Assembly: GCF_009711165.2 (NCBI RefSeq)
Contig: NZ_WMID02000032.1
Span: 1 to 64,000, forward strand
Source of the DNA: Flavobacterium sp. MC2016-06
GTDB lineage: Bacteria; Bacteroidota; Bacteroidia; Flavobacteriales; Flavobacteriaceae
Direction: 5' to 3'
DNA length: 64,000 bases
The position numbers were made by a program, and so were the translations under genes. How positions within the stretch are numbered: the first letter of the stretch is position 1; every line of letters starts with the position of its first letter. A model generated the notes under the pieces. The model had not been told where the DNA came from, did no database searches, and worked only from the letters and a program-made list of their open reading frames with translations. This document shows, piece after piece, positions 1 to 64,000 of the stretch.

Positions 1-37
1 TCTCTCTAATGTCGAATCCTTGCTATTATTTCTCATC

Positions 38-70
38 GTAACAAAATTTATTAAAGTTAAATTTTGTTAC
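38..70. terminator. Perfect hairpin downstream of the BluB-CobT gene
   Basis: Two 13-base arms (38-50 and 58-70) are exact reverse complements around a 7-base loop. The hairpin lies about 40 bases past the stop codon of the minus-strand BluB-CobT gene. It is AT-rich with no clean T-run, so it may be a weak terminator or an mRNA 3' stabiliser. The rest of the first 110 bases shows no gene. Confidence 0.4.
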
Positions 71-110
71 CGAAATAAGTAACCTTTACAGCAATGACAA
101 ACTAGAATCT

Positions 111-1784
111 TTATTTTCTACTAACCCCAGCATTTTCAAAAGTTGCCATTTCATTCAAAAAAGCTTCGGCCGATTTTAAAATAGGCAGCGCAATTGCACA
201 GCCCGTTCCTTCACCCAAACGCAAATCTAAATTTAAAATTGGTTTAACATTCAAATAATTTAATAATTTTTGATGCGCTTGTTCGGCTGAAACATGACAG
301 AAAACAGCATTTTGTTTTATATCAGCATTTATTTTAAAAGCAATTAAAAAAGCCACACTGCAAATAAAGCCATCAACTAAAATCAGCATTTTACGATCGT
401 AAGCCGCCAGCATCCCGCTTGCCATTTGAATAATTTCAAAACCTCCAAAATAGGCCAGTTGCGACATTAATTCGGCTTGACCGGAATAATTTTCAATAGC
501 TTTTTTAAGTAAATTTTGTTTCTGAATTAGTTTTTCATCCACAACGCCAGTACCTTTTCCGACACATTCTTCAATTGGAAAACCAGTTAGAAGACTCATC
601 AAAACAGAAGCTGTTGAGGTATTTCCAATTCCCATTTCTCCAAAACCAATGCAATTGCAGTCTTTTTGAGCAATGTTTTCGACAATAGATTTTCCTTTTT
701 CAAAACACAAATGCAGTTCTGTTTTGCTCATTGCCGGCCCAAGTAGAAAAGAGTGCGTTCCTTTGGCAATTTTAGCATTAATTAATTTAGCGTTAGTCGG
801 GAAATCATAATTTACACCAGCATCTACGATAGATAATTCAATATTATTTTGCTTGCAAAAAACGTTTATTGCAGCACCGCCTTCTAGAAAATTATTCACC
901 ATTTGTCGCGTTACATCTTGCGGATAGGCGCTTACGCCATGATTCGCAATTCCGTGATCTGCAGCAAAAACAACGATATTAGGATTTTTTATTTTTGGAT
1001 TTAAAGTTTCAAAAACACTTCCGATCTGGAAAGCTAACGTTTCTAAAACGCCTAAAGCGCCGATAGGTTTAGTTTTAGCATCTATTTTTTCTTGTAAAAG
1101 GCGACTGAAAGCTGCTTTTGTTTGAGTTTGAAGATTTGTCTGAAAATAAGAAACCTCACTTTTAATCACATTTTTGATTTCTGTACAATCTGGAAGTTCC
1201 GATTTTTGTTTCCAGTTTAATTGCTGCAGCATCGGTTGATTGTTGTAATTGGTAGCAGGTTTTCCAATACAGAAATAACCAAGAGGCTCAATGTTTTCAG
1301 GCAGATCTATTATTTTTTTGAATTGATAATAATTCAAAATAGAAACCCAGCCCATTCCGTAGCCTTGTTCGGTAAGTGAAAGCCAAATATTTTGCGCTGC
1401 ACAAACTGAACTGAATTTTACCGCTTCGTTACTTCCAACAGTTCCAATAGTAAACTGATTTAAAACAGATCTGTCATAAGCAATAATAAGCCCGATTGGA
1501 GCTTCTTCAATTGCTTCTAATTTTAGTGATCTGTAATGTTCTTTTTGCTCCGGATTATCCGTAAGGGATTCTGCTTTTTTATTATAATCTAAAAATAGAT
1601 TCTTAATTGCAATTTTAACCTCAGCCGATTTAATGATATAATATTTTGTAGCATCAGTAAGTCCAACAGAAGGCGCCCAATGTCCAGCTTGTAAAGCTTT
1701 CGCTATAACTTCATCAGGAACCTCATCAGTTGTAAAATGTCTGGTATCACGACGCGATTTTAAAATATCATCTAAATAACTCAT
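111..1784 (-). CDS. cobT: BluB-CobT fusion: DMB synthase / DMB phosphoribosyltransferase
   Basis: A 557-residue two-domain protein for making and activating the lower ligand of cobalamin. Residues about 1-205 form a nitroreductase-fold BluB domain (RRDTRHF near 11-17, HWAPSVG near 35-41, GWVSI near 146-150), which in BluB breaks down FMNH2 with oxygen to 5,6-dimethylbenzimidazole. Residues about 215-557 form CobT, which joins that base to ribose phosphate from nicotinate mononucleotide: KPIGALG near 240, GEMGIGNTSTAS near 383-394, and RLGEGTG near 525 carrying the glutamate that acts as base in the Salmonella enzyme. Separate BluB and CobT proteins are about 200-220 and 340-350 residues, so both halves look complete. 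It follows cobU on the same strand. Confidence 0.93.
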   Translation of the reverse strand: MSYLDDILKSRRDTRHFTTDEVPDEVIAKALQAGHWAPSVGLTDATKYYIIKSAEVKIAIKNLFLDYNKKAESLTDNPEQKEHYRSLKLEAIEEAPIGLIIAYDRSVLNQFTIGTVGSNEAVKFSSVCAAQNIWLSLTEQGYGMGWVSILNYYQFKKIIDLPENIEPLGYFCIGKPATNYNNQPMLQQLNWKQKSELPDCTEIKNVIKSEVSYFQTNLQTQTKAAFSRLLQEKIDAKTKPIGALGVLETLAFQIGSVFETLNPKIKNPNIVVFAADHGIANHGVSAYPQDVTRQMVNNFLEGGAAINVFCKQNNIELSIVDAGVNYDFPTNAKLINAKIAKGTHSFLLGPAMSKTELHLCFEKGKSIVENIAQKDCNCIGFGEMGIGNTSTASVLMSLLTGFPIEECVGKGTGVVDEKLIQKQNLLKKAIENYSGQAELMSQLAYFGGFEIIQMASGMLAAYDRKMLILVDGFICSVAFLIAFKINADIKQNAVFCHVSAEQAHQKLLNYLNVKPILNLDLRLGEGTGCAIALPILKSAEAFLNEMATFENAGVSRK

Positions 1785-1809
1785 AATGTTGCCAAATTAC
1801 AATTTTTTA

Positions 1810-1902
1810 AAATTCCAAATTCCAAAATTGATTGCTATTTTGAAATTTTGTATTTCTATACGAAGTTTTTATAATTGGAATTTGGAATTTAAAACTTGGA
1901 AT
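1810..1902. repeat. Inverted pair of TTGGAAT heptad arrays between bluB-cobT and cobU
   Basis: Two copies of ATTCCAA (1812-1825) face three copies of TTGGAAT (1875-1888 and 1896-1902). The arms 1810-1825 and 1875-1890 are exact reverse complements, 16 bases each, with a loop of about 49 bases. The array runs over the cobU stop codon (1889), so the last residues of CobU are encoded by repeat sequence. The same heptad occurs at 25686-25715 and 40528-40609, each time touching the 3' end of a minus-strand gene. Confidence 0.8.
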
Positions 1903-2413
1903 TTTTCCCTTTTATAGTAACCGGAATTCCAGAAACCATCAAGACAACCTCATCTGCTTTTGAAGCTAAAAATTGATTCATCCAGCCTTGCAGTTCTGTA
2001 AATTTTCTGCCAATGTGCGTTTCAGCATGAACGCCCATTCCAATTTCATTGGTAACAATTATTAAAGTTGCGTCTTGTTGACTGGCTATTTTTTCAAATT
2101 CAGCTTTGGCTTCTTCTAAAGATAAGGAAACATCATTTTTAGTATCAATGAAAAAATTCGTCAGCCAAAGCGTTACACAATCTACTAAAGCAACTTTTTT
2201 AGAAAAATCAATTTCACTCAAATGTTTTTCCTTCTCAATATTTGTCCAGCGTTCGTCGCGTTCCTGCTGATGTCTATCGATTCTGTTCTGAAAATCGGCA
2301 TCCCATTTTCTGGCCGTTGCCACATAGATAGGTGAATCAGATAGTTGTAAAGCTAATTTTTGGGCATAGCTGCTTTTTCCAGATCGTTCGCCTCCAGTAA
2401 TTAAGTAGATCAT
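1889..2413 (-). CDS. cobU: CobU: adenosylcobinamide kinase / guanylyltransferase
   Basis: A 174-residue enzyme of the nucleotide-loop assembly branch of cobalamin synthesis and salvage. It phosphorylates adenosylcobinamide and then transfers GMP to it. A P-loop is visible at GGERSGKSS (residues 7-15), and RIDRHQQER (44-52) holds the histidine expected to carry GMP. The segments VDCVTLWLTN and TNEIGMGVH are typical of the family. It is transcribed with the downstream BluB-CobT gene; CobS and CobC are not in the window and may lie beyond the left edge. The C-terminal tail after SGIPVTIK is encoded by a TTGGAAT repeat and looks like an appended extension. Confidence 0.93.
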   Translation of the reverse strand: MIYLITGGERSGKSSYAQKLALQLSDSPIYVATARKWDADFQNRIDRHQQERDERWTNIEKEKHLSEIDFSKKVALVDCVTLWLTNFFIDTKNDVSLSLEEAKAEFEKIASQQDATLIIVTNEIGMGVHAETHIGRKFTELQGWMNQFLASKADEVVLMVSGIPVTIKGKNSKF

Positions 2414-2420
2414 TTTATGG

Positions 2421-2664
2421 GTTATGGGTTATGAGTTATGGGTTATGAGTTATGAGTTATGGATTGCGGGTTATGGGTTATGGGTTTTGAGTTATGAATT
2501 ATAAGTTATGAATTATAAGTTATGAATTATAAGTTATGAGTTATGAGTTATGAGTTTTGAGTTTTGGGTTGCGGGTTATGAGTTTTTGGGTTTAGTTTGA
2601 AAGAGATATCTGTAATGTTTATGACGAACTTATAACTTATAATTCATAACTCAAAACTCATAAC
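2421..2664. repeat. Heptad tandem array GTTATGA/G (23 units) with five inverted units
   Basis: From 2421 to 2581 the sequence is 23 consecutive 7-base units, mostly GTTATGG, GTTATGA, ATTATAA and GTTTTGA, with no frame slips. After a 48-base spacer, 2630-2664 holds five units in reverse orientation. These pair with units at 2477-2511 over 33 of 35 bases. The array starts 8 bases upstream of the cobU start codon, and the inverted block ends 5 bases from the stop of the next gene. It fills almost the whole intergenic space, leaving little room for a classical promoter or riboswitch for cobU. Confidence 0.9.
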
Positions 2665-2669
2665 TTTTT

Positions 2670-3032
2670 CTAATAAGGACAATGTCTGCAGTCATTACCG
2701 CAGCAGGTGCCGCGTTTTAGATGAAACCATGATGTAAAGACATAATTTCCGTTTTCTATATAATAATCAATATCTTCGATTAGTTTTTCGGTTTTGGGTA
2801 AAGATATCGCTTTATTTTGAAGTGCTCTTTTTGGAGTCATAGTTTCTACGTAAGCATCGATTTTGTCTACGCAGGCTTCTTTAAAGCAAGTCGGGCAAAG
2901 ACAGTCTCCAACTTCAGAAAGATTGAATATAGGAGGAAAATCATTGCACCAACATTTGTTTTCAACAGAAATATCACCGCAGCTAAAAACAGACTCACAG
3001 CTTGTACAAACTTTTGTTTTTATGATATTCAT
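2670..3032 (-). CDS. Small cysteine-rich protein (CWC-like plus DUF5522-like)
   Basis: The likely start is the internal ATG at 3032, giving 120 residues; the upstream extension to 3134 is low-complexity and hydrophobic and runs over the likely btuF promoter. The N-terminal half has four or more Cys pairs (CTSC, CWC, CLCPTC) in the pattern of the Bacteroidota 'cysteine-rich CWC' family. The C-terminus ends CCGNDCRHCPY, as in DUF5522 proteins. It probably binds a metal or Fe-S cluster, but no reaction is known to me. It is divergent from btuF and upstream of cobU, separated from it by the heptad array. Confidence 0.7.
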   Translation of the reverse strand: MNIIKTKVCTSCESVFSCGDISVENKCWCNDFPPIFNLSEVGDCLCPTCFKEACVDKIDAYVETMTPKRALQNKAISLPKTEKLIEDIDYYIENGNYVFTSWFHLKRGTCCGNDCRHCPY

Positions 3033-3098
3033 TTTATAAAGATAAATTTGTTGATTTTTTGTAAGAATAAAATTAAACAAAAAAATTAGAATTTGCTT

Positions 3099-3106
3099 TA
3101 CCTTTG
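3099..3106 (+). promoter_or_regulatory. Candidate -7 element (TACCTTTG) for the btuF operon
   Basis: TACCTTTG matches the Bacteroidota -7 consensus TAnnTTTG and lies 96 bases before the btuF start. I see no convincing -33 element at the usual spacing, so the call is tentative. It would place transcription start near 3113, with the 31-base direct repeat inside the leader. Confidence 0.4.
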
Positions 3107-3133
3107 TCACTATTAAAAAAAATAATTGTATCA

Positions 3134-3192
3134 CGATACTTTAAACAACTAAAACAATACCGCGATATTGCTTAAATAACTGAAACAATACC
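3134..3192. repeat. Imperfect direct repeat in the btuF leader
   Basis: A unit of about 28 bases (3134-3161) recurs 31 bases later (3163-3192). The 21-base cores 3141-3161 and 3172-3192 differ at two positions. The second copy ends 9 bases before the btuF start codon. It could be a regulator site or a duplicated leader segment; no cobalamin riboswitch architecture is visible. Confidence 0.65.
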
Positions 3193-3201
3193 ATCCACTA
3201 T

Positions 3202-4344
3202 ATGAAACAATTATTCCCCAAATTAATTTTTCTCTTTTCTTTTTTTCTCTTAATCGGGTGTAAGAAGAATGAAACACAAGAAGTTACAAAATCTGAAAAT
3301 GCAAAAAACAGTATAGAATATGCCTCTGGACTTTCTATCGTAAAACAAGAAGGATATTCTGTTGTTACTGTTACAAATCCGTGGCCAAATGCTAATAAAA
3401 ATTTCACTTATATTTTAAAAGAAAAAGATGCTAAAGTCCCAGACAGCCTCCAAAAATATACTACGATTAAAGTTCCGTTAGAGTCTGTTGTAGTAACGTC
3501 AACAACAAATATTCCGTTTTTAGAAATGTTAGAAGTAGAAGACAAATTAGTTGGTTTTCCGCATACCGATTATATCTCTTCAGAAAAAACAAGAGCATTA
3601 ATTGACAAAGGTTCTGTCAAAAACGTTGGACAAAATGAAAAGTTGAATATGGAGCAATTAATAGAATTGTCACCAGATTTGATTGTCACTTTTGGAGTAG
3701 ACAACAATAATCCGATGCTGGATAACTTAAAGAAAAGTGGATTGAATGTTTTTATTCAAGCCGATTGGATGGAACAATCACCGTTAGGAAAAGCAGAATG
3801 GATTAAACTTTATGGTGCTTTATTTGGAAAAGAGGAGAAAGCAAAAGAATTATTCGACAAAATTGTTTTGAGTTACAATCAGGCAAAAAAATTAGCAGCA
3901 GACCAAAAAGCGGCCTCAACTGTTTTGTATGGTTCTATGTACGAGGATGTTTGGTATGTTGCAAAAGGAAACAGCTGGGTTGCAGAATTTATGAAAGATG
4001 CACAGGCTAACTATTTATGGGCTGATCTTAAAGGAACTGGAAGCGAAGGTTTATCTTTTGAAAAAGTATTAGTAAAAGCTAAAACGGCTAATTTTTGGAT
4101 TGTTACGGGTTCAGTTAAAACTTTAGATGAATTAGGAAAAAGTAATCCGCATTACACCGAATTTGATGCCTTTAAAAATAAAAATGTATATACTCTCGAA
4201 AGTAAATTAGGAAAAACTGGAGGTACAATTTATTATGAATTATCGCCAAGCCGACCTGATTTGGTTCTTAAAGATTATATTAAGATTTTTCATCCTGATT
4301 TACTGCCGAGCTATGAGTTTACTTTTGCGACTAAATTGAATTAA
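3202..4344 (+). CDS. btuF: Substrate-binding lipoprotein, BtuF-type
   Basis: A 380-residue periplasmic binding protein of the TroA/BtuF fold. A signal peptide ends in the lipobox LLIGC with the lipidated cysteine at residue 20. The body carries the helical-backbone binding-protein pattern (LVGFPHTDY, LIVTFGVD, LSPSRPDLVLKD near the C-terminus). It is followed after one base by a FecCD permease and then an ATPase, giving a complete importer. The fold also serves siderophores and haem. The divergent cobU and bluB-cobT genes argue for cobalamin or cobinamide as the substrate, but that is inference. Confidence 0.8.
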   Translation: MKQLFPKLIFLFSFFLLIGCKKNETQEVTKSENAKNSIEYASGLSIVKQEGYSVVTVTNPWPNANKNFTYILKEKDAKVPDSLQKYTTIKVPLESVVVTSTTNIPFLEMLEVEDKLVGFPHTDYISSEKTRALIDKGSVKNVGQNEKLNMEQLIELSPDLIVTFGVDNNNPMLDNLKKSGLNVFIQADWMEQSPLGKAEWIKLYGALFGKEEKAKELFDKIVLSYNQAKKLAADQKAASTVLYGSMYEDVWYVAKGNSWVAEFMKDAQANYLWADLKGTGSEGLSFEKVLVKAKTANFWIVTGSVKTLDELGKSNPHYTEFDAFKNKNVYTLESKLGKTGGTIYYELSPSRPDLVLKDYIKIFHPDLLPSYEFTFATKLN

Positions 4345-4345
4345 A

Positions 4346-5374
4346 TTGGTAGATAAAAAACGAAATACTATTTTATTTTTAATACTAGGTTTAGGCTTGG
4401 TTTTTATGTTTCTTGCCAGCATAAGTCTGGGTTCGGTTACAATTCCGTTAAAAGAAGTGTATACAAGTCTAACTGGAGGACATGCCAGTAAATCGGCATG
4501 GGAATATATTATTATTAATTATAGACTGCCAAAAGCAATAACTGCTGTTTTAGTGGGAACAGGATTATCAATCAGCGGTTTGTTAATGCAGACTTTATTT
4601 AGAAATCCGCTTGCAGGACCTTATGTTTTAGGACTAAGTTCTGGTGCCAGTTTAGGCGTCGCTTTTGTAATTTTGGGAGCTGGATTTCTCCCTTCTTTTT
4701 TAAGGGTAATTGCATTATCATCTTACGGAATTGTAATCGCTTCAACTTTAGGGAGTACATTAGTTTTATTACTAGTTTTGGTTGTCTCTCAGAAATTACG
4801 AGATACAATGGCAATCTTAATTGTCGGACTAATGTTCGGCAGTTTTACTACCGCAATTGTTAGTGTTCTAACTTATTTTAGTACAGCAGAACAGCTTCAG
4901 AAATTCACGTTTTGGTCAATGGGAAGTTTAGGAAATCTTTCTTGGTCAACCATTGGAGTTTTTGCTGTTTTTGTAATAATTGGGCTTCTTTTAAGTGCGA
5001 GCAGTATTAAGCCATTAAACGCTTTGCTTTTGGGTGAAAATTATGCTAAAAGTGTTGGGTTGAATTTCAAAAAAGCCCGATTGATAATCATATTTGCAAC
5101 GAGTATTCTCGCAGGAAGTATTACAGCTTTTGCCGGTCCGATCGCTTTTATTGGTCTGGCTGTTCCGCACATAGCAAAACTGACTTTTCAGACCAGCAAT
5201 CACACTATTTTGTTTTGGAGTACTTTGTTTTTTGGTGCGACAATAATGTTGTTTTGTGATATTGTATCAGAAATGCCTGGCTTTGAGGTTACGCTTCCTA
5301 TAAATGCAATTACCTCAATAATTGGTGCACCTGTTGTGATTTGGCTTTTGGTAAGGAAAAGAAATTTTACGTAA
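4346..5374 (+). CDS. btuC: FecCD-family ABC permease, BtuC-type
   Basis: A 342-residue inner-membrane permease with about ten hydrophobic segments. Family landmarks include RLPKAITAVLVG, GxxMQTLFRNPLAGPYVLG and FAGPIAFIGLAVPHIAK. The start is TTG at 4346, one base after the btuF stop; this keeps the first membrane helix complete. The next ATG in frame would cut into that helix, so TTG is preferred. It would form the transmembrane pore of the importer with the ATPase at 5966. Confidence 0.85.
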   Translation: MVDKKRNTILFLILGLGLVFMFLASISLGSVTIPLKEVYTSLTGGHASKSAWEYIIINYRLPKAITAVLVGTGLSISGLLMQTLFRNPLAGPYVLGLSSGASLGVAFVILGAGFLPSFLRVIALSSYGIVIASTLGSTLVLLLVLVVSQKLRDTMAILIVGLMFGSFTTAIVSVLTYFSTAEQLQKFTFWSMGSLGNLSWSTIGVFAVFVIIGLLLSASSIKPLNALLLGENYAKSVGLNFKKARLIIIFATSILAGSITAFAGPIAFIGLAVPHIAKLTFQTSNHTILFWSTLFFGATIMLFCDIVSEMPGFEVTLPINAITSIIGAPVVIWLLVRKRNFT

Positions 5375-5401
5375 AAACTTACAGATATTTAGTGTATTGT
5401 T

Positions 5402-5950
5402 TTTTTAACACATAGAAACATAGTTTTTATTTCAATTAAATTAATAATGATTACTCAAAAATATTTGACCGAACTGACTTATGAAGTGGTTGGAGCTTCG
5501 ATAGAAGTGCATAAAATAATAGGTAAAGGATTGCTTGAAAGTGTTTATCATCAATGCTTGAAAGAAGAGCTTTCTCAAAGAAAATTAAATTTTTTCACAG
5601 AGATGAAAGTGCCAATATTGTATAAACAAAAGGAATTGACTACAGATTTGAGATGCGATTTGTTTGTTGAAAATTGTCTAATAGTAGAATTAAAAACAGT
5701 TTCCGAGATAAATTCAATGCATCAGGCTCAGCTTTTAACTTATATGAAACTTTTAAAAGCTCCAAAGGGAATTATAATTAATTTTAATTGCTTTAATATT
5801 TTTAAAGAAGGACAAAAAACATTCGTAAATGAATATTTCAAGTTATTACCCAAAGAATAGATAGTAAAAGCTAGGTGATAATTTACAAGTAAATTCTATC
5901 CAATCTATTAAAAAAACAAAGAAAAAATCTATGTTTCTATGTGTTAAAAA
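5402..5950. mobile_element. Putative GxxExxY cassette bounded by 22-bp perfect inverted repeats
   Basis: The bases at 5402-5423 and 5929-5950 are exact 22-base reverse complements (core AACACATAGAAACATAG). They enclose a single gene, the GxxExxY protein at 5447-5860, and the 549-base unit sits between btuC and btuD, which are otherwise adjacent in such operons. There is no transposase. The arrangement suggests a non-autonomous or self-mobilising cassette, or a gene flanked by its own regulatory repeats. I see no clear target-site duplication. Confidence 0.6.
5447..5860 (+). CDS. GxxExxY protein, PD-(D/E)XK nuclease-like
   Basis: A 137-residue protein of the GxxExxY family. The name motif is at G28-LL-E31-SV-Y34. 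Further on, D71, E81-x-K83 (in IVELKT) and Q95-xxx-Y99 line up with the catalytic and motif-IV residues of RecB-like PD-(D/E)XK nucleases, suggesting DNA or RNA cleavage. Its true activity is not established. It interrupts the BtuFCD operon and is bordered by 22-base inverted repeats, which no other gene here has. Confidence 0.85.
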   Translation: MITQKYLTELTYEVVGASIEVHKIIGKGLLESVYHQCLKEELSQRKLNFFTEMKVPILYKQKELTTDLRCDLFVENCLIVELKTVSEINSMHQAQLLTYMKLLKAPKGIIINFNCFNIFKEGQKTFVNEYFKLLPKE

Positions 5951-5965
5951 TAAAATTGTCCTGAA

Positions 5966-6742
5966 ATGAAAAACATTCTAAAAACTTCAAATTTAAGCAT
6001 TGGCTATAAGTCCAAGAAAGCAACTGTAACCATTGCCGAAAACCTAAATTTGAATCTGGTTTCAGGAAAACTCATTTCGTTAATAGGAGCAAACGGTATC
6101 GGAAAATCGACTTTACTTCGTACTATAACAGGAATTCAAAAGCCATTATCTGGAAATGTATTGCTGAGCGAAAAAGACATAACGGCTTTCAAACCTTTAG
6201 AATTAGCGCAAAATTTAAGCGTCGTTTTAACCGAAAAGTTACCGCCAAGCAATTTATCAGTTTTCGAATTAGTATCGCTTGGACGCCAGCCATACACCAA
6301 TTGGATTGGTACTTTAACTCCAGATGATATTACAAAAGTAAACGAAGCTTTAGAATTGACTCAAATTAGTCATTTAGCTCGAAAAAAACATTTTGAGATA
6401 AGCGACGGCCAATTACAAAAAGTATTAATTGCTCGAGCTTTGGCACAAGATACACCGTTAATTATTTTGGATGAACCTACAACTCATCTTGATTTATTGC
6501 ACAAAGTTTCACTTTTTAAATTGCTGAAAAAGTTGACACAAGAAACACAAAAGTGCATTTTATTTTCGACTCACGATATTGATCTGGCGATTCAGTTAAG
6601 TGACGAAATGATTATCATGACACCAAATTTGGTAGCGCAGGACGAACCTTGTAATTTGATTTCTAAAGGAAGTTTTGCAACTCTATTCAAAGACGAACAT
6701 ATTATTTTTGATTCCGAAAAAGGCAAGTTTGTAATTACTTAA
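5966..6742 (+). CDS. btuD: ABC transporter ATP-binding protein, BtuD-type
   Basis: A 258-residue cytoplasmic ATPase that would power the BtuF/BtuC importer. Walker A is GANGIGKST (41-49), Walker B LIILDE (165-170) followed by PTTHLDL, and the H-loop lies in FSTHDID. The signature loop reads ISDGQ (145-149) rather than the usual LSGGQ, a modest change in a position that contacts ATP. It starts 15 bases after the right repeat of the GxxExxY cassette, so its expression relative to btuC may depend on the cassette. Confidence 0.87.
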   Translation: MKNILKTSNLSIGYKSKKATVTIAENLNLNLVSGKLISLIGANGIGKSTLLRTITGIQKPLSGNVLLSEKDITAFKPLELAQNLSVVLTEKLPPSNLSVFELVSLGRQPYTNWIGTLTPDDITKVNEALELTQISHLARKKHFEISDGQLQKVLIARALAQDTPLIILDEPTTHLDLLHKVSLFKLLKKLTQETQKCILFSTHDIDLAIQLSDEMIIMTPNLVAQDEPCNLISKGSFATLFKDEHIIFDSEKGKFVIT

Positions 6743-6753
6743 TAAGTCTGCTT

Positions 6754-7059
6754 TCCTGCAAGGTTTCTAAAACCTTGCAGGACGTGAAAATTATATTTTT
6801 AGACTAATTTTTTCTTTACAGAAACATTTTTTTCATAATTTGGGTATTCAGAAGTTTATTGATTTTTAGGAACTAATCCTGCTGTCCTTCCAAATCTTTT
6901 GCTTTTTAAAGAAAAAAGCAAAAGGATTTTTCCTCCCATCAGGGCTAATACAGCTGTATTCACAAGAACTTTAGCGCTCCTGCAAGGTTTTCAAAACCTT
7001 GTAGGTTTAGAATTAAGTTTACATAAAATATACCTACAAGGTTTTGGAAACCTTGCAGG
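6754..7059. repeat. Three copies of a CCTGCAAGGTTTT palindromic element
   Basis: Near-perfect palindromes lie at 6754-6782, 6979-7005 and 7033-7059, all with arms of the type CCTGCAAGGTTT/AAACCTTGCAGG. They fill the 327-base convergent gap between btuD and trmL. Each would form a hairpin in RNA from either strand, so they probably act as REP-like elements and bidirectional terminators. I see no credible gene in this gap. Confidence 0.85.
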
Positions 7060-7069
7060 AAACAAAAGA

Positions 7070-7525
7070 TTAAACCTTTAGACCAATCTGTCTTTTAGCT
7101 TCGCCAACTACAAAAGCAACAGAATTTGCGATATTAAAGCTTCTAATTAATTTCGACATCGGAATAGTTAAATGATTTTCAAAACGAGCCAGAACTTCTT
7201 TGCTTAAACCAACACTTTCTTTTCCGAAAACCAACCAGTCTCCATCTTGAAAATCAGTTTGTAAATACGATTTTTCGGCATGAGAACTCATTAAAAAAAC
7301 ACGCGATTGATCTGGAATTTGTTTGATCCATTCCTCAATATTAGCATATTCAGTCACATCAAGATGCACCCAATAATCCAAACCAGAACGTTTTAGATTT
7401 TTATCATTAATAACAAATCCAAACGGATGAATTAAATGAAGTCGGCTTTCTGTACCAACACAAAGACGGCCAATATTTCCAGTATTGTTAGGGATTTCAG
7501 GCTCTACAAGAACAATGTTTAGCAT
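7070..7525 (-). CDS. trmL: tRNA (cytidine34/uridine34-2'-O)-methyltransferase
   Basis: A 151-residue SPOUT-family methyltransferase that uses S-adenosylmethionine to methylate the wobble ribose of certain leucine tRNAs. Landmarks are EPEIPNNTGNIGRLC near the N-terminus, LVFGKESVGLS in the middle and IPMSKLIRSFNIANSVA at the C-terminus, which together form the knotted cofactor pocket. Length matches the family. It faces btuD across the palindrome-rich gap. Five heptad repeats end 8 bases upstream of its start codon. Confidence 0.92.
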   Translation of the reverse strand: MLNIVLVEPEIPNNTGNIGRLCVGTESRLHLIHPFGFVINDKNLKRSGLDYWVHLDVTEYANIEEWIKQIPDQSRVFLMSSHAEKSYLQTDFQDGDWLVFGKESVGLSKEVLARFENHLTIPMSKLIRSFNIANSVAFVVGEAKRQIGLKV

Positions 7526-7533
7526 TTTTTTGA

Positions 7534-7568
7534 ATTATGGGTTATGAGTTATGAATTATGAGTTATGA
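7534..7568. repeat. Five heptad units (GTTATGA family) upstream of trmL
   Basis: Five consecutive 7-base units (ATTATGG, GTTATGA twice, ATTATGA, GTTATGA) lie immediately upstream of the minus-strand trmL start, 8 bases away. They belong to the same family as the 23-unit array upstream of cobU, at the same distance from the start codon. Confidence 0.75.
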
Positions 7569-7599
7569 GTTTCCAAAAATTATCTAATTATCAAATTGA

Positions 7600-8172
7600 C
7601 TAATTTTCTAATTTAAAATCGGCAACTTCTATAACTTCTCCGGCTTTTAAGTTTTGCAAATATACATTTCCTATCCGAACGCGAACCAATCGCAATGTGG
7701 GAAACCCAACTGCAGCAGTCATTTTTCGTACCTGACGAAATTTACCTTCATTTACCGTAATAGAAGCCCAAGAAGTCGGGCCGTGGCGTTCGTCTCTGAT
7801 TTTTTTAGCTCGAGGTCCAAAATCAGGAATTTCGGTAACGATAAAAGCTTTGCAAGGTCTAGTTATATATTTTCCGCCGTCAAAACCTATTTCAACACCT
7901 TTTTGTAACGCTTCAATAGCTTCTGAAGTAATTACGCCGTCAACTTGTACATAATATTCCTTATCTACTTTTTTACTTCTTATTTGTTCGCTCACTTTTC
8001 CATCAGTAGTCAATAAAAGTAAACCTTCAGAATCCTCATCCAAGCGGCCAATAGCCATTGTACCTTCAGGGAAATTGTGCAATTCGCCCAAAAGTTTTTT
8101 CTTCCTTTTTAATTCATATATAAATTGGCTTAAATAGCCGTAAGGTTTAAAAAGAATGAAGTGTTTGTGCAT
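7600..8172 (-). CDS. Large-subunit rRNA pseudouridine synthase, RluE/RsuA type
   Basis: A pseudouridine synthase of about 190 residues when started at the internal ATG (MHKHFILF); six further upstream residues are possible (to 8190). The catalytic aspartate lies in AIGRLDEDSEGLLLLT, and the C-terminal EGKFRQVRKMTAAVGFPTLRLVRVRIG stretch is typical of the RsuA/RluB/RluE branch. There is no N-terminal S4 domain, which favours RluE, the enzyme for U2457 of 23S rRNA in E. coli. The target in this organism is inferred. Confidence 0.87.
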   Translation of the reverse strand: MHKHFILFKPYGYLSQFIYELKRKKKLLGELHNFPEGTMAIGRLDEDSEGLLLLTTDGKVSEQIRSKKVDKEYYVQVDGVITSEAIEALQKGVEIGFDGGKYITRPCKAFIVTEIPDFGPRAKKIRDERHGPTSWASITVNEGKFRQVRKMTAAVGFPTLRLVRVRIGNVYLQNLKAGEVIEVADFKLEN

Positions 8173-8224
8173 GTTATTTTTTTGATGCAAAGATAACTTT
8201 GTTTCATTAGCAGTAAAAGAACAA

Positions 8225-8698
8225 TTACTTTTTCAGCATTAAAAAATAATTGAGTTTAGATTTAATCATCTTTCGGTCCTTATCCAATAAGTACATTTTT
8301 TCAGGATTAGCACTAAAGTATCCGTAATAAATTTGTTTTTCTTGAGGCTGATCGTAATTAAGCACGTAAATTGTTCCATCAGGATCATCGCCTAAGCCTC
8401 GTTCGGTATTAAAACTGCCTGTTTCTGTAAACGGATTATTAGGTTCTTTGTCCAGATAAACACTTATCAATTCAAATTTATTGTTTTGCATTACGCCATA
8501 ATCAGCATCAATTTTTAAAGTTGTTTGTATGCCACTGCAATCTGCGCAAGGCAAAACACCTTCGTAGAGGGTTAATTTATGCAGTCTTTTATCTGTTTTT
8601 GTTTTCTTGATTTCTGGCGCAGTTATTTCTTCTTTCTTTTTAGAATTGCATGATAATAATAAGCATATAACAGCCGTGATGAATATTGATTTTTTCAT
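8225..8698 (-). CDS. NlpE-like copper-resistance lipoprotein
   Basis: A 157-residue lipoprotein with lipobox LLLSC (Cys17). The mature part contains YEGVLPCADCSGIQTTL (about residues 45-61), the hallmark of the NlpE N-terminal domain including its CxxC. Proteins of this fold sit in the outer membrane and, in E. coli, report surface and copper stress to Cpx; Bacteroidota lack a clear Cpx system, so the role here is open. It is a single gene, divergent from the unknown gene at 8841. Confidence 0.83.
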   Translation of the reverse strand: MKKSIFITAVICLLLSCNSKKKEEITAPEIKKTKTDKRLHKLTLYEGVLPCADCSGIQTTLKIDADYGVMQNNKFELISVYLDKEPNNPFTETGSFNTERGLGDDPDGTIYVLNYDQPQEKQIYYGYFSANPEKMYLLDKDRKMIKSKLNYFLMLKK

Positions 8699-8840
8699 GA
8701 TCTATTTGTTTTTTAGAATTAAAAATAAAAACGTAATTAAGGTACAAATATTTAACGACAAACTAAAAGCAATGTTAAATGACTTACTTTTTGGTTTTAG
8801 AATTTGTAATATTATAATACAAAATTTTAAAATTAAGGAT

Positions 8841-9209
8841 ATGGAAACTAATAATTTAGGCTCTAAAAAGATAAATGGAGTAAAAAAAAATATACACGAA
8901 TCTAAAGGTAAAAATATTTCTCATGATGTAAAAAATGATGAACTAAAATTGAAGAAAGAAATCGTAACAGATGCCGACGGTAACAAAAAAGTTGTAGAAA
9001 GAGCACGTAATGAAAATGAAGAAATTAAAAAAGTTTCAAACTTGCCCAATAACGAAAATGCAAACAGAGGAGTTTCTAACGAAGAAGAAGCAAAGAAGAC
9101 TGTAGAAAATAAAGATAGAAATTCAGATATCACTCCAAATCGTTATCCTAATTCTCATCCCGACAATCATGAAGACAGAGGGAACATGAAATTAGACGAA
9201 GAGGAATAA
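8841..9209 (+). CDS. Hydrophilic, probably disordered protein of unknown function
   Basis: I place the start at ATG 8841, giving 122 residues; the longer reading frame from 8607 overlaps the NlpE-like gene. The protein is very rich in Lys, Glu, Asn and Asp with no hydrophobic core, signal peptide or membrane segment. A short segment, KEIVTDADGNKKVVERAR, is the most ordered-looking part. The composition resembles small stress-related hydrophilic proteins, but no family is recognised. Confidence 0.6.
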   Translation: METNNLGSKKINGVKKNIHESKGKNISHDVKNDELKLKKEIVTDADGNKKVVERARNENEEIKKVSNLPNNENANRGVSNEEEAKKTVENKDRNSDITPNRYPNSHPDNHEDRGNMKLDEEE

Positions 9210-9335
9210 TTAACAATACGAAATTTTCTGCGGTTTTTGATTATTTTAAAGTCAAATAACATTTGATTAGCATTATCCGTTAATCTTATGATAAAAGGGA
9301 CAAAATCTGTGGTAAGGCGTTTAGATCTGCGTAAA

Positions 9336-9347
9336 TTGTACGTACAA
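9336..9347. promoter_or_regulatory. 12-bp palindrome upstream of the SDR gene
   Basis: TTGTACGTACAA is a perfect 12-base palindrome lying 17 bases before the start codon of the SDR gene. Its position suits an operator, but nothing identifies the regulator. Confidence 0.3.
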
Positions 9348-9364
9348 ATTTAAATCTTAAGAAT

Positions 9365-10117
9365 ATGTCACTTTTAGAAAACAAAGTTGCTTTTGTATCT
9401 GGAGGCGGTTCGGGAATCGGACGCGCAGTTGCAGAAGCTTATGCTCGTGAAGGAGCAAAAGTTATAGTTTCAGATGTTAATGTTGAACACGGTGAAGCAA
9501 CCGTAAAAGTTATAAAAGAGAGCGGAGGAGAAGCTTTTTTTATTAAAGGAGATTCTTCAAGCGCAAGCGATAATAAAAGATTGGTAGAAGAAACTGTTGC
9601 TAAATATGGAAGATTGGATATTTCTTGTAATAACGCTGGAATGGGCGGACCCGCAAAACCAACTGGAGAGTATGAACCAGAAGAGTGGGATCGCGTAATT
9701 GGATTGAATTTAAGCGGTGTTTTTTATGCTTGTCGTTATCAATTAGAGCAGATGGAAAAAAATGGAGGCGGAAGCATAGTAAATATAGCCTCAATTCACG
9801 GGCAGGTTGCTGCGCCAAATAGTCCTGCTTATACTGCCTCAAAACATGGTGTTGTAGGATTGACTAAAAATATTGCTGCAGAATATGCATTAAAAAATAT
9901 TCGTTGCAATGCAGTTGGTCCAGGTTATATTGAGACAGCTTTATTGAAAGATAATTTGAATAAAAGTATGATGGATGCCATAGCAGCAAAAGCGCCAATG
10001 AACCGTTTAGGAACTGCAGAAGAAATTGCAGAATTGGTTTTGTTTTTAAGTTCTGAAAAATCATCTTTTACTACCGGAAGTTATATCATTGCCGATGGAG
10101 GTTATACAGCATTATAA
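9365..10117 (+). CDS. Short-chain dehydrogenase/reductase
   Basis: A 250-residue classical SDR oxidoreductase. The cofactor-binding glycine motif is SGGGSGIGRA (about 12-21), NNAGMGG follows, the catalytic serine is in NIASIHG, and the YxxxK pair is in YTASKHG. The end (FTTGSYIIADGGYTA) matches the tetramer-forming C-terminus typical of 250-residue family members. An acidic SDVNVEHG after strand two suggests preference for NAD over NADP. Substrate unknown. It is a single gene closed by a strong terminator. Confidence 0.88.
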   Translation: MSLLENKVAFVSGGGSGIGRAVAEAYAREGAKVIVSDVNVEHGEATVKVIKESGGEAFFIKGDSSSASDNKRLVEETVAKYGRLDISCNNAGMGGPAKPTGEYEPEEWDRVIGLNLSGVFYACRYQLEQMEKNGGGSIVNIASIHGQVAAPNSPAYTASKHGVVGLTKNIAAEYALKNIRCNAVGPGYIETALLKDNLNKSMMDAIAAKAPMNRLGTAEEIAELVLFLSSEKSSFTTGSYIIADGGYTAL

Positions 10118-10133
10118 ATTGTTATAAGGATAG

Positions 10134-10170
10134 AAAAAAGGCTTTCTGGAATTTCCAGAAAGCCTTTTTT
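10134..10170. terminator. Bidirectional intrinsic terminator
   Basis: A GGCTTTCTGG/CCAGAAAGCC stem is flanked by an A-run on the left and a T-run on the right. It serves the SDR gene on the plus strand and the MepB gene on the minus strand, whose stops lie on either side. Confidence 0.88.
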
Positions 10171-10174
10171 AGTT

Positions 10175-10702
10175 TTAAATGCAAAATAGGTTTTGGATGG
10201 TATTAAAATTGGTGCTTTTATTTATTTCATAAAAATAATTGAGCTGCCATTGCTGTGTTTTTTGGGCTTGTTTACTTGTAGTTTCGTCCCAAGGCGGATA
10301 AACTCTCGTCGCTCTTATTCCTTCTTTTTTTGGAGTTGAAAAAATTCCTTTTGCTAATAATACTTCTTTCGGAAAGATGAACTGTCCCAAAAGAGCTTCT
10401 TTTCTAACATTTACAATCACAAAATCAATTGTATCAGAAAAATCAAAAGGTTCGATGATGCCGCTTTTATTGCGTTTCCATAAAGTTACAAACTGACCAT
10501 TTTTTGTAGGCGTTATTTTAGCCGATCTAAATTTGATATGCTTTTGATTGATTTGAAAATCGCAAGCATCGTATTCCTTACTTTCTGCTTCGGCTTGAGG
10601 TACAGTTACTTCAAAATTACAAAAATCATAAACCAGTTCTTTTGCTAGGATTAAATCGCTGGGAATTTGCTTTTGATCTGCCCAATTGCTTTTTATTATC
10701 AT
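10175..10702 (-). CDS. MepB family protein
   Basis: A 175-residue cytoplasmic protein resembling MepB, the third gene of the staphylococcal mepRAB locus. Recognisable segments are YDACDFQINQKHIKFRSAKITPTKNGQFVTLWKR and the C-terminal KEGIRATRVYPPWDET. The family function is not known, although the tight beta-rich core suggests nucleic-acid or ligand binding. No mepA-type efflux pump or mepR regulator is adjacent, so the context adds nothing. Confidence 0.75.
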   Translation of the reverse strand: MIIKSNWADQKQIPSDLILAKELVYDFCNFEVTVPQAEAESKEYDACDFQINQKHIKFRSAKITPTKNGQFVTLWKRNKSGIIEPFDFSDTIDFVIVNVRKEALLGQFIFPKEVLLAKGIFSTPKKEGIRATRVYPPWDETTSKQAQKTQQWQLNYFYEINKSTNFNTIQNLFCI

Positions 10703-10986
10703 TTTATGAGAATAGTCTTAAGGTTATTTTAGCCCAAAACTACAACAAAACAGCTCGAAATTCACTTAAAAAGCGGTCATTTTTTATAAAAATGAAAAAT
10801 AAATAATAATGAGTTTTGTGCTGTAAAGTCTTTGTTTGCTTGATTATTTTGTAATTAATATTAAGTTTTGTTGTTTTTAGTTGAGGTATTTTGATAAAAT
10901 AGCAAACTTTAACTTTAAAATTTTATAATATTACCTTAACTTTAAACACTATAAATTTGACTTCTAAAAACTCTTTTTTTTAACGT

Positions 10987-13900
10987 ATGAGAAATATTTA
11001 CTCTTTTCGCCATTTGATGGCTTTTTTAAGTTTTTTTTATTGCTTTTCGGGAAATCTTTTTGCGCAGACTATGCCAAATCCAATTCCAGTAACAGATTTG
11101 CCTTATACGCAGAATTTTTCTGGATTAGGAGCTAGTGAAACGATATATCCAGCGGGGTTTCAAGGCTGGAATACAGCGGGAGCACCCGGAAGTGCTTATG
11201 TTACAAGTGGTACTTTAGTTGCAGATAGAGCTTTAACAGCTAATAGTTCAGCTTCCACTACCAGTGGTAATATCCATAATTATAACGGTAAGATAGGTTT
11301 CCTTAACAGCGCTTCATTAGATCTTGCTATTGGTTTTGCTTTTGAGACTACTGGAAAAGCGGGGATTCAGGTTCAATATGAAGCAATGGTTATTCGTAAC
11401 CCTTATGATGGAGCTAATAATATTCGTTATAATGAAATGTCATTGCAGTATAGAGTTGGACAAACAAATGCATTTACTACTTTGCCACAAACAGCTTATT
11501 TAAGTACAAGTACTTTACAAACGGCTTCTGGTGTTACTATTGGACAAAATCCAGTAACTATAAAAGTAACATTGCCTGCAGAATGTGATAATCAGCCAAT
11601 AGTTCAAATTAGATGGATTTCTAAACAAAACTCTGGATCAGGTTCTCGACCTTCTTTTGCTATTGATAATATAGAGATTCGACCAGATATTATAGCACCG
11701 GTAAACACATCTGGTTTTCCGGCAATCACTAACATTTTATCTAACGAATTTGATTTTTCTAGTCAAATAGATGAAGCTGGTAAAACATACTATACAGTAG
11801 TTGCTTCTGGAAGTGCAGAACCAACAGCAGCACAAGTAAAAGCAGGATTGGATGCAAATGGAACTGCTGCTTTACAATCAGGATTTTTAGATATTACAAA
11901 TAATTCTTTAGCATATTCTAAAACTATTACAGGTTTAAGTTCAAATACGGCTTATATTGTTTATTCTGTTTCAGAAGATGTTTACGGAAATATACAAACT
12001 GTAGTTAACAAATTAGATGCTGTAACTTCAAGTATTCCAGTTCCTTCATTAGTAACTACAAGCGCTACACTTGATTTTGGAATTGTTGAACAAAATACAA
12101 ATTCAGCAACTTTAAATTATCAAATTCAAGGAGCTAATATCAGCGACGTAGTTACAGTAACTGCAACGGCTAATTTTAGTGTTTCTAAAGATAATGTTAC
12201 TTTTCAATCTTCTGTTGTATACAATGCAGCTGATTTTGCTTCGAACAATACGCCAACAGTTTATGTACGTTTTACTCCAAATGCAGCAGGGACTTTTTCG
12301 GGTACAATAAACCACGAATCTACTGGAGCAACAAGTAAAACGGTTAGTTTGTCTGGAATTGGAACGAATCCTTATGTACAGGATTTTAACGATCCAAATG
12401 TGCTTACAAATAGTGGTTGGACGGCATACAATGTTGCTGGAACTATTAATAAATGGGTACCAACAACTGTAGCTAGAAATGTAAATAGTGCACCTGGTGC
12501 TGTTTTAATGAATGGATATTCTGATAGTGGCCCAAGTAAAGACTGGTTGATTTCGCCTAAATTACGTTTAGATACATTTGATAAATTTCCAGTATTATCT
12601 TTTTATGCTCGTAAATTTTACAACGGACCAAGTTTGAAATTAATGGTTTCTACTGATTATGACGGAGTAAGTAGTCCTGAAACAGCAACTTGGACAGAGT
12701 TAAACGGTAGTTTTACTAGTCTGACAGATATATACGTTCAATCTAAAAATATTAATTTAGCAGCATATAAAACCAATCATACTTATTTGGCTTGGGTTTA
12801 TGAAACGACAGCTGGTGGTACTAATTATGCTGCAGAATGGTCGTTTGATGATTATGCAGTTACAAACGAAGCGACATTCTTGAATTCTAATCCTAATTTA
12901 GATTTTGGAGACGTAAGTCCAAATGCATTCTCTGCAGGACAGGCCTTTACAGTTGCAGCGGGAGGTTATGGAGACATTACGGTAACAGCACCTTCAGGTT
13001 TTCAAGTATCTCTTGATAATGTTAGTTTTCAATCAAGTATAGTAGTTGCTGCTGCAGATGCTTTAGTTGGAAAAACAGTATATGCAAGATTTGCTCCTAC
13101 TGTGAGATCAATAAGTATTTCGGGAGCAATAACGGTAACAGGAACAGGTCTAAATCAACAAGTAGGAAGCTTAAAAGGTTCGTCTTTACCAAAAACAGAA
13201 ACTTTTGACATAGTAAGTTATAACCTAGAATTTTTTGGTACAGCTGTAAAAGGAACAGATGGAGTTGAATTTGGTCCAACTGATAATATATTACAAGTTA
13301 AGAATGTTGCTGCAGTAATGAATAAACTTGATGCTGATGTTTACGTTGTTCAAGAAGTTTCTGATGAGCCTTCTTTAAATGATTTAATTACTCAAATCAG
13401 TATTAACGGTAAAACATTCGATAAATCAATTTCAACATCATGGTCGTATTCATTTAATGCTGCTGATCCAAATTTTCCTCCACAAAAATTAGTCGTAATT
13501 TACAATACACAAACAGTTACAGTAAAAAAGACAAGAGTAATGTTTAAAGACTTGTATGATGCTGTTCGTGCCAATACTACGGTTCTGCCTGGTTATCCAG
13601 GTACAGGAACTGCTCAAGTTAACGATGACAGCTTTTTTGCATCTGGACGCTTGCCTTATATGGTAGACATAGAAGCTAATATTAACGGAGTAAAAAGACC
13701 AATAACGCTTATCGATCTTCATGGACGTGCTAATAGCGGAACAGATATCTCAAAATACAACATGCGTAAATATGATGCTGAATTATTAAAAGACAGTTTA
13801 GATGTTCATTATCCTAATACCAATTTTATGATTCTTGGAGATTATAATGACGATGTTAAAGCATCTGTTATTGCAGGAAATCCTTCCTCTTATCAAAAAA

Positions 13901-14427
13901 TGGTAGAAGATACAGATCGTTACAATGCTTTGACTTTAGGAATCAGTCAAGCTGGAGCTTACAGTTTCTTAAGTTCAGGTGGATTTTTAGATCATATTAC
14001 TATTTCTAATGAATTAACAAGCGAATACATTCCGAACTCAATTGCTGTATACGATCCGCGTACAGATATTGCTAATTATGTAAATACAACCTCAGATCAC
14101 GGGCCGGTAATTGCACGTTTTGAATTGAATGGAAACTTGTCTACTATTGATTTTGGAAACAAGAAAACATTCTTTGCAAAAGCATATCCTAATCCAGCAA
14201 CAGATGTTGTAAGTATTGTAGTAAAGTCAGATTCGTCTAGAAAATTAAAATTAAGAATTTATGACATGACAGGAAAATTAGTCGTAGTTCCTTTTGATAT
14301 CGAAGCAACATCTGATGCTAATACATCTGCTCAAATTCAGATCAGTAATTTACATTCAGGTATTTATGTTTACACATTAAGTGAAGACAATAAAGTAGTT
14401 TATAAAGATAAGATCATCAAAAAATAA
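10987..14427 (+). CDS. Secreted endonuclease/exonuclease-phosphatase protein with T9SS sorting domain
   Basis: A 1146-residue multidomain secreted protein. A signal peptide ends near LFAQT (residue 27). Then come an anchor-J-like beta-sandwich (about 30-235), a fibronectin-like stretch (235-360), an Ig-like domain starting SATLDFG (about 360-460), a second anchor-J-like domain (about 465-635), a second Ig-like domain (NLDFGDVSP), and an endonuclease/exonuclease/phosphatase domain (about 745-1055: VSYNLEFFG, VVQEVSDE, DLHGR, LGDYNDD, TSDHGPV). The last 75 residues (FFAKAYPNPATD to IYVYTLSEDNKVVYKDKIIKK) are a type A T9SS sorting signal. It is likely a cell-surface or released DNase or phosphoesterase. 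Confidence 0.9.
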   Translation: MRNIYSFRHLMAFLSFFYCFSGNLFAQTMPNPIPVTDLPYTQNFSGLGASETIYPAGFQGWNTAGAPGSAYVTSGTLVADRALTANSSASTTSGNIHNYNGKIGFLNSASLDLAIGFAFETTGKAGIQVQYEAMVIRNPYDGANNIRYNEMSLQYRVGQTNAFTTLPQTAYLSTSTLQTASGVTIGQNPVTIKVTLPAECDNQPIVQIRWISKQNSGSGSRPSFAIDNIEIRPDIIAPVNTSGFPAITNILSNEFDFSSQIDEAGKTYYTVVASGSAEPTAAQVKAGLDANGTAALQSGFLDITNNSLAYSKTITGLSSNTAYIVYSVSEDVYGNIQTVVNKLDAVTSSIPVPSLVTTSATLDFGIVEQNTNSATLNYQIQGANISDVVTVTATANFSVSKDNVTFQSSVVYNAADFASNNTPTVYVRFTPNAAGTFSGTINHESTGATSKTVSLSGIGTNPYVQDFNDPNVLTNSGWTAYNVAGTINKWVPTTVARNVNSAPGAVLMNGYSDSGPSKDWLISPKLRLDTFDKFPVLSFYARKFYNGPSLKLMVSTDYDGVSSPETATWTELNGSFTSLTDIYVQSKNINLAAYKTNHTYLAWVYETTAGGTNYAAEWSFDDYAVTNEATFLNSNPNLDFGDVSPNAFSAGQAFTVAAGGYGDITVTAPSGFQVSLDNVSFQSSIVVAAADALVGKTVYARFAPTVRSISISGAITVTGTGLNQQVGSLKGSSLPKTETFDIVSYNLEFFGTAVKGTDGVEFGPTDNILQVKNVAAVMNKLDADVYVVQEVSDEPSLNDLITQISINGKTFDKSISTSWSYSFNAADPNFPPQKLVVIYNTQTVTVKKTRVMFKDLYDAVRANTTVLPGYPGTGTAQVNDDSFFASGRLPYMVDIEANINGVKRPITLIDLHGRANSGTDISKYNMRKYDAELLKDSLDVHYPNTNFMILGDYNDDVKASVIAGNPSSYQKMVEDTDRYNALTLGISQAGAYSFLSSGGFLDHITISNELTSEYIPNSIAVYDPRTDIANYVNTTSDHGPVIARFELNGNLSTIDFGNKKTFFAKAYPNPATDVVSIVVKSDSSRKLKLRIYDMTGKLVVVPFDIEATSDANTSAQIQISNLHSGIYVYTLSEDNKVVYKDKIIKK

Positions 14428-14448
14428 ATTTACACAATTGTATAAATC

Positions 14449-14488
14449 AAAAAAGCTAGATTCAATAAAGAATCTAGCTTTTTTTTAT
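14449..14488. terminator. Bidirectional terminator between convergent genes
   Basis: AAGCTAGATTC and GAATCTAGCTT arms with an A-run before and a T-run after. It lies between the stop codons of the secreted nuclease (14427) and the beta-barrel protein (14512) and can serve both. Confidence 0.88.
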
Positions 14489-14511
14489 ATAATTAAGTAA
14501 AGTGTTTAAGT

Positions 14512-16350
14512 TTAAAACGAAACGTTCAATCCAAAATTTAATCCCCATTGAAACTGGTTAAAAGATTGACTGTTTAATGGATTGATGTAATAATTCATAG
14601 CCGGTTCAACAAAAACATTAGTCTTCTTGTAAACACGATACTGTAATGTACTGCTCAAGGTAGAACCATAAACATAATCATTAGCATTAATATTTTGCCC
14701 TATCGAATTTCCGTCTAAAGCCACATTGTTAGAAATTAACTTACCAACAAAACCTCCGGTATTTAAATTGATGCTTGCTTTATTTTTATTAAAAATAGAA
14801 TACGAAACTTCCAAAGGCATTTCGATATATCTTAAACTTTGGTCTAAATTACCGCTCTTAATGTTATCACTTTGTAAAGCTTCTTTAGTACTACTCGTAA
14901 CCAGGATATAATTGCTGTTACTGGAAATTTGTGGTGCAGCGGCATTTCCAGCTTGATAATAATCTCCAGGAGCAAAAAAAGCATTGTTTTTTGCGCTCAC
15001 GTAAGATATATTGGCAACACTTTGCCCTAATTCATTTATTTTAACACCAGTACCCACTGCCCATTTATTACTAATCTTATATTTTGTTTTTACACCATAG
15101 GTGCTGCTTTGTTTAGAGTCGTTTACGTTACCTAAAGTCTTTTCGTTTCTATAATTTTCAGAATTTGCAACACCTGCAAAAACAGCTAGAGCCCATTTCT
15201 CTTTTTTTGCAAGAGCTTTCGTTTCTTTTTCTTCTTTTGTTTCTGGAGTAACAATTCCTTTTTCTAAGTTTTGAAGTTCGGCCAATTGAACAGAATCCTG
15301 CTTACTCAATACAACATCATTAAATTTAGAATTCTCTTTTGGAGTACTTGCTATACCTTTTTCAGTTGCAATAGTCTGGTTCTGTTGTCTCGTTTTACTT
15401 TCGTTTATAATGTTTTTACTTTCGCTTAAAGTTGGATTTAAAGAATTATAAACAACATTCGTACTGTTTTTAGAAATCAATTTATCATCAAAAATAGAAT
15501 TTGAAAGCTGTTTTTTTGAAACTGAATTGAATTTGTTTTGTTTGCCAAAAACAATCTTTTGTTCAGCTAAAGCCTGATTCGTATTTCTTTTTTTATTGTT
15601 TAAAATTTGATTTTTTGAAGCCGTATTAAAGGCATTCTCGTTAGAAGGAACATAGGTCTGTTCAGTCACAGCTTGATTTGTATTTCTTTTTTTACTGTTT
15701 AAGTTCTGATTTTTTGTTTCAGTATTAAATGAATTTTCATTAGCAGGAACAAAAGACTGCTCCGCTACAGCTTGATTTGTATTTCTTTTTTTACCATTTA
15801 AATTATGGTTTTTTGAAGAAGTATTAGATGCATTTTCTTCAGCAGAAACAAAAGTCTCTTCAGCAACTGCTTGATTTGTATTTTCTCTTTGAACGTTTTG
15901 TTTTGACTCTAAAGTGGTATTGCGAGTATTATTTTTAGTATTAGTCGCTGCTGTTTGTATTTCTTTAGTATTCTCTTTTTTAGAACCGTTTAAATCTTTG
16001 TTTCCAGATGCGCCTTTGCTAGTATTTGATTTTTCTAAAGTAGTATTCCCTTCGGTAGAAATGGTATTGTTTTTTTCTAAATCATTTTTATTCTGGTCAA
16101 GAACCACATTGTTGTTTTCAAGAGAACCATTATTGATATTTTTGATTCCAGAATTCGAATTAAAATGTAAAACAGAAAAAAGCCCCAAGCCCAGTGTTAA
16201 GCATGCAGCAGTTGACCACCAAAGAATAGCTCTTTTTTTCTTTTTAGGTTTGTTTAATTTCTCCTCAATTTGTCCCCATAGTTCTGGAGGCGGAATACTT
16301 GAAAAGTCTTCCATTGATGAAAAAATATCTTCTATATTTTGCTTTTTCAT
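14512..16350 (-). CDS. Anti-sigma-like membrane protein fused to a beta-barrel-like C-terminus
   Basis: A 612-residue protein encoded directly downstream of an ECF sigma factor with a 4-base overlap. Residues 1-40 are cytoplasmic and look like a short anti-sigma segment (EDIFSSMEDFSSIPPPELW). One membrane helix follows at about 41-61. Residues 62-385 are Asn/Lys/Ser-rich low complexity with four 33-residue repeats (156-287). Residues about 385-612 resemble an 8- to 10-stranded outer-membrane beta-barrel ending in aromatic NVSF. The pairing with a sigma factor is common in Flavobacteria. A protein crossing the inner membrane and also inserting in the outer membrane would need the repeat region as a periplasmic spacer. 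Confidence 0.75.
   Translation of the reverse strand: MKKQNIEDIFSSMEDFSSIPPPELWGQIEEKLNKPKKKKRAILWWSTAACLTLGLGLFSVLHFNSNSGIKNINNGSLENNNVVLDQNKNDLEKNNTISTEGNTTLEKSNTSKGASGNKDLNGSKKENTKEIQTAATNTKNNTRNTTLESKQNVQRENTNQAVAEETFVSAEENASNTSSKNHNLNGKKRNTNQAVAEQSFVPANENSFNTETKNQNLNSKKRNTNQAVTEQTYVPSNENAFNTASKNQILNNKKRNTNQALAEQKIVFGKQNKFNSVSKKQLSNSIFDDKLISKNSTNVVYNSLNPTLSESKNIINESKTRQQNQTIATEKGIASTPKENSKFNDVVLSKQDSVQLAELQNLEKGIVTPETKEEKETKALAKKEKWALAVFAGVANSENYRNEKTLGNVNDSKQSSTYGVKTKYKISNKWAVGTGVKINELGQSVANISYVSAKNNAFFAPGDYYQAGNAAAPQISSNSNYILVTSSTKEALQSDNIKSGNLDQSLRYIEMPLEVSYSIFNKNKASINLNTGGFVGKLISNNVALDGNSIGQNINANDYVYGSTLSSTLQYRVYKKTNVFVEPAMNYYINPLNSQSFNQFQWGLNFGLNVSF
15490..15885. repeat. Four tandem 99-bp repeats inside the barrel-fusion gene
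   Basis: Four in-frame 99-base units encode 33-residue repeats beginning (R/E)NTNQAVAEQ. Units 2 and 3 are most alike and unit 4 is the most diverged. The repeat lies in the predicted periplasmic linker, where unit gain or loss would alter linker length without changing the frame. Confidence 0.85.
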
Positions 16351-16898
16351 GCTATTTTAAAATTTTTTATACTCAAAATCTTTTTTTGCAAAATGTGCTT
16401 AGCTCTATTTAAATTTGATTTTGATGTTCCTTCTGAAATTTTTAATAATTCGGCGATTTCTTTGTGTTTCATTTTTTCAAAAACATACAGGTTAAAAACC
16501 GTCCGGTATTGATCTGGTAAATCTCTTATATATTCTAGCAGTTTCTCTTGTTCAATCGGGATAATATCTAATTCCTCTTCCTCGACAAAATCAGTATCAG
16601 GATCAAAAACATCCAAAAAGAAACTCTCTTTTTTCTTCTTATTTAAAGTTTCGATGAGTTTGTTAATGAAAATCCGCTTTAACCAGCCTTCAAAACTTCC
16701 CTCAAATTTGTATTGGCTTATTTTCTGAAAAACAATTACAAAAGCCTCTTGAAAAACGTCCTTAGCATCGTCTTCATTCTTCATATACTTTAAGCAGATA
16801 CCATATAAAACAGGAGAGAACAACTGATAAATTTTCAGTTGTCCCTCTCTGTCATTTTTAATGCACAGCTTAATATATTTTTCTAAATCTTCTTTCAA
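16347..16898 (-). CDS. ECF-type RNA polymerase sigma factor
   Basis: A 183-residue sigma-70 family factor with regions 2 and 4 only. Region 2 shows NDREGQLKIYQLFSP and DDAKDVFQEAFV; region 4 shows LPDQYRTVFNLYVFEKMKHKEIAELLKISEGTSKSNLNRAK, a clear helix-turn-helix. The gene overlaps the start of the anti-sigma-like barrel protein, so the two are almost certainly co-translated. A likely -7 element, TATTTTTG, lies at 16921-16928 on the minus strand. Confidence 0.92.
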   Translation of the reverse strand: MKEDLEKYIKLCIKNDREGQLKIYQLFSPVLYGICLKYMKNEDDAKDVFQEAFVIVFQKISQYKFEGSFEGWLKRIFINKLIETLNKKKKESFFLDVFDPDTDFVEEEELDIIPIEQEKLLEYIRDLPDQYRTVFNLYVFEKMKHKEIAELLKISEGTSKSNLNRAKHILQKKILSIKNFKIA

Positions 16899-16920
16899 GA
16901 AAAGGTTAAATTTGTTTTTG

Positions 16921-16928
16921 CAAAAATA
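16921..16928 (-). promoter_or_regulatory. Candidate -7 element for the sigma factor gene
   Basis: Read on the minus strand, this is TATTTTTG, matching TAnnTTTG, 23 bases before the ATG. No -33 element with ideal spacing is seen. Confidence 0.35.
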
Positions 16929-16948
16929 GTTTTTAAAAGCTTACAAAA

Positions 16949-17347
16949 TTATCTTTTGTAAATAGTACGCGCTCCGTCTTGATTATTACTTACAATTGTT
17001 AGGTTTTGATTATCAAGCTTTTCTATGATATAAGTTTTGCCTTCAAAAGTAATTAGATCATGTTCAGACTGATCAAAATAACCAATCCCTTTTTCTACTT
17101 GGTACGTATTGTTTCTAATCTCAACATCATTTTTATAAGTAATAACTCTTCCATTAGTAGTAAAAACTACTTTCTTAGTAAATCCGATAGTTTTTGGAGT
17201 TGAGGTATAAGGATTACTAGTTCCTCCCAAAGATTTTTCCCAAGTCCATGTGTTTACAATAGACCCCGATTCTACATTAGTGGAATCTAGAGAATATGCC
17301 GAAGAAAAAAGGCAGAAAACAATCAAAAAAAGTAAATATTTTTTCAT
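16949..17347 (-). CDS. Small secreted lipocalin-like protein
   Basis: A 132-residue protein with a signal peptide (MKKYLLFLIVFCLFSSAYS) and a beta-rich mature part. WTWEKSLGG, FTTNGRVITY and LTIVSNNQDGARTIYKR recall Bacteroidota lipocalin-like proteins that report on small hydrophobic ligands, but the match is only by general pattern. It sits 7 bases from the PrcB-like lipoprotein gene on the same strand, so the two are probably one operon. Confidence 0.6.
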   Translation of the reverse strand: MKKYLLFLIVFCLFSSAYSLDSTNVESGSIVNTWTWEKSLGGTSNPYTSTPKTIGFTKKVVFTTNGRVITYKNDVEIRNNTYQVEKGIGYFDQSEHDLITFEGKTYIIEKLDNQNLTIVSNNQDGARTIYKR

Positions 17348-17354
17348 AATAAGA

Positions 17355-18230
17355 TTAGTTTAAACTTGTAATTTTAGCTTTAACAGCATTCTTAAAAACT
17401 TTTATGGCATCACTTTGATCTGCAGTATCATTGTTATCGATATAAACTTTAGTAACAACAGAACCCTGCGTTAATTCAAAATAAATACCGCCTTGATCTG
17501 CCGCATCTGGCGAACCATAAATTTTTGTTTGTCCGTTTAAGCCTAAAATTTCTGTAGGAACATTTTTTAAGAACAAAGTATACTCGTTTCTTTTAGTTGT
17601 AGTAGTATATTTATATTGGTCAAAATTATAACTTCCAGAAACTACATTTAAGAATTTTAAAATATTGTAATCATTAAGTTGATAGAATTTTTGGCAGTCT
17701 GTACCAGAGCAAGAACCAAAATAACTTCCAATTTTAATGTTGTCTGAGCTTTCTGTTGTTCTATTGAAAAGGATAGGTTTTGAAGTTTTTGGAATCAAAA
17801 TAAAATCGGATGGATAGGTTGTAGCCTGAGTTAGATTTTCTCCGGCGATTGGTCCTTTTTCGTAAAAATTAATAATGATCTCGCAGTTGTTTTCAACAAT
17901 AGAGGTCATTTTTATAGCGTAACCACCAGTAGGTTTTGCTCCTGCAAAAATACCTACTAAGTAGTTTTTGGTAAAATCAATATTTGGATCAGTTGGAGAA
18001 GAACAAGTATTTTCATGTTTTGTAAAATACAAATCCATCTTTTCTTGACTGCTGGCAACAAGTGCAGCAGGATTATTAGGTAATGTTTTTATGCTGTAAT
18101 TGCATGGAAGTGGAAATCCTGTAAAAGCCAATTCTGTATTTGCACCGCAATCAACATCCATATTGTCATTATTGACTGAGCAGGCATTAAATACAAAAGC
18201 TATAAACAAGCTTAACATTATTTTTTTCAT
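17355..18230 (-). CDS. PrcB-domain lipoprotein
   Basis: A 291-residue lipoprotein with lipobox VFNACS (Cys17). Residues about 85-150 resemble the PrcB C-terminal domain, with LVGIFAGAKPTGGYAI and a following beta-rich segment; in Treponema PrcB is an accessory subunit of the dentilisin protease. The C-terminal half (YNFDQYKYTTTTKRNEYTLF onward) is unassigned. No protease gene is adjacent. It is probably co-transcribed with the downstream secreted protein. Confidence 0.68.
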   Translation of the reverse strand: MKKIMLSLFIAFVFNACSVNNDNMDVDCGANTELAFTGFPLPCNYSIKTLPNNPAALVASSQEKMDLYFTKHENTCSSPTDPNIDFTKNYLVGIFAGAKPTGGYAIKMTSIVENNCEIIINFYEKGPIAGENLTQATTYPSDFILIPKTSKPILFNRTTESSDNIKIGSYFGSCSGTDCQKFYQLNDYNILKFLNVVSGSYNFDQYKYTTTTKRNEYTLFLKNVPTEILGLNGQTKIYGSPDAADQGGIYFELTQGSVVTKVYIDNNDTADQSDAIKVFKNAVKAKITSLN

Positions 18231-18407
18231 GGTAATTTTTTAATAGTTTATATTTAGTAGATGCACTTCTTTTAAAATGGTTGCGTGATAATTTTATTTT
18301 TTGAGATGTTTTTTAATTTAGAATGAGAACTAATTCGTGAAATTTTGATTTTAAGAATTACGTACTACGTATAATTGCGTACTTTTACTTAAAATAAAAT
18401 TTGAACT

Positions 18408-19781
18408 ATGCTTGATTTTCTTCCAGTTTTGTTAGCCTTTGCAGTAGCATTATTCTTAGGTGTATATTTAGGGAAATTGCTTTTTTCGGCTAGATTTCAA
18501 GCAGAAAAAGTGAGTTTAGAAGAAAGACTTCAGGCAAACGTAAATCAGTTGCAATTGCAGAAAGAACAATTTGAAGGTGAAAGAAATAATTTTCAGAAAC
18601 AGCTTCAAATTAATAATTCAGAAAAAGAAAACATTCGAACAGAAAAAGATAGTCTTGCCATTCAGCTTTCTAAAAAAGAAGTAGATTTTGAAAATTTATG
18701 GGAACGCCATAAAGAACAAAAAAGCGAAATCACCGAATTACAAGAAAAATTCACCAAAGAATTTGAAAACTTAGCCAATAAAATCCTCGAAGAAAAATCA
18801 GCTAAATTTACCGAACAGAATAGCGAAAACATGAAAAGTATTCTGTTGCCGCTGCAGGATAAAATTCAAGGATTTGAGCAGAAAGTAGAGCAGACTCATA
18901 AAGAAAGTATTGATTATCACGCTGCATTGCGCCAGCAGATTATTGGATTAAGCGAAATGAACGCTCAAATGAGCAAAGAAACCTTAAATCTAACTAAAGC
19001 ATTAAAAGGCGATAGTAAAATGCAGGGCAATTGGGGCGAATTGGTTTTAGAACGCGTTCTTGAGAAATCGGGTTTAGAAAAAGGCCGCGAGTACGAAGTA
19101 CAGCAAAGTTTTACCAATAGTGAAGGAAATCGTGTTCTTCCAGATGTAGTAATCAATCTTCCAGACGGAAAGAAAATGATAGTTGATTCTAAAGTTTCAT
19201 TATCTGCGTATGAAAAATGGGTAAACGAAGAATCTGAAATTCTTAAAATAGAATATCTAAAAGAACATGTAAATTCTATTAAAAGGCACGTAGAACAACT
19301 TGGAAGTAAAAATTACCATGATTTATATCAAATAGAAAGCCCCGATTTTGTATTGCTTTTTATACCAATAGAACCCGCTTTTGCAATTGCCTTAAACGAA
19401 GACACTACTTTATACAATAAAGCATTTGATCGTAATATTGTGATTGTAACACCAAGCACATTGCTGGCTACATTAAGAACTATAGACAGTATGTGGGCAA
19501 ACCAGAAACAGCAGGAAAATGCTTTTGAAATTGCAAGACAAGCCGGAGCATTGTATGATAAATTTGAAGGTTTTGTTTCAGATTTAGTTCGAATAGGAAA
19601 CAAAATAAAAGACACTAAAACCGAATATGAAAGTGCCATGAACAAACTGGTTGATGGTAAAGGAAATTTAATTTCGAGTGTAGAAAGATTAAAGAAAATG
19701 GGAGCGAAGGCAAAAAAATCACTTCCAGAAAATATTATAACAAGAGCATCAAATTCAGAAGAAAATCAATCATTAAATTAA
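18408..19781 (+). CDS. rmuC: DNA recombination protein RmuC
   Basis: A 457-residue protein with an N-terminal membrane helix (about 4-26), a long coiled coil (about 30-190, rich in Glu/Lys/Gln heptads) and the RmuC domain (about 200-430). Landmarks include GNWGELVLERVLEKSGL, VLPDVVINLPDGKKMIVDSKVSL and IVTPSTLLATLRTI. The fold is PD-(D/E)XK-like, and RmuC limits inversions at short inverted repeats in E. coli. That may matter in a genome rich in such repeats. It starts a run of plus-strand genes to 21151. Confidence 0.93.
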   Translation: MLDFLPVLLAFAVALFLGVYLGKLLFSARFQAEKVSLEERLQANVNQLQLQKEQFEGERNNFQKQLQINNSEKENIRTEKDSLAIQLSKKEVDFENLWERHKEQKSEITELQEKFTKEFENLANKILEEKSAKFTEQNSENMKSILLPLQDKIQGFEQKVEQTHKESIDYHAALRQQIIGLSEMNAQMSKETLNLTKALKGDSKMQGNWGELVLERVLEKSGLEKGREYEVQQSFTNSEGNRVLPDVVINLPDGKKMIVDSKVSLSAYEKWVNEESEILKIEYLKEHVNSIKRHVEQLGSKNYHDLYQIESPDFVLLFIPIEPAFAIALNEDTTLYNKAFDRNIVIVTPSTLLATLRTIDSMWANQKQQENAFEIARQAGALYDKFEGFVSDLVRIGNKIKDTKTEYESAMNKLVDGKGNLISSVERLKKMGAKAKKSLPENIITRASNSEENQSLN

Positions 19782-19787
19782 AGTCAG

Positions 19788-20153
19788 ATGAAAAGAATTT
19801 TAATTATTATTGTCGCAGTCTTTGTGCTGATTCTAGCAGGTTATTTCGCTTTTATTTATTACGTTCCTTATAGTAAAGGCTATAGGTCTGGAGAATTAAT
19901 AAGAATGAGCCATAAAGGCGTACTCATGAAAACTTGGGAAGGAGAACTGAGTCAAGGAGTTTCTGGTTCGCAGATTTTTAGGTTCTCTGTTTTAGACAGC
20001 GATCAAAAAGTTATTGATAGTTTGAATGATCTAGAAGGCCAATATGTAAAATTGACTTATGTTGAACGATATAAAACATTTAGCTGGTGGGGAGATTCGC
20101 GTTTCTTCATTAAAGCTGTTAAAAAAGAAACATCCCCATTTAAATACAAATAA
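19788..20153 (+). CDS. Small membrane-anchored protein of unknown function
   Basis: A 121-residue protein with one N-terminal membrane helix (about 4-26, LIIIVAVFVLILAGYFAFIYY) and a soluble domain outside or inside. The YSKGYRSGELIRMSHKGVLMKTWEGEL segment is conserved in Flavobacteria. Members of this family are sometimes labelled 6-phosphogluconate dehydrogenase, which the sequence does not support, since there is no Rossmann fold. It lies 6 bases after rmuC and 6 before the thioesterase, implying one operon. Confidence 0.7.
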   Translation: MKRILIIIVAVFVLILAGYFAFIYYVPYSKGYRSGELIRMSHKGVLMKTWEGELSQGVSGSQIFRFSVLDSDQKVIDSLNDLEGQYVKLTYVERYKTFSWWGDSRFFIKAVKKETSPFKYK

Positions 20154-20159
20154 AATAAT

Positions 20160-20708
20160 ATGACTGCAGATTTTAAACCCGTTTCTTCATCAAAAATAAG
20201 TATCTCAGAGTTAATGCTTCCATCGCACACCAATTTTAGCGGCAAAATACACGGAGGTTATATATTGCAATTACTCGATCAAATTGCTTTTGCATGTGCA
20301 TCAAAATTTTCAGGGAATTATTGTGTAACCGCTTCTGTTGATACAGTGAATTTTTTGAGACCTATAGAAGTTGGCGAATTAGTAACCATGAAAGCCTCTG
20401 TAAATTATGTAGGTAGAAGTTCGATGATTGTAGGTATTCGAGTAGAATCAGAAAACATTCAAACTGGAGCAATAAAACACTGCAATTCGTCTTATTTTAC
20501 AATGGTTGCCAAAGACAAAGAAGGTAAGAGTGTGCAGGTTCCAGGACTTATTTTATCCAATCTTGATGAAGTACGCCGTTTTAGAAAATGCATCAAACAA
20601 ATAGAATCTAAAAGAGAAGTAGAAGAACATGCCAAAATTACCAATATCAATTCTATTGAAGATTTGGCTAGCTTAGATAAATACAATGTTTTACTAGAGA
20701 TTGGATAG
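20160..20708 (+). CDS. Acyl-CoA thioesterase (hotdog fold, YciA-like)
   Basis: A 182-residue hotdog-fold enzyme that would hydrolyse acyl-CoA to free acid and CoA. The motif SGKIHGGYILQLLDQIAFACA (about 23-43) carries the catalytic region of the hexameric YciA/BACH-type group, and VDTVNFLRPIEVGELV is the second landmark. A C-terminal tail beyond residue 140 is Lys/Glu-rich and helical. It is the third gene of the rmuC-led operon. Confidence 0.87.
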   Translation: MTADFKPVSSSKISISELMLPSHTNFSGKIHGGYILQLLDQIAFACASKFSGNYCVTASVDTVNFLRPIEVGELVTMKASVNYVGRSSMIVGIRVESENIQTGAIKHCNSSYFTMVAKDKEGKSVQVPGLILSNLDEVRRFRKCIKQIESKREVEEHAKITNINSIEDLASLDKYNVLLEIG

Positions 20709-20755
20709 TCTTTGGTGAAATTTGTAATGTTTATAATGTTTAATATAGAAAGAAA

Positions 20756-21151
20756 ATGATAAAATTTGGATACACCATTTTATATGTTGAAAATGTTGAA
20801 GCGTCAATTGTATTTTATGAAAATGCATTTGGTTTTTCAAGAAAATTTATAACGCCAGATAATGATTATGGCGAATTAATTACGGGAGAAACTACACTTT
20901 CATTTGCATCAAAAAAACTAGCAAGTCAAAACTTAAAAGAAGGTTTTATAGAAAGTAGTTTGGCTAATAAGCCTTTTGCTAATGAAATTGGTTTTATAAC
21001 TGATGATGTAGCAGGAATGGTTCAAAAAGCAACTTCTTTTGGTGCAGTTTTAATAAAAGAGCCAACAGAAAAACCTTGGGGACAAATTGTAGCATACGTA
21101 AGAGACTTAGATGGTTTTTTAATTGAGATTTGTACAGAAGTACAAGGATAA
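20756..21151 (+). CDS. VOC family (glyoxalase-like) protein
   Basis: A 131-residue protein of the vicinal-oxygen-chelate fold, with two beta-alpha-beta-beta-beta modules. The typical start FGYTILYVENVEASIVFYENAFGF and the ending YVRDLDGFLIEICTEV are present, including the final metal-ligand glutamate. Such proteins act as glyoxalases, dioxygenases or resistance proteins; nothing here decides which. It follows the thioesterase after 47 bases. Confidence 0.85.
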   Translation: MIKFGYTILYVENVEASIVFYENAFGFSRKFITPDNDYGELITGETTLSFASKKLASQNLKEGFIESSLANKPFANEIGFITDDVAGMVQKATSFGAVLIKEPTEKPWGQIVAYVRDLDGFLIEICTEVQG

Positions 21152-21196
21152 TTTAAATTAGATATTCAAGGTAATGACTAAAAAGCTTTTTGATAA

Positions 21197-21649
21197 ATGA
21201 CATATATACTTAATAAACCTTATTTTCTGTTCCTAGCTTTAATAATAGTATTTCTAATAGTTGGATTTTTAAATGCGAAAGAAATATTGGGTATAAATAT
21301 TCATGATACTTACTATGTTATTTCTTATCGTGATTTAGGGATTATTTTATCTTTTATTTATAGTTTTTTAGCGATTGTTTATTTTCTTTTAATTCAATTC
21401 AATTTTCGTTTAATTAAATGGATGACTATTACGCATGTTGTTATTTCTATTGGAGGTTTGCTTTTGATTTTAGGATTTTATAAACTCATTCGTGAAACAC
21501 AGCCGGGAGATTTTGAATCTCTTATAAAAAATATTGACTTTAATGCCAAAATAACTATAGCAATATTTAGTTCCGTTTTTGCAATTATCATTATTCAAAT
21601 CTTATTTTTTGTTAATGTAATTCAAGCATTGATAAAAGGCAAAATATAA
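21197..21649 (+). CDS. Four-helix integral membrane protein with a COX1-like HDTYYVI segment
   Basis: A 150-residue protein with four hydrophobic segments (about 10-25, 45-66, 74-95 and 117-143). Between the first two lies NIHDTYYVISYRD, which resembles the HDTYYVVAHFH segment of haem-copper oxidase subunit I. The rest of subunit I and its haem ligands are missing, so this is not an oxidase. I do not recognise a named family. It is isolated, with its own promoter presumably in the 45 bases after the VOC gene. Confidence 0.65.
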   Translation: MTYILNKPYFLFLALIIVFLIVGFLNAKEILGINIHDTYYVISYRDLGIILSFIYSFLAIVYFLLIQFNFRLIKWMTITHVVISIGGLLLILGFYKLIRETQPGDFESLIKNIDFNAKITIAIFSSVFAIIIIQILFFVNVIQALIKGKI

Positions 21650-21743
21650 ATTCAAATTCATCTCATAATTCAAGAAAACTTTTCACAAATATTTAGCACA
21701 AAAGAAGCAACTGTAAGGCAGAAATTTTCGTAACTTTAAGTAC

Positions 21744-21812
21744 ATGGATTTAATTCCTGCGATTAATTCACGGAGTACTGCCATTCAGTTTTTTCTGATT
21801 CATAACAAATAA
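21744..21812 (+). other. Short open frame, possibly a truncated gene
   Basis: A 22-codon frame encodes MDLIPAINSRSTAIQFFLIH, then NK and a stop. The INSRSTA stretch reads like real protein rather than random sequence and is preceded by a TAACTTTA element. It may be the stump of a lost gene or a small peptide. Confidence 0.25.
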
Positions 21813-21850
21813 AAAAATCGAATGACATAATTGTTTAATTGTTGACGATT

Positions 21851-22390
21851 ATGAAAAGAACTACTTTATTTATGCTGCTTTTTACTGCATTTTCTATACT
21901 AGCTCAAGATAAGTTTAAAACCACAACAGCTATTGTAAATTTTGAAGCTTCAGTCCCTTTATTTGAAGAAGTAAAAGCGGTAAATAAGCTCGGAACTATT
22001 GTTCTAGAACCTCAAACAAGTGCTTTAACTTGTATTGTTACAATCAAAGATTTTAGGTTTAAAATGGATTTAATGCAAGAACATTTTAATGATAACTATA
22101 TTGAAAGCCGCCGTTATCCGAAAGCTGTTTTTAAAGGTAAAATCGAAAAATTTGATTTAAAAGATATTAATGAAATTGAAAAAGAATACGACGTAAAAGG
22201 AAAACTATATCTGCACGGGAAATCGAAAATTATTACTGTAAAAGCACTAATAAAGAGAGTTCCTGAGGGCATACAAATTGTATCCAATTTCCCGATTTCG
22301 GTTTCAGACTTTAATATAGAAATACCGTATGTAGTGGCAAATAAAATTTCAAAAACGGTTTATACAGATTTAAGCGGTATCATGAAATAA
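21851..22390 (+). CDS. YceI family periplasmic protein
   Basis: A secreted lipocalin-like protein of 179 residues if started at ATG 21851. That start puts the signal peptide MKRTTLFMLLFTAFSILAQ at the N-terminus; the TTG 12 bases upstream is less likely. The mature part has NFEASVPLFEEVKAVN and DNYIESRRYPKAVFKGKIE, then ISVSDFNIEIPYVV, as in YceI proteins that bind isoprenoid or fatty ligands in the periplasm. It is convergent with the TIGR01777 gene, 4 bases apart. Confidence 0.87.
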   Translation: MKRTTLFMLLFTAFSILAQDKFKTTTAIVNFEASVPLFEEVKAVNKLGTIVLEPQTSALTCIVTIKDFRFKMDLMQEHFNDNYIESRRYPKAVFKGKIEKFDLKDINEIEKEYDVKGKLYLHGKSKIITVKALIKRVPEGIQIVSNFPISVSDFNIEIPYVVANKISKTVYTDLSGIMK

Positions 22391-22393
22391 AAT

Positions 22394-23305
22394 TTATTTT
22401 ACACAGCTTACCAGCGCTCGTTCTAAATCGGTAAATTGAAATTCAAAACCAGTTTTCTGAATTTTTTCAGACGAAACCCTTCGGCCTTTTAGAATTGCAG
22501 CGCTCATGCTGCCTAAAAAGATTTTAAGTATAAATGATGGTATTTTTGGCATCCACATAGTGTAGCCGTATATACCAGCGAGTGTTTTTGAGAATTTCGC
22601 ATTTGTAGTGTTGTCGGTAACACAGGCATTGTATGGACCTCTTATTTCTTCAGATTGAATTGCTTTTAAATAAATCTGGCATAAATCATCAATATGAATC
22701 CAAGGAAAATATTGTCTGCCGGTTCCTAAAATTACACCAAAACCAGATTTAAAATTAGGGGCTATTTTTTTTAAAAAACCTTCATCTCTGCCTAAAACAA
22801 TTCCGGTTCTTACCTTAACGGTTCTAATGCCTAAAGAAGCAATTCTATCTGCAGCGTTTTCCCATTTCTGGCATGTAGTTCCTAAAAAGTCATTTGCAGG
22901 ATGTGTAGTTTCATTACAAATTTTATGACTCGTTATGGCGCCGTACATTCCAATTCCAGATGCAGAAACAAAAGCATTCAAAGGTTTTTGGTTTTTGTCT
23001 AAAATCGTATGTATAAGTTCAATGGGTTTTGTACGACTTTCTAGAATAAGCTTCTTTCGCCTTTTTGTCCATCTTTTCTCGACAATACCTTCGCCGGCAA
23101 GATGTACAATATAATCTGCTTTTAAGACTGCTTCTTCGTCAATGTAATTGTGTTTTAGATCCCATTTGTAATAACTGATTAGGGAATTATCTTTGTGATC
23201 TGAACGGCTTAATATAGACACTGAGAAACCGCTTCCGAGAAGTGTATCGGTTAGATGTTTCCCTATAAAGCCTGTGCCTCCGGTTAATAAAACATTTTTA
23301 GGCAT
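22394..23305 (-). CDS. TIGR01777 family NAD(P)-dependent epimerase-like protein
   Basis: A 303-residue extended-SDR protein related to E. coli YfcH and plant GIANT CHLOROPLAST1. The nucleotide site is LTGGTGFIGKHL near the N-terminus, HLAGEGIVEKRWTKRRKK is the family's signature, and the C-terminal domain ends with a helical tail. The YxxxK pair of true epimerases is absent, so catalysis is doubtful. It stands alone on the minus strand, divergent from the TetR gene. Confidence 0.88.
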   Translation of the reverse strand: MPKNVLLTGGTGFIGKHLTDTLLGSGFSVSILSRSDHKDNSLISYYKWDLKHNYIDEEAVLKADYIVHLAGEGIVEKRWTKRRKKLILESRTKPIELIHTILDKNQKPLNAFVSASGIGMYGAITSHKICNETTHPANDFLGTTCQKWENAADRIASLGIRTVKVRTGIVLGRDEGFLKKIAPNFKSGFGVILGTGRQYFPWIHIDDLCQIYLKAIQSEEIRGPYNACVTDNTTNAKFSKTLAGIYGYTMWMPKIPSFILKIFLGSMSAAILKGRRVSSEKIQKTGFEFQFTDLERALVSCVK

Positions 23306-23400
23306 GATAGTTAGTAAATTTATTTAACAATAAATTCTATTTATGGGTGAGTAAAGATAGTTAAACAATGCTTATCTTTAAAGTCAAATTCTAAATTTTT

Positions 23401-24066
23401 ATGAAAATGGCTACTAAAAAAAAGACCATCACCAAAGATGATATCGTTTCTATATACATGAATGAAGTTTTAGAAAATGGAAAAAAGCCAAAGTCGGTAT
23501 TTCATTTTGCTAAAGAAAATGATTTTACCGAAGCTGAATTTTATTCTTTTTTTGGAACCTTAGAAGGATTAGAAAAAGAAATATTCAGACTCTTTTTTGT
23601 TAATACAGTAGATTTACTCCATAAGAACGAAGAGTATCAAGAATACAACATGAAAAATAAAATGTTGAGTTTCTATTTTACCTTCTTCGAAATCTTGACC
23701 GCCAACAGAAGTTATGTTTTACAGACTTTAAAAATAGATCCAAATCCGATTAAAAATTTAGTACAATTGACCGCTCTTCGCGAAAGCTTTAAAGAATATG
23801 TTGCAGAAATTCTAACAGACGACTATAGACTGGAACAAGAAAGATTTCAAAAATTTCAAGAAAAAACGCTTCAAGAATCGGCTTGGCTGCAATTAATGCT
23901 TACAATTAAGTTTTGGATGGAGGATGCTTCGCCAGCTTTTGAAAAAACAGATATTTTTATCGAAAAATCAGTTAACGCTTCATTTGAATTAATGAATGTT
24001 GCTCCTATGAACCATCTTTTAGATTTTGGAAAATTTCTATTTAAAGAAAAAATTTACAGCAGATAA
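23401..24066 (+). CDS. TetR-family transcriptional regulator
   Basis: A 221-residue regulator with an N-terminal helix-turn-helix of TetR type (about 10-55, TKDDIVSIYMNEVL and FTEAEFYSFFGTLEGLEKEIF) and an all-helical ligand domain. The gene ends in an overlap with the AarF kinase start (TAATG), so the two are translationally coupled; the regulator probably controls the kinase or a shared lipid or quinone function. An unusual Trp-containing C-terminal segment (AWLQLMLTIKFWMED) lies near residue 160. Confidence 0.82.
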   Translation: MKMATKKKTITKDDIVSIYMNEVLENGKKPKSVFHFAKENDFTEAEFYSFFGTLEGLEKEIFRLFFVNTVDLLHKNEEYQEYNMKNKMLSFYFTFFEILTANRSYVLQTLKIDPNPIKNLVQLTALRESFKEYVAEILTDDYRLEQERFQKFQEKTLQESAWLQLMLTIKFWMEDASPAFEKTDIFIEKSVNASFELMNVAPMNHLLDFGKFLFKEKIYSR

Positions 24067-25370
24067 TGAAAACTATAGATTATATACCAACTTCAAAAAT
24101 TGAAAGAGCCGGTAAATTAGTTCAAACTGGAGCAAAAATTGGAGTAAACTACGTTAAGCATTATGCCGAAAAAATGGTAAATCCAGATTTAACGCGAGAT
24201 AAACTAAATGAGAACAATGCCGAAGATATTTATGATGGTTTAAAAAGCTTAAAAGGAAGTGCCTTAAAAGTGGCTCAGATGTTAAGCATGGACAAGAACT
24301 TTCTGCCACAAGCTTATGTAGAAAAATTCTCGTTGTCGCAATTTTCTGTTCCGCCGCTTTCTGCGCCTTTGGTTTTAAAAACCTTCAAGACTAATTTTGG
24401 AAAAACACCTTATGAAATCTTCGATGAGTTTAATGCTAATTCTGTAAACGCAGCAAGTATTGGGCAAGTACATTTGGCCGTAAAAAATGGCAAAAAACTA
24501 GCCGTTAAAATTCAATATCCTGGTGTAGCCAATAGTATTTCATCAGATTTAGCTTTAGTAAAACCTATTGCCATTAGAATGTTTAATCTTCAGGGAAAAG
24601 ATTCGGACAAATATTTTAAAGAAGTTGAAGATAAACTGATTGAAGAAACCAATTATTTATTAGAATTAGAGCAAAGCCAAGAAGTTGTACAAGCTTGTAG
24701 TAAAATAGAAAATATACTTTTTCCAAACTATTACCCAGAATTTTCGTCAGAGAAAATAATTACAATGGATTGGATGACGGGAATTCACCTTTCTGAGTTT
24801 ACCGCAGTAAATAAGGATCAGGAAGCTGGAGATAAATTAGGTCAGGCACTTTGGGATTTTTATATGTATCAAATTCATGTTTTGAAAAAAGTACACGCAG
24901 ATCCGCATCCGGGAAATTTTTTAGTAGACGATCAAAACCATTTAATTGCGCTTGATTTTGGCTGTATGAAACAAATTCCAGAAGAATTTTATGTTCCGTA
25001 TTTTGAGTTAATCAACAAAAATGTAATTACAGACCCAGCACTTTTCAATCAGAAATTATTTGAATTGGAAATTCTTCGTAAAGATGATTCTCCTTCAGAA
25101 ATTGAATATTTTACCGAAATGTTTCATGATTTGTTGTCACTTTTTACGAAGCCTTTTCAAAATGATACTTTCGATTTTGCCGATAAAACTTTCTTTGACA
25201 GTATCGCTAAATTAGGCGAACGTTTCTCAAATGATACTAATCTTAAAAAAATGAACGGAAATCGTGGCTCTAAACACTTTATTTACATGAATCGAACTTT
25301 CTTCGGTTTGTATAATTTAATGTTTGATTTGAAGGCTAAAATTGTCGTTGATAATTATTTGAAGTATTAG
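24066..25370 (+). CDS. AarF/ABC1/UbiB family atypical kinase
   Basis: A 434-residue protein of the ABC1 atypical-kinase family, which supports quinone synthesis and membrane lipid homeostasis. Landmarks are LKGSALKVAQMLS (family KxGQ-like region), AASIGQVHLAVKNGKKLAVKIQYP, HADPHPGNFLVDD and ALDFGCMKQ, corresponding to the invariant catalytic and metal-binding residues. No membrane helices are evident, unlike UbiB of E. coli. It overlaps the TetR stop by one base. A strong repeat-rich terminator region follows. Confidence 0.9.
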   Translation: MKTIDYIPTSKIERAGKLVQTGAKIGVNYVKHYAEKMVNPDLTRDKLNENNAEDIYDGLKSLKGSALKVAQMLSMDKNFLPQAYVEKFSLSQFSVPPLSAPLVLKTFKTNFGKTPYEIFDEFNANSVNAASIGQVHLAVKNGKKLAVKIQYPGVANSISSDLALVKPIAIRMFNLQGKDSDKYFKEVEDKLIEETNYLLELEQSQEVVQACSKIENILFPNYYPEFSSEKIITMDWMTGIHLSEFTAVNKDQEAGDKLGQALWDFYMYQIHVLKKVHADPHPGNFLVDDQNHLIALDFGCMKQIPEEFYVPYFELINKNVITDPALFNQKLFELEILRKDDSPSEIEYFTEMFHDLLSLFTKPFQNDTFDFADKTFFDSIAKLGERFSNDTNLKKMNGNRGSKHFIYMNRTFFGLYNLMFDLKAKIVVDNYLKY

Positions 25371-25421
25371 AGAGTTTTTTGTTTCAGGTTTAAAGTTTCA
25401 GGTTGCATAAAATACGTATAG

Positions 25422-25460
25422 ACCTTTGTCAAAGTTTTAAGCTTTGACAAAGGTTTTTTT
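25422..25460. terminator. Hairpin terminator after aarF
   Basis: ACCTTTGTCAAAG and CTTTGACAAAGGT are exact 13-base arms with a 7-base loop, followed by a run of T. It lies 52 bases past the aarF stop. Confidence 0.85.
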
Positions 25461-25464
25461 GTTC

Positions 25465-25553
25465 TGTCATTGCGAGGAACGAAGCAATCTCATTTGCTAA
25501 ATCAAGCTTTGTGGTTCGTTGTTAGTGAGGTTGCTTCGTTCCTCGCAATGACA
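25465..25553. repeat. Long REP-like inverted repeat (TCATTGCGAGGAACGAAGCAA)
   Basis: Two perfect 23-base arms (25465-25487 and 25531-25553) are extended by an imperfect stretch, giving an 89-base hairpin with a 43-base loop. The same CATTGCGAGGAACG family is widespread in bacterial genomes. A related single arm (TGTCATTTCGAGGAACG) occurs at 28169-28193. Confidence 0.88.
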
Positions 25554-25716
25554 AGATTGTACATTAAAAAGAGAATAAATCTGCTCAATCAGCAAAATCT
25601 GCGTAAGAGCAGAAATTTAAAATTTTGCAAGATTAGAATTTAAAGGCACATAAAACTTTGACAAAGCTTTCTTACCTCTAAACACTTGGAATTTGGAATT
25701 TCAAAAGATTGGAATT

Positions 25717-27009
25717 TTATTTAACAATTCCTGCTTTGTAAGTAGAAATCGCACGATCTCTAGCAAAAGCATGATCTACCATTGGCTCATTATAACCCAA
25801 ATCAAATTCTGGAATCCATTTGCGGATGTAGATTCCTTTTTCGTCAAATTTCTTTTGTTGAATTTCGGGATTAAAAACTCTAAAATACGGCGCAGCATCA
25901 CAGCCTGTTCCCGCAGCCCATTGCCAGTTTCCGACATTTGAGGCTAATTCGAAATCTAATAATTTTTCAGCAAAATAAGCTTCGCCCCATTGCCAGTTTA
26001 TGAGCAGATGTTTGCATAAAAAGCTTGCGACAACCATACGCACGCGATTGTGCATATAGCCCGTTTCGTTAAGCTGACGCATTCCGGCATCTACCATAGG
26101 GTAACCTGTTGTGCCAGAACACCAGCGTTTAAAATCGTCTTCGTTATTACGCCATTGAATACCGTCGTAAGCCGATTTAAAATTGTGATTGACAACTTTT
26201 GGAAAGCTGAATAGTATCTGTATAAAGAATTCTCGCCAAATTAGTTCGCTCAAAAAAGTCTGATTTTTTCTATTGGCCCAATTGACTAATTTTCGAATAC
26301 TAACGGTTCCAAAACGTAAATGAGGCGAAAGATAAGAAGTACTGTCTAATGCCGGAAAATCTCTCGTTTCTTTATACTCTGTAATTTGAGTTAAATTATG
26401 CGGAAGTACTTTTATGGCACTTCTTTCAAAACCTATTACAGCTAATTCTGGAAATGTAAATTGGTGTTTGATGAAATTAGAAAACAAAGGTTTTGTGTCA
26501 TATTCTGGAGCTTGTCCTGAAAGATGATATTTCTCGAGCCATTTGTTTTTATAAGGAGTATAAACCGTATACGGAAGTCCGTCGGATTTTGTGATTTCTT
26601 TTTCTTCAAAAATTACATGATCTTTAAAAGAATAAGATTCAATATTGATTTGCTTTAATATAGAAGTAATTTCCAGATCACGTTTTATAGCAAAAGGTTC
26701 GTAATCTTTATTGAAGAATACTTTTTGAATATCAAATTCGGTTAAAAGAGATTCCCAAACGGCAGTGGTTTTCCCTTTTTTAATTAAAACGGAAGAATCA
26801 ATTGCAGTAAGCTGTTCGTTTATTTTTTTAAGCGAATCGTATATAAAGCTTACGCGAGCATCATTTTTAGGAAGATTTTCCAAAATGTCTTCGTCAAAAA
26901 TAAATAACGGAATTACAGGGAATTCAGAATGTAAGGCTTGAAATAATCCAAGATTGTCTTCCAGACGTAAATCACGTCGGAACCAGAAAAAAGTAACTTT
27001 TTGTTTCAT
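25717..27009 (-). CDS. phrB: Deoxyribodipyrimidine photolyase (cryptochrome/photolyase family)
   Basis: A 430-residue flavoprotein that repairs UV-induced pyrimidine dimers with blue light. The N-terminal antenna domain starts TFFWFRRDLRLEDN. The FAD domain contains ELIWREFFIQI, MHNRVRMVVASFL, LLINWQWGEAYF and NWQWAAGTGCDAAPYF. It is the last gene of the minus-strand carotenoid cluster and overlaps the SRPBCC gene by one base, in keeping with joint light control. Whether it repairs CPD or 6-4 lesions cannot be read directly; the WxxAAG(T)GCDAAPY segment favours CPD class I. Confidence 0.93.
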   Translation of the reverse strand: MKQKVTFFWFRRDLRLEDNLGLFQALHSEFPVIPLFIFDEDILENLPKNDARVSFIYDSLKKINEQLTAIDSSVLIKKGKTTAVWESLLTEFDIQKVFFNKDYEPFAIKRDLEITSILKQINIESYSFKDHVIFEEKEITKSDGLPYTVYTPYKNKWLEKYHLSGQAPEYDTKPLFSNFIKHQFTFPELAVIGFERSAIKVLPHNLTQITEYKETRDFPALDSTSYLSPHLRFGTVSIRKLVNWANRKNQTFLSELIWREFFIQILFSFPKVVNHNFKSAYDGIQWRNNEDDFKRWCSGTTGYPMVDAGMRQLNETGYMHNRVRMVVASFLCKHLLINWQWGEAYFAEKLLDFELASNVGNWQWAAGTGCDAAPYFRVFNPEIQQKKFDEKGIYIRKWIPEFDLGYNEPMVDHAFARDRAISTYKAGIVK

Positions 27010-27473
27010 TATGCTCTTAAGTTGAACAATTCGTCTATTTTGTTGCGGCGATAATCAAAAATAACTTTTAGTTTATTTTCTACCACCCATTTATTCATAA
27101 TACGTCCCAAATAACCAAATGGCAAAGCATAATGTACAATATCTGTCATTTTTACGCCAGTTTCGGTAGCTTCAAAAAAATGCTTGTGATGCCATAATTT
27201 ATAAGGTCCAAAGCGCTGTACATCTATAAAGTATTCATTTTCTTTTGAGACAGTAATTTCGGTTACCCACGAAATTTTAATTCCTAAAAGCGGTTTTAAT
27301 GTATAGGTAATAATTTGCCCCTGATACATGCGTTTGTTGTCGAAATCTTGAACTTCAAAACTCATATTGTCCAAAGTTATCGTTTGAAGGTTTGTTGGAC
27401 TTGAGAAAAATTCCCAGCATTCTTCGATGCTTGAGTTTACATGCTGAATAGTTTCTATTTTGTATAATTTCAT
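27009..27473 (-). CDS. SRPBCC family protein
   Basis: A 154-residue START-like protein when begun at the ATG (MKLYKIETIQH); the TTG three codons upstream is less likely. It shows typical segments HVNSSIEECWEFFSSPTNL, GIKISWVTEI and TDIVHYALPFGYLGRIMN. Such proteins hold lipids, carotenoids or other hydrophobic ligands. It lies directly before phrB, overlapping by one base, and downstream of crtZ. A pigment- or membrane-related role is plausible but unproven. Confidence 0.83.
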   Translation of the reverse strand: MKLYKIETIQHVNSSIEECWEFFSSPTNLQTITLDNMSFEVQDFDNKRMYQGQIITYTLKPLLGIKISWVTEITVSKENEYFIDVQRFGPYKLWHHKHFFEATETGVKMTDIVHYALPFGYLGRIMNKWVVENKLKVIFDYRRNKIDELFNLRA

Positions 27474-27571
27474 AATTCTCAATTATTACGACTATAGTTC
27501 TTATATACGAGATGTTTGCGTTAGGGGTTGAAGTGGAGCTCTTTTTATGTCTGGCTTTTTTTGCCAGATAT

Positions 27572-27606
27572 AAAAAAGCGGGAACGTAAAACCCGACCCG
27601 CTTTTT
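27572..27606 (-). terminator. Terminator after crtZ
   Basis: AAAAAGCGGG and CCCGCTTTTT arms form a GC-rich hairpin followed by an A/T tail on either strand. It separates crtZ from the SRPBCC-phrB pair, so the last two genes may have their own promoter or rely on read-through. Confidence 0.75.
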
Positions 27607-27629
27607 CTGCGGGTAACGCCCAAATTAAT

Positions 27630-28070
27630 TTACATTTTATAATATTTGAAAGGAACGAATAACATTCCGAAACATTCTCCGTCTTCTTTTCCTAAGTGTT
27701 TATGGTGTATTTTATGCGCTTTTCTTAATCCGATGAGGTATTTGTTTTTGGTGTTTTTAAACCACTTAAAGCGTTGATGTATTAAAACGTCGTGAATTAA
27801 AAAATAACAAACGCCATAAAGGGTTATACCGCAAGCGATGAAAAACAAATAATTAAAACCGCCTTGAGCTCCTAAATAAAATAGAATAATGCTTGGCGTG
27901 GCAAAAATGATAAAGAAAACGTCGTTGCGCTCAAATGTATGTTCGTATTTTGGCTGATGATGATCGGCATGAAAATACCACATTAATCCGTGCATGATGT
28001 ATTTGTGGGTTAGCCACGTTACACATTCCATGAAAAGAAAAACGCTGAGAAAAATTAAAAAAGAAATCAT
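27630..28070 (-). CDS. crtZ: Beta-carotene hydroxylase CrtZ
   Basis: A 146-residue integral membrane di-iron hydroxylase with four hydrophobic stretches. The histidine clusters that bind iron are visible: HKYIMH (22-27), HADHH (34-38) and, near the C-terminus, HDVLIHQ and HKIHHKH. It converts beta-carotene to zeaxanthin, the usual Flavobacterium pigment. A lycopene cyclase, which must provide its substrate, is not in the window. Confidence 0.93.
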   Translation of the reverse strand: MISFLIFLSVFLFMECVTWLTHKYIMHGLMWYFHADHHQPKYEHTFERNDVFFIIFATPSIILFYLGAQGGFNYLFFIACGITLYGVCYFLIHDVLIHQRFKWFKNTKNKYLIGLRKAHKIHHKHLGKEDGECFGMLFVPFKYYKM

Positions 28071-28168
28071 TTTGTATGTATTAAACTTTAAAGTTATTAT
28101 TTAAAATTTGCTGAGTTTGACTTTAAATTATAAAAGATTAACTCTAATGAACATTTTTTACTGCATCT

Positions 28169-28193
28169 TGTCATTTCGAGGAACGAGAAATCA
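28169..28193. repeat. Single arm of a TCATTTCGAGGAACG repeat
   Basis: A 25-base element related to the inverted repeat at 25465 lies alone in the 138-base gap between crtZ and crtB. No second arm is found nearby. It is probably a degraded repeat copy. Confidence 0.6.
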
Positions 28194-28208
28194 CAAAGCA
28201 TAAATCTG

Positions 28209-29048
28209 TTAAACCAATTTAAGTTTGTATGTTACAAAAGACTGTGCTAAAAGTCCGGCTTTTGTGTAATTTGAAACTCTAATTCTCGAATTTCCTATTT
28301 CGTAATAAGGCGTGTTTTTTAGTTTTTTAAGCAGTTTTTTATAATAAATATAGGCCGTATAAACACCAAATTTCGCTTCGATTGGCAGCTTTTCGATTCC
28401 TTGATAGGCTACTCTAAAATCTTCTTCGATTTCTTGAATGATCGTGTTTTTTGCATTTTCATCAAAAGATTTTAAATCGACTCCTGGAAAATAATTTCGA
28501 TTTAAAATCAAATTATCATCTTTTAAGTCTCTCAAGAAATTTACTTTCTGAAAAGCAGAACCTAATCGCATGGCTTGGTGTTTGAGCTGTTCGTATTTTT
28601 GGTCTTTTCCCGTTACAAAAACTTTCAAGCACATTAAACCCACAACATCTGCAGATCCGTAAATATAATCTTCGTACTCGGTTTGAGTATTGTAATTTGA
28701 TTTTACGAGATCGAGTTTCATGCTTTTTAGAAATGCTTGAATGAGATCGTCTGTAATATTGTATTGTTTTACAGTATGTTGAAATGAGTTTAGAATTGGG
28801 TTTAGACTAATGCCTATTTCCATTGCTTTATAATATTCTTTTTCGAAATCATTAATGAGATATTCTTTGTCATAATCATGAAAAGAATCTACAATTTCGT
28901 CTGCAAAACGTACAAAACCGTAAATACTGTAAATGCCGTCTCTGATACTTGGAGATAACATTTTTACGGCAAGTGAGAATGAAGTGCTGTAGTTTTTGGT
29001 GATTAATCTGCTGCACTTGTAGGAAACATGGTCAAATAGTGATTTCAT
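28209..29048 (-). CDS. crtB: Phytoene synthase CrtB
   Basis: A 279-residue prenyl-condensing enzyme that joins two geranylgeranyl diphosphates into phytoene. The first Asp-rich motif is RFADEIVDSFHDYD; the second lies in VNFLRDLKDDNLILNRNYFP, which also carries the NFLRD hallmark. Length is typical. The start overlaps the end of crtI by 17 bases, so the two are translationally coupled. Confidence 0.95.
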   Translation of the reverse strand: MKSLFDHVSYKCSRLITKNYSTSFSLAVKMLSPSIRDGIYSIYGFVRFADEIVDSFHDYDKEYLINDFEKEYYKAMEIGISLNPILNSFQHTVKQYNITDDLIQAFLKSMKLDLVKSNYNTQTEYEDYIYGSADVVGLMCLKVFVTGKDQKYEQLKHQAMRLGSAFQKVNFLRDLKDDNLILNRNYFPGVDLKSFDENAKNTIIQEIEEDFRVAYQGIEKLPIEAKFGVYTAYIYYKKLLKKLKNTPYYEIGNSRIRVSNYTKAGLLAQSFVTYKLKLV

Positions 29049-30519
29049 CTTTTTTGGATCTGATAGATTTTTGTATTAACGCAGCAACTAATTTTCCTGA
29101 AATTAAAGCAGGAGGAACACCTGGACCAGGAACGGTTAATTGTCCTGTAAAATATAAATTACGTACTTTTTTACTTTTTAGTTTGGGTCGTAAAAAGGCA
29201 GTTTGCAATAATGTATTGGCCATGCCGTAAGCATTTCCTTTGTATGCGTTGTAATCTTCTACAAAATCGTTTTTACAAAAGGATCTCTTAAATATAATGC
29301 TTTTTTTGATTTCTTGTTGTGTAAGTTTTTCAAAACGACTTATAATTTTTTCAAAGTATTCTTCTCTAAGTGCTTCTGTATCTTCTATTCCTGGTGCTAA
29401 CGGAATTAGAAAAAAAGCACTTTCCATTCCGTCTGGAGCAGCAGTTTTGTCTGTTTTTGATGGAAAATTGGCGTAGAATAATGGTGCATCCGGCCATTTT
29501 GGATCGTCGTAAATATCTGCAGCATGCTGATTAAAATCGACATCAAAAAATAAAGCATGATGGGAGACATTTTCTATCTTTTTATCAAATCCCACAAAGA
29601 ATAGGAGAGAAGACGGCGCAAAGACGCGGCTTTCCCAATATTTTTTGGTGTAAGCACGATATGTTTCGTCAAGTAAAGTTTCGGTATGATGATAATCTGC
29701 CCCGCTTAAAACGATGTCGGCTTTTATGAGTTTTTCTTGAATTATAATTCCGACTGCTGTTTTGTTTTCGACAACAATTTTATCAATTTGAGCATTGGTT
29801 TTAATAGTAACACCCAATTCGAGTGCTAATTTTTGAATACTGTGCACTACGTCAAACATTCCGGTTTTTGGGTGCCAAGTTCCTAACCCAAAATCGGCAT
29901 AATTCATGAAATTATAAAAAGATGGCGTTTTGGTAGGTTTTGCTCCAAGAAATAAAACGGGAAATTCTAGAATTTGAATTATCCGTTCGTTTTTGAAATT
30001 CTTTCTGATGTCACGACTCACTGTGCTGAAAAACTGATTTAGTTTTAAAGTTGTTTGCGGTGTGACTAATTCTAACGGAGAAACTCCAGGACGATAAACC
30101 AATTCTTTGATAGCAATGTCATAATTGCTTTTTGCCTGATTGATGAAGTTTTGGAGTTTTTTACCGCTTCCGGCTTCAATGTTCTCAAAAGTGTTTTTTA
30201 TTTCTTCTAAGTTATCACAAATACTGATAAAATCGTCTACTCCAAAATAAACACTGTAGGCAGGATTTAGTTTTATGAGTTCGTAATAATCAGATGTTTT
30301 TTTGTTGAAATCCTGAAAGAAACGTTCAAAAACATCAGGCATCCAATACCAGCTTGGCCCCATATCAAAGGTAAAGCCGTCTTTTTTAAATTGTCTAGCT
30401 CTCCCGCCAATAGATTCGTTTTTTTCATAAATAGTTACACTGTTTCCTTGTTGAGCCAAGTAACATGAAGCGGCTAAAGCGGAAAAGCCAGATCCTATTA
30501 TTGCGATGTTTTTTTTCAT
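29032..30519 (-). CDS. crtI: Phytoene desaturase CrtI
   Basis: A 495-residue FAD-dependent desaturase that converts phytoene to lycopene. The dinucleotide site is IAIIGSGFSALAASCYLAQQ with GGRARQF following, and the C-terminal YFTGQLTVPGPGVPPALISG is the carotenoid-desaturase signature. It is the first crt gene after the CarH-like regulator, 37 bases downstream of that gene's stop, and overlaps crtB. Confidence 0.95.
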   Translation of the reverse strand: MKKNIAIIGSGFSALAASCYLAQQGNSVTIYEKNESIGGRARQFKKDGFTFDMGPSWYWMPDVFERFFQDFNKKTSDYYELIKLNPAYSVYFGVDDFISICDNLEEIKNTFENIEAGSGKKLQNFINQAKSNYDIAIKELVYRPGVSPLELVTPQTTLKLNQFFSTVSRDIRKNFKNERIIQILEFPVLFLGAKPTKTPSFYNFMNYADFGLGTWHPKTGMFDVVHSIQKLALELGVTIKTNAQIDKIVVENKTAVGIIIQEKLIKADIVLSGADYHHTETLLDETYRAYTKKYWESRVFAPSSLLFFVGFDKKIENVSHHALFFDVDFNQHAADIYDDPKWPDAPLFYANFPSKTDKTAAPDGMESAFFLIPLAPGIEDTEALREEYFEKIISRFEKLTQQEIKKSIIFKRSFCKNDFVEDYNAYKGNAYGMANTLLQTAFLRPKLKSKKVRNLYFTGQLTVPGPGVPPALISGKLVAALIQKSIRSKKDEITI

Positions 30520-30527
30520 TTGTTTAA

Positions 30528-30552
30528 CAAATGTACAAAAACTTTAAACAAA
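30528..30552 (-). promoter_or_regulatory. Promoter-like AT-rich element before crtI
   Basis: On the minus strand TACATTTG (30528-30535) matches TAnnTTTG and overlaps the palindrome TGTACA. A TTTG lies 13 bases further upstream, closer than the usual 17-23. It sits in the 37-base gap between the MerR regulator and crtI and only 9 bases from the ATG, so a leaderless transcript or a coincidence are both possible. It is a candidate operator for the upstream regulator. Confidence 0.3.
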
Positions 30553-30556
30553 ATAG

Positions 30557-31456
30557 TTATATCGTATTAATTGTTTCTTCCATTGATTCGAAAATTTTCA
30601 CTCTATCTGATAGGTTTTTTTGCTCAATATGCTCTACCATGTTACCCATAAGCCAGATTTCATTGGTTTCTTGAAGCAGTTTGTTTGCCATTGATTTTAC
30701 GTATTGATTAATTACGCTGCGATCGGGCTGAACGGTCATGAAAGATATAAAGGTGATGTTTTCAAAATGCTTGGTTAAATCTTGTAGATTTTCAATCGGC
30801 ATACTTTCGCCTAGATAAATTGTCTTGTAACCTTTAGATAAAATTTCATATTGCAGGTATAATAAACCTATTTGGTGAATTTCATTTAAGGGTAACGAAA
30901 GCACAAAAATTCGATTAGTCTTTGTGGGTTTCTTTATTTGAAGACTCTCGGTGTATATTAATATTTTTTGTTTGATCAAATGACTCATGAAATGCTCATT
31001 TGCAGGCGTTATAGTTTCAGATTGCCATAACAGACCTAGTTCTTTCAATAAAGGCAGAAAATGCTCTTTGAAGACTTCTTTAAAAGTTTTTTCAGAAATC
31101 AGCCAGTCGAAAGTGTTGAAGAATAATTCTTGATCAAAATTCATCATTGCCATTTTGAAAGAAGTAATGGCAAAATTTTGAGAGTTTTTCTTTGAAATAA
31201 TTTCGCGGACTAATTGTGGTATTTTTTCTTCTGGGTACGTTGCTATTTTAGAAATCTTATAGCCGTATTCGTGAAGTAACGTTATATTTAAAAGCTTCTG
31301 TAGGTTTTGAAGATTATAAAGTCTAATGTTAGTGTCTGTTCGCATGGGCTCAAGGATGTTGTATCGCTTTTCCCAGATACGAATTGTATGCGCTTTGATT
31401 CCAGATAAATTCTCAAGATCTTTTATGCTGAAAACAGTTTTTATGTTGTTTATCAT
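30557..31456 (-). CDS. CarH-type MerR regulator with cobalamin-binding domain
   Basis: A 299-residue regulator. Residues about 8-75 are a MerR helix-turn-helix (HTIRIWEKRYNILEPMRT, NIRLY). Residues about 95-170 form the helical bundle of CarH: W144-x9-E154-H155 matches the W-x9-EH light-sensing motif. Residues about 180-299 are a B12-binding Rossmann domain; E192-I-H194-xx-G197 matches the ExHxxG motif holding the histidine that binds cobalt after light exposure. Known CarH proteins bind operators as adenosylcobalamin tetramers in the dark and release them in light. Direct proximity to crtI fits that role. Confidence 0.9.
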   Translation of the reverse strand: MINNIKTVFSIKDLENLSGIKAHTIRIWEKRYNILEPMRTDTNIRLYNLQNLQKLLNITLLHEYGYKISKIATYPEEKIPQLVREIISKKNSQNFAITSFKMAMMNFDQELFFNTFDWLISEKTFKEVFKEHFLPLLKELGLLWQSETITPANEHFMSHLIKQKILIYTESLQIKKPTKTNRIFVLSLPLNEIHQIGLLYLQYEILSKGYKTIYLGESMPIENLQDLTKHFENITFISFMTVQPDRSVINQYVKSMANKLLQETNEIWLMGNMVEHIEQKNLSDRVKIFESMEETINTI

Positions 31457-31528
31457 TTGGGGAGGTTAAATAAACAAAAATAAAATAAAATCTGAAATAC
31501 AACCTTAAAACAGTCTTAAAAAGATAAA

Positions 31529-32491
31529 TTATATGAAGTTTGTAGGATTAAGTATATTTAGCCTGTCTAAGTGTAAGATGGTTTTAGAGCCGTTTTTGCT
31601 TCTTTCGTACATGGTTTCGAATTTGGCACCATAAACAATTTCGTCAAAAGTGTAAGATGTTCTTGCAGCTACTGTATTGCTGAACATGTCATCAAAAGTG
31701 GTGATGAAAACTAAAATTTCGCCATGTATTTTTTTGAAATCTTCTTCGGTAAAATTATGCAATGGACTGTTTTCTGTTATCGGATGCACTAATGTCCAGC
31801 TTAATGAAAGTGCATTTATGTGGTCTAATTCAAGTTCTAAAGCATAAAATTTATTGGTCATTTTACCATCTTCCTCAATACTCATTCCTAAAGTTACTTT
31901 TGCATTAGCATCTGTAAAATTGGTATTTTTAAAAGGAACTAGACGCAGCATTAATGCTTTGCCCTCTCCGTAAGGTGAGATTAAGGCATTGTGCGAAAAT
32001 TTTAAAAAAGCTGTGGGCTTGCTGAATCTTCCAAAAAATAAACCAGTTGCAATTGCAAAACTTAGTAAACCTATTAAGGCTTCGGCTGCAGATAAGGCGC
32101 TTGTTAAAAAACCAGTTGGACTAATGTGTCCGTAGCCTACAGTGGTAAATGTCTGCGCACTGAAAAAATAAGCCTGACCAAATTGTTTTAAAACACTGCC
32201 AGAAGCCGATATTCCGTCAAGATGCTCAATACCAATTGCGTAATAAATAATGGCAAAAATAAAATTGATTGCAATATAAAAGGTAAACAGAATCGACATG
32301 AATTTCCAGTTTGGCATATCGATCATGGTGTGATACCAGCTAATGCGACGCAATAAATGCATGCCTCTTTTTTCTATATTGGCAGTTCCGTTTTTGTTTA
32401 CAAATCTTCCTCCGTAACTGTTTGCATTGGTTCCGAAACCAGAATTGTTGTCTGCTTTAGCTTTGTTGTTTATTTTTTTAAGAATTGCCAT
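31529..32491 (-). CDS. KirBac-type inward-rectifier potassium channel
   Basis: A 320-residue membrane protein with two transmembrane helices (about 65-87 and 130-155) and the selectivity filter TTVGYG (116-121) between them. The C-terminal beta-sandwich (about 165-320) is the IRK cytoplasmic domain, with MLRLVPFKNTNFTDA and LSWTLVHPI. A N-terminal amphipathic 'slide helix' region (SWYHTMIDMPNWKF) precedes the first helix. It stands alone, upstream of the CarH-like gene. Confidence 0.92.
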   Translation of the reverse strand: MAILKKINNKAKADNNSGFGTNANSYGGRFVNKNGTANIEKRGMHLLRRISWYHTMIDMPNWKFMSILFTFYIAINFIFAIIYYAIGIEHLDGISASGSVLKQFGQAYFFSAQTFTTVGYGHISPTGFLTSALSAAEALIGLLSFAIATGLFFGRFSKPTAFLKFSHNALISPYGEGKALMLRLVPFKNTNFTDANAKVTLGMSIEEDGKMTNKFYALELELDHINALSLSWTLVHPITENSPLHNFTEEDFKKIHGEILVFITTFDDMFSNTVAARTSYTFDEIVYGAKFETMYERSKNGSKTILHLDRLNILNPTNFI

Positions 32492-32560
32492 TAATTATTT
32501 TGTTTGAATAGCCAAATGTAATAATATCTTTTGGATGAAATAAATAGGATTGTAAAATGA

Positions 32561-32597
32561 AAAAGCAATCTGAGAAATTGATATCTGCAGATTGCTT
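32561..32597 (-). terminator. Hairpin terminator after the TPR gene
   Basis: AAGCAATCTG and CAGATTGCTT arms with a 15-base loop, lying 28 bases beyond the minus-strand stop. Confidence 0.65.
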
Positions 32598-32624
32598 AGT
32601 GTATTGTTGCGTTTTTTTGGAATG

Positions 32625-33125
32625 CTATTTACAAAAGGTTGCTTTGTTTTTTATGGCGCTTTGACTGCCTAATTCTATTGCTTTTGAGAAGTCTTTGCAG
32701 GCATTCTTTTTATCTCCAATTTTATTATAAGCCAAACCTCTAAGATTGTAGGCTATGTAATCTTTTGGGTTTAGACCTAACGAAGCAGTACAGTCGTCTA
32801 TTGTGCCTTGGTAATTCTCTAATTTGTAGTTTACATTTGCTCTTCCTGTAAAAGCATCTGCATTCATGCTGTCTAACTCGATTGTTTTGCTAAAATCGGC
32901 TTGTGCTCCTTTTAGATCGTTCAGTTTAAGTTTTGCAACGCCTCTGTTTTGGTAAGCTTCAACAAATTTAGAATTCAGACTGATAGCTTTTGTATAATCT
33001 GCAATAGCGCCTTTTGTGTTTCCAGCTTCGGCTTTTTTCATGGCTTTGTCAAAATAACTAGTTGCAGATTGCGCAAAACTAGAGAATGTAATCATGATAA
33101 ATGATAATAGTAGTAAATGTTTCAT
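32625..33125 (-). CDS. Secreted TPR-repeat protein
   Basis: A 166-residue protein with a signal peptide (about 1-18, ending SSFAQ). Three to four tetratricopeptide repeats follow; AGNTKGAIADYTKAISLNSKFVEAY, LKGAQADFSKTIELDSMNADAF and KNACKDFSKAIEL show the usual W/A-Y-F spacing. It probably acts as a periplasmic protein-interaction scaffold. The function cannot be narrowed, and no partner is adjacent. Confidence 0.82.
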   Translation of the reverse strand: MKHLLLLSFIMITFSSFAQSATSYFDKAMKKAEAGNTKGAIADYTKAISLNSKFVEAYQNRGVAKLKLNDLKGAQADFSKTIELDSMNADAFTGRANVNYKLENYQGTIDDCTASLGLNPKDYIAYNLRGLAYNKIGDKKNACKDFSKAIELGSQSAIKNKATFCK

Positions 33126-33279
33126 AAACTAATTTGGGATTAGTAGGTTAATTAATTTGGAACGAATTTAAGAAAGATTTATTTGTAAGAGTAGTTCTTT
33201 TGTAAAATAATGTTGGTAAATGAAAAAAAATGCAAGTATCAATTTAGTATAGGGCACTTGAAATTTACGCTTATATAAT

Positions 33280-33317
33280 AAAGCCAAATCTTAATTAGAA
33301 TTAAAATTCGGCTTTTT
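33280..33317 (-). terminator. Hairpin terminator after the TetX-like gene
   Basis: AAAGCCAAAT... and ...ATTCGGCTTTTT form an imperfect stem ending in a T-run on both strands. It is 25 bases from the minus-strand stop at 33342. Confidence 0.6.
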
Positions 33318-33341
33318 GAATTGTATAGAAAACTAGTGCTT

Positions 33342-34511
33342 TTATTTATGCATGTGATTAAACATTTTTAATATGGTTTGAAGACCACTTGGTGAATGCA
33401 TCCATTCTGTATTGTCTAATGTTTCTTTTCCAACTTCGGCAAATCTTGCAAACATTTCTTTTTCATAATGACCAATTGCGGTTTTTAAATCTGAGAAGTT
33501 TTTGCTGGTTAAGCTTTCGCTCAATTTTAAAGCGTCAAGCATTGCCATATTTACACCTTCGCCTGCGTAAGGAGGCATTAAGTGCGCGGCGTCGCCTATT
33601 AGCGTTATATTAGATTGCGCTTCCCAAGATTGATCTAATGGCATGCAGTATAAAGGTCTTGGTGTAAAAATGCTTTTTTCGCAGCCAAATAAATCTAGCC
33701 AAATGGCATTGTCCCATTTAGAATATTCTTTTTTGAACCATTCTAAAACCTCATCATTATTTTTAAAATCGATACCACTTTCTATATTCCAATTTGCGTC
33801 TGTTTTTAAACCTATATAGAAATCTAAACTTCCATCACCTTTTGCACTTGCGCTTACTGTTTTTGAATCTCCAAAAGCCATGATTTTGCCGCCTTTTATA
33901 AGCTCGTAAATTTTTGGAGCATTTTTTTCAGCGTCCAAGATGTTTTTTTCTAAAATGGTAACGCCAGAATAAAAAGGTTTGATTGGTGTTACAAATGGAC
34001 GAATTTTAGAATTTGCACCGTCTGCTCCAATAACAATATCTGCAGTAACAATATTCCCGTTTTGAAAAATTATTTTCCAAGTATTGTCAACGTTTTCAAG
34101 AGATACAATATGGCTGTCCCAAACTACTGTGTCGGGTTGTAAAGAATCTAATAAAAGGTCTCTTAAAGGACCTCGATCAATTTCGGGTCTGAACCATTCG
34201 TCTCCAAAATCTGCTTTTACCTTATCGTTGTGCTCATCAAAGAAAATTGCGGCATGTTCATCTAGAATACGAAGTCTGTCATTGCCGGGTCTATAATTTG
34301 CTTTAAAAGCATCTGTTAGACCTGCTTTTTCTAAAGCTGCTAAGCCAGATTCTGTATGAAGGTCTAAAGTACCGCCTTGAACTCTTACTGTTCTATTGAT
34401 GTCTCTTTCGTAAACTTTTACATTTACGCCTTTTTGTTGTAGTAATCTTGCAAGTGTTAAGCCTCCTGGACCTCCGCCAATTATGGCTATTTGTTTATTG
34501 TCTAATAACAT
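33342..34511 (-). CDS. TetX-like FAD-dependent monooxygenase
   Basis: A 389-residue flavin monooxygenase. FAD site GGGPGG (12-17), VYERDINR then GGTLDLH (46-52), and GDAAHLMPPYAGEGVN (306-321) closely follow the pattern of TetX from Bacteroides, the enzyme that hydroxylates tetracyclines. Overall length matches TetX (388). A divergent AraC regulator at 34608 is likely to control it. Similarity in pattern does not prove tetracycline activity; many environmental Flavobacterium homologues have other or unknown substrates. Confidence 0.88.
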   Translation of the reverse strand: MLLDNKQIAIIGGGPGGLTLARLLQQKGVNVKVYERDINRTVRVQGGTLDLHTESGLAALEKAGLTDAFKANYRPGNDRLRILDEHAAIFFDEHNDKVKADFGDEWFRPEIDRGPLRDLLLDSLQPDTVVWDSHIVSLENVDNTWKIIFQNGNIVTADIVIGADGANSKIRPFVTPIKPFYSGVTILEKNILDAEKNAPKIYELIKGGKIMAFGDSKTVSASAKGDGSLDFYIGLKTDANWNIESGIDFKNNDEVLEWFKKEYSKWDNAIWLDLFGCEKSIFTPRPLYCMPLDQSWEAQSNITLIGDAAHLMPPYAGEGVNMAMLDALKLSESLTSKNFSDLKTAIGHYEKEMFARFAEVGKETLDNTEWMHSPSGLQTILKMFNHMHK

Positions 34512-34607
34512 ATCTTTTTGTTTTAATCGTTGACTTTATTTCTGAATACAAATTTATGTTTACTTTTATAGCTAAAATAACCGTAAACAATATTAAAATA
34601 GTCGCAA

Positions 34608-35567
34608 ATGAAAATATCAATTACAGATCATGGTTCTGGTATTATGTTTGAATTTGCTCGAGTTATTGGAGCAGATGTTCAAGGAAGATTTATTAATATC
34701 CCAGAAAGTAAGGGTGGAGGTTATATAACAGGCTTTTCTTGGGGAAATAATCTGCGAATGATGATTCGGAATTATCATCTTAATGAAGATGTTTTTATAG
34801 AACGTACAAATGAACTGGCCGAAGATAATGAAAGTGTTATTTTTTTATTAAGCGGTATTTTTCCATCATCTGGAAAAATTGAAGAAAATTTGTCGGTAGA
34901 AAAAGCTAATGTATTAATTTGTAAACACGCTGTTACTTCTATCATGGAAATGCCTTCAAATACCATTTTTAGAAATGTAACAATTGCAGTTTCGAGACAA
35001 TATTTAAAAGAGCTTTTTGGAGGTGTAAAACATCCTGTTGTGGAAAGTATATTGAGTGCTAAAGAAAATTTTGTGTTTGAGACTGGTATTTCGGCAGAAA
35101 TAATTAAAACGGCTAGCGAAATGCTGCGTCAGTCTATTCCAGAAAGTTTTGAAAGTCATTTTTATAAATTAAAATGTGAGGAGATCTTGTGTTACATTTT
35201 TGCTTTGTTGATCCAGCGCAAAGCGTCTCCAACAAGTACGATGCACATAGAGGATATAAAAGCTATTTATGCCATTAAGTTTCGTTTAGAGTCAAATTTA
35301 GACGTATCTCCTAATATAGCTGTTTTGGCTAGTGAAGCTAAAATGAGCGAGCCTAAAATGCGTAAATTGTTTAAGCAGACTTTTGGTAAAGGTATTTTTG
35401 AATATTATCAGACTTTACGAATGCAGGAAGCGGCAAGATTATTAAAGGATAAACGATTAACGGTGTCAGAAGTGGGTTATCAATTGGGATTTACGAACCT
35501 TAGCCATTTCTCAAGGGTTTTTGAACAGCATATTGGAATGAAGCCTAAAAAATATTCTGTAAGTTAG
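34608..35567 (+). CDS. AraC-family transcriptional regulator
   Basis: A 319-residue regulator with an N-terminal ligand domain and a C-terminal AraC helix-turn-helix pair (about 215-319; AKMSEPKMRKLFKQTFG and VSEVGYQLGFTNLSHFSRVFEQHIGMKPKKYS). The N-terminal domain is not an obvious cupin. It is divergent from the TetX-like gene across a 96-base gap and probably regulates it. A strong terminator follows at 35605. Confidence 0.9.
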   Translation: MKISITDHGSGIMFEFARVIGADVQGRFINIPESKGGGYITGFSWGNNLRMMIRNYHLNEDVFIERTNELAEDNESVIFLLSGIFPSSGKIEENLSVEKANVLICKHAVTSIMEMPSNTIFRNVTIAVSRQYLKELFGGVKHPVVESILSAKENFVFETGISAEIIKTASEMLRQSIPESFESHFYKLKCEEILCYIFALLIQRKASPTSTMHIEDIKAIYAIKFRLESNLDVSPNIAVLASEAKMSEPKMRKLFKQTFGKGIFEYYQTLRMQEAARLLKDKRLTVSEVGYQLGFTNLSHFSRVFEQHIGMKPKKYSVS

Positions 35568-35604
35568 GGTTTGCTATTTAGCTTTCTTTTGTTTTATAAA
35601 ATTT

Positions 35605-35637
35605 AAAAAGCCTGAAAATTGATTATTTCAGGCTTTT
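35605..35637. terminator. Bidirectional terminator
   Basis: AAAAAGCCTGAAA and TTTCAGGCTTTT arms; serves the AraC gene (plus) and the acyltransferase gene (minus) whose stops lie on either side. Confidence 0.85.
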
Positions 35638-35650
35638 AATTTATTGTTCA

Positions 35651-36469
35651 TTAATTATGTACTGAATTTTTGAGAGCGTACAGCTTGTTTCTAATATTTT
35701 TTAAAGCTAAAGGATCGAAAGCCTTGCCTTTTTCCTTAGTTAAGAAAATGGTTTTTCCTATAGTCATATTTAGAGCGTAACCTTGTTTGTTAAAGAGTTC
35801 CGAGATCAGTTTTGAGGTTTGTAACATAGGATGAATTGATTTTAACATACTGAAGAAAAAACCATTATTGCCATGAAAATAAACAGGCAAAATAGGCACG
35901 CCTGCTTTACATATAATTTTCCCCACAACTGGATGCCACTCTGGGTCTGTGATTTCATTTGTCTTAAAATTATAAGAAGAAACTTCTCCTGCAGGAAATA
36001 TTGCAACCGGAATACCGTCTTCTAAAGCTTTGAGTGTCATTTTTAATCCTGTAATACTAGCGGAATTTTGCACGTTTTCAAATGGATTTACTGCAATAAT
36101 GCATTTTTCAAGATTTGGAATGTGCTTCAATAAAAAATTCCCCATATACATGGTGTCAGGGCGCGTTTTTGCAATCGTACTTAATAAAGCTAATGATTCG
36201 ATACCTCCATAGGGATGATTTGCTACAATTATAAATGCTCCTTCACGTGGAATATTTAATAATTCGGCATTATCAGTTTTGACATTCACGCCAATTTTTG
36301 TCAGAACATAATTAGCAAAATCAGCACCTTCCAGATTTCCACCCTCTTTTACAATAGTATTTAAATTGTCAATCTTCATTACTTTCATTAAATAAGAAGA
36401 TAATCCAGGAATAGGAATTTTGGAAAGGCCGGCAACTTCAGAAAATTTTTCTTTGGATATCAAAGTCAT
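35651..36469 (-). CDS. Lysophospholipid/glycerol acyltransferase
   Basis: A 272-residue acyltransferase of the PlsC superfamily. The catalytic motif appears as NHPYGGIES (HxxxxE variant rather than HxxxxD), and IFPAGEVS is the substrate-binding loop. ILPVYFHGNNGFFF is a further family segment. This NHPxGGxE variant is seen in hemolysin-like acyltransferases that make ornithine or other amino lipids. Its substrate is unknown and no companion ornithine-lipid gene is present. Confidence 0.8.
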   Translation of the reverse strand: MTLISKEKFSEVAGLSKIPIPGLSSYLMKVMKIDNLNTIVKEGGNLEGADFANYVLTKIGVNVKTDNAELLNIPREGAFIIVANHPYGGIESLALLSTIAKTRPDTMYMGNFLLKHIPNLEKCIIAVNPFENVQNSASITGLKMTLKALEDGIPVAIFPAGEVSSYNFKTNEITDPEWHPVVGKIICKAGVPILPVYFHGNNGFFFSMLKSIHPMLQTSKLISELFNKQGYALNMTIGKTIFLTKEKGKAFDPLALKNIRNKLYALKNSVHN

Positions 36470-36914
36470 ATGTTATAACTGTTAAGGTTGAGTGTGAAAA
36501 CTAATAAAGAGGCTAAAAGGAATTGAAGCTGCTTGTATTAGTTGTTTGTTAATGGGTTTTATGCGTAATAACTTTATGACTCGAAACAAGAATTCTGTTT
36601 TGCGAAAAGAAGAGCTTGCTGCAATTAAAATAGAGATTTAGCTTTTGTATTGATTATTTCCTTGTGCAATCAATTATCTGCATATTCTTATTTTGAACGT
36701 GGTCAAAGATACTCTGATTTTATATGCGAACATTGAATATGTATGTAAACAAATATTTAAATGGTTGTATATTACCCTTGGGTATTCGTATTTTTTATAA
36801 AACCCATTATTTATTGCAGTTTGCTCAATATTTTTAAGATTTAAATAGAAGCATTTGCTGAAAAAGCAATAATTCAAAATTTGAAACAAATACAGATTGT
36901 TTGTTCTAGTCAAT
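36470..36914. other. Gene-poor interval upstream of the acyltransferase
   Basis: This AT-rich stretch contains short open frames only: one of 29 codons at 36552-36641 (plus) and one of 79 codons at 36674-36913 (minus) with low-complexity translation. I do not consider either convincing. The promoter of the acyltransferase gene should lie near its right-hand start at 36469. I see no clear RNA gene. Confidence 0.4.
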
Positions 36915-36950
36915 AAAAAAGCCTGAGAATTTAGATTCTCAGGCTTTTTT
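36915..36950. terminator. Strong hairpin terminator after the IMPase-like gene
   Basis: AAGCCTGAGAAT and ATTCTCAGGCTT arms with an A-run before and a T-run after. It is 113 bases past the minus-strand stop at 37063. Confidence 0.85.
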
Positions 36951-37062
36951 AATTTATGTCATGATTAATATTGTACAGAAATCGAATCTTTGACTTAAAG
37001 CTTTTAATGTATTAAATAACAAAGCGGTATAGTAGTTTAAGTATGATTTCGAGATGTTTTAT

Positions 37063-37851
37063 TTAATGACAAAGTAAGAGTTTAGCTTGAATATTGGAAC
37101 AAGAAGCAATAATACCTAGGCTTCCGAAGCTGAATTTATTTCCATTGATGGAATTTACAAGACCACCAGCTTCAGTAACAATTAGTGCGCCAGCAAGCCA
37201 ATCATATATGTCGTCACCATGTTCGATATAGCCATCAAGACGACCCGCAGCAACATAGGCTAATTGTAGAGATGCTGGTCCCATTAGTCTAAATGCAAAT
37301 ACTTTTTTACTTAGGAGTTTCAAAGTCATCATACATTTTTCTGTTGTTTCAATGTCTTCTGCTAAATTGTTTGGATGTGATGATCCTATAATCGCTTCAT
37401 TAAAATTGTTTTTATTTCCAACCACAATAGAAGCGTCGTTTAAAAATGCTCCACCATTTTTTATTGCATGAAAAAGCTCTTTTCTGACTGGTTCATAGAC
37501 TATTGAAAAGGTAGTCTCTCCCTGATTCACTAAAGCTAATGTTATGCACCATGGTGAGAATCCTTGCATAAAGTGAATTCCACCATCAATAGTATCGCAA
37601 ACCCAATATTCTTTTTTCTTATTATTGTGTTGTTTAGAGGTGTTAAATTCATCTTCTGACCAAGCTACTGATGGAAAACGTTTTGCGAGTTCAGGACGAA
37701 TCAATGCAGTTACAGTACCGTTTACATTTCGGAATTGGCTAATTCCATTTTTTAGATTTATTTCTCTTTCTTGATTTTCGAAAATGGGCAATATATGCTC
37801 CGCGGCGTGAATTATCAAAGCTTTACAAAAAGCAATATCTTCTTTTGTCAT
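37063..37851 (-). CDS. Inositol monophosphatase-like protein
   Basis: A 262-residue protein of the Mg2+-dependent FIG superfamily (IMPase, CysQ, FBPase). The metal motif reads CDTIDGG (85-91) instead of the usual DPxDGT, and WSEDEF (64-69) replaces the GEE site. The C-terminal YDWLAGALIVTEAGG (family WDxAAG..EAGG) is present. The metal-site changes leave the activity uncertain, although acidic residues remain at each site. It is followed on the left by a terminator; an AraC regulator gene lies 73 bases upstream. Confidence 0.82.
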   Translation of the reverse strand: MTKEDIAFCKALIIHAAEHILPIFENQEREINLKNGISQFRNVNGTVTALIRPELAKRFPSVAWSEDEFNTSKQHNNKKKEYWVCDTIDGGIHFMQGFSPWCITLALVNQGETTFSIVYEPVRKELFHAIKNGGAFLNDASIVVGNKNNFNEAIIGSSHPNNLAEDIETTEKCMMTLKLLSKKVFAFRLMGPASLQLAYVAAGRLDGYIEHGDDIYDWLAGALIVTEAGGLVNSINGNKFSFGSLGIIASCSNIQAKLLLCH

Positions 37852-37923
37852 AGTATTAATTTTTTAGCAAAAATAGTTGCAAGGCGCGGGTCAAGACTAT
37901 GACTAAACAAGGAATAAATAGTA

Positions 37924-38781
37924 CTAATCGTGGAATTTCTCACGAAATGCCAAGGGGCTTATCCGTTCTAATTTTTTGAATAATTTTCCGAAATAAATTG
38001 GTTCTTGATAACCTACAGTATAACAAATTTCTTTAACAGTAAGATTAGTTACATACAGTAGTCTTTTTGCTTCCAATATCGACTGCCTTTGTATGTGTTG
38101 TGTTACCGTTATGCCTGTTAGCTCTTTTATTGTGTCATTAAGATGAGCAGTAGAAAGCGATAATTGTTTAGCGTAAAAGGAAGGCATTTTCTCGTTTCGA
38201 AAATATTTGAAAAGTAAAGAGAGAAATTCGTTTTCAATTGCTTTTTTTCGAGTAATTCGATTGTTAGATGTGTGTTCAATTGAGTTTTGATTTCCGATTA
38301 AATTTATTAAAGCATTTAGTAGGCAATGTTTGGCCTGTTTGCTGGAAATTCTATCAGAAGCTTGAAGATCTAATAATAACTTAGATATTGTGAAAAGTTG
38401 GTGACTAAGAAAATCGTCATTTGACAATAGAAATGGTTTATTGAATAATTCATGATGGAGAGTTGAGGTTTCTTTGTGAATTGCTGAGCCATCAAAACTA
38501 ATAGCCCAGCCTTTTGGATCAATAATTTCTAAAATTTGGTGCACGCAGCCAGGAGCAATCAATATAAAGGCACTTCCTTCGATGGTTATATTTTCAAAAT
38601 CAACCATCAAGTTGAATCGTCCACTATTAGAAATAACCAATAAATAATGGCTATCTCGATGTGGATTAAAAATATCATGTTCAGTTTTTTTTTCCTCCAT
38701 GTCAATTACAGAAATACCAGACCAAGTATTTTCAGGTAAACTGTATTCTTTTATGAATGGTTTGTTTTTTTGAATATCCAT
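37924..38781 (-). CDS. AraC-family regulator with cupin-like N-terminus
   Basis: A 285-residue regulator. The N-terminal third (GRFNLMVDFENITIEGSAFILIAPGCVHQI) has the beta-helical pattern and HxxP-like turn of cupin sensors. The C-terminal third has two helix-turn-helix units (STAHLNDTIKELTG and VKEICYTVGYQEPIYFGKLFKKLERISPLAFREKF). It is transcribed toward the IMPase-like gene, 73 bases away, and may regulate it. Confidence 0.88.
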   Translation of the reverse strand: MDIQKNKPFIKEYSLPENTWSGISVIDMEEKKTEHDIFNPHRDSHYLLVISNSGRFNLMVDFENITIEGSAFILIAPGCVHQILEIIDPKGWAISFDGSAIHKETSTLHHELFNKPFLLSNDDFLSHQLFTISKLLLDLQASDRISSKQAKHCLLNALINLIGNQNSIEHTSNNRITRKKAIENEFLSLLFKYFRNEKMPSFYAKQLSLSTAHLNDTIKELTGITVTQHIQRQSILEAKRLLYVTNLTVKEICYTVGYQEPIYFGKLFKKLERISPLAFREKFHD

Positions 38782-39006
38782 TTTTATTCCACTAACTTAT
38801 TATTGTTAAGTTTGGTTTTGATTTTATAAATGCTTCCAATCAGGATTAGATATTTTATAATTAGAATCGTGTAAACTGAATGAAGAATATGAGCTAAGAA
38901 GTTTAGTTTGAAAGACTAGTTGTTGATTTAGTCCTCATCTAAATATGATTCACTAAAATATAAATATAGGCTTTTATTTATAAAGAAATTAGATTTAAAT
39001 AAAAAT

Positions 39007-39038
39007 GGGACAAAGAAGAGTGTCACTTCTTTGTCCCA
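39007..39038 (-). terminator. Terminator of the tRNA operon
   Basis: GGGACAAAGAAG and CTTCTTTGTCCC form a 12-bp perfect stem with an 8-base loop, followed on the minus strand by a T-rich run. It begins six bases after the 3' end of tRNA-Leu. Confidence 0.85.
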
Positions 39039-39043
39039 TCAAG

Positions 39044-39126
39044 TGACCACGGTGGGATTTGAACCCACACGCCCTTACGAGCACCACCCCCTCAAGATGG
39101 CAAGTCTACCGTTTCTCCACGTGGCC
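39044..39126 (-). tRNA. tRNA-Leu (GAG)
   Basis: On the minus strand the acceptor stem GGCCACG pairs with CGTGGTC (one G-U pair) plus discriminator A. The long variable arm makes it a class II tRNA. The anticodon loop TTGAGGG is closed by CCATC/GGTGG, giving anticodon GAG for leucine CUC/CUU. The T-arm GTGGGTTCAAATCCCAC is complete. The 3' CCA is not encoded. It is the last of three tRNAs in the operon. Confidence 0.9.
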
Positions 39127-39170
39127 GTAAATGAAAAAAGGTCAAGTAAAATAAATTACTCGACCTTTTG

Positions 39171-39243
39171 TGACCCGACTGGGGCTCGAACCCAGGACCC
39201 CATCATTAAAAGTGATGTGCTCTACCGACTGAGCTATCGAGTC
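39171..39243 (-). tRNA. tRNA-Lys (TTT), copy 2
   Basis: A 73-base cloverleaf on the minus strand. Acceptor GACTCGA pairs with TCGGGTC (one T-G pair), the D-arm is TAGCTCAGTCGGTAGAGC, the anticodon loop is CTTTTAA (anticodon TTT) closed by ATCA/TGAT, and the T-arm is CCTGGGTTCGAGCCCCAG. No encoded CCA. It is identical to the copy at 39283-39355. Confidence 0.93.
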
Positions 39244-39282
39244 ATTGCTTTCAAGGAAATTATGTGTTGATCACTAAATTTG

Positions 39283-39355
39283 TGACCCGACTGGGGCTCG
39301 AACCCAGGACCCCATCATTAAAAGTGATGTGCTCTACCGACTGAGCTATCGAGTC
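39283..39355 (-). tRNA. tRNA-Lys (TTT), copy 1
   Basis: This 73-base tRNA is identical to the one at 39171-39243, so the pair is a recent tandem duplication or is kept uniform by gene conversion. It is the first tRNA of the operon, 25 bases after the -7 element. Two copies of the AAA/AAG reader suit an organism rich in lysine codons. Confidence 0.93.
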
Positions 39356-39379
39356 ATATTCTTTCCTTGAATGCGGGTG

Positions 39380-39411
39380 CAAATATAAGGAGTTATTTTC
39401 GAAGTTTCCAA
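39380..39411 (-). promoter_or_regulatory. Promoter of the tRNA operon
   Basis: Minus-strand TATATTTG at 39380-39387 matches TAnnTTTG, and a TTG at 39409-39411 lies 21 bases upstream, the usual Bacteroidota -33/-7 spacing. The predicted start near 39373 is about 18 bases before the first tRNA-Lys. Confidence 0.65.
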
Positions 39412-39482
39412 GCATTTTTATTATAAATTTGTCTTTTTTTACGAAAAATTTCCAACGTCTTAGTTTATAAGGTTTTATTAAT

Positions 39483-40001
39483 ATGAAAAAAATAGTGTTA
39501 TTGGGTTATATGGGTTGCGGAAAGTCAACAATTGCCCAAAATTTGTCAAAAATTACAAATATTCCGTTTCTCGATTTAGATAAATGCATCGAAAAAAAAG
39601 CAAATTTGTCTATAAATGAGATTTTCGAGCAACATGGAGAAATATATTTTAGAAAATTAGAGCATGAAATGTTCTTAGAGTTACTAAAATCTTCAGAAAA
39701 TAGTATAATAGGTTTAGGCGGCGGAACACCATGTTATGCCAATAATCATGAATTATTACAAAAAGACGATGTAACATCGATTTATTTGAAGGCTTCTATT
39801 GATACTTTATATGATAGATTAATATATAATAAAAGTAAACGTCCGTTAATTGCTAATATGGACGAGGAAGAAATGAAAGAGTTTATTGCAAAGCATTTAT
39901 TCGACAGAAGCTTTTATTACAACCATGCACACCATAAAGTGGCGGTTGATAATAGAACTGTCGAAGAAACGGTTGAAGATATTTTGAAGATTTTAGCTTA
40001 A
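39483..40001 (+). CDS. aroK: Shikimate kinase
   Basis: A 172-residue P-loop kinase that phosphorylates shikimate in aromatic amino acid synthesis. The nucleotide site is GYMGCGKSTIAQNL (8-21), DLDKCIEK follows, FRKLEHEMF is the shikimate-binding helix and GLGGGTPC is the shared family loop. Length is standard. It ends with a 9-base overlap with the convergent phosphoribosyltransferase gene. Confidence 0.95.
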   Translation: MKKIVLLGYMGCGKSTIAQNLSKITNIPFLDLDKCIEKKANLSINEIFEQHGEIYFRKLEHEMFLELLKSSENSIIGLGGGTPCYANNHELLQKDDVTSIYLKASIDTLYDRLIYNKSKRPLIANMDEEEMKEFIAKHLFDRSFYYNHAHHKVAVDNRTVEETVEDILKILA

Positions 40002-40493
40002 AGAGGCATAATCGCCTTCTTCAGCATCAAAAACTACTTGTACGTGCTCTAATAATGATGTAGATAAAGAAATGCCCTTAAAATCAGCTTTTACAGGGTA
40101 TTTTTTATGATTTCTATCTACAAGTACTGCAGTTTTGAATTTTTTAAGCGGAACGTCTAAGAAATGACGAACTGCATATATTAATGTTGTACCCGAATTT
40201 AGAACATCATCTACCAAAACTAATCCTTTGTTTTCGTATTCTGCAATACTTAATGAGGTCTGAATTGGCAGCTGTGGATTTTGTTTGTCGACTTTAACTT
40301 CGCAAAGAGAAACTTTAAGAGTTGAAATGGTATTTAAAGCTACAGCAATTTTTTGAGCAAAAATAGATCCATTAGAAGCAATTCCAGCAATTACAACTTC
40401 TTCTTCGTCAACAAAAGTTTCGTAGATTTGGTAGGCAATACGTTTTATTTTGTGTTCAATTTCCTGATTGGTTAAGATGATGTTTTTGCTCAT
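39993..40493 (-). CDS. Phosphoribosyltransferase, PyrR-like
   Basis: A 166-residue type I phosphoribosyltransferase. The PRPP loop LVLVDDVLNSGTTLIYAVRHF and the first-strand segment VVIAGIASNGSIFAQKIA are typical, as is DRNHKKYPVKADFKGIS near the C-terminus. PyrR acts as UMP-dependent regulator and uracil phosphoribosyltransferase, but in Bacteroidota similar proteins are not linked to attenuation, so the role is unclear. It faces aroK with a 9-base overlap of the 3' ends. Confidence 0.8.
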   Translation of the reverse strand: MSKNIILTNQEIEHKIKRIAYQIYETFVDEEEVVIAGIASNGSIFAQKIAVALNTISTLKVSLCEVKVDKQNPQLPIQTSLSIAEYENKGLVLVDDVLNSGTTLIYAVRHFLDVPLKKFKTAVLVDRNHKKYPVKADFKGISLSTSLLEHVQVVFDAEEGDYASLS

Positions 40494-40527
40494 GATTTAT
40501 TTTTTTTGCTAAAATACAATAAATTAA

Positions 40528-40609
40528 ATTCCAATTTTAAAAATTCCAAATTCCAAAACTTAGATTAAATTCCAATACATTTTGGAATTTGGAATTTGAG
40601 TATTGGAAT
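40528..40609. repeat. Inverted pair of TTGGAAT heptad arrays
   Basis: ATTCCAA occurs at 40528-40534, 40543-40556 (two copies) and 40569-40575. TTGGAAT occurs at 40582-40595 (two copies) and 40603-40609. The copies at 40543-40556 and 40582-40595 form a perfect 14-bp stem. The right arm touches the stop codon of the S4 gene at 40610. It is the same heptad family as at 1812-1902 and 25686-25715. Confidence 0.85.
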
Positions 40610-40999
40610 TTAATTTTCATCTTCCTCTTCAGGAATTTCATTTCCATATTCGTCAATATCCCTTCTGTCTTTTTTTGTAGGACGTCCGGTACCGCTTTTA
40701 CGATAATGTTCTTTAGAAAGTTTTAGTAACTCTAAATGCGCATAAGCTTCTGGTGAAGTTTCATTTTTGCGATATATATCAACAAGTTTTGCGCCAACTC
40801 GGCTTTCTGGAATGTCGAGTACGGTTATAATTTGTGTGATTTGATCTTTTCTAAAGGTAATTCTATCGGTAGGAAAAACCTCTTTAGATGGTTTTGCAAC
40901 TTGTCCATTTACAGTAATATGGTTTTTTTTACAAGCCTCAGTTACCATGTTTCTGGTCTTGTAATAGCGCACGCACCATAAGTATTTATCTATTCTCAT
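40610..40999 (-). CDS. S4-domain RNA-binding protein (Hsp15/HslR type)
   Basis: A 129-residue protein when started at the internal ATG (MRIDKYLWCVRYYKTR); the reading frame extends 15 codons further but that part is unlike the family. The S4 domain occupies residues 1-60 (KTRNMVTEACKKNHITVNGQVAKPSKEV). A basic linker and an acidic tail (YGNEIPEEEDEN) follow. Hsp15 rescues stalled 50S subunits carrying nascent chains. The start region lies only 80 bases from the divergent FKBP lipoprotein gene. Confidence 0.88.
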   Translation of the reverse strand: MRIDKYLWCVRYYKTRNMVTEACKKNHITVNGQVAKPSKEVFPTDRITFRKDQITQIITVLDIPESRVGAKLVDIYRKNETSPEAYAHLELLKLSKEHYRKSGTGRPTKKDRRDIDEYGNEIPEEEDEN

Positions 41000-41078
41000 A
41001 ATTTTTCCAAAATCAAAGTTAAATTCTTTACAAAAATAAATCAATATTGTATCTTGCGCACCTAAAAAATTAACAATA

Positions 41079-42269
41079 ATGAATAAATTAAAATATTATT
41101 TTGTTTTATTACTCGCGGGTACTGCTATCATTTCTTGTAATAAAAGTGGTGATGATGATGCAACAGTAGCTCCTTTGCACGATTATACAGAACAATTTAA
41201 TACTGATAATGCAAATATTGAAGAATATTTAAATACAAATTATATAACAGTAACTGCTGATATGGATGTAACCATGTCAAAAATTACGGATCCGTCTACG
41301 CAGCCTTCTATTATGTCTTATTTGAATAGTGCTTCATTTCCGAAGCTTCTTTTGAGAAATATAGATTTGCATGGAATAACATATAAAATGTATTATTTAG
41401 TTTTAAGAGAAGGTATAGGTAGATCACCAATGAATACAGATGGAGTTTTAACTGCATACAAAGGTGAGTATTTGTCACGTGTTGAAAAGACTGATACTGA
41501 GCCAACGCATTTGACAACTACATTTTTTGAACAAGTTGTATATCCAAGTAATATTCAAGACTTATATGGAGTTATAATGGGGTGGAGTGAAATTTTCCCT
41601 CAATTTAAAACAGGAACTGTTTCTTATGGAAGCGATGGCGCTGCAATTTATAAAGATTTTGGAGCTGGAGTGTTGTTTGTTCCTTCAGGATTGGGATATT
41701 ATGCTTCAACATCAAGTTCAGGCTCGATTCCTGCTTATTCTCCTTTAATTTTTAGTATTAAATTATATGATTTTAGAAGATTGGATCACGAGAATAATGG
41801 TATTAGTTCTACTACTGGCGCTGTAATCTTAAATCCAGATGGTGTTTTTGACTTCCAAGAAGATATAAATGGTGATGGTTATGTACGTGATTATCGTAAT
41901 ACAACCTTATATCCTAATGCTCCAGTTAATCCTGATGATACTGATGGAGATGGAATTCCTGACTTTTTGGATCAAGATGATGATGGAGATGGTTTTTCGA
42001 CTTGGTTTGAAATCACTAAACCTACAGGTGCTGCTTACTCTGGTTTAAGCATCTATTATCCTTACAGTCCTATCTCGGATAATCCTGCTACTCCAAATAT
42101 TGATGAAACGGAAACTTGGGGTATTCCAAGAAGACCTACTGGAGCACTTACTGATCCTAATAAAGCGGAATCTATCGATAATCCTAGAAAGTTTGTTCCG
42201 GAAGATTATACGGAACCTACAAGATTAAGAATTCATATAGATAAAACATATCCTTATCAAAAGAAATAA
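41079..42269 (+). CDS. FKBP-type lipoprotein with calcium-binding repeats
   Basis: A 396-residue lipoprotein with lipobox IISC (Cys20). Residues about 120-235 resemble the flavobacterial FKBP-type peptidyl-prolyl isomerase domain, with DLYGVIMGWSEIFPQFKTG and VLFVPSGLGYYA. Residues about 250-310 carry DTDGDGIPDFLDQDDDGDG, a thrombospondin-3-like calcium-binding repeat. It is probably outer-membrane bound and aids folding of exported proteins. Terminator at 42287. Confidence 0.83.
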   Translation: MNKLKYYFVLLLAGTAIISCNKSGDDDATVAPLHDYTEQFNTDNANIEEYLNTNYITVTADMDVTMSKITDPSTQPSIMSYLNSASFPKLLLRNIDLHGITYKMYYLVLREGIGRSPMNTDGVLTAYKGEYLSRVEKTDTEPTHLTTTFFEQVVYPSNIQDLYGVIMGWSEIFPQFKTGTVSYGSDGAAIYKDFGAGVLFVPSGLGYYASTSSSGSIPAYSPLIFSIKLYDFRRLDHENNGISSTTGAVILNPDGVFDFQEDINGDGYVRDYRNTTLYPNAPVNPDDTDGDGIPDFLDQDDDGDGFSTWFEITKPTGAAYSGLSIYYPYSPISDNPATPNIDETETWGIPRRPTGALTDPNKAESIDNPRKFVPEDYTEPTRLRIHIDKTYPYQKK

Positions 42270-42286
42270 GTTTTAATTATAAAAGT

Positions 42287-42319
42287 AAAAACCTCGAAAT
42301 CACTTTCGAGGTTTTTTTT
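42287..42319 (+). terminator. Terminator after the FKBP lipoprotein gene
   Basis: AAAAACCTCGAAA and TTTCGAGGTTTTTTTT arms with a four-base loop and a T-run. Confidence 0.88.
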
Positions 42320-42425
42320 AGCCTAAAATTTTCTTGTATAGTTCTTATTTCTTTTTTATATTTTATAAGTTTTTTAGCTTTAATAATTATATATTAGTAA
42401 GATTATTAATATTAAAATTATTATA

Positions 42426-43364
42426 ATGAAAAAATTAATTGCTTTTTTTATTTTAACTGCACTTATAGCGTGCAGTAACGAGGATCAAACAGCTCCATCT
42501 CTTGAAGCTTCAATAAAAGATTCTTCGGTTTTGACTGGTAAAATGTTGTCTTTTAAAACTGAAGAATCTTTTATTAAAGAATATTCTGATTTAGCAAAAT
42601 TAAACAGTGAAGAAATTAAAAATTGGGTTTCTTCTAAAAAAATGGTTTCGTTACTAAATACATCCGATACCTCAAAAGGTATTGAAGCAGATGCTGTTCC
42701 TGAATCTAGATTGGTTTATTCAGATGCTCTAGAAGCAATATTAAATTCTGAATCTAAAGTGAAAATTGGTGATAGAGTTTTGTGGCTTAATGAATTAAAT
42801 TTTTACATATTGCCAGCTAATGATATAGATAAGAGTGCTGATGAGCTTTTAAGTATTAAGAATAACTTAGAAGTTTTTGGTCAATTATTAAGTTCATCAC
42901 AGTTGAAAAAAAGCACAACAGGTAGAGATGTTCTTCCAAATGAAAATAGAGTAAAAACATTTGCTTCTGCTGAAATGAATGTATCCGGTAGTAGACTTAG
43001 ACATGTTGTTGATGTGTTTAATGAAACAATTGTTCTAAATGATAAAATTTACACAAGTAAGATGTATATAAGATCTATATTGCAATATAGATCATGTTCT
43101 ACTTTTAGCTGCAGTTGGAAAGAGGCTTCAAATTTAAGAATGTTAGATAGTGATTTTTGTCAATCATGTGTCCCTGGAGCTTGGGGTGTTATAGCGAGGG
43201 TTAGTACTACTTCTCCTGTATCGGGTACTCAAACTTACCAAATTGCAAATTGGGCACCCTATACTCCTTTAGCTTTGTATCCAAACTTTTACATTTTAGG
43301 TCCAATTACGTGTCAAATTTATGGTACAGTAGGTTTTTCTTCTATGGAGTTATCTTGGTATTAA
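42426..43364 (+). CDS. Lipoprotein of unknown function
   Basis: A 312-residue lipoprotein with lipobox LIACS (Cys16). The middle region (YSDALEAILNSESKVKIGDRVLWLNE) is conserved-looking and helical. The C-terminal third is beta-rich, with four cysteines (SCSTFSC and FCQSC) that could form two disulfides. No family is recognised. It is a single gene between terminators at 42287 and 43401. Confidence 0.6.
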   Translation: MKKLIAFFILTALIACSNEDQTAPSLEASIKDSSVLTGKMLSFKTEESFIKEYSDLAKLNSEEIKNWVSSKKMVSLLNTSDTSKGIEADAVPESRLVYSDALEAILNSESKVKIGDRVLWLNELNFYILPANDIDKSADELLSIKNNLEVFGQLLSSSQLKKSTTGRDVLPNENRVKTFASAEMNVSGSRLRHVVDVFNETIVLNDKIYTSKMYIRSILQYRSCSTFSCSWKEASNLRMLDSDFCQSCVPGAWGVIARVSTTSPVSGTQTYQIANWAPYTPLALYPNFYILGPITCQIYGTVGFSSMELSWY

Positions 43365-43400
43365 TAATTGTTTAATATTTACTTGTTTTCTAAAACAAAC

Positions 43401-43435
43401 AAAAAGCCTCGAAATTTAATTTCGAGGCTTTTTTT
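43401..43435. terminator. Bidirectional terminator
   Basis: AAAAAGCCTCGAAATT and AATTTCGAGGCTTTTT arms between the plus-strand lipoprotein and the minus-strand transketolase gene. Confidence 0.9.
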
Positions 43436-43457
43436 ATAAAGTAAGAAAATCTAAAAA

Positions 43458-44411
43458 TTATTTTCTTTTAATAACTTTTTCTACAGCTTCAACAATCGCT
43501 TGATTGTTTAATTTGTATTTTTCCATTAATTGCTCTGGAGTTCCAGACTCACCAAAACTATCTTGTACTGCTACAAATTCTTGTGGAGCAGGAGTGTTTA
43601 AAGCTAATACTCTAGAAACGCTTTCTCCAAGACCTCCAAGAATATTGTGCTCTTCTGCAGTTACAACACATTTAGTTTTTCCAATTGATTTTAAAAGTGC
43701 TTCTTCGTCAAGAGGTTTAATAGTGTGAATGTTGATTACCTCAGCAGAAATTCCTTTAGCTTCTAAAGCTTCAGCAGCAATAAGAGCTTCCCAAACTAAG
43801 TGTCCAGTTGCAACAATAGTAACATCTGTACCTTCGTTTAATAAAATTGCTTTTCCAATTACGAAAGGCTCGTCAGCAGGAGTAAAGTTAGCTACAACTG
43901 GACGTCCAAAGCGTAAATAAGCTGGACCATGGTGATCTGCTAAAGCAAGTGTTGCAGCTTTAGTCTGATTGTAATCACAAGTATTGATTACAGTCATTCC
44001 TGGCAACATTTTCATTAAACCAATATCTTCTAAGATTTGGTGAGTTGCTCCGTCTTCTCCAAGTGTTAAACCAGCGTGAGAAGCACAGATTTTTACGTTT
44101 TTATCAGAATAAGCAACAGATTGACGAATTTGATCGTAAACTCTTCCTGTAGAGAAGTTAGCAAATGTTCCAGTAAAAGGAATTTTTCCTCCAATTGTTA
44201 AACCTGCAGCGATACCAATCATGTTAGCTTCTGCAATACCAATTTGGAAAAAACGCTCTGGATGATTTTTCTTAAAATCATCAAATTTTAATGATCCAAT
44301 TAAATCGGCACATAAGGCAACAACATTTTCGTTTTTTTGACCTAATTCAGTCATTCCCGCTCCAAAACCAGAACGAGTATCTTTACTTCCTGTATTTGTA
44401 TATTTTTTCAT
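43458..44411 (-). CDS. Transketolase, C-terminal half
   Basis: A 317-residue subunit holding the pyrimidine-binding and C-terminal domains of a split transketolase. The start MKKYTNTGSKDTRSGFG at 44411 is preferred; eight further codons are possible (to 44435). Typical segments are GIAEANMIGIAAGL, TFANFSTGRVYDQIR, SHAGLTLGEDGATHQ and VVTAEEHNILGGLG. It pairs with the N-terminal half encoded just upstream (44487-45335) to form an active thiamine-diphosphate enzyme of the pentose phosphate pathway. Confidence 0.9.
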   Translation of the reverse strand: MKKYTNTGSKDTRSGFGAGMTELGQKNENVVALCADLIGSLKFDDFKKNHPERFFQIGIAEANMIGIAAGLTIGGKIPFTGTFANFSTGRVYDQIRQSVAYSDKNVKICASHAGLTLGEDGATHQILEDIGLMKMLPGMTVINTCDYNQTKAATLALADHHGPAYLRFGRPVVANFTPADEPFVIGKAILLNEGTDVTIVATGHLVWEALIAAEALEAKGISAEVINIHTIKPLDEEALLKSIGKTKCVVTAEEHNILGGLGESVSRVLALNTPAPQEFVAVQDSFGESGTPEQLMEKYKLNNQAIVEAVEKVIKRK

Positions 44412-44486
44412 TTTTGTCTTTTTTGCTGTACGCATTAGGCTGTGGCAATAAGCATATGACTCATTGTTTATAGCTTAAAGCATTTT

Positions 44487-45335
44487 TTAATAGTCTGCTA
44501 AAGTTGAAGTGTTTTGAGCCAAAGCGTTTGCCAATTGATCGTTGTTTGGCGCTTTTCCGTGCCATGCATGAGTATGCATCATAAAATCAACTCCATTACC
44601 CATCTCAGTGTGTAATAAAATACAAACTGGTTTTCCTTTTCCTGTTCTTGATTTAGCATCATTCAAACCAGCAAGGATAGCATCAATATTATTTCCTTCT
44701 TTAATTTCTAAAACATCCCAGTCAAAAGCTTCAAATTTAGCACGAATGCTTCCCATTGGTAAAACTTCGTCAGTTGTTCCGTCAATTTGCTTTCCGTTAA
44801 GGTCAATAGTAGAAATAATATTGTCAACTTTTTTAGCAGAAGCATACATGATCGCTTCCCAGTTTTGACCTTCTTGTAATTCTCCGTCACCATGTAACGT
44901 GTAAACTATATGATTATCGCCATTTAATTTTTTAGCTTGAGCAGCACCAAGAGCTACAGACATACCTTGTCCTAATGAACCAGAAGCAATACGAACTCCA
45001 GGCAATCCTTCATGAGTAGTTGGGTGTCCTTGTAAACGAGAATTTAATAATCTGAAAGTAGCAAGTTCTGATACAGGGAAATAACCACTGCGTGCTAGAA
45101 CGCTATAAAAAACTGGAGAAATATGACCGTTTGAAAGGAAGAAAAGATCTTCGCCAATTCCGTCCATATCAAAACCTTCTTTACGGTCCATAATGTTTTG
45201 GTATAAAGTAACCAAAAATTCTGTACAACCAAGTGATCCACCTGGGTGACCTGAATTGACTGCATGAACCATACGAAGAATATCTCTTCTTACTTGGATA
45301 GTTAAATCGCTTAATTGTTGTGTGTTAGGCTTCAT
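44487..45335 (-). CDS. Transketolase, N-terminal (ThDP-binding) half
   Basis: A 282-residue subunit carrying the thiamine-diphosphate site. The motif HGDGELQEGQNWEA binds ThDP and Mg2+, preceded by SGHPGGSLGCTEFLVTLY and GHISPVFYSVLARSG. It transfers two-carbon units between sugar phosphates together with the C-terminal half encoded 75 bases downstream. In many bacteria the two halves are one protein of about 660 residues; the sum here (about 600) is slightly shorter. Confidence 0.9.
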   Translation of the reverse strand: MKPNTQQLSDLTIQVRRDILRMVHAVNSGHPGGSLGCTEFLVTLYQNIMDRKEGFDMDGIGEDLFFLSNGHISPVFYSVLARSGYFPVSELATFRLLNSRLQGHPTTHEGLPGVRIASGSLGQGMSVALGAAQAKKLNGDNHIVYTLHGDGELQEGQNWEAIMYASAKKVDNIISTIDLNGKQIDGTTDEVLPMGSIRAKFEAFDWDVLEIKEGNNIDAILAGLNDAKSRTGKGKPVCILLHTEMGNGVDFMMHTHAWHGKAPNNDQLANALAQNTSTLADY

Positions 45336-45537
45336 TTTGTATGTAAAAGTTAAACTGATGCAAAAGTAATCGTTATTTTGCGGGGAGACAAGCGATTTTT
45401 TGCTTTAGTTTATCACAATTGTTAAATTCTCATGTTTTTTTAAAGATAGCAGAAAAAATGATAAATGCTGCTGGGCTCAATGAAGTAAGAATTGCATTTT
45501 TAAGATTTGTTAGGCTGATTTTGTAGTATATTTAAAT

Positions 45538-45565
45538 AAAAAAGCCCTGATAAACAGGACTTTTG
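45538..45565 (-). terminator. Hairpin terminator after the small acidic protein gene
   Basis: AAAGCCCTG and CAGGACTTT arms with a five-base loop and one mismatch, 30 bases past the minus-strand stop at 45595. Confidence 0.55.
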
Positions 45566-45594
45566 AATACAATTTTTTTAAGAATAAAACAGCT

Positions 45595-45891
45595 TTAGTT
45601 ATCACTTTCGCTGTAATAGTTGTTTTCTTCATCTTCAGAACCTATTTCTTCTTGTTGGTCATCGAGTTCAGAACCAGGAACATCTAAATTGTCTCCTAGT
45701 TTATCTTTATGGTCAATATTAAAAGTGTTTTCATTCCATTCTCCTTCTTTTTGATCAATAGTTTTTTTGTTATCGATATTTTCAGGATTTATATTTTTTA
45801 GTTTTTGTTCCTTATTATAAATGTCATCTTTGGCAGGATAATCTAATTCGTTTAGATTTTTTTCGATTTCTTTTTCTTCAGAATTTTTCAT
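45595..45891 (-). CDS. Small acidic, disordered protein
   Basis: A 98-residue protein dominated by Glu, Asp, Asn and Lys. The C-terminal part LDVPGSELDDQQEEIGSEDE followed by ENNYYSE is a recurrent tail on small Bacteroidota proteins and is the main reason to believe the gene is real. There is no signal peptide or membrane segment. The function is unknown; a role under osmotic or desiccation stress is a guess. Confidence 0.65.
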   Translation of the reverse strand: MKNSEEKEIEKNLNELDYPAKDDIYNKEQKLKNINPENIDNKKTIDQKEGEWNENTFNIDHKDKLGDNLDVPGSELDDQQEEIGSEDEENNYYSESDN

Positions 45892-46147
45892 GATTTATAA
45901 TTTTAAGAATCTTTATAGTAAAATTATAAAGTTCCTATTCTTAAAGTATTACAATTTAATGTAAAAATGTTCTAGTATTCACATATTCAATTAAATCTCA
46001 AATCGACACTTCAAATTTATTTTTTTTGAAATTCTAAATTACAACCAAAAATCCAAATTTTCATTGCTTGAGCTTTCAAATGAATTAGAATCATTACCAA
46101 ATTTTCTAATTGACTAATTATCTAATTAAATTTTCCTCAAATTAGCC

Positions 46148-46155
46148 TATCTTTG
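46148..46155 (+). promoter_or_regulatory. Candidate -7 element for tgt
   Basis: TATCTTTG matches TAnnTTTG and lies 20 bases before the tgt start. I see no good -33 element. The 283-base gap 45892-46174 otherwise holds only AT-rich sequence. Confidence 0.4.
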
Positions 46156-46174
46156 CCGACTGAAAAACGCGTTT

Positions 46175-47305
46175 ATGAAGTTTGATTTATTACAAAAAGA
46201 TCCGCAGTCTAAAGCAAGAGCGGGAAGTATTGCTACAGATCATGGAGTTATAGAAACTCCTATTTTTATGCCAGTTGGTACCGTTGCATCTGTAAAAGGT
46301 GTACACCAAAGAGAGCTTAAAAACGATATTAACCCAGATATTATTCTAGGAAACACTTACCATTTATATTTACGTCCGCAGACTGAAATTCTTGAAAAAG
46401 CAGGTGGATTGCATAAATTTATGAACTGGGATCGTAATATTTTGACTGATTCTGGTGGATATCAAGTATATTCTCTTTCTAATAACAGAAAAATTAAGGA
46501 AGAAGGAGTAAAGTTTAAATCGCATATTGATGGTTCGTATCATTTTTTTACGCCAGAAAATGTAATGGAAATTCAACGTACAATTGGGGCCGATATTATT
46601 ATGGCTTTTGATGAATGTACGCCTTATCCTTGCGATTATAGATACGCACAACGTTCAATGCACATGACGCACCGCTGGTTAGATCGTTGTATCAATCATT
46701 TAGATAAAGTTCCTTTTAAATATGGATATGAGCAAACATTTTTCCCGATTGTTCAAGGAAGTACTTATAAAGATTTGCGTCAGCAGTCTGCCGAATATAT
46801 TGCAAATGCAGGGCAGCAAGGAAATGCTATTGGCGGATTATCAGTAGGAGAACCAGCTGAAGAAATGTATGCAATGACAGAAGTTGTCTGCGAAATTTTA
46901 CCAGAAGATAAACCTCGTTATTTAATGGGAGTAGGAACTCCAATTAATATCTTAGAGAATATTGCATTAGGAATTGATATGTTTGATTGTGTTATGCCAA
47001 CGCGTAATGCGAGAAACGGAATGTTGTTTACAGCAAACGGAACTATCAATATTAAAAATAAAAAATGGGAAGCTGATTTTTCTCCAATCGACGAAATGGG
47101 CATTACATTTGTTGATACAGAATATACAAAAGCTTACTTACGCCATTTGTTTGCTGCTAATGAATATTTAGGAAAACAAATTGCTACAATACACAACCTT
47201 GGTTTCTACATGTGGTTGGTTCGTGAAGCTAGAAAACATATCTTAGCAGGCGATTTTAGACCATGGAAAGAAATGATGGTTAAAAATATGAGTCAAAGAC
47301 TATAA
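46175..47305 (+). CDS. tgt: tRNA-guanine transglycosylase (queuosine pathway)
   Basis: A 376-residue enzyme that replaces guanine 34 of NAC/U tRNAs with preQ1. The substrate-side Asp is in TDSGGYQVYSL (D92), GGLSVGEP and MGVGTPINIL are present, and the nucleophile is D271 in MFDCVMPTRNARNG. The usual zinc site CxCxxC is absent: aligning on AYLRHLF, the three cysteines are replaced by G309, T311 and D314, while the fourth ligand H340 is kept. It starts a plus-strand run with the permease at 47415. Confidence 0.93.
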   Translation: MKFDLLQKDPQSKARAGSIATDHGVIETPIFMPVGTVASVKGVHQRELKNDINPDIILGNTYHLYLRPQTEILEKAGGLHKFMNWDRNILTDSGGYQVYSLSNNRKIKEEGVKFKSHIDGSYHFFTPENVMEIQRTIGADIIMAFDECTPYPCDYRYAQRSMHMTHRWLDRCINHLDKVPFKYGYEQTFFPIVQGSTYKDLRQQSAEYIANAGQQGNAIGGLSVGEPAEEMYAMTEVVCEILPEDKPRYLMGVGTPINILENIALGIDMFDCVMPTRNARNGMLFTANGTINIKNKKWEADFSPIDEMGITFVDTEYTKAYLRHLFAANEYLGKQIATIHNLGFYMWLVREARKHILAGDFRPWKEMMVKNMSQRL

Positions 47306-47310
47306 AAAGA

Positions 47311-47402
47311 GTTTCAAGTTTTTTTAGTTTCAAGTTTCAAGTTGCTTAAGAGCAGCCTGAAACTTGAAACTTGAAACAAAAAGAAACTTTAAAACTTGAA
47401 AC
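47311..47402. repeat. Inverted pair of GTTTCAA heptad arrays between tgt and lptF/G
   Basis: GTTTCAA occurs at 47311-47317 and 47327-47340 (two copies); the reverse TTGAAAC occurs at 47364-47377 (two copies) and 47396-47402. A 17-base perfect stem pairs 47327-47343 with 47361-47377. It fills the gap between two co-directional genes, beginning 6 bases past the tgt stop. Confidence 0.85.
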
Positions 47403-47414
47403 TAAAGATATTAT

Positions 47415-48503
47415 ATGCTGACGATAATAGATAAGTATATTTTAAAACGATATTTGGCCACTTTTTCGGTTATGATTCTTTTATTTATTCCGATAGGAAT
47501 TGTAATTGACGTTTCTGAGAAGGTGAATAAAATGCTGGAAAACAAGATTCCATTTCTGGATATTGCGATCTACTATTACAATTTTACAATATATTTTGCA
47601 AACTCATTGTTTCCGATATTTTTGTTTTTATCAGTAATTTGGTTCACCTCAAAACTGGCAAACAATACAGAAATTATTGCTGTTTTAAGTTCAGGAATTT
47701 CCTTTAGCAGATTTTTAAGGCCCTACATTATTGGGGCTAGTATTGTTTCGGTCTTTGTATTGTTAATGGGATTTTTTATTGTTCCTGCAGCCAGTGAAGG
47801 TTTCAATAACTTTAGGTATACTTATCTTAAAGGGAATGGAAAAGTTGAAATGCGAGGCGAGAACACCAATGTTTACAGACAGATTAATGATAATGATTTT
47901 ATCTTTGTAAACAGCTTTAATGAAGAATCTAAAACCGCGTTTAATTTTACATTAGAGCATTTTGAAAAAGAAAAGCTAACATACAAAATTACTGCAAGCC
48001 GTATAAAATGGGATCCGAAAGCTAAAACATACATCTTGTATGATTATACAAAAAGAACGCTTGGAGAACTAAACGATGCAATTGAAAAAAATCCGGAGAA
48101 AAAAGTTAAGTTTAAGTTTGAATTATCAGATTTAACACCTGTTGTTTATATTGCAGAAACGCTTTCTTTAGGAAAACTTATTGATTTTATTGATAAAGAA
48201 AGAAAGAGAGGATCTGGAAATATAAATACCTATTTAGTAGTTCTTTATAAAAAGTATAGTTTGCCAGTTTCTGCTTTTATTTTAACTATTATTGCCGTTG
48301 CAGTTTCATCTATGAAACGACGCGGTGGTATGGGGACAAATCTAGCTATTGGAATTGCAATTGCTTTTTCATTTGTCTTTTTTGATAAAATATTTGGTAC
48401 GCTTGCCGAAAAATCTACTTTCTCACCTTTATTAGCTGTCTGGTTCCCAAATATTGTTTTTGGAATCTTAGCAGTTTACTTATTACGTAATGCGAAACGA
48501 TAA
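47415..48503 (+). CDS. LptF/LptG-type permease (YjgP/YjgQ family)
   Basis: A 362-residue inner-membrane protein. Helices lie near residues 12-35, 60-80 and 100-120, then a periplasmic jellyroll domain (about 125-275) and three C-terminal helices. It would pair with LptB to extract lipopolysaccharide toward the outer membrane. Only one of the F/G pair is in the window. It overlaps the downstream EamA gene by 14 bases. Confidence 0.88.
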   Translation: MLTIIDKYILKRYLATFSVMILLFIPIGIVIDVSEKVNKMLENKIPFLDIAIYYYNFTIYFANSLFPIFLFLSVIWFTSKLANNTEIIAVLSSGISFSRFLRPYIIGASIVSVFVLLMGFFIVPAASEGFNNFRYTYLKGNGKVEMRGENTNVYRQINDNDFIFVNSFNEESKTAFNFTLEHFEKEKLTYKITASRIKWDPKAKTYILYDYTKRTLGELNDAIEKNPEKKVKFKFELSDLTPVVYIAETLSLGKLIDFIDKERKRGSGNINTYLVVLYKKYSLPVSAFILTIIAVAVSSMKRRGGMGTNLAIGIAIAFSFVFFDKIFGTLAEKSTFSPLLAVWFPNIVFGILAVYLLRNAKR

Positions 48504-49377
48504 TTTAAAAAGTTATTTAAATCTTCATTTAATTGTTTTTATCTGGGGATTTACTGCCATTTTAGGCGCTTTAATAACCATTGATGCCGAAAATTTGGTT
48601 TGGTACAGAATGCTGTTTGCTGGAATTTTTCTAGGTGGTTTTATTGCCTTCAAAAAACAGTCTTTTCAGGTTCCTGTAAAAGAATTATTTAAACTAATAT
48701 TTGTTGGTTTACTAATTGCTTTACATTGGATTTTCTTTTTTAAAGCCATACACATTTCCAATGTTTCTATAACACTTTCGATATTTTCTCTTGGGGCATT
48801 TTTTGCTTCTTTATTAGAACCTATTTTTTATGGACGAAAAGTATTATGGTACGAAGTTTTATTCGGACTCGTAATTATTGGAGGACTAGCATTGATTTTA
48901 CAAGTAGAGATTAAATACCTGCAAGGCGTATATTTTGCATTAGCGTCTATTATTCTAGGTGTATTATTTACATTGATGAACGGAAAGTTAATTGCTGATC
49001 ACGAGCCGTCTGTAATCACCTTTTATGAATTTGGTGCTGGTGTTTTCTTTATTTCTATTTATTTTTTATTTCAAGGAAAATTCAACGCAGATTTCTTTAC
49101 GATGTCATTCAATAATTGGGTTTTGTTATTCATTTTAGCTTCAATTTGTACCGCTTATGCCTTTACAGCTTCGGTAAAAGTAATGCAGCGATTAACACCC
49201 TATACCGTAATGTTAACCACTAATTTAGAGCCTGTTTACGGTATTGTACTAGCTTATTTTATTTTAGGAGGGAAAGAAAAAATGAGCACAGAATTTTATA
49301 TTGGCGCCGTTATAATTGTAATTACAGTTATCTTAAATGGTGTTTTTAAGCATTATCAAAACAAGAAAGAAGTGTAA
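48490..49377 (+). CDS. EamA-family (DMT) transporter
   Basis: A 295-residue membrane protein with ten predicted helices in two EamA halves (about 10-140 and 150-290). Characteristic segments are WGFTAILGALI, RMLFAGIFLGGFIAF and LTTNLEPVYGIVLAYFILGGKEKM. Transporters of this group move metabolites or amino acids; the substrate is unknown. The start overlaps the permease gene, so the two are co-transcribed. Confidence 0.88.
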   Translation: MRNDNLKSYLNLHLIVFIWGFTAILGALITIDAENLVWYRMLFAGIFLGGFIAFKKQSFQVPVKELFKLIFVGLLIALHWIFFFKAIHISNVSITLSIFSLGAFFASLLEPIFYGRKVLWYEVLFGLVIIGGLALILQVEIKYLQGVYFALASIILGVLFTLMNGKLIADHEPSVITFYEFGAGVFFISIYFLFQGKFNADFFTMSFNNWVLLFILASICTAYAFTASVKVMQRLTPYTVMLTTNLEPVYGIVLAYFILGGKEKMSTEFYIGAVIIVITVILNGVFKHYQNKKEV

Positions 49378-49449
49378 TATTTTACTTATTTTAAAATTAC
49401 ATTTTTATACTTTAAATAATAATTAATACTGCCAATGATATAATATTTT

Positions 49450-49457
49450 TATATTTG
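49450..49457 (+). promoter_or_regulatory. Candidate -7 element for accA
   Basis: TATATTTG matches TAnnTTTG, 32 bases before the accA start. It gives a short leader. A -33 element is not clear. Confidence 0.5.
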
Positions 49458-49489
49458 CGGTTCGATTTACAAACAAAATTCAAAAATCC

Positions 49490-50443
49490 ATGGAATATTT
49501 AGATTTTGAGCTTCCAATAAAAGAACTTGAAGAACAGTTAGAAAAGTGTGTTATAATTGGAAAAGAGTCTGATGTTGATGTAACCCCAACTTGTAAGGAA
49601 ATCAACAAGAAACTTGTAGAAACTAAAAAAGAAATATACAAAAACCTTACGGCTTGGCAGCGAGTACAGCTTTCAAGACATCCAAATAGACCTTATACCT
49701 TAGATTACATCAGAGCGATTTGTGGAGATACTTTTTTAGAGCTTCACGGAGACCGAGGATTTAAAGATGATAAAGCGATGGTGGGCGGACTAGGAAAAGT
49801 AAACGGACAATCGTTTATGATCGTAGGACAGCAAAAAGGTTTTAATACAAAAACACGTCAATACCGTAATTTTGGTATGGCAAATCCAGAAGGATACCGT
49901 AAAGCTTTGCGTTTGATGAAAATGGCAGAAAAATTCGGAATCCCAGTTTTAACTCTTGTAGATACTCCGGGTGCATATCCAGGTCTTGAAGCTGAAGAGC
50001 GCGGACAAGGAGAAGCAATTGCTAGAAACATTTTCGAAATGGTTCGTTTAAAAGTGCCAATCATTACTATTATTGTAGGAGAAGGTGCTTCAGGTGGAGC
50101 TTTAGGAATAGGTGTTGGTGATAAAGTATATATGTTAGAGAATACGTGGTATTCTGTAATTTCACCAGAATCATGTTCTTCAATTTTATGGAAAAGCTGG
50201 GAGTACAAAGAACGTGCTGCAGATGCTTTAAAATTGACTTCATCAGATATGAAAAGACAAAAATTAGTTGATGATGTAATTCCAGAACCACTAGGTGGCG
50301 CGCACTATGATCGCGAAACTACTTTTAAAACAGTAGCCGAATACATTACAAAAGGATATAACGAATTGAAAGATTTATCAACAGCCGACTTGATTGCCCA
50401 AAGAATGGACAAATACAGTAATATGGGTGAGTATAAGGAGTAA
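49490..50443 (+). CDS. accA: Acetyl-CoA carboxylase carboxyltransferase subunit alpha
   Basis: A 317-residue subunit of acetyl-CoA carboxylase, which makes malonyl-CoA for fatty acid synthesis. N-terminal helix [20 protein letters not shown], then [35 protein letters not shown] and [22 protein letters not shown], the last forming the oxyanion site. AccD is not in the window. It is monocistronic, with a terminator at 50461. Confidence 0.97.
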
Positions 50444-50460
50444 ATTCTTACAGATTATTT

Positions 50461-50496
50461 AAAAATCCGAAGCCTTATAGTTTCGGATTTTTTTTT
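50461..50496 (+). terminator. Terminator after accA
   Basis: AAAATCCGAA and TTTCGGATTTT arms with a ten-base loop and a long T-run. Confidence 0.8.
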
Positions 50497-50583
50497 GGTT
50501 ATCAACAAAATAAACTTATTTATAAACAATTAATAGTTATAACTCGATAGCATAGTTTTTTTTAATTTTGCTACTTTCGCTAT

Positions 50584-52128
50584 ATGGAAAATTTCAAAAA
50601 TGTAAACCCAAAAAAGGTAGATAAAACCACTATTATTAATCTAGAAAAAGGAAAATTACCTCCACAAGTTCTTGATTTAGAAGAGGCTGTGCTTGGTGCG
50701 ATGATGATTGATAAAAAAGGGGTTGATGACGTAATTGATATTTTACAACCAGATGCTTTTTATAAAGATGCACACAAACATATTTTTGAAGCCATTATTC
50801 AGCTTTTTACCGAAACACAGCCAATTGACTTGCTTACAGTTTCAAGCCAGTTAAAAAAGAACGGAAAATTAGATTTAGCTGGAGGCGATTTTTATTTGAT
50901 CCAGCTTACACAAAAAATTGCTTCTTCTGCCCATATCGAATTTCACTCGCGTATTATTCTTCAAAAGTTTATTCAGCGAAGCCTAATTCGAATTTCATCG
51001 GAAATTATTGAAGCGTCGTACGATGAAACTACAGACGTTTTTGATTTATTAGATCAGGCCGAATCAAAATTATACGAAGTAACCCAGGGAAATATCAAAC
51101 GTAGTTCTGAAACCGCTCAGAGTTTAGTTTTACAAGCTAAAAAGAAAATTGAGGAAATTTCTAAAAAAGAAGGACTAAGTGGTGTTGAAACGGGTTTTAC
51201 CAATTTAGATAAACTAACTTCTGGATGGCAGCCGAGTGATTTAATTATTATCGCTGCGAGACCTGCGATGGGAAAAACTGCCTTTGTACTTTCTATGGCC
51301 AGAAATATTGCTATCCAATTTGGTCACGCAGTAGCATTGTTCTCTTTAGAGATGGCGTCTGTTCAGTTAATTACAAGGCTAATTTCGTCTGAAACCGGAT
51401 TATCATCAGAGAAATTACGTACTGGTAAATTAGAACCTCACGAATGGACGATGTTGAGTACAAAAGTGAAGGACTTAGAAAGAGCGCCTTTATTTATTGA
51501 TGATACACCGTCACTTTCTATTTTTGATTTAAGAGCAAAATGTCGTCGTTTGGCTTCGCAGCACGGTATTAAAATTATTATTGTCGATTATTTACAGTTG
51601 ATGACCGCAGGAGGAAATAGTAAAGGAGGAGGAAATCGTGAGCAGGAGATCTCAACAATTTCCCGAAACTTAAAAGCCTTGGCAAAAGAACTTAATGTTC
51701 CGGTGATTGCACTTTCTCAGTTATCGCGTGCCGTTGAAACACGTGGATCGAGTAAAAGACCTTTACTTTCGGATCTTCGTGAATCTGGAGCAATTGAGCA
51801 GGATGCTGATATTGTATCGTTTTTATATCGTCCTGAATATTATAAAATTGACGAATGGGATGATGATGAAGCTTCGCCAACCGCTGGCCAGGCAGAAATT
51901 ATGATCGCAAAACACCGTAATGGTGGTATTGAAAACGTTCGTTTGAAATTTATCGGACACCTAGGAAAATTTGATAATCTGGATGATTTTTCTGGTAGTT
52001 ATGATGATTTGCCTTCAAAAATGAATCATGATGATAATCCATTTATCACTAAAAATCTACCATCTGCCAATGAAGCTTTTGGTAGTAATTTGAATGACGA
52101 TGACGATGACAGCGATGTTCCGTTTTAA
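50584..52128 (+). CDS. dnaB: Replicative DNA helicase DnaB
   Basis: A 514-residue hexameric helicase that unwinds DNA at the replication fork. The N-terminal domain (about 20-130, QVLDLEEAVLGAMMIDKKGVDDV) binds primase. The RecA-like domain has Walker A ARPAMGKTAFVLSMARN, Walker B IIIVDYLQLMT and LSQLSRAVETR. A C-terminal acidic tail ends in DDDDDSDVPF. No intein is present. It is monocistronic and ends at a terminator near 52139. Confidence 0.97.
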   Translation: MENFKNVNPKKVDKTTIINLEKGKLPPQVLDLEEAVLGAMMIDKKGVDDVIDILQPDAFYKDAHKHIFEAIIQLFTETQPIDLLTVSSQLKKNGKLDLAGGDFYLIQLTQKIASSAHIEFHSRIILQKFIQRSLIRISSEIIEASYDETTDVFDLLDQAESKLYEVTQGNIKRSSETAQSLVLQAKKKIEEISKKEGLSGVETGFTNLDKLTSGWQPSDLIIIAARPAMGKTAFVLSMARNIAIQFGHAVALFSLEMASVQLITRLISSETGLSSEKLRTGKLEPHEWTMLSTKVKDLERAPLFIDDTPSLSIFDLRAKCRRLASQHGIKIIIVDYLQLMTAGGNSKGGGNREQEISTISRNLKALAKELNVPVIALSQLSRAVETRGSSKRPLLSDLRESGAIEQDADIVSFLYRPEYYKIDEWDDDEASPTAGQAEIMIAKHRNGGIENVRLKFIGHLGKFDNLDDFSGSYDDLPSKMNHDDNPFITKNLPSANEAFGSNLNDDDDDSDVPF

Positions 52129-52138
52129 ATAAAATAAA

Positions 52139-52162
52139 GAAGCCTTTTAAAGGCTTTTTTTT
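52139..52162 (+). terminator. Terminator after dnaB
   Basis: AAGCCTTT and AAAGGCTT form a short perfect stem, followed by a T-run. Confidence 0.8.
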
Positions 52163-52264
52163 ATGCCTTTATGTTAAAATTTCTGATTAAATTTATTAGC
52201 TTAGCAGAACGATTGCTCAAAACAATTGTTTATTAAATTGTAACCCAAAAAACAAATTTATAAC

Positions 52265-52651
52265 ATGGCAAACAACAAATTAAAAGAAGGCGACACTAAA
52301 ATTACTCTGGCAACTGCGCAGACTTGGGTAAATAATTGGAAAAACCCAAAAGAAGGAGAAGAACAAGGAAGAAAAAAAATTGATTCGTATCTAATTCCTG
52401 TACAAAATTTAGCAATGGTTTTAGGTCAAGGTATTGATGCAGCTAGAGCTTATGTTGGAATTAATGAGAATGGACTACAAACCCTTATGATTGTTGGAAC
52501 AAAATACAACAAAGAAACAGGGATTTATGTAGATATGATTCCTGGTTATGGTAATCCAGATGAGCTTGGCGGTGGAGATGCAGGAATATACGATTTTGCC
52601 GAGCCAAGTCCTCCTTCTACAGCTGATCCTAATAGCCCAATGAACGACTAA
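52265..52651 (+). CDS. Conserved hypothetical cytoplasmic protein
   Basis: A 128-residue protein with no signal peptide or membrane segment. Segments such as TKITLATAQTWVNNWKNP, VQNLAMVLGQGIDAARAYVGI and ETGIYVDMIPGYGNPDELG look structured; the last 35 residues are Gly/Pro/Ser-rich. No family is recognised. It lies 5 bases upstream of the membrane protein at 52657. Confidence 0.7.
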   Translation: MANNKLKEGDTKITLATAQTWVNNWKNPKEGEEQGRKKIDSYLIPVQNLAMVLGQGIDAARAYVGINENGLQTLMIVGTKYNKETGIYVDMIPGYGNPDELGGGDAGIYDFAEPSPPSTADPNSPMND

Positions 52652-52656
52652 AAGAG

Positions 52657-53292
52657 ATGCGTTTATTTTTGATAAACCTTGGGTATATGCTCTTGTTGCT
52701 TAATTTTATTTTATATGCTGTAGGTTTTTTAAAACACGGAAAAGCGTATAAGATTTTCACCATTTATCTATTAGTTTTAATTGGAGTTCAAGCAGCAGCA
52801 GCTATTCTTATGAGAATGAAAGTGAGCAATCTTTTTATGTCTCATTTGTATTTTATAGGGCAGTTTATATCCTTGAGTTTTTTTTATTTGGCACTAGTAA
52901 AAGATCAGTTTCAAAAAAAAGCAATCAAAATTGGTTTCGTATTAGTTTTAATAACCTTGATAACTCAGTATGTATTAAAACCCGAATTATTTTTTAAATT
53001 CAATTTATATGAAATTTTCATTACTTCATTTTTATTGATAATTTATGCAACATTTCATTTTTATAATATGTTGGATGAAAAAAAAGAATTCTATTTTATC
53101 AACATGGGGATTTTATTATACCTATTTGGAAGCACAATTTTATTTTTAGTTGGAAATTTAACTGTAAACTTTAGTAAAAAGTTTAATTTAATAACATGGA
53201 TGCTCAATGCAGCTTTAATAGTTGTTTATCATTTGTTTATTTTGTACGAATGGAAAATCAGTTATTTTGAAAATAAAAAAAAGAAATTATAA
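52657..53292 (+). CDS. Integral membrane protein with seven predicted helices
   Basis: A 211-residue hydrophobic protein with about seven membrane-spanning stretches and few charged residues apart from the Lys-rich C-terminus (ENKKKKL). The topology resembles small YhhN- or 7TM-type sensors, but no motif allows naming. The gene follows the unknown protein at 52265 after 5 bases and ends at a terminator (53300) before the histidine kinase. Confidence 0.7.
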   Translation: MRLFLINLGYMLLLLNFILYAVGFLKHGKAYKIFTIYLLVLIGVQAAAAILMRMKVSNLFMSHLYFIGQFISLSFFYLALVKDQFQKKAIKIGFVLVLITLITQYVLKPELFFKFNLYEIFITSFLLIIYATFHFYNMLDEKKEFYFINMGILLYLFGSTILFLVGNLTVNFSKKFNLITWMLNAALIVVYHLFILYEWKISYFENKKKKL

Positions 53293-53299
53293 ATTAAAA

Positions 53300-53337
53300 G
53301 ACCTTTGGCATATCGTATGTTTGTCAAAGGTTTTTTT
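53300..53337 (+). terminator. Terminator after the 7TM protein gene
   Basis: ACCTTTGGCA and TGTCAAAGGT arms (one G-T pair) plus a T-run. The CTTTG...CAAAG type recalls the hairpin at 25422. Confidence 0.75.
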
Positions 53338-53367
53338 CTATCAGAATAAATTTAAGCGCAAAAAAAT

Positions 53368-54159
53368 ATGAGTTCCAAAATAATTCCAGAATCTGAAATA
53401 GTAGCAACGGCGATTTTCAGCTGTGTGTCTTTTATATTAATGGGGCTAGTTTTAGTTTTGTTTTTTTACTTCTCAAAAAAAAAAATTACTCAAAAAGAAT
53501 TAGAGAAAAGAGATTTAGAAATTCAGTATCAAAAAGAGCAGCTTCATGCCATTATTGTTACGCAGGAAGATGAACGAAGACGAATTGCTCAAGATTTGCA
53601 TGATGATATTAGTTCAAAACTTAATATCGTTTCGCTAAACAGCCATTTACTTAATTCACCAAATCTTACAGAAGAAGAAACAAAAGAAATCACAGAAAAT
53701 ATAATTAGTCTAACCACAAAGGCATTAGAAAATTCTAGAAAAATCGCTCATAATTTATTACCGCCAGTTTTTGAAAAATTTGGACTTAATGCTGCAGTCG
53801 AAGAATTATGCGAAGAATTTGAAAGCAGTAAATTGGTAAAAACATATTATAAGAACGAAATTGATTTTGATGATAAGGAAATAGACCGTCATTTACATGT
53901 TTTTAGAATTTTGCAAGAATTAATGAACAACTCCCTTCGTCACGGTAAGGCTGATGAAATTTGGATTGCTTTTAAGAATGAAAATGAAACTGCTACTTGT
54001 AATTATAAAGATAATGGAGTAGGCTTTGATAGTAATGATCCTGATAATCAGAAAGGTCTTGGGATGAAAAATATTGACAGCCGAATTTCTTTTTTAAATG
54101 GAACAATTGATGTTGACTCTGAAATTGATAAAGGAATTGCAGTTGTTTTTACATTTTAA
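53368..54159 (+). CDS. Sensor histidine kinase (NarL/DesK-like)
   Basis: A 263-residue kinase with one membrane helix (about 12-35), a coiled linker, the HisKA_3 box ERRRIAQDLHDDISSKL with phospho-acceptor H78, and an HATPase domain with N-box ELMNNSLRHGKA, G1 box DNGVGFDS and G2 box KGLGMKNI. A large sensor domain is absent, so the signal may be membrane-derived or come from a partner protein. The cognate regulator is 114 bases downstream. Confidence 0.9.
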   Translation: MSSKIIPESEIVATAIFSCVSFILMGLVLVLFFYFSKKKITQKELEKRDLEIQYQKEQLHAIIVTQEDERRRIAQDLHDDISSKLNIVSLNSHLLNSPNLTEEETKEITENIISLTTKALENSRKIAHNLLPPVFEKFGLNAAVEELCEEFESSKLVKTYYKNEIDFDDKEIDRHLHVFRILQELMNNSLRHGKADEIWIAFKNENETATCNYKDNGVGFDSNDPDNQKGLGMKNIDSRISFLNGTIDVDSEIDKGIAVVFTF

Positions 54160-54272
54160 GTTGAGATTCAGCTGACAATTTTATTTTTTAGTCAATAAAA
54201 TAAGGAACTTAAGCTTTTTTTGATGCATATTTTGTAATTTCGGCAGACAAACGACCAAAAACAAACTACATA

Positions 54273-54938
54273 ATGAGTGCAGCTATTAAAATTGCTTTAG
54301 TTGATGACGAAGTTTTATTTCGGAAAGGAATAGCTTTTTTACTGCAAAGAGAAGATAATATTGATATTCTTTTTGAAGCCTCAAATGGAGAAGAACTCAT
54401 TTCTCTATTGAATGATATTGAAACTAAGCCAGACATTATTGTCATGGATTTAAAAATGCCTGTTTTAAATGGTGTTGAAGCAACAAAAATTATTCGAAAG
54501 GCGTTTCCAGATATTAAAATTATAGCCCTAACAAGTTATGACACAAAATCATTTATAGCAAACATGATTCAGGTTGGTGCTGTAGCCTATCTTATAAAAA
54601 ATACAACACCAAAAGATTTAATTAAAACCATAAACGAAGTTTCTAAAAAAGGGTTTTATTATGATGAAAGTGTGCTAAAAACAATTCAAGATACCATTGT
54701 ATCTTCAAAAAATACTAAAGGCTGCTTAGAAACTAGTTTTCTTTCGCCACGTGAAATTGAGATTCTGCAGCTAATCTGTCTGCAAAAAACTACATCTGAA
54801 ATTGCCGAACACCTTTTTTTAAGTCCAAGAACGGTTGAAGGGCATCGTAATAATTTATTACTTAAAACGGAATCAAGAAATATTGCTGGTTTAGTAGTAT
54901 ATGCTATTCAGAATGAAATTGCTGTTTTGACTATTTAG
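54273..54938 (+). CDS. Response regulator (NarL/FixJ family)
   Basis: A 221-residue regulator. The receiver domain has acidic D11-D12, phospho-acceptor D59 in IIVMDLKMP, a T in ALTSYD and K in YLIKNTTP. The C-terminal LuxR-type HTH has LSPREIEILQLICLQKTTSEIAEHLFLSPRTVEGHRNNLLLK. It is almost certainly the partner of the kinase at 53368. Confidence 0.93.
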   Translation: MSAAIKIALVDDEVLFRKGIAFLLQREDNIDILFEASNGEELISLLNDIETKPDIIVMDLKMPVLNGVEATKIIRKAFPDIKIIALTSYDTKSFIANMIQVGAVAYLIKNTTPKDLIKTINEVSKKGFYYDESVLKTIQDTIVSSKNTKGCLETSFLSPREIEILQLICLQKTTSEIAEHLFLSPRTVEGHRNNLLLKTESRNIAGLVVYAIQNEIAVLTI

Positions 54939-54942
54939 ATTT

Positions 54943-55071
54943 TTAAGAACTTGTTAAATATTCAATCGATAATATGTAGTAAATAATTATTGTAAGAACT
55001 AGAATACATAACCCTATTTTTTGTAATAAATTTAATCCCTTTGGCTGCTTTTTACTATCATTAAACTTCAT
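54943..55071 (-). CDS. Small single-helix membrane protein (candidate)
   Basis: A 42-residue frame begins MKFNDSKKQPKGLNLLQKIG, followed by a hydrophobic stretch (LCILVLTIIIYYIL) and a short polar tail. A positively charged start then one membrane helix is a typical micro-protein pattern, and its 5' end is free of other features. Nothing confirms expression. The remainder of the 345-base gap shows a tandem repeat near 55145. Confidence 0.35.
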   Translation of the reverse strand: MKFNDSKKQPKGLNLLQKIGLCILVLTIIIYYILSIEYLTSS

Positions 55072-55144
55072 GGCTGCTTTTTTTCATTGATTTAGTTTGA
55101 TGATTTGATAGAACAAATTTAACCAGAAAATAGATTCAATACCC

Positions 55145-55166
55145 ACGTGTTTTTACGTGTTTTTAC
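55145..55166. repeat. Tandem ACGTGTTTTT repeat upstream of the 55284 gene
   Basis: Two 10-base copies of ACGTGTTTTT plus a partial AC, 118 bases before the start codon. Possibly a binding site; no known motif matches exactly. Confidence 0.4.
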
Positions 55167-55283
55167 AAGAAAAAAGAAGTTTATAGGCTTAAGAGATATT
55201 TAACTTTTCATTCAGATATAAAACTTATACAACAGTTGCTTTTTTAGGAGCTTCCTTTATATCTTTACTAAAATAATTTTCTA

Positions 55284-56543
55284 ATGAATAAGAGTTTAGC
55301 TTATATTTTTATATTACTACTTTCAATAAATGCTAAAGCTTCGTTTATTTTACTTCCAATGGACGAAACGACGCAGCAAAACCATCTGAAAGCTTACGGA
55401 ATAACCTATTGGTGTTTAAGTAAAGACTATAAAGCAAGCTGGCTGCTTAATTACCGTGGAGGATCATTTTTACTTCCAGATGCCGATGAAATACGTAAAG
55501 AATGTAAAATTAGAGGTGTAAGTTTTGAAATAATTTCGGATACTGAAGAAGCTTCAATTTTAAATGAAATTTCCAGTCCTTCTCAAAATATGGAATCGGT
55601 TGTTCTAGAAAAAGCCCCTAAAATTGCCGTTTATACTCCAAAAGGAAAACAGCCTTGGGACGATGCAGTAACATTAGTCTTAACCTATGCCGAAATTCCG
55701 TTTACTCCAATTTATGATGAAGAAGTTTTAAGTGATCAATTATTACTTTACGATTGGCTGCATCTGCATCATGAAGATTTTACAGGTCAATACGGTAAAT
55801 TTTATGCAGCTTATAAAAATACACCTTGGTATATTGATCAGAAAAAAGATGCTGAAGCCTTGGCCACAAAATTAGGTTATGCCAAAGTTTCGCAGGAAAA
55901 AGGAGCAGTTGCTAAAAAAATTAGAGATTTTGTTATTGGCGGCGGTTTCATGTTTGCCATGTGTTCTGCAACAGACAGTTTTGATATAGCACTTTCTGCA
56001 GATGGCGTTGATATTTGCGAAGCAATGTTTGATGGAGATCCAAGTGAATCTAATTATCAAGCAAAATTGAATTACGATAACTCATTTGCATTTAAAAACT
56101 TTACCCTTGAAAGAAAACCAGAGGTATATGAGTTTTCAGATATTGATATGACAGCAAAACGTAGAGTTCCTATGGAAAAAGACTATTTTACATTAATGGA
56201 ATTTTCTGCAAAATGGGATCCAATTCCTAGTATGTTATGTCAAAATCATACCCAATTAGTAAAAGGTTTTATGGGTCAGACCACTTCATTTGATACCGTT
56301 TTAATAAAATCTAATGTATTAATAATGGGAACTTGTGAGCTTAATGGTGAATCAAGATACATTCATGGCGAAAAAGGAAAAGGAATGTTTACTTTTTTTG
56401 GAGGTCATGATCCAGAAGATTTTCAACATCAAGTTGGAGATCCGCCAACAGTTTTAGATCTACATCCTAATTCTCCAGGATATCGCCTTATTTTAAACAA
56501 TGTTTTGTTTCCAGCAGCAAAAAAGAAAAAGCTCAAAACATAA
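55284..56543 (+). CDS. Exported protein of unknown function
   Basis: A 419-residue protein with a signal peptide (about 1-19, ending KAS). It is conserved in Bacteroidota, where it is often labelled asparagine synthetase B although no N-terminal nucleophile cysteine or synthetase domain is visible. Motifs include FILLPMDETTQQNHLKAYG, IAVYTPKGKQPWDDAVTLVL, DWLHLHHEDFTGQYGKFY, IGGGFMFAMCSATDSFDI and FFGGHDPEDFQHQVGDP. The middle part has a flavodoxin- or ThuA-like feel (periplasmic glutamine-amidotransferase-like), which is only a structural guess. Confidence 0.75.
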   Translation: MNKSLAYIFILLLSINAKASFILLPMDETTQQNHLKAYGITYWCLSKDYKASWLLNYRGGSFLLPDADEIRKECKIRGVSFEIISDTEEASILNEISSPSQNMESVVLEKAPKIAVYTPKGKQPWDDAVTLVLTYAEIPFTPIYDEEVLSDQLLLYDWLHLHHEDFTGQYGKFYAAYKNTPWYIDQKKDAEALATKLGYAKVSQEKGAVAKKIRDFVIGGGFMFAMCSATDSFDIALSADGVDICEAMFDGDPSESNYQAKLNYDNSFAFKNFTLERKPEVYEFSDIDMTAKRRVPMEKDYFTLMEFSAKWDPIPSMLCQNHTQLVKGFMGQTTSFDTVLIKSNVLIMGTCELNGESRYIHGEKGKGMFTFFGGHDPEDFQHQVGDPPTVLDLHPNSPGYRLILNNVLFPAAKKKKLKT

Positions 56544-56544
56544 T

Positions 56545-57348
56545 TTAGTTCAAAGAAAATTCGAACCAAATTGGAATATGATCAGATATTTTTCGGGCTT
56601 CCTGTAAAGTATTGAACTTTTGATAGAAAAGGAGCACTCCAGAATTGATATAATTTAAGCTCTTATTGTTGTAAAACATATTGTCAAATTCAGAAGCCAA
56701 ACAAACATCGCCGTTGCATTTTTGTTTTAAAGTAGTTTTTTGATTAGTCAGAATTGAAGAATACCCCATTTTCTTTAACGGATTAAATACCGAATGTTTT
56801 TCCGGACAATTAAAGTCTCCAGTAAAAATCAAATTCAGATTTGGATATTCTTGAGGTAGAAATTTAAAATACTTAATCTCGGTTTCAGGCTGTTTAGTCT
56901 TTGTAATGGCGTGAAAACTTACTAAAGTCACTGTCTTTTTGTTAATCTCGAAAGTAGCAAAGAAAGGTTCGCGGTCAATTTCTAAATGGTATTTTTTTTC
57001 AAGCCATGCATTCCCCTTTAGCTTTACTTTATTTGTTTTCCAAATAAAAGCATATCGTTCCGTTTTATAACTGCTGCTTGAGGTAGGATCACTTATAGTA
57101 TAATCCCATTTTGATCCTTTTTCATTTAAAATAGATACAAGTTTAGCTACCGCTTGAGCGCCTCCGTAACCAGCAACAACTTCCTGAATAGTTACAATGT
57201 CATAATCGAGAATAGTTTTGGCAACAAAGTTTAAACCGGATTGGGATTTTGATTTTCCAAAATTCTCTAGATTCCAAGATAAAACCTTGGTTTGTGAAAA
57301 TGATTGAATAGAAATAAATAAGAGAACAAAACGTAGAATATTTTTCAT
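56545..57348 (-). CDS. Secreted endonuclease/exonuclease/phosphatase family protein
   Basis: A 267-residue exported hydrolase with signal peptide (about 1-18, ending SFSQT). Family sites: VLSWNLENFG, VTIQEVVAG, LVSFHAITK, LNLIFTGDFNCPEKHS and the final ISDHIPIWFEF, covering the metal-binding Asn and Glu and the catalytic His. It could degrade extracellular DNA or act on phosphoesters. It is convergent with the gene ending at 56543, one base apart. It is the second such enzyme in the window, unrelated in architecture to the one at 10987. Confidence 0.9.
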   Translation of the reverse strand: MKNILRFVLLFISIQSFSQTKVLSWNLENFGKSKSQSGLNFVAKTILDYDIVTIQEVVAGYGGAQAVAKLVSILNEKGSKWDYTISDPTSSSSYKTERYAFIWKTNKVKLKGNAWLEKKYHLEIDREPFFATFEINKKTVTLVSFHAITKTKQPETEIKYFKFLPQEYPNLNLIFTGDFNCPEKHSVFNPLKKMGYSSILTNQKTTLKQKCNGDVCLASEFDNMFYNNKSLNYINSGVLLFYQKFNTLQEARKISDHIPIWFEFSLN

Positions 57349-57432
57349 GCAGTATTTAAAATATCAAATATAAGCATTTCCAATTTTTGGAATTGTTCTT
57401 TTATTTAAATTGAAACCTAAAAAGAAAAGGCT

Positions 57433-57663
57433 CTAGTGTTTTTTATATCTATTTTTTAAAGCAGTGCCTATAATAATGATTTGCAAAACAAGAAGCGCTG
57501 GAATAAAAATTATTTTCCAATCTATTTCTAGCCATCCTGTTTTGTCAGATACAAAAGCAAAACTTATAGAAAGAAAGAGACAAAGTAGCATTGTTTTCAT
57601 AATAATTTTGTTGTTGGTTGTATTAATTTTTGCTGGAAAATTAATTCTATATCTTGGTTTCAT
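57433..57663 (-). CDS. Small two-helix membrane protein
   Basis: A 76-residue frame with two hydrophobic segments (about 24-38 and 52-68) and a basic C-terminal tail (KNRYKKH). The start may be ATG 57663 or the internal ATG 57600; the N-terminal 21 residues are basic and polar either way. No family is recognised. It stands between the EEP gene and the response regulator. Confidence 0.5.
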   Translation of the reverse strand: MKPRYRINFPAKINTTNNKIIMKTMLLCLFLSISFAFVSDKTGWLEIDWKIIFIPALLVLQIIIIGTALKNRYKKH

Positions 57664-57743
57664 TGGTTAATCGATAGAGTTAAGGCAAACTTAATTCTAT
57701 ATAACAATATTTCCTTACGGGAATCCGTAATGATCAATAAAAT

Positions 57744-58412
57744 TTAAACCAGACCGAAATCTTTTGCAATAGCTATTAAATGAACATTATTGTTGGCTTT
57801 AAAGTAGATTTTTAGTTTATTAATTCTCTTCTCAATACTACTAGTTCCGTTGGGAGTAATAGATAAAGATTTAAACTCGTTAGAAATGTTTTCTAAAATG
57901 TAGCCCTGTGCTAAAAGTTTTAAAATGGAGATGTCATAAGCTTCAATTTCAATTAAAGCTTTGTCATTAAAACTAAATGATAAATCGGATGAAATGATTT
58001 TCTCTTCATTTCTAAAAGTTCCCTCTATTGCATTTCTAAGCTCATTAATACTATTCCTGCCTTTAGAAACGTACGCATTAACCCCTAAATCATCAAATAA
58101 CGTTTTAATTCTATATGATTTATCTTCTATAGAAAATACAATCTTTTTAAGATCAGATTGCACTTCGTTTGCGGCAGCGATAAGTTCGTCTCCGCAGGTA
58201 AGATTAGATTCACGATGGTCAGTTTTAAAAGACAAATCTGTAATTAATAAATCATAAGGCTGATTGTCATTTAACCCTTTTTTTATTTTTAATAATCCAT
58301 CGTCACAATATTTAACGTGATGAATTGTAGGAACCTTTAGTTCTTCTAATACTTGAATAACAGCAATACTAATGCTGTCTAAATCTTCGGCAACTAATAC
58401 TTTTTTGAACAT
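57744..58412 (-). CDS. Response regulator with LuxR-like output
   Basis: A 222-residue regulator. Receiver: acidic E9-D10, phospho-acceptor D59 in LLITDLSF, and conserved K in AYVSKGRN. Residues about 155-222 are a LuxR-like helix-turn-helix (ISILKLLAQGYILENISNEFKSLSITP), less canonical than the 54273 regulator. It lies directly downstream of two paralogous kinases (58423 and 60191), all on the minus strand with 10- and 4-base gaps, so it probably receives signals from both. Confidence 0.88.
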   Translation of the reverse strand: MFKKVLVAEDLDSISIAVIQVLEELKVPTIHHVKYCDDGLLKIKKGLNDNQPYDLLITDLSFKTDHRESNLTCGDELIAAANEVQSDLKKIVFSIEDKSYRIKTLFDDLGVNAYVSKGRNSINELRNAIEGTFRNEEKIISSDLSFSFNDKALIEIEAYDISILKLLAQGYILENISNEFKSLSITPNGTSSIEKRINKLKIYFKANNNVHLIAIAKDFGLV

Positions 58413-58422
58413 ATTATTTTGT

Positions 58423-60186
58423 TTATAAAGGGAAGGTAAAACTTACTTTGAAACCTTTGTCAGAATTAGCATCAAAATTAATCGTTCCATTTATAGTTTC
58501 TATACGGCTTTCCACATTTTGCAAACCATTTTTTAAAATTATTTTCCCATTTGGAACTCCAACCCCGTTATCAGTGCAAATCACGACAACATTTTGATCT
58601 ATTATTTTAAAAATAGCACTCACTAAAGAGGCATTACTGTGCTTTTTCATATTTATAAATAACTCTTGAATGATTCTATAAGCAGTTATTTTTTTGTTTT
58701 TGTCAATTTTATTCCACGGAATTGTATCTATTCCATTCACTAAAATATTAATGTTCGGAGTCTTAAAATCAGCAATCATATCTTTAAGAGAATCAGCATA
58801 TTTTTCATTAGTTATAATACTGCTGTTCTCTTTAGAAATGTTTCTAGTTCGATTATAAATGTTTTCTAAACTGTTTAGGAGCTGTTCTTTATTTTCGTTT
58901 AATTCAAGATCTTCACTTTCTGCAAAAGCAAAGGTATTGTAAACATCAATTGCCAGTTCATCATGAAGTTTGTTAGATATTCTCATTTCACTTTTAGTAA
59001 TAGTTTCTGTTTTCTGTTTTTTACCTTTTGCAGACAAATAAAAACTTAGAAATAATAATACTCCAACAATAAAAATAATAATAATATAAGAGATGATATT
59101 TCGGTTTTTCTGCCTTTCCAGCTGTAATTCATTCTCAAATTGTTGAGTCTTAAGTTTTAAATTTTCATCTCTGTCTTTTTTCGACACCGATCTAATTAAA
59201 GCAAATTGATTTTTTTTTCTTTGTCTCGCATCACTTATACTATCCATAAGTTCGATGTATTTTAAAGTATATTTTTTTAAATCAGAACCTTCACTACAAT
59301 TAATCAATAAGCTTAAACATCTTGATCGGTTTAAAATAGATCTAATCTTAAAAGATTTCGCATAAGAGAGTTCAGCATATTTTTTAGCAAGCTTAGGGTC
59401 GATTTTTAAATAATAGTTGGACAAATTCTTATGACTGATCATTATGAGTTCTTCGTCGTTTAACTCCGTTTTAATTTTTAAACTTTCAGTATAATAATAC
59501 AGCGCTTTTGGATCATTAAGGCTGTAATAGCAATGCCCGAGATTATCCAAAACGATAGAATAATCTCTTTTGCTAATTTTGGGATCATTTCCGAAAACTT
59601 CTTTTTTTGCAGCCAGTGGCAAAAGAATTTTTATAGCTTCAGCATATTTTTTTTGATTAATGTAAACAGAAGCAATATTGTTTAAAGAAGCTCTTTTCTT
59701 TAGATTTGAAGCAGTATACTGCAGTGACTTTTTATGATACAATACAGCATTGTTATAATCATATGTGTAATCATAATTGTTGGCCATAACATTATATGCA
59801 TACCACGGATATCTAGGTCTTGTTGTTTTTTTGATATAAGGCATTGCCTTACTCAAGATATCTTCACTAGTAGTATAATCCCCTTCAATTTGTAAAATCT
59901 CTGCCATGCAGGTTAACGAATATACATATTGATTAGGATTTTTTTCGGGGTCACTCATAGAAAGTGCCTTATCATAATAGTAATAGGCACTATCTTTTTT
60001 ATTACTGTCAAAGATTAGGTCAGCACTATCAAGAACTTTATTGATAGCCGCAGTTTTATTTTCTTGTTTTAAAGTATTCTTTTTTTTGCAAGACACAATA
60101 GACAATGTCATGCTTAATACTATAAGTAGAGAAAATAGATATTTTGGAAAAACTATGTTAGGGTAAAGATTAAAAGTTTTTTTCAT
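58423..60186 (-). CDS. TPR-containing lipoprotein histidine kinase, paralogue A
   Basis: A 587-residue kinase if started at MKKTFNLYP (60186), which places the lipobox IVSC correctly; a longer frame overlaps the upstream gene. Layout: lipid anchor at about residue 33, TPR repeats (about 60-330), a membrane helix (about 371-391, ISYIIIIFIVGVLLFLSFYL), a kinase domain with RISNKLHDELA holding the phospho-acceptor His, then an HATPase end (ELFINMKKHSNASL, CTDNGVGVPN). It ends in FDANSDKGFKVSFTFP. It is highly similar to the kinase at 60191, a tandem duplication. Confidence 0.88.
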   Translation of the reverse strand: MKKTFNLYPNIVFPKYLFSLLIVLSMTLSIVSCKKKNTLKQENKTAAINKVLDSADLIFDSNKKDSAYYYYDKALSMSDPEKNPNQYVYSLTCMAEILQIEGDYTTSEDILSKAMPYIKKTTRPRYPWYAYNVMANNYDYTYDYNNAVLYHKKSLQYTASNLKKRASLNNIASVYINQKKYAEAIKILLPLAAKKEVFGNDPKISKRDYSIVLDNLGHCYYSLNDPKALYYYTESLKIKTELNDEELIMISHKNLSNYYLKIDPKLAKKYAELSYAKSFKIRSILNRSRCLSLLINCSEGSDLKKYTLKYIELMDSISDARQRKKNQFALIRSVSKKDRDENLKLKTQQFENELQLERQKNRNIISYIIIIFIVGVLLFLSFYLSAKGKKQKTETITKSEMRISNKLHDELAIDVYNTFAFAESEDLELNENKEQLLNSLENIYNRTRNISKENSSIITNEKYADSLKDMIADFKTPNINILVNGIDTIPWNKIDKNKKITAYRIIQELFINMKKHSNASLVSAIFKIIDQNVVVICTDNGVGVPNGKIILKNGLQNVESRIETINGTINFDANSDKGFKVSFTFPL

Positions 60187-60190
60187 TGTA

Positions 60191-61909
60191 TTATAGTGGG
60201 AATTTAATAGATACCTTAAACCCCTTATCAGGACTAGAGTCGATAGTAATATCACCTTTTATCTTTAGAATTCGATTCTTAACACTATGTAAGCCATTTT
60301 TTAAAGTGATGTTTTTAATGTCAAAACCTTTACCATTATCAATGTAATTTATTACAACACTTTTATTAGTTTTTTTGAAGTTGATACAAACTAATGTAGC
60401 ATTACTATGTTTTCTCATATTAACTAGTAATTCTTGAAGCACTCTGTAAACCGCTGTTTTTTTGTTTTTATCAATTTCATCCCAAACAATTGTGTCAAAT
60501 CCATTCAACAACAAATTAATGTTAGAAGTATTAAAACCAGAAATCATTTCTTTTAAAGAAAATGCATAGTTTTTATTTGTTGTAATTGTACAGTTTTCCT
60601 TTGAGATATCTCTAGTTCTAGAGTATATTTCGTTTAGATTATTTAGTAAATGCTCCCTGTTTTCCTCCGTAGAAAGATTTCTGTTTTCAACAAAAGCCAT
60701 TGTATGGTAGATATCATTAGCAAGTTCATCATGTAATTTTTTAGAAATTCGTGTCTCACTATAATAAGTAGCTTCTATATTTTGGCGTTTTGCTCTAGAA
60801 GTCAAATAGAAATAAAGAGTAAGAATAAAACATAGTGATAGAATAATGATGATATATAAAAGTATGTTTTTATTCTCTTGCCTCTCTAATTGCAATTCAT
60901 TTTCTATTTTTTGAGTATTAAGCTTTAAGTTTTCCTCTTTTTCTTTTTTTGAATCGTATTTAATTCGGGCAAACTGATTTTTTGCTTTTTGTCTAACTTC
61001 AAAAATACTATCAATTAATTCAGTATACAAAATAGCTTTTTCCTTTAATGCCTTACCAGATTCGTTTTTTATAATTAATTCTAATGCATTTAAGCGATCA
61101 TCAATACTGTTTGAAATTGTAAAATCTTTATAGCTTAACGCAGCATATTTTTTACTTAAAATAATATCCTTGTTTTTGTAAAATTCAGCAAGATGAAAAT
61201 AACTAGTTCCCAACCCATGAATATCGTTTATGTTAGATCTTAATTTTAAAGCACTGTTTAAGTATAAAAGAGAACGAGAGTCATCAATTTTAGAATAACA
61301 AAACCCGATATTGTCAAGAACTACAGCGTAATCTTTTGAAGACTCTCGACTAGATATATTAACCGCTAATGAAAGAAAAACTTGTAAAGCATCTATATAT
61401 TTGCTTTGATGCATGTAAACAAATGCAATATTGTTTTTAACTGTTTGTTTTTGCTGGTCAGTAGTAGCTAACTTTAAAGCCTCATGTAAATAGTACAAAG
61501 CATCTTTATAATCATATGTATTCATATAATTAACACCCAAAAGCATATAAGAATCCCATTTGTGTTTAGAATACTTGATATGTTTTAAATATGGAATAGC
61601 TTCAGAAGCTATAGATTCGCTGCCAGCATAATCTTTGTTATCTTGCTGAATCTTTGCCATACTGTTTAATACATTAATGTAATTGTCAGTATCAGTTATA
61701 GGATCACAAATGAATTTTGCTTTATTGTAGTATATAAAAGCCTTTTCTTTTTTGTTAGAGATATAGAGTTCGTCAGCTTCAGAGATTAATTTTTCAATTT
61801 GAGATTTATTGCTTTTGGTATTCGTATTATTGGTTTTTTTCTGACAGCAATATATGGTAAATAAAATAATAATTATATATAAGGGTATGTGTATTCTCCG
61901 TGGTATCAT
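60191..61909 (-). CDS. TPR-containing lipoprotein histidine kinase, paralogue B
   Basis: A 572-residue kinase with the same layout as paralogue A: lipobox TIYCC (Cys21 or Cys22), TPR repeats (about 40-320), membrane helix near 340-362, H-box RISKKLHDELAND, and HATPase domain (ELLVNMRKHSNATL, IDNGKGFD, SSPDKGFKVSIKFP). Both keep the catalytic His and Asn, so both are likely active. The two proteins share order and lengths and are separated by 4 bases; a single response regulator follows. Confidence 0.9.
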   Translation of the reverse strand: MIPRRIHIPLYIIIILFTIYCCQKKTNNTNTKSNKSQIEKLISEADELYISNKKEKAFIYYNKAKFICDPITDTDNYINVLNSMAKIQQDNKDYAGSESIASEAIPYLKHIKYSKHKWDSYMLLGVNYMNTYDYKDALYYLHEALKLATTDQQKQTVKNNIAFVYMHQSKYIDALQVFLSLAVNISSRESSKDYAVVLDNIGFCYSKIDDSRSLLYLNSALKLRSNINDIHGLGTSYFHLAEFYKNKDIILSKKYAALSYKDFTISNSIDDRLNALELIIKNESGKALKEKAILYTELIDSIFEVRQKAKNQFARIKYDSKKEKEENLKLNTQKIENELQLERQENKNILLYIIIILSLCFILTLYFYLTSRAKRQNIEATYYSETRISKKLHDELANDIYHTMAFVENRNLSTEENREHLLNNLNEIYSRTRDISKENCTITTNKNYAFSLKEMISGFNTSNINLLLNGFDTIVWDEIDKNKKTAVYRVLQELLVNMRKHSNATLVCINFKKTNKSVVINYIDNGKGFDIKNITLKNGLHSVKNRILKIKGDITIDSSPDKGFKVSIKFPL

Positions 61910-61983
61910 GCGCCAAAAATAAAGAATTTTAATTCTTGTTAAAGCGTATAAATACGGTATTTTTCTTTTTTTTTATTGCACAT

Positions 61984-62019
61984 AAAAAAAGCAAACCCTC
62001 TGTGAGAAGATTTGCTTTT
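61984..62019 (-). terminator. Terminator after the AhpD-like gene
   Basis: AAAAAGCAAA and TTTGCTTTTA arms with a GC-containing loop, 20 bases from the minus-strand stop. Confidence 0.75.
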
Positions 62020-62038
62020 ATAAGAAGATACTATAGAA

Positions 62039-62473
62039 TTATACTGCTCTCATACCAGTGGCAATCCCAATTCTGTTCCAGGCATTTATAGTTATAATCA
62101 TCATGATGATTTCGGCTAAATGTTTTTCATCAAAAAATTGAGCAGCGTTTGCATACGTTTCTTCAGAAACATGCTGGCTAATTAAAGTAACTTCTTCAGT
62201 TAACGCTAAAATTGCTTTTTCTTCTTCACTATAAACATCAGCTTCACGCCAAGCACTTAACAAATAAATACGTTGTTCTGTAACGCCTAATTTTCTTGCA
62301 TCAGCAGTATGCATATTAATACAATATGCGCATCCATTTACCTGAGACGCTCTAATTTTGATTAGTTCTTTATGAACAGGATTTAAAGAAGTTGAAGCGA
62401 TGTATTTTTCTAGACCTAACATTGCTTGATAAGCGTCCGGAGCTGCTTTTGGAATAACGATTCTTGGTTTCAT
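62039..62473 (-). CDS. Carboxymuconolactone decarboxylase/AhpD family protein
   Basis: A 144-residue protein of the AhpD-like fold. The active-site motif is C48-AYC-INMH (GCAYCINMH), with a second helix FDEKHLAEIIMMIITINAWNR. Members reduce hydroperoxides through the CxxC pair or decarboxylate aromatic acids; with this motif a peroxidase-related role is more likely. A Crp/Fnr regulator lies 80 bases upstream on the same strand and may control it. Confidence 0.88.
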   Translation of the reverse strand: MKPRIVIPKAAPDAYQAMLGLEKYIASTSLNPVHKELIKIRASQVNGCAYCINMHTADARKLGVTEQRIYLLSAWREADVYSEEEKAILALTEEVTLISQHVSEETYANAAQFFDEKHLAEIIMMIITINAWNRIGIATGMRAV

Positions 62474-62553
62474 TTTATTTATCTTTTAAAGTTTGATACA
62501 AAGGTCAAGCACAATCACTTTAAAAAACTTGAACTACTTCAAGAAATTCAGAA

Positions 62554-63126
62554 TCAAACCTTCCCAGCTCTAATTTTACTCATAAATTCAGCAGAAAAGT
62601 CAAGATAGGAGGCAAGCATGTATTGAGGAATACGTTGTACAAATTCTGGAAATTGATTATTAAAATGATGATATCTTTCTTCAGCCGACATTGTAAACAA
62701 GAATTTAATCCGCATTTGAGCAGCACCAAACGATTTTTGTGAAACAATTTTAAAGTAACGTTCTAGTTTTGGGATTTCAATTAATATAACTTCTAAAGTC
62801 GATTTCTCTATTGCAATAACTTCTGAGTTTTCTACAGCCTGAATGTAAAAATGAGATGGAATATGGTTGTGATAGCTTAAGTAATCTGTAATCCACCAAT
62901 TTTCAATTCCAAATTGAAGCGTTTGCTCCGTTCCCCTAGAATTTATGATATACTGGCGCATACATCCTTTTACAATAAAGTAAATGGTGTTACAAATTTG
63001 ACCTTCCTCAAGAACATGTACTTTCTTTTTTATCGTAGAAAGAACAAGACATGATTCTAAAACATCAATCTCTGAAGGCTCTAATGTTATGAATTTTTCT
63101 ATATGTTGAAAAAGCGCTTTGTACAT
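62554..63126 (-). CDS. Crp/Fnr-family transcriptional regulator
   Basis: A 190-residue protein with an N-terminal cyclic-nucleotide-binding-like beta-roll (VLEEGQICNTIYFIVKGCMRQYI, LQFGIENWWITDYLSY) and a short C-terminal winged-helix part (FVQRIPQYMLASYLDFSAEFMSKIR). The HTH is shortened compared with classical Crp (about 210 residues) and of the Bacteroidota 'Crp/Fnr-like' type. It is likely to sense redox or nitrosative stress or another small ligand, though the pocket residues for cAMP are not conserved. It is probably co-transcribed with the AhpD-like gene. Confidence 0.85.
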   Translation of the reverse strand: MYKALFQHIEKFITLEPSEIDVLESCLVLSTIKKKVHVLEEGQICNTIYFIVKGCMRQYIINSRGTEQTLQFGIENWWITDYLSYHNHIPSHFYIQAVENSEVIAIEKSTLEVILIEIPKLERYFKIVSQKSFGAAQMRIKFLFTMSAEERYHHFNNQFPEFVQRIPQYMLASYLDFSAEFMSKIRAGKV

Positions 63127-63205
63127 CTAGATAATTGATTTTATGTAAAATTACTTTTAAAATTTAATTTTTTAAGAGAGAATTTTAAAAACCTTTATAA
63201 AAGCA

Positions 63206-63232
63206 AAAACCCAGTCATTTGACTGGGTTTTC
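63206..63232 (-). terminator. Terminator after rplT
   Basis: AACCCAGTCA and TGACTGGGTT form a 10-bp stem with a two-base loop, closing the rpmI-rplT operon on the minus strand. Confidence 0.85.
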
Positions 63233-63272
63233 TATGATAAGTAAGTAATCTTAAATTGAGTTTATAAAACGT

Positions 63273-63617
63273 TTATTTTACTTTATTAAGAATAGCTTTA
63301 AAAGCTTCTGGGTGGTTCATAGCCAAATCTGCAAGAACTTTACGGTTCAATTCGATTCCGTTAGCTTTAACTTTACCCATGAATTGAGAATAAGACATTC
63401 CTTCTAATCTAGCTCCAGCGTTGATACGTTGAATCCATAAAGCACGGAAATTTCTTTTATTCTGTTTTCTGTCACGGTAAGCGTAGCTCATTGCTTTCTC
63501 TACCGCGTTCTTAGCAACTGTCCAAACGTTTTTACGTCTACCAAAGAAACCTTTGGCTTGCTTCATTATTTTTTTTCTTCTTGCTCTTTTAGCAACTGAA
63601 TTTACCGATCTTGGCAT
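63273..63617 (-). CDS. rplT: 50S ribosomal protein L20
   Basis: A 114-residue ribosomal protein, the essential assembly protein of the large subunit. Start [23 protein letters not shown] and the [13 protein letters not shown] segment are diagnostic. It follows rpmI after 101 bases. In other bacteria L20 represses this operon by binding its own mRNA; the leader here is outside the window. Confidence 0.98.
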
Positions 63618-63718
63618 AATTTTAATGTGTTTTTGTAGCAGGCGTCCTGAATTAAATCAAAGGAACTTAAAAGCCATACTCCAAGGTTATATAAATAATT
63701 TTTTAACCTAAAGAATTA

Positions 63719-63916
63719 TTAGATAATTCTTAATTGTTGTTTAATGCTTTTCATATCTGTTTTGTGAACTAACGCTGAGTGTGTCAAAGCTAATTTACGT
63801 TTTTTAGATTTTTTAGTCAAGATGTGACTTTTAAAAGCATGCTTTCTTTTAATCTTTCCAGAACCAGTAACTTTAAAACGTTTCTTAGCGCTAGATTTTG
63901 TTTTCATTTTAGGCAT
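63719..63916 (-). CDS. rpmI: 50S ribosomal protein L35
   Basis: A 65-residue basic ribosomal protein ([22 protein letters not shown]). The order rpmI-rplT is the usual infC-rpmI-rplT operon, with infC expected just past the right edge. The final 84 bases of the window hold no reading frame that I can recognise as infC. Confidence 0.97.
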
Positions 63917-64000
63917 TTTTCCTAGTGTTTTAATTTATTCTTACTTACTTATATCTTGGTCTAAAGGTTTAAATATTTAACCTCAAAAGTCAATTTCTTA

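Follow-up and report, generated by a model that had tools for sequence, protein, structure and literature searches.

Inverted heptad arrays in the window

The window, by which we mean the whole stretch of 64,000 nucleotides analyzed here, contains four gaps (1785-1888, 2414-2669, 40494-40609 and 47306-47414) in which arrays of 7-base units face each other as inverted arms, as the original prediction had it (Table 1). Co-directional open reading frames flank each of these gaps, and the arms indeed reach codons, overrunning a stop codon at sites 1 and 3 and extending to a start codon at site 2. Based on Pfam, the neighboring genes are a nitroreductase/DBI-PRT gene and a CobU gene at site 1, the CobU gene and a DUF5522 gene at site 2, a phosphoribosyltransferase and an S4-domain gene at site 3, and tgt and lptF at site 4. 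For the Tgt protein, the top named matches come from Flavobacterium, with 98% in F. saccharophilum and in sp. SLB02.

Table 1. Heptad arrays of the window and the empty site at rpmI-rplT
Feature	Position	Strand	Remark
Site 1, left arm, AAATTCC units	1806..1826		
Site 1, right arm, TTGGAAT units	1875..1904		overruns stop codon of CobU gene 1889-2413 (-)
Site 2, long GTTATGA array	2415..2593		extends to CobU start codon
Site 2, inverted arm, AACTCAT units	2627..2666
Fifth site, unpaired TTATGAG array	7528..7571		newly found; co-directional gap, beside SpoU methylase start codon
GTTTCAG array	25374..25407		newly found; directly past stop codon, convergent gap 25371-25716
TTGGAAT arm	25686..25716		newly found; beside the opposite stop codon, convergent gap 25371-25716
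Site 3, left arm: outer AAATTCCAA, spacer, AAATTCC doublet	40521..40557
Site 3, right arm	40580..40616		overruns stop codon of S4-domain gene 40610-41044 (-)
Site 4 (tgt-lptF gap), left arm, GTTTCAA units	47310..47343
Site 4 (tgt-lptF gap), right arm, TTGAAAC units	47358..47406
Empty site TAAT	63715..63718	-	between rpmI stop codon and rplT leader

The inverted arms match over 20 nt with 95% identity at site 1 (1806-1825/1875-1894), over 40 nt with 90% at site 2 (2503-2542/2627-2666) and over 25 nt with 92% at site 4 (47319-47343/47361-47385). At site 3 the full arms match over 37 nt with 76% (40521-40557/40580-40616), and their inner portions over 18 nt with 100% (40541-40558/40580-40597).

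Orthologous gaps in three relatives tend to carry arrays at the same places. An array was found in 13 of 17 pairs in which the window has one and in 7 of 81 in which the window has none (98 pairs, threshold 10), the pairs being non-independent as they derive from 38 gaps in the three relatives. At site 1 the same unit family is present in G008 and G015 and the sequence of G006 differs; at site 2, TTATGA-type arrays are found in G008 and G006 and other units in G015. At the fifth site, G008 has an array of 96 bases.

Periodicity, arm architecture and genomic position

Periodicity was examined in a sample of 1.264 Mb that comprises the window and stretches totaling 1.2 Mb of the 6.17 Mb genome. 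In this sample, period 7 has 35 exact tandem runs, compared with 9 for period 6 and 3 for period 8, and one order-3 Markov simulation yielded four exact period-7 runs. Within gaps, ungapped lag segments number 60, 5 and 13 for lags 7, 6 and 8 (controls: 1.7, 1.7 and 2.0). A lag-7 segment is present in 95 of 810 sampled gaps, whereas 10 dinucleotide shuffles gave a mean of 21.4 and a maximum of 28; lags 6 and 8 each reach 32 gaps, compared with 23.4 and 19.6 after shuffling. The excess of period 7 over 6 and 8, a comparison set by the original prediction, was thus seen in runs, lag segments and gap counts alike, and period 7 together with its multiples stands out in runs, in self-matches and against the shuffled controls.

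The commonest units in the sample are AAATTCC, AAAATCT, AAACYTG and AACTCAT, accompanied by many rarer ones, and the 15-mer TTGGAATTTGGAATT occurs 149 times in the whole genome (reversed control: 0). None of these four main units contains GGG on either strand. Exceptions are the variant AACCCAT, a single GGG in the array at 7528, and the array of site 2 (2415-2593), where GTTATGG variants place GGG at 7-base steps, nine in total; judging by these tracts, this array might form a quadruplex like the Xanthomonas repeats. Mutations are spread evenly across the seven positions (138/156 arrays, mean chi2 6.4, 6 df, at a low threshold that admits chance arrays). A conserved core of a fixed AACY followed by three free bases is unsupported, the best 4-base window scoring 0.693 both as observed and when permuted (138/156 arrays). 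Direct copies of TTGGAAT also recur at exactly 110 bases (G000 C8 57/167/277 and C11 158542/158652) and at 54 bases (G000 C3 62055/62109/62163), and these spacings may reflect larger tandem units that carry heptads.

Across the genus, the degenerate comb AACYNNN x4 was detected in 99 of 101 sampled Flavobacterium genomes, its 8-base version in 65/101 (partly AACT runs) and its 6-base version in 35/101; at class level, the AACYNNN comb was found in 93 of 149 genomes. AACY combs exceed the reversed control in most genomes surveyed, with the limit that the pattern was chosen and that a single long array is counted many times over through overlapping matches. With 1253 AACYNNN comb matches, G124, a class-level relative from outside the order, exceeds every Flavobacterium surveyed. 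Individual families are patchy: TTGGAATTTGGAATT is present in 68/101 and GTTTCARGTTTCARGTT in 64/101 Flavobacterium genomes, the latter with 354 matches in G000, 332 in G016 and none in 37/101.

Neighboring arrays of the same family in one gap are mostly inverted (22 of 27), the five direct cases all being AAATTCC, and within inverted pairs the order of the arms is nearly always fixed for a given family. AAATTCC precedes GGAATTT in 8/8 inverted pairs of the sample, and its inverted neighbors have the order -+ in 33/33 cases among the places listed, comprising 100 places from one search and a portion of those from another, which partly overlap the sample. Likewise, GTTTCA precedes TGAAAC in 8/8 pairs of the sample and in 7/7 among the partly overlapping places listed; the order is kept in 4/5 pairs for TTTTAGA and in 1/1 for AACTCAT. 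AAATTCC neighbors within 130 bases, among the places listed, comprise 33 inverted and 14 direct cases, and 29 of 43 AAATTCC arms listed there have a third unit 13-15 bases outward, past a T-rich spacer. The loops look dissimilar between loci. A fold z below -2 was obtained for 20/38 heptad gaps compared with 78/217 gaps lacking heptads. Some arrays are unpaired, and for these the A/C-rich strand in co-directional gaps is sense in 21 cases and antisense in 8. Complementarity of an arm to its own partner is no better than to arms from other loci of the same family (GTTTCA: 21.6 own, 21.8 other, p 0.55; AAATTCC: 22.4 own, 20.2 other, p 0.09), so that co-evolution of arms locus by locus was not found.

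A preference for gaps between co-directional genes, which had been part of the original prediction, did not hold. Among 822 sampled gaps (606 co-directional, with added gene calls including gene 2670-3134), strong arrays at threshold 12 occupy 42/606 co-directional, 6/99 convergent and 2/117 divergent gaps; convergent gaps are thus similar to co-directional ones and only divergent gaps are lower. The apparent preference arises because the gaps of this genome are mostly co-directional (606/822). The general process also proposed finds support as a tendency to heptads between genes, both in the sampled genome and in the genus. The scarcity in divergent gaps (2/117 versus 48/705, Fisher p 0.034; binomial p 0.0009 per base pair) is weaker at threshold 10, where arrays occupy 68/606 co-directional, 14/99 convergent and 10/117 divergent gaps (82/705 of the non-divergent ones), and the length-stratified odds ratio, using the initial gene calls, is 1.5. 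No such scarcity was found when stretches from 13 further Flavobacterium genomes were counted (27/441 co-directional, 5/84 convergent, 7/98 divergent). As far as a REP-like position is concerned, the scarcity in divergent gaps thus varies with the threshold and the set of genomes. Arrays show no bias toward either gene end, with 37 lying nearer the stop and 33 nearer the start codon (n=70). Targeting of a particular stop codon was also considered, and TAA is used at 46/60 stops of heptad gaps and at 597/744 others, which is no difference.

We also searched the gaps for TAnnTTTG, which we take to be the Flavobacterium -7 promoter box. Among co-directional gaps with a length of 60-200 bp, it is present in 1/27 with heptads and 73/267 without (p 0.0045, from two bins of length pooled after inspection) and, over 60-400 bp, in 6/38 versus 121/384 (p 0.062); gaps of 200-400 bp show no depletion (5/11 heptad, 48/117 other). 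On the antisense strand, no difference was seen over 60-400 bp (6/38 heptad, 63/384 other). As a check of the box itself, it occurs on either strand in 104/117 divergent and 21/99 convergent gaps. The fuller motif TTG-17 to 23-TAnnTTTG, with 2/38 heptad and 27/384 other gaps, is too rare to discriminate.

Hairpins at tgt-lptF and rpmI-rplT across Flavobacterium

The tgt-lptF gap could be read at 37 Flavobacterium loci, 28 of the 30 listed from one search and nine from another; it was picked for the array that the window carries at this place, and its persistence is therefore not a random sample. In 33 of the 37 loci the gap is at least 40 bases long, and in four it is under 40. The 33 longer gaps have a mean fold z of -3.6, with 26/33 below -2, and their best period is 7 in 19 cases, 8 in nine and none in five. 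In contrast, in the same loci the next gap past lptF and the neighbor that overlaps it, taken as a control, has a mean z of -0.74, with 5/31 below -2, and a best period of 7 in 3/31 loci. When unit types of 20 of the 33 loci were labeled by hand and by eye and placed on the LptF tree, at least nine changes among six unit types were counted. Steps of 8 bases (e.g., GTTTAATC) are found in some species (L180, L181, L173 and L195) where others have 7-base steps. In the control gap, a conserved TAnnTTTG-like box is visible by eye.

The rpmI-rplT gap drew attention as being conserved around an insertion. Of 61 genomes, 58 yielded L20, and all counts for this gap refer to the best 30 of the 58 loci. 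From the rpmI stop codon to the leader of rplT, the sequence is exactly TAAT in 8/30 loci, 73-85 bases long in 16/30 and 22-52 bases in 6/30; the genome of the window belongs to the eight with TAAT and has no hairpin here. Among the 16 long inserts, 14 have a fold z below -2 (range -1.9 to -5.6), and the best period is lag 7 in 11 and none in five. Their mean identity is 0.61 (shuffled: 0.52) compared with 0.90 for the adjacent leader in the same 16 genomes, and the unit types recognized by eye include GTC-bearing units, TAACTTC, TCAGT, GGTTGTTG and ATGTAAA. On a tree of the same operon, for which no support values were read and in which G066 has only 111 bases upstream, neighbors differ in state, with G072 empty and G006 full, and G030 empty and G079 full. 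No target-site duplication is visible by eye at this place, the one clean pair of empty and filled sites.

At rpmI-rplT, the 7-base unit looks less fundamental than the hairpin and its size. That related species have hairpins of other letters in both gaps suggests that it is the fold rather than the letters that is kept. Judged by the same comparisons, the hairpin is dispensable at these two gaps, because 8/30 rpmI-rplT loci are without one and 4/37 tgt-lptF gaps are under 40 bases.

The leader of rplT itself, about 95 bases long (63618-63714 on the minus strand, and L265-L294), shows about 90% identity across the 16 genomes that carry a long insert. Helices are predicted on the alignment of the 30 loci, no Rfam family is reported at the leader, and it may be an RNA for control by L20.

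Role, origin and relation to known repeats

We propose that the heptad elements are intercistronic RNA hairpins that resemble REP sequences in their place, have arms built of heptamers and are freely replaced in sequence, a reading to which we assign a probability of about 0.4. An imperfect palindrome of some 50-100 bp would take up a large part of the gap from a stop codon to the following gene. As the hairpins lie mostly in short promoterless gaps, they would be transcribed within an operon message or, in convergent gaps, at its 3′ end. Their likely job would be to influence the fate of the neighboring messages, e.g., by shielding the upstream message against 3′ decay; alternatively, they could mark a site of processing or partial attenuation at which transcription is not fully stopped. 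The letters would be nearly free provided that the arms pair. The 7-base texture would stem from replication slippage, which would favor 7-base units in many bacteria and permit quick rewriting of the arms.

A role in transcription termination had been suggested for these arrays, and bidirectional intrinsic terminators would likewise sit between genes; moreover, as in the genome's canonical terminators, A comes first and T last in the AAATTCC arms. However, a terminator scan restricted to loops of 3-8 bases, shorter than most loops here, returned no site in three regions holding the four gaps, while recovering a canonical terminator of the window at 10134-10170. Furthermore, only 2 of 19 sampled heptad hairpins are followed, on one strand or the other, by a run of five T no more than 12 bases away (GTTTCA 1/10, AAATTCC 1/7, TTTTAGA 0/2). 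Because of the missing scan sites and the rarity of T runs, terminators are the less likely reading, and the suggested role is unsupported. Hairpins moreover occur inside rpmI-rplT and tgt-lptF, and unless rplT has its own promoter, the hairpin in front of it cannot be a full terminator. We consider this reading clearly improbable. A neutral origin, in which 7-base slippage combined with template switching, the source of the inverted copies, litters, without any function, all gaps in which it harms neither a coding sequence nor a promoter, is somewhat unlikely in our view. Many bacteria have an excess of heptads (Mrazek 2007, through a passage of PMC4679880), mutations are even over the seven positions as in slippage products that decay, the arms of a locus are not matched to each other, and purifying selection could explain the shortage in divergent and promoter-bearing gaps. 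Yet the tgt-lptF gap folds strongly in 26/33 loci despite turnover of its sequence, compared with 5/31 for the control gap; the inserts at rpmI-rplT are uniformly 73-85 bases long in 16/30 loci; and a near-fixed arm order per family would not be expected from random template switching.

The elements could also be non-autonomous mobile or exchangeable cassettes, i.e., palindromes inserted or swapped whole without target duplication, like REP sequences or single-strand hairpin substrates. Exact TAAT empty sites opposed to inserts of 73-85 bases and alternating between tree neighbors speak for such movement, as do the dispersed families of fixed layout (outer unit in 29/43 arms and order -+ in 33/33, among the places listed) and the patchy copy numbers of GTTTCARGTTTCARGTT between genomes. 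On the other hand, exact AAATTCC, GTTTCA and TTATGAG doublets are absent within about 1.5 kb of the six Y1 transposase matches in the genome; of the four families searched, TTTTAGA has doublets near two of these matches (C30:46.7 kb). The lack of a target duplication by eye and the dissimilar loops also count against cassettes, and homologous exchange of a conserved ribosomal operon between species could yield the same pattern; mobility of this kind appears distinctly unlikely to us. A further reading would have small exchangeable hairpin cassettes defined by fold, length (about 75 bases) and 7-base step instead of sequence, with unrelated sequences of the same size gained, lost or swapped at one exact place behind the stop codon across the genus and retained to meet a need of the operon message for a hairpin; this, too, we regard as unlikely. 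Elements recognizable by fold, size and period alone would hardly be visible to sequence searches and are possibly absent from catalogues of RNA families and repeats. The rpmI-rplT and tgt-lptF gaps, with a hairpin present or absent in relatives, would serve as natural experiments on the role of intercistronic hairpins in Bacteroidota, and they also bear on why bacteria favor 7-base units.

REP/BIME palindromes sit between genes, both in operons and in convergent gaps. The heptad elements share with them and with REPIN-RAYT systems the form of intergenic palindromes in operons and convergent gaps; they differ in that the main heptad families were not found beside a Y1 transposase gene within the span searched (about 1.5 kb), in their tandem-heptad arms and in comprising several unrelated sequences. 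The STRR heptanucleotides of cyanobacteria, to which the original prediction likened the arrays, are likewise tandem 7-base units between genes.

The nearest described case is that of the GGGAATC heptameric repeats of Xanthomonas, which according to PMC4692102 form 70 and 75 close convergent pairs in two genomes, with one repeat per strand, lie in the majority between aligned genes and occupy places more conserved than control gaps. Common features are the intergenic location, the pairing, one orientation and conserved places (PMC4692102). In contrast to that single G-rich, quadruplex-forming family (PMC4692102), the families of Flavobacterium are several, AT-rich and for the most part free of G-tracts, and its species differ in the unit that they have at one place. 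Direct TAACTGA repeats are described in PMC4679880 for Beggiatoaceae, Cyanobacteria and some Bacteroidetes. They are likewise intergenic 7-base arrays, patchy among species and in some genomes mixed with other heptamers, but in the genome described there they are mostly direct and located just before start codons, whereas the Flavobacterium arrays are often inverted and have no privileged unit. TAACTGA does not appear in the list of the sample's 40 commonest doublet units; among the places listed, short runs of it occur in G082 and G117. The long simple sequence repeats of Mrazek 2007 share the 7-base excess, for which slippage was proposed as the cause, and the passage in PMC4679880 that describes them does not mention palindromic pairing or retention of place. 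Our literature search, which was incomplete and does not imply absence from print, found no account of such arrays in Flavobacterium.

Other repeats and RNAs accompany the heptads. Further dispersed palindrome families, CCTGCAAGGTTTCCAAAACCTTGTAGG and TGTCATTGCGAGGAACGAAGCAATC, occupy gaps at 6978-7060, at 25465-25553 and in other parts of the sampled genome, and families with steps of 9-10 bases, e.g., CACGAATTA and GCAGATTTA, are also found in gaps. Within the window, Rfam identifies two Flavo-1 RNAs (6871-6950 on the minus and 27513-27602 on the plus strand), and the open reading frame at 14512-16350 contains a 99-base tandem repeat of 3.3 copies at 15560-15883.
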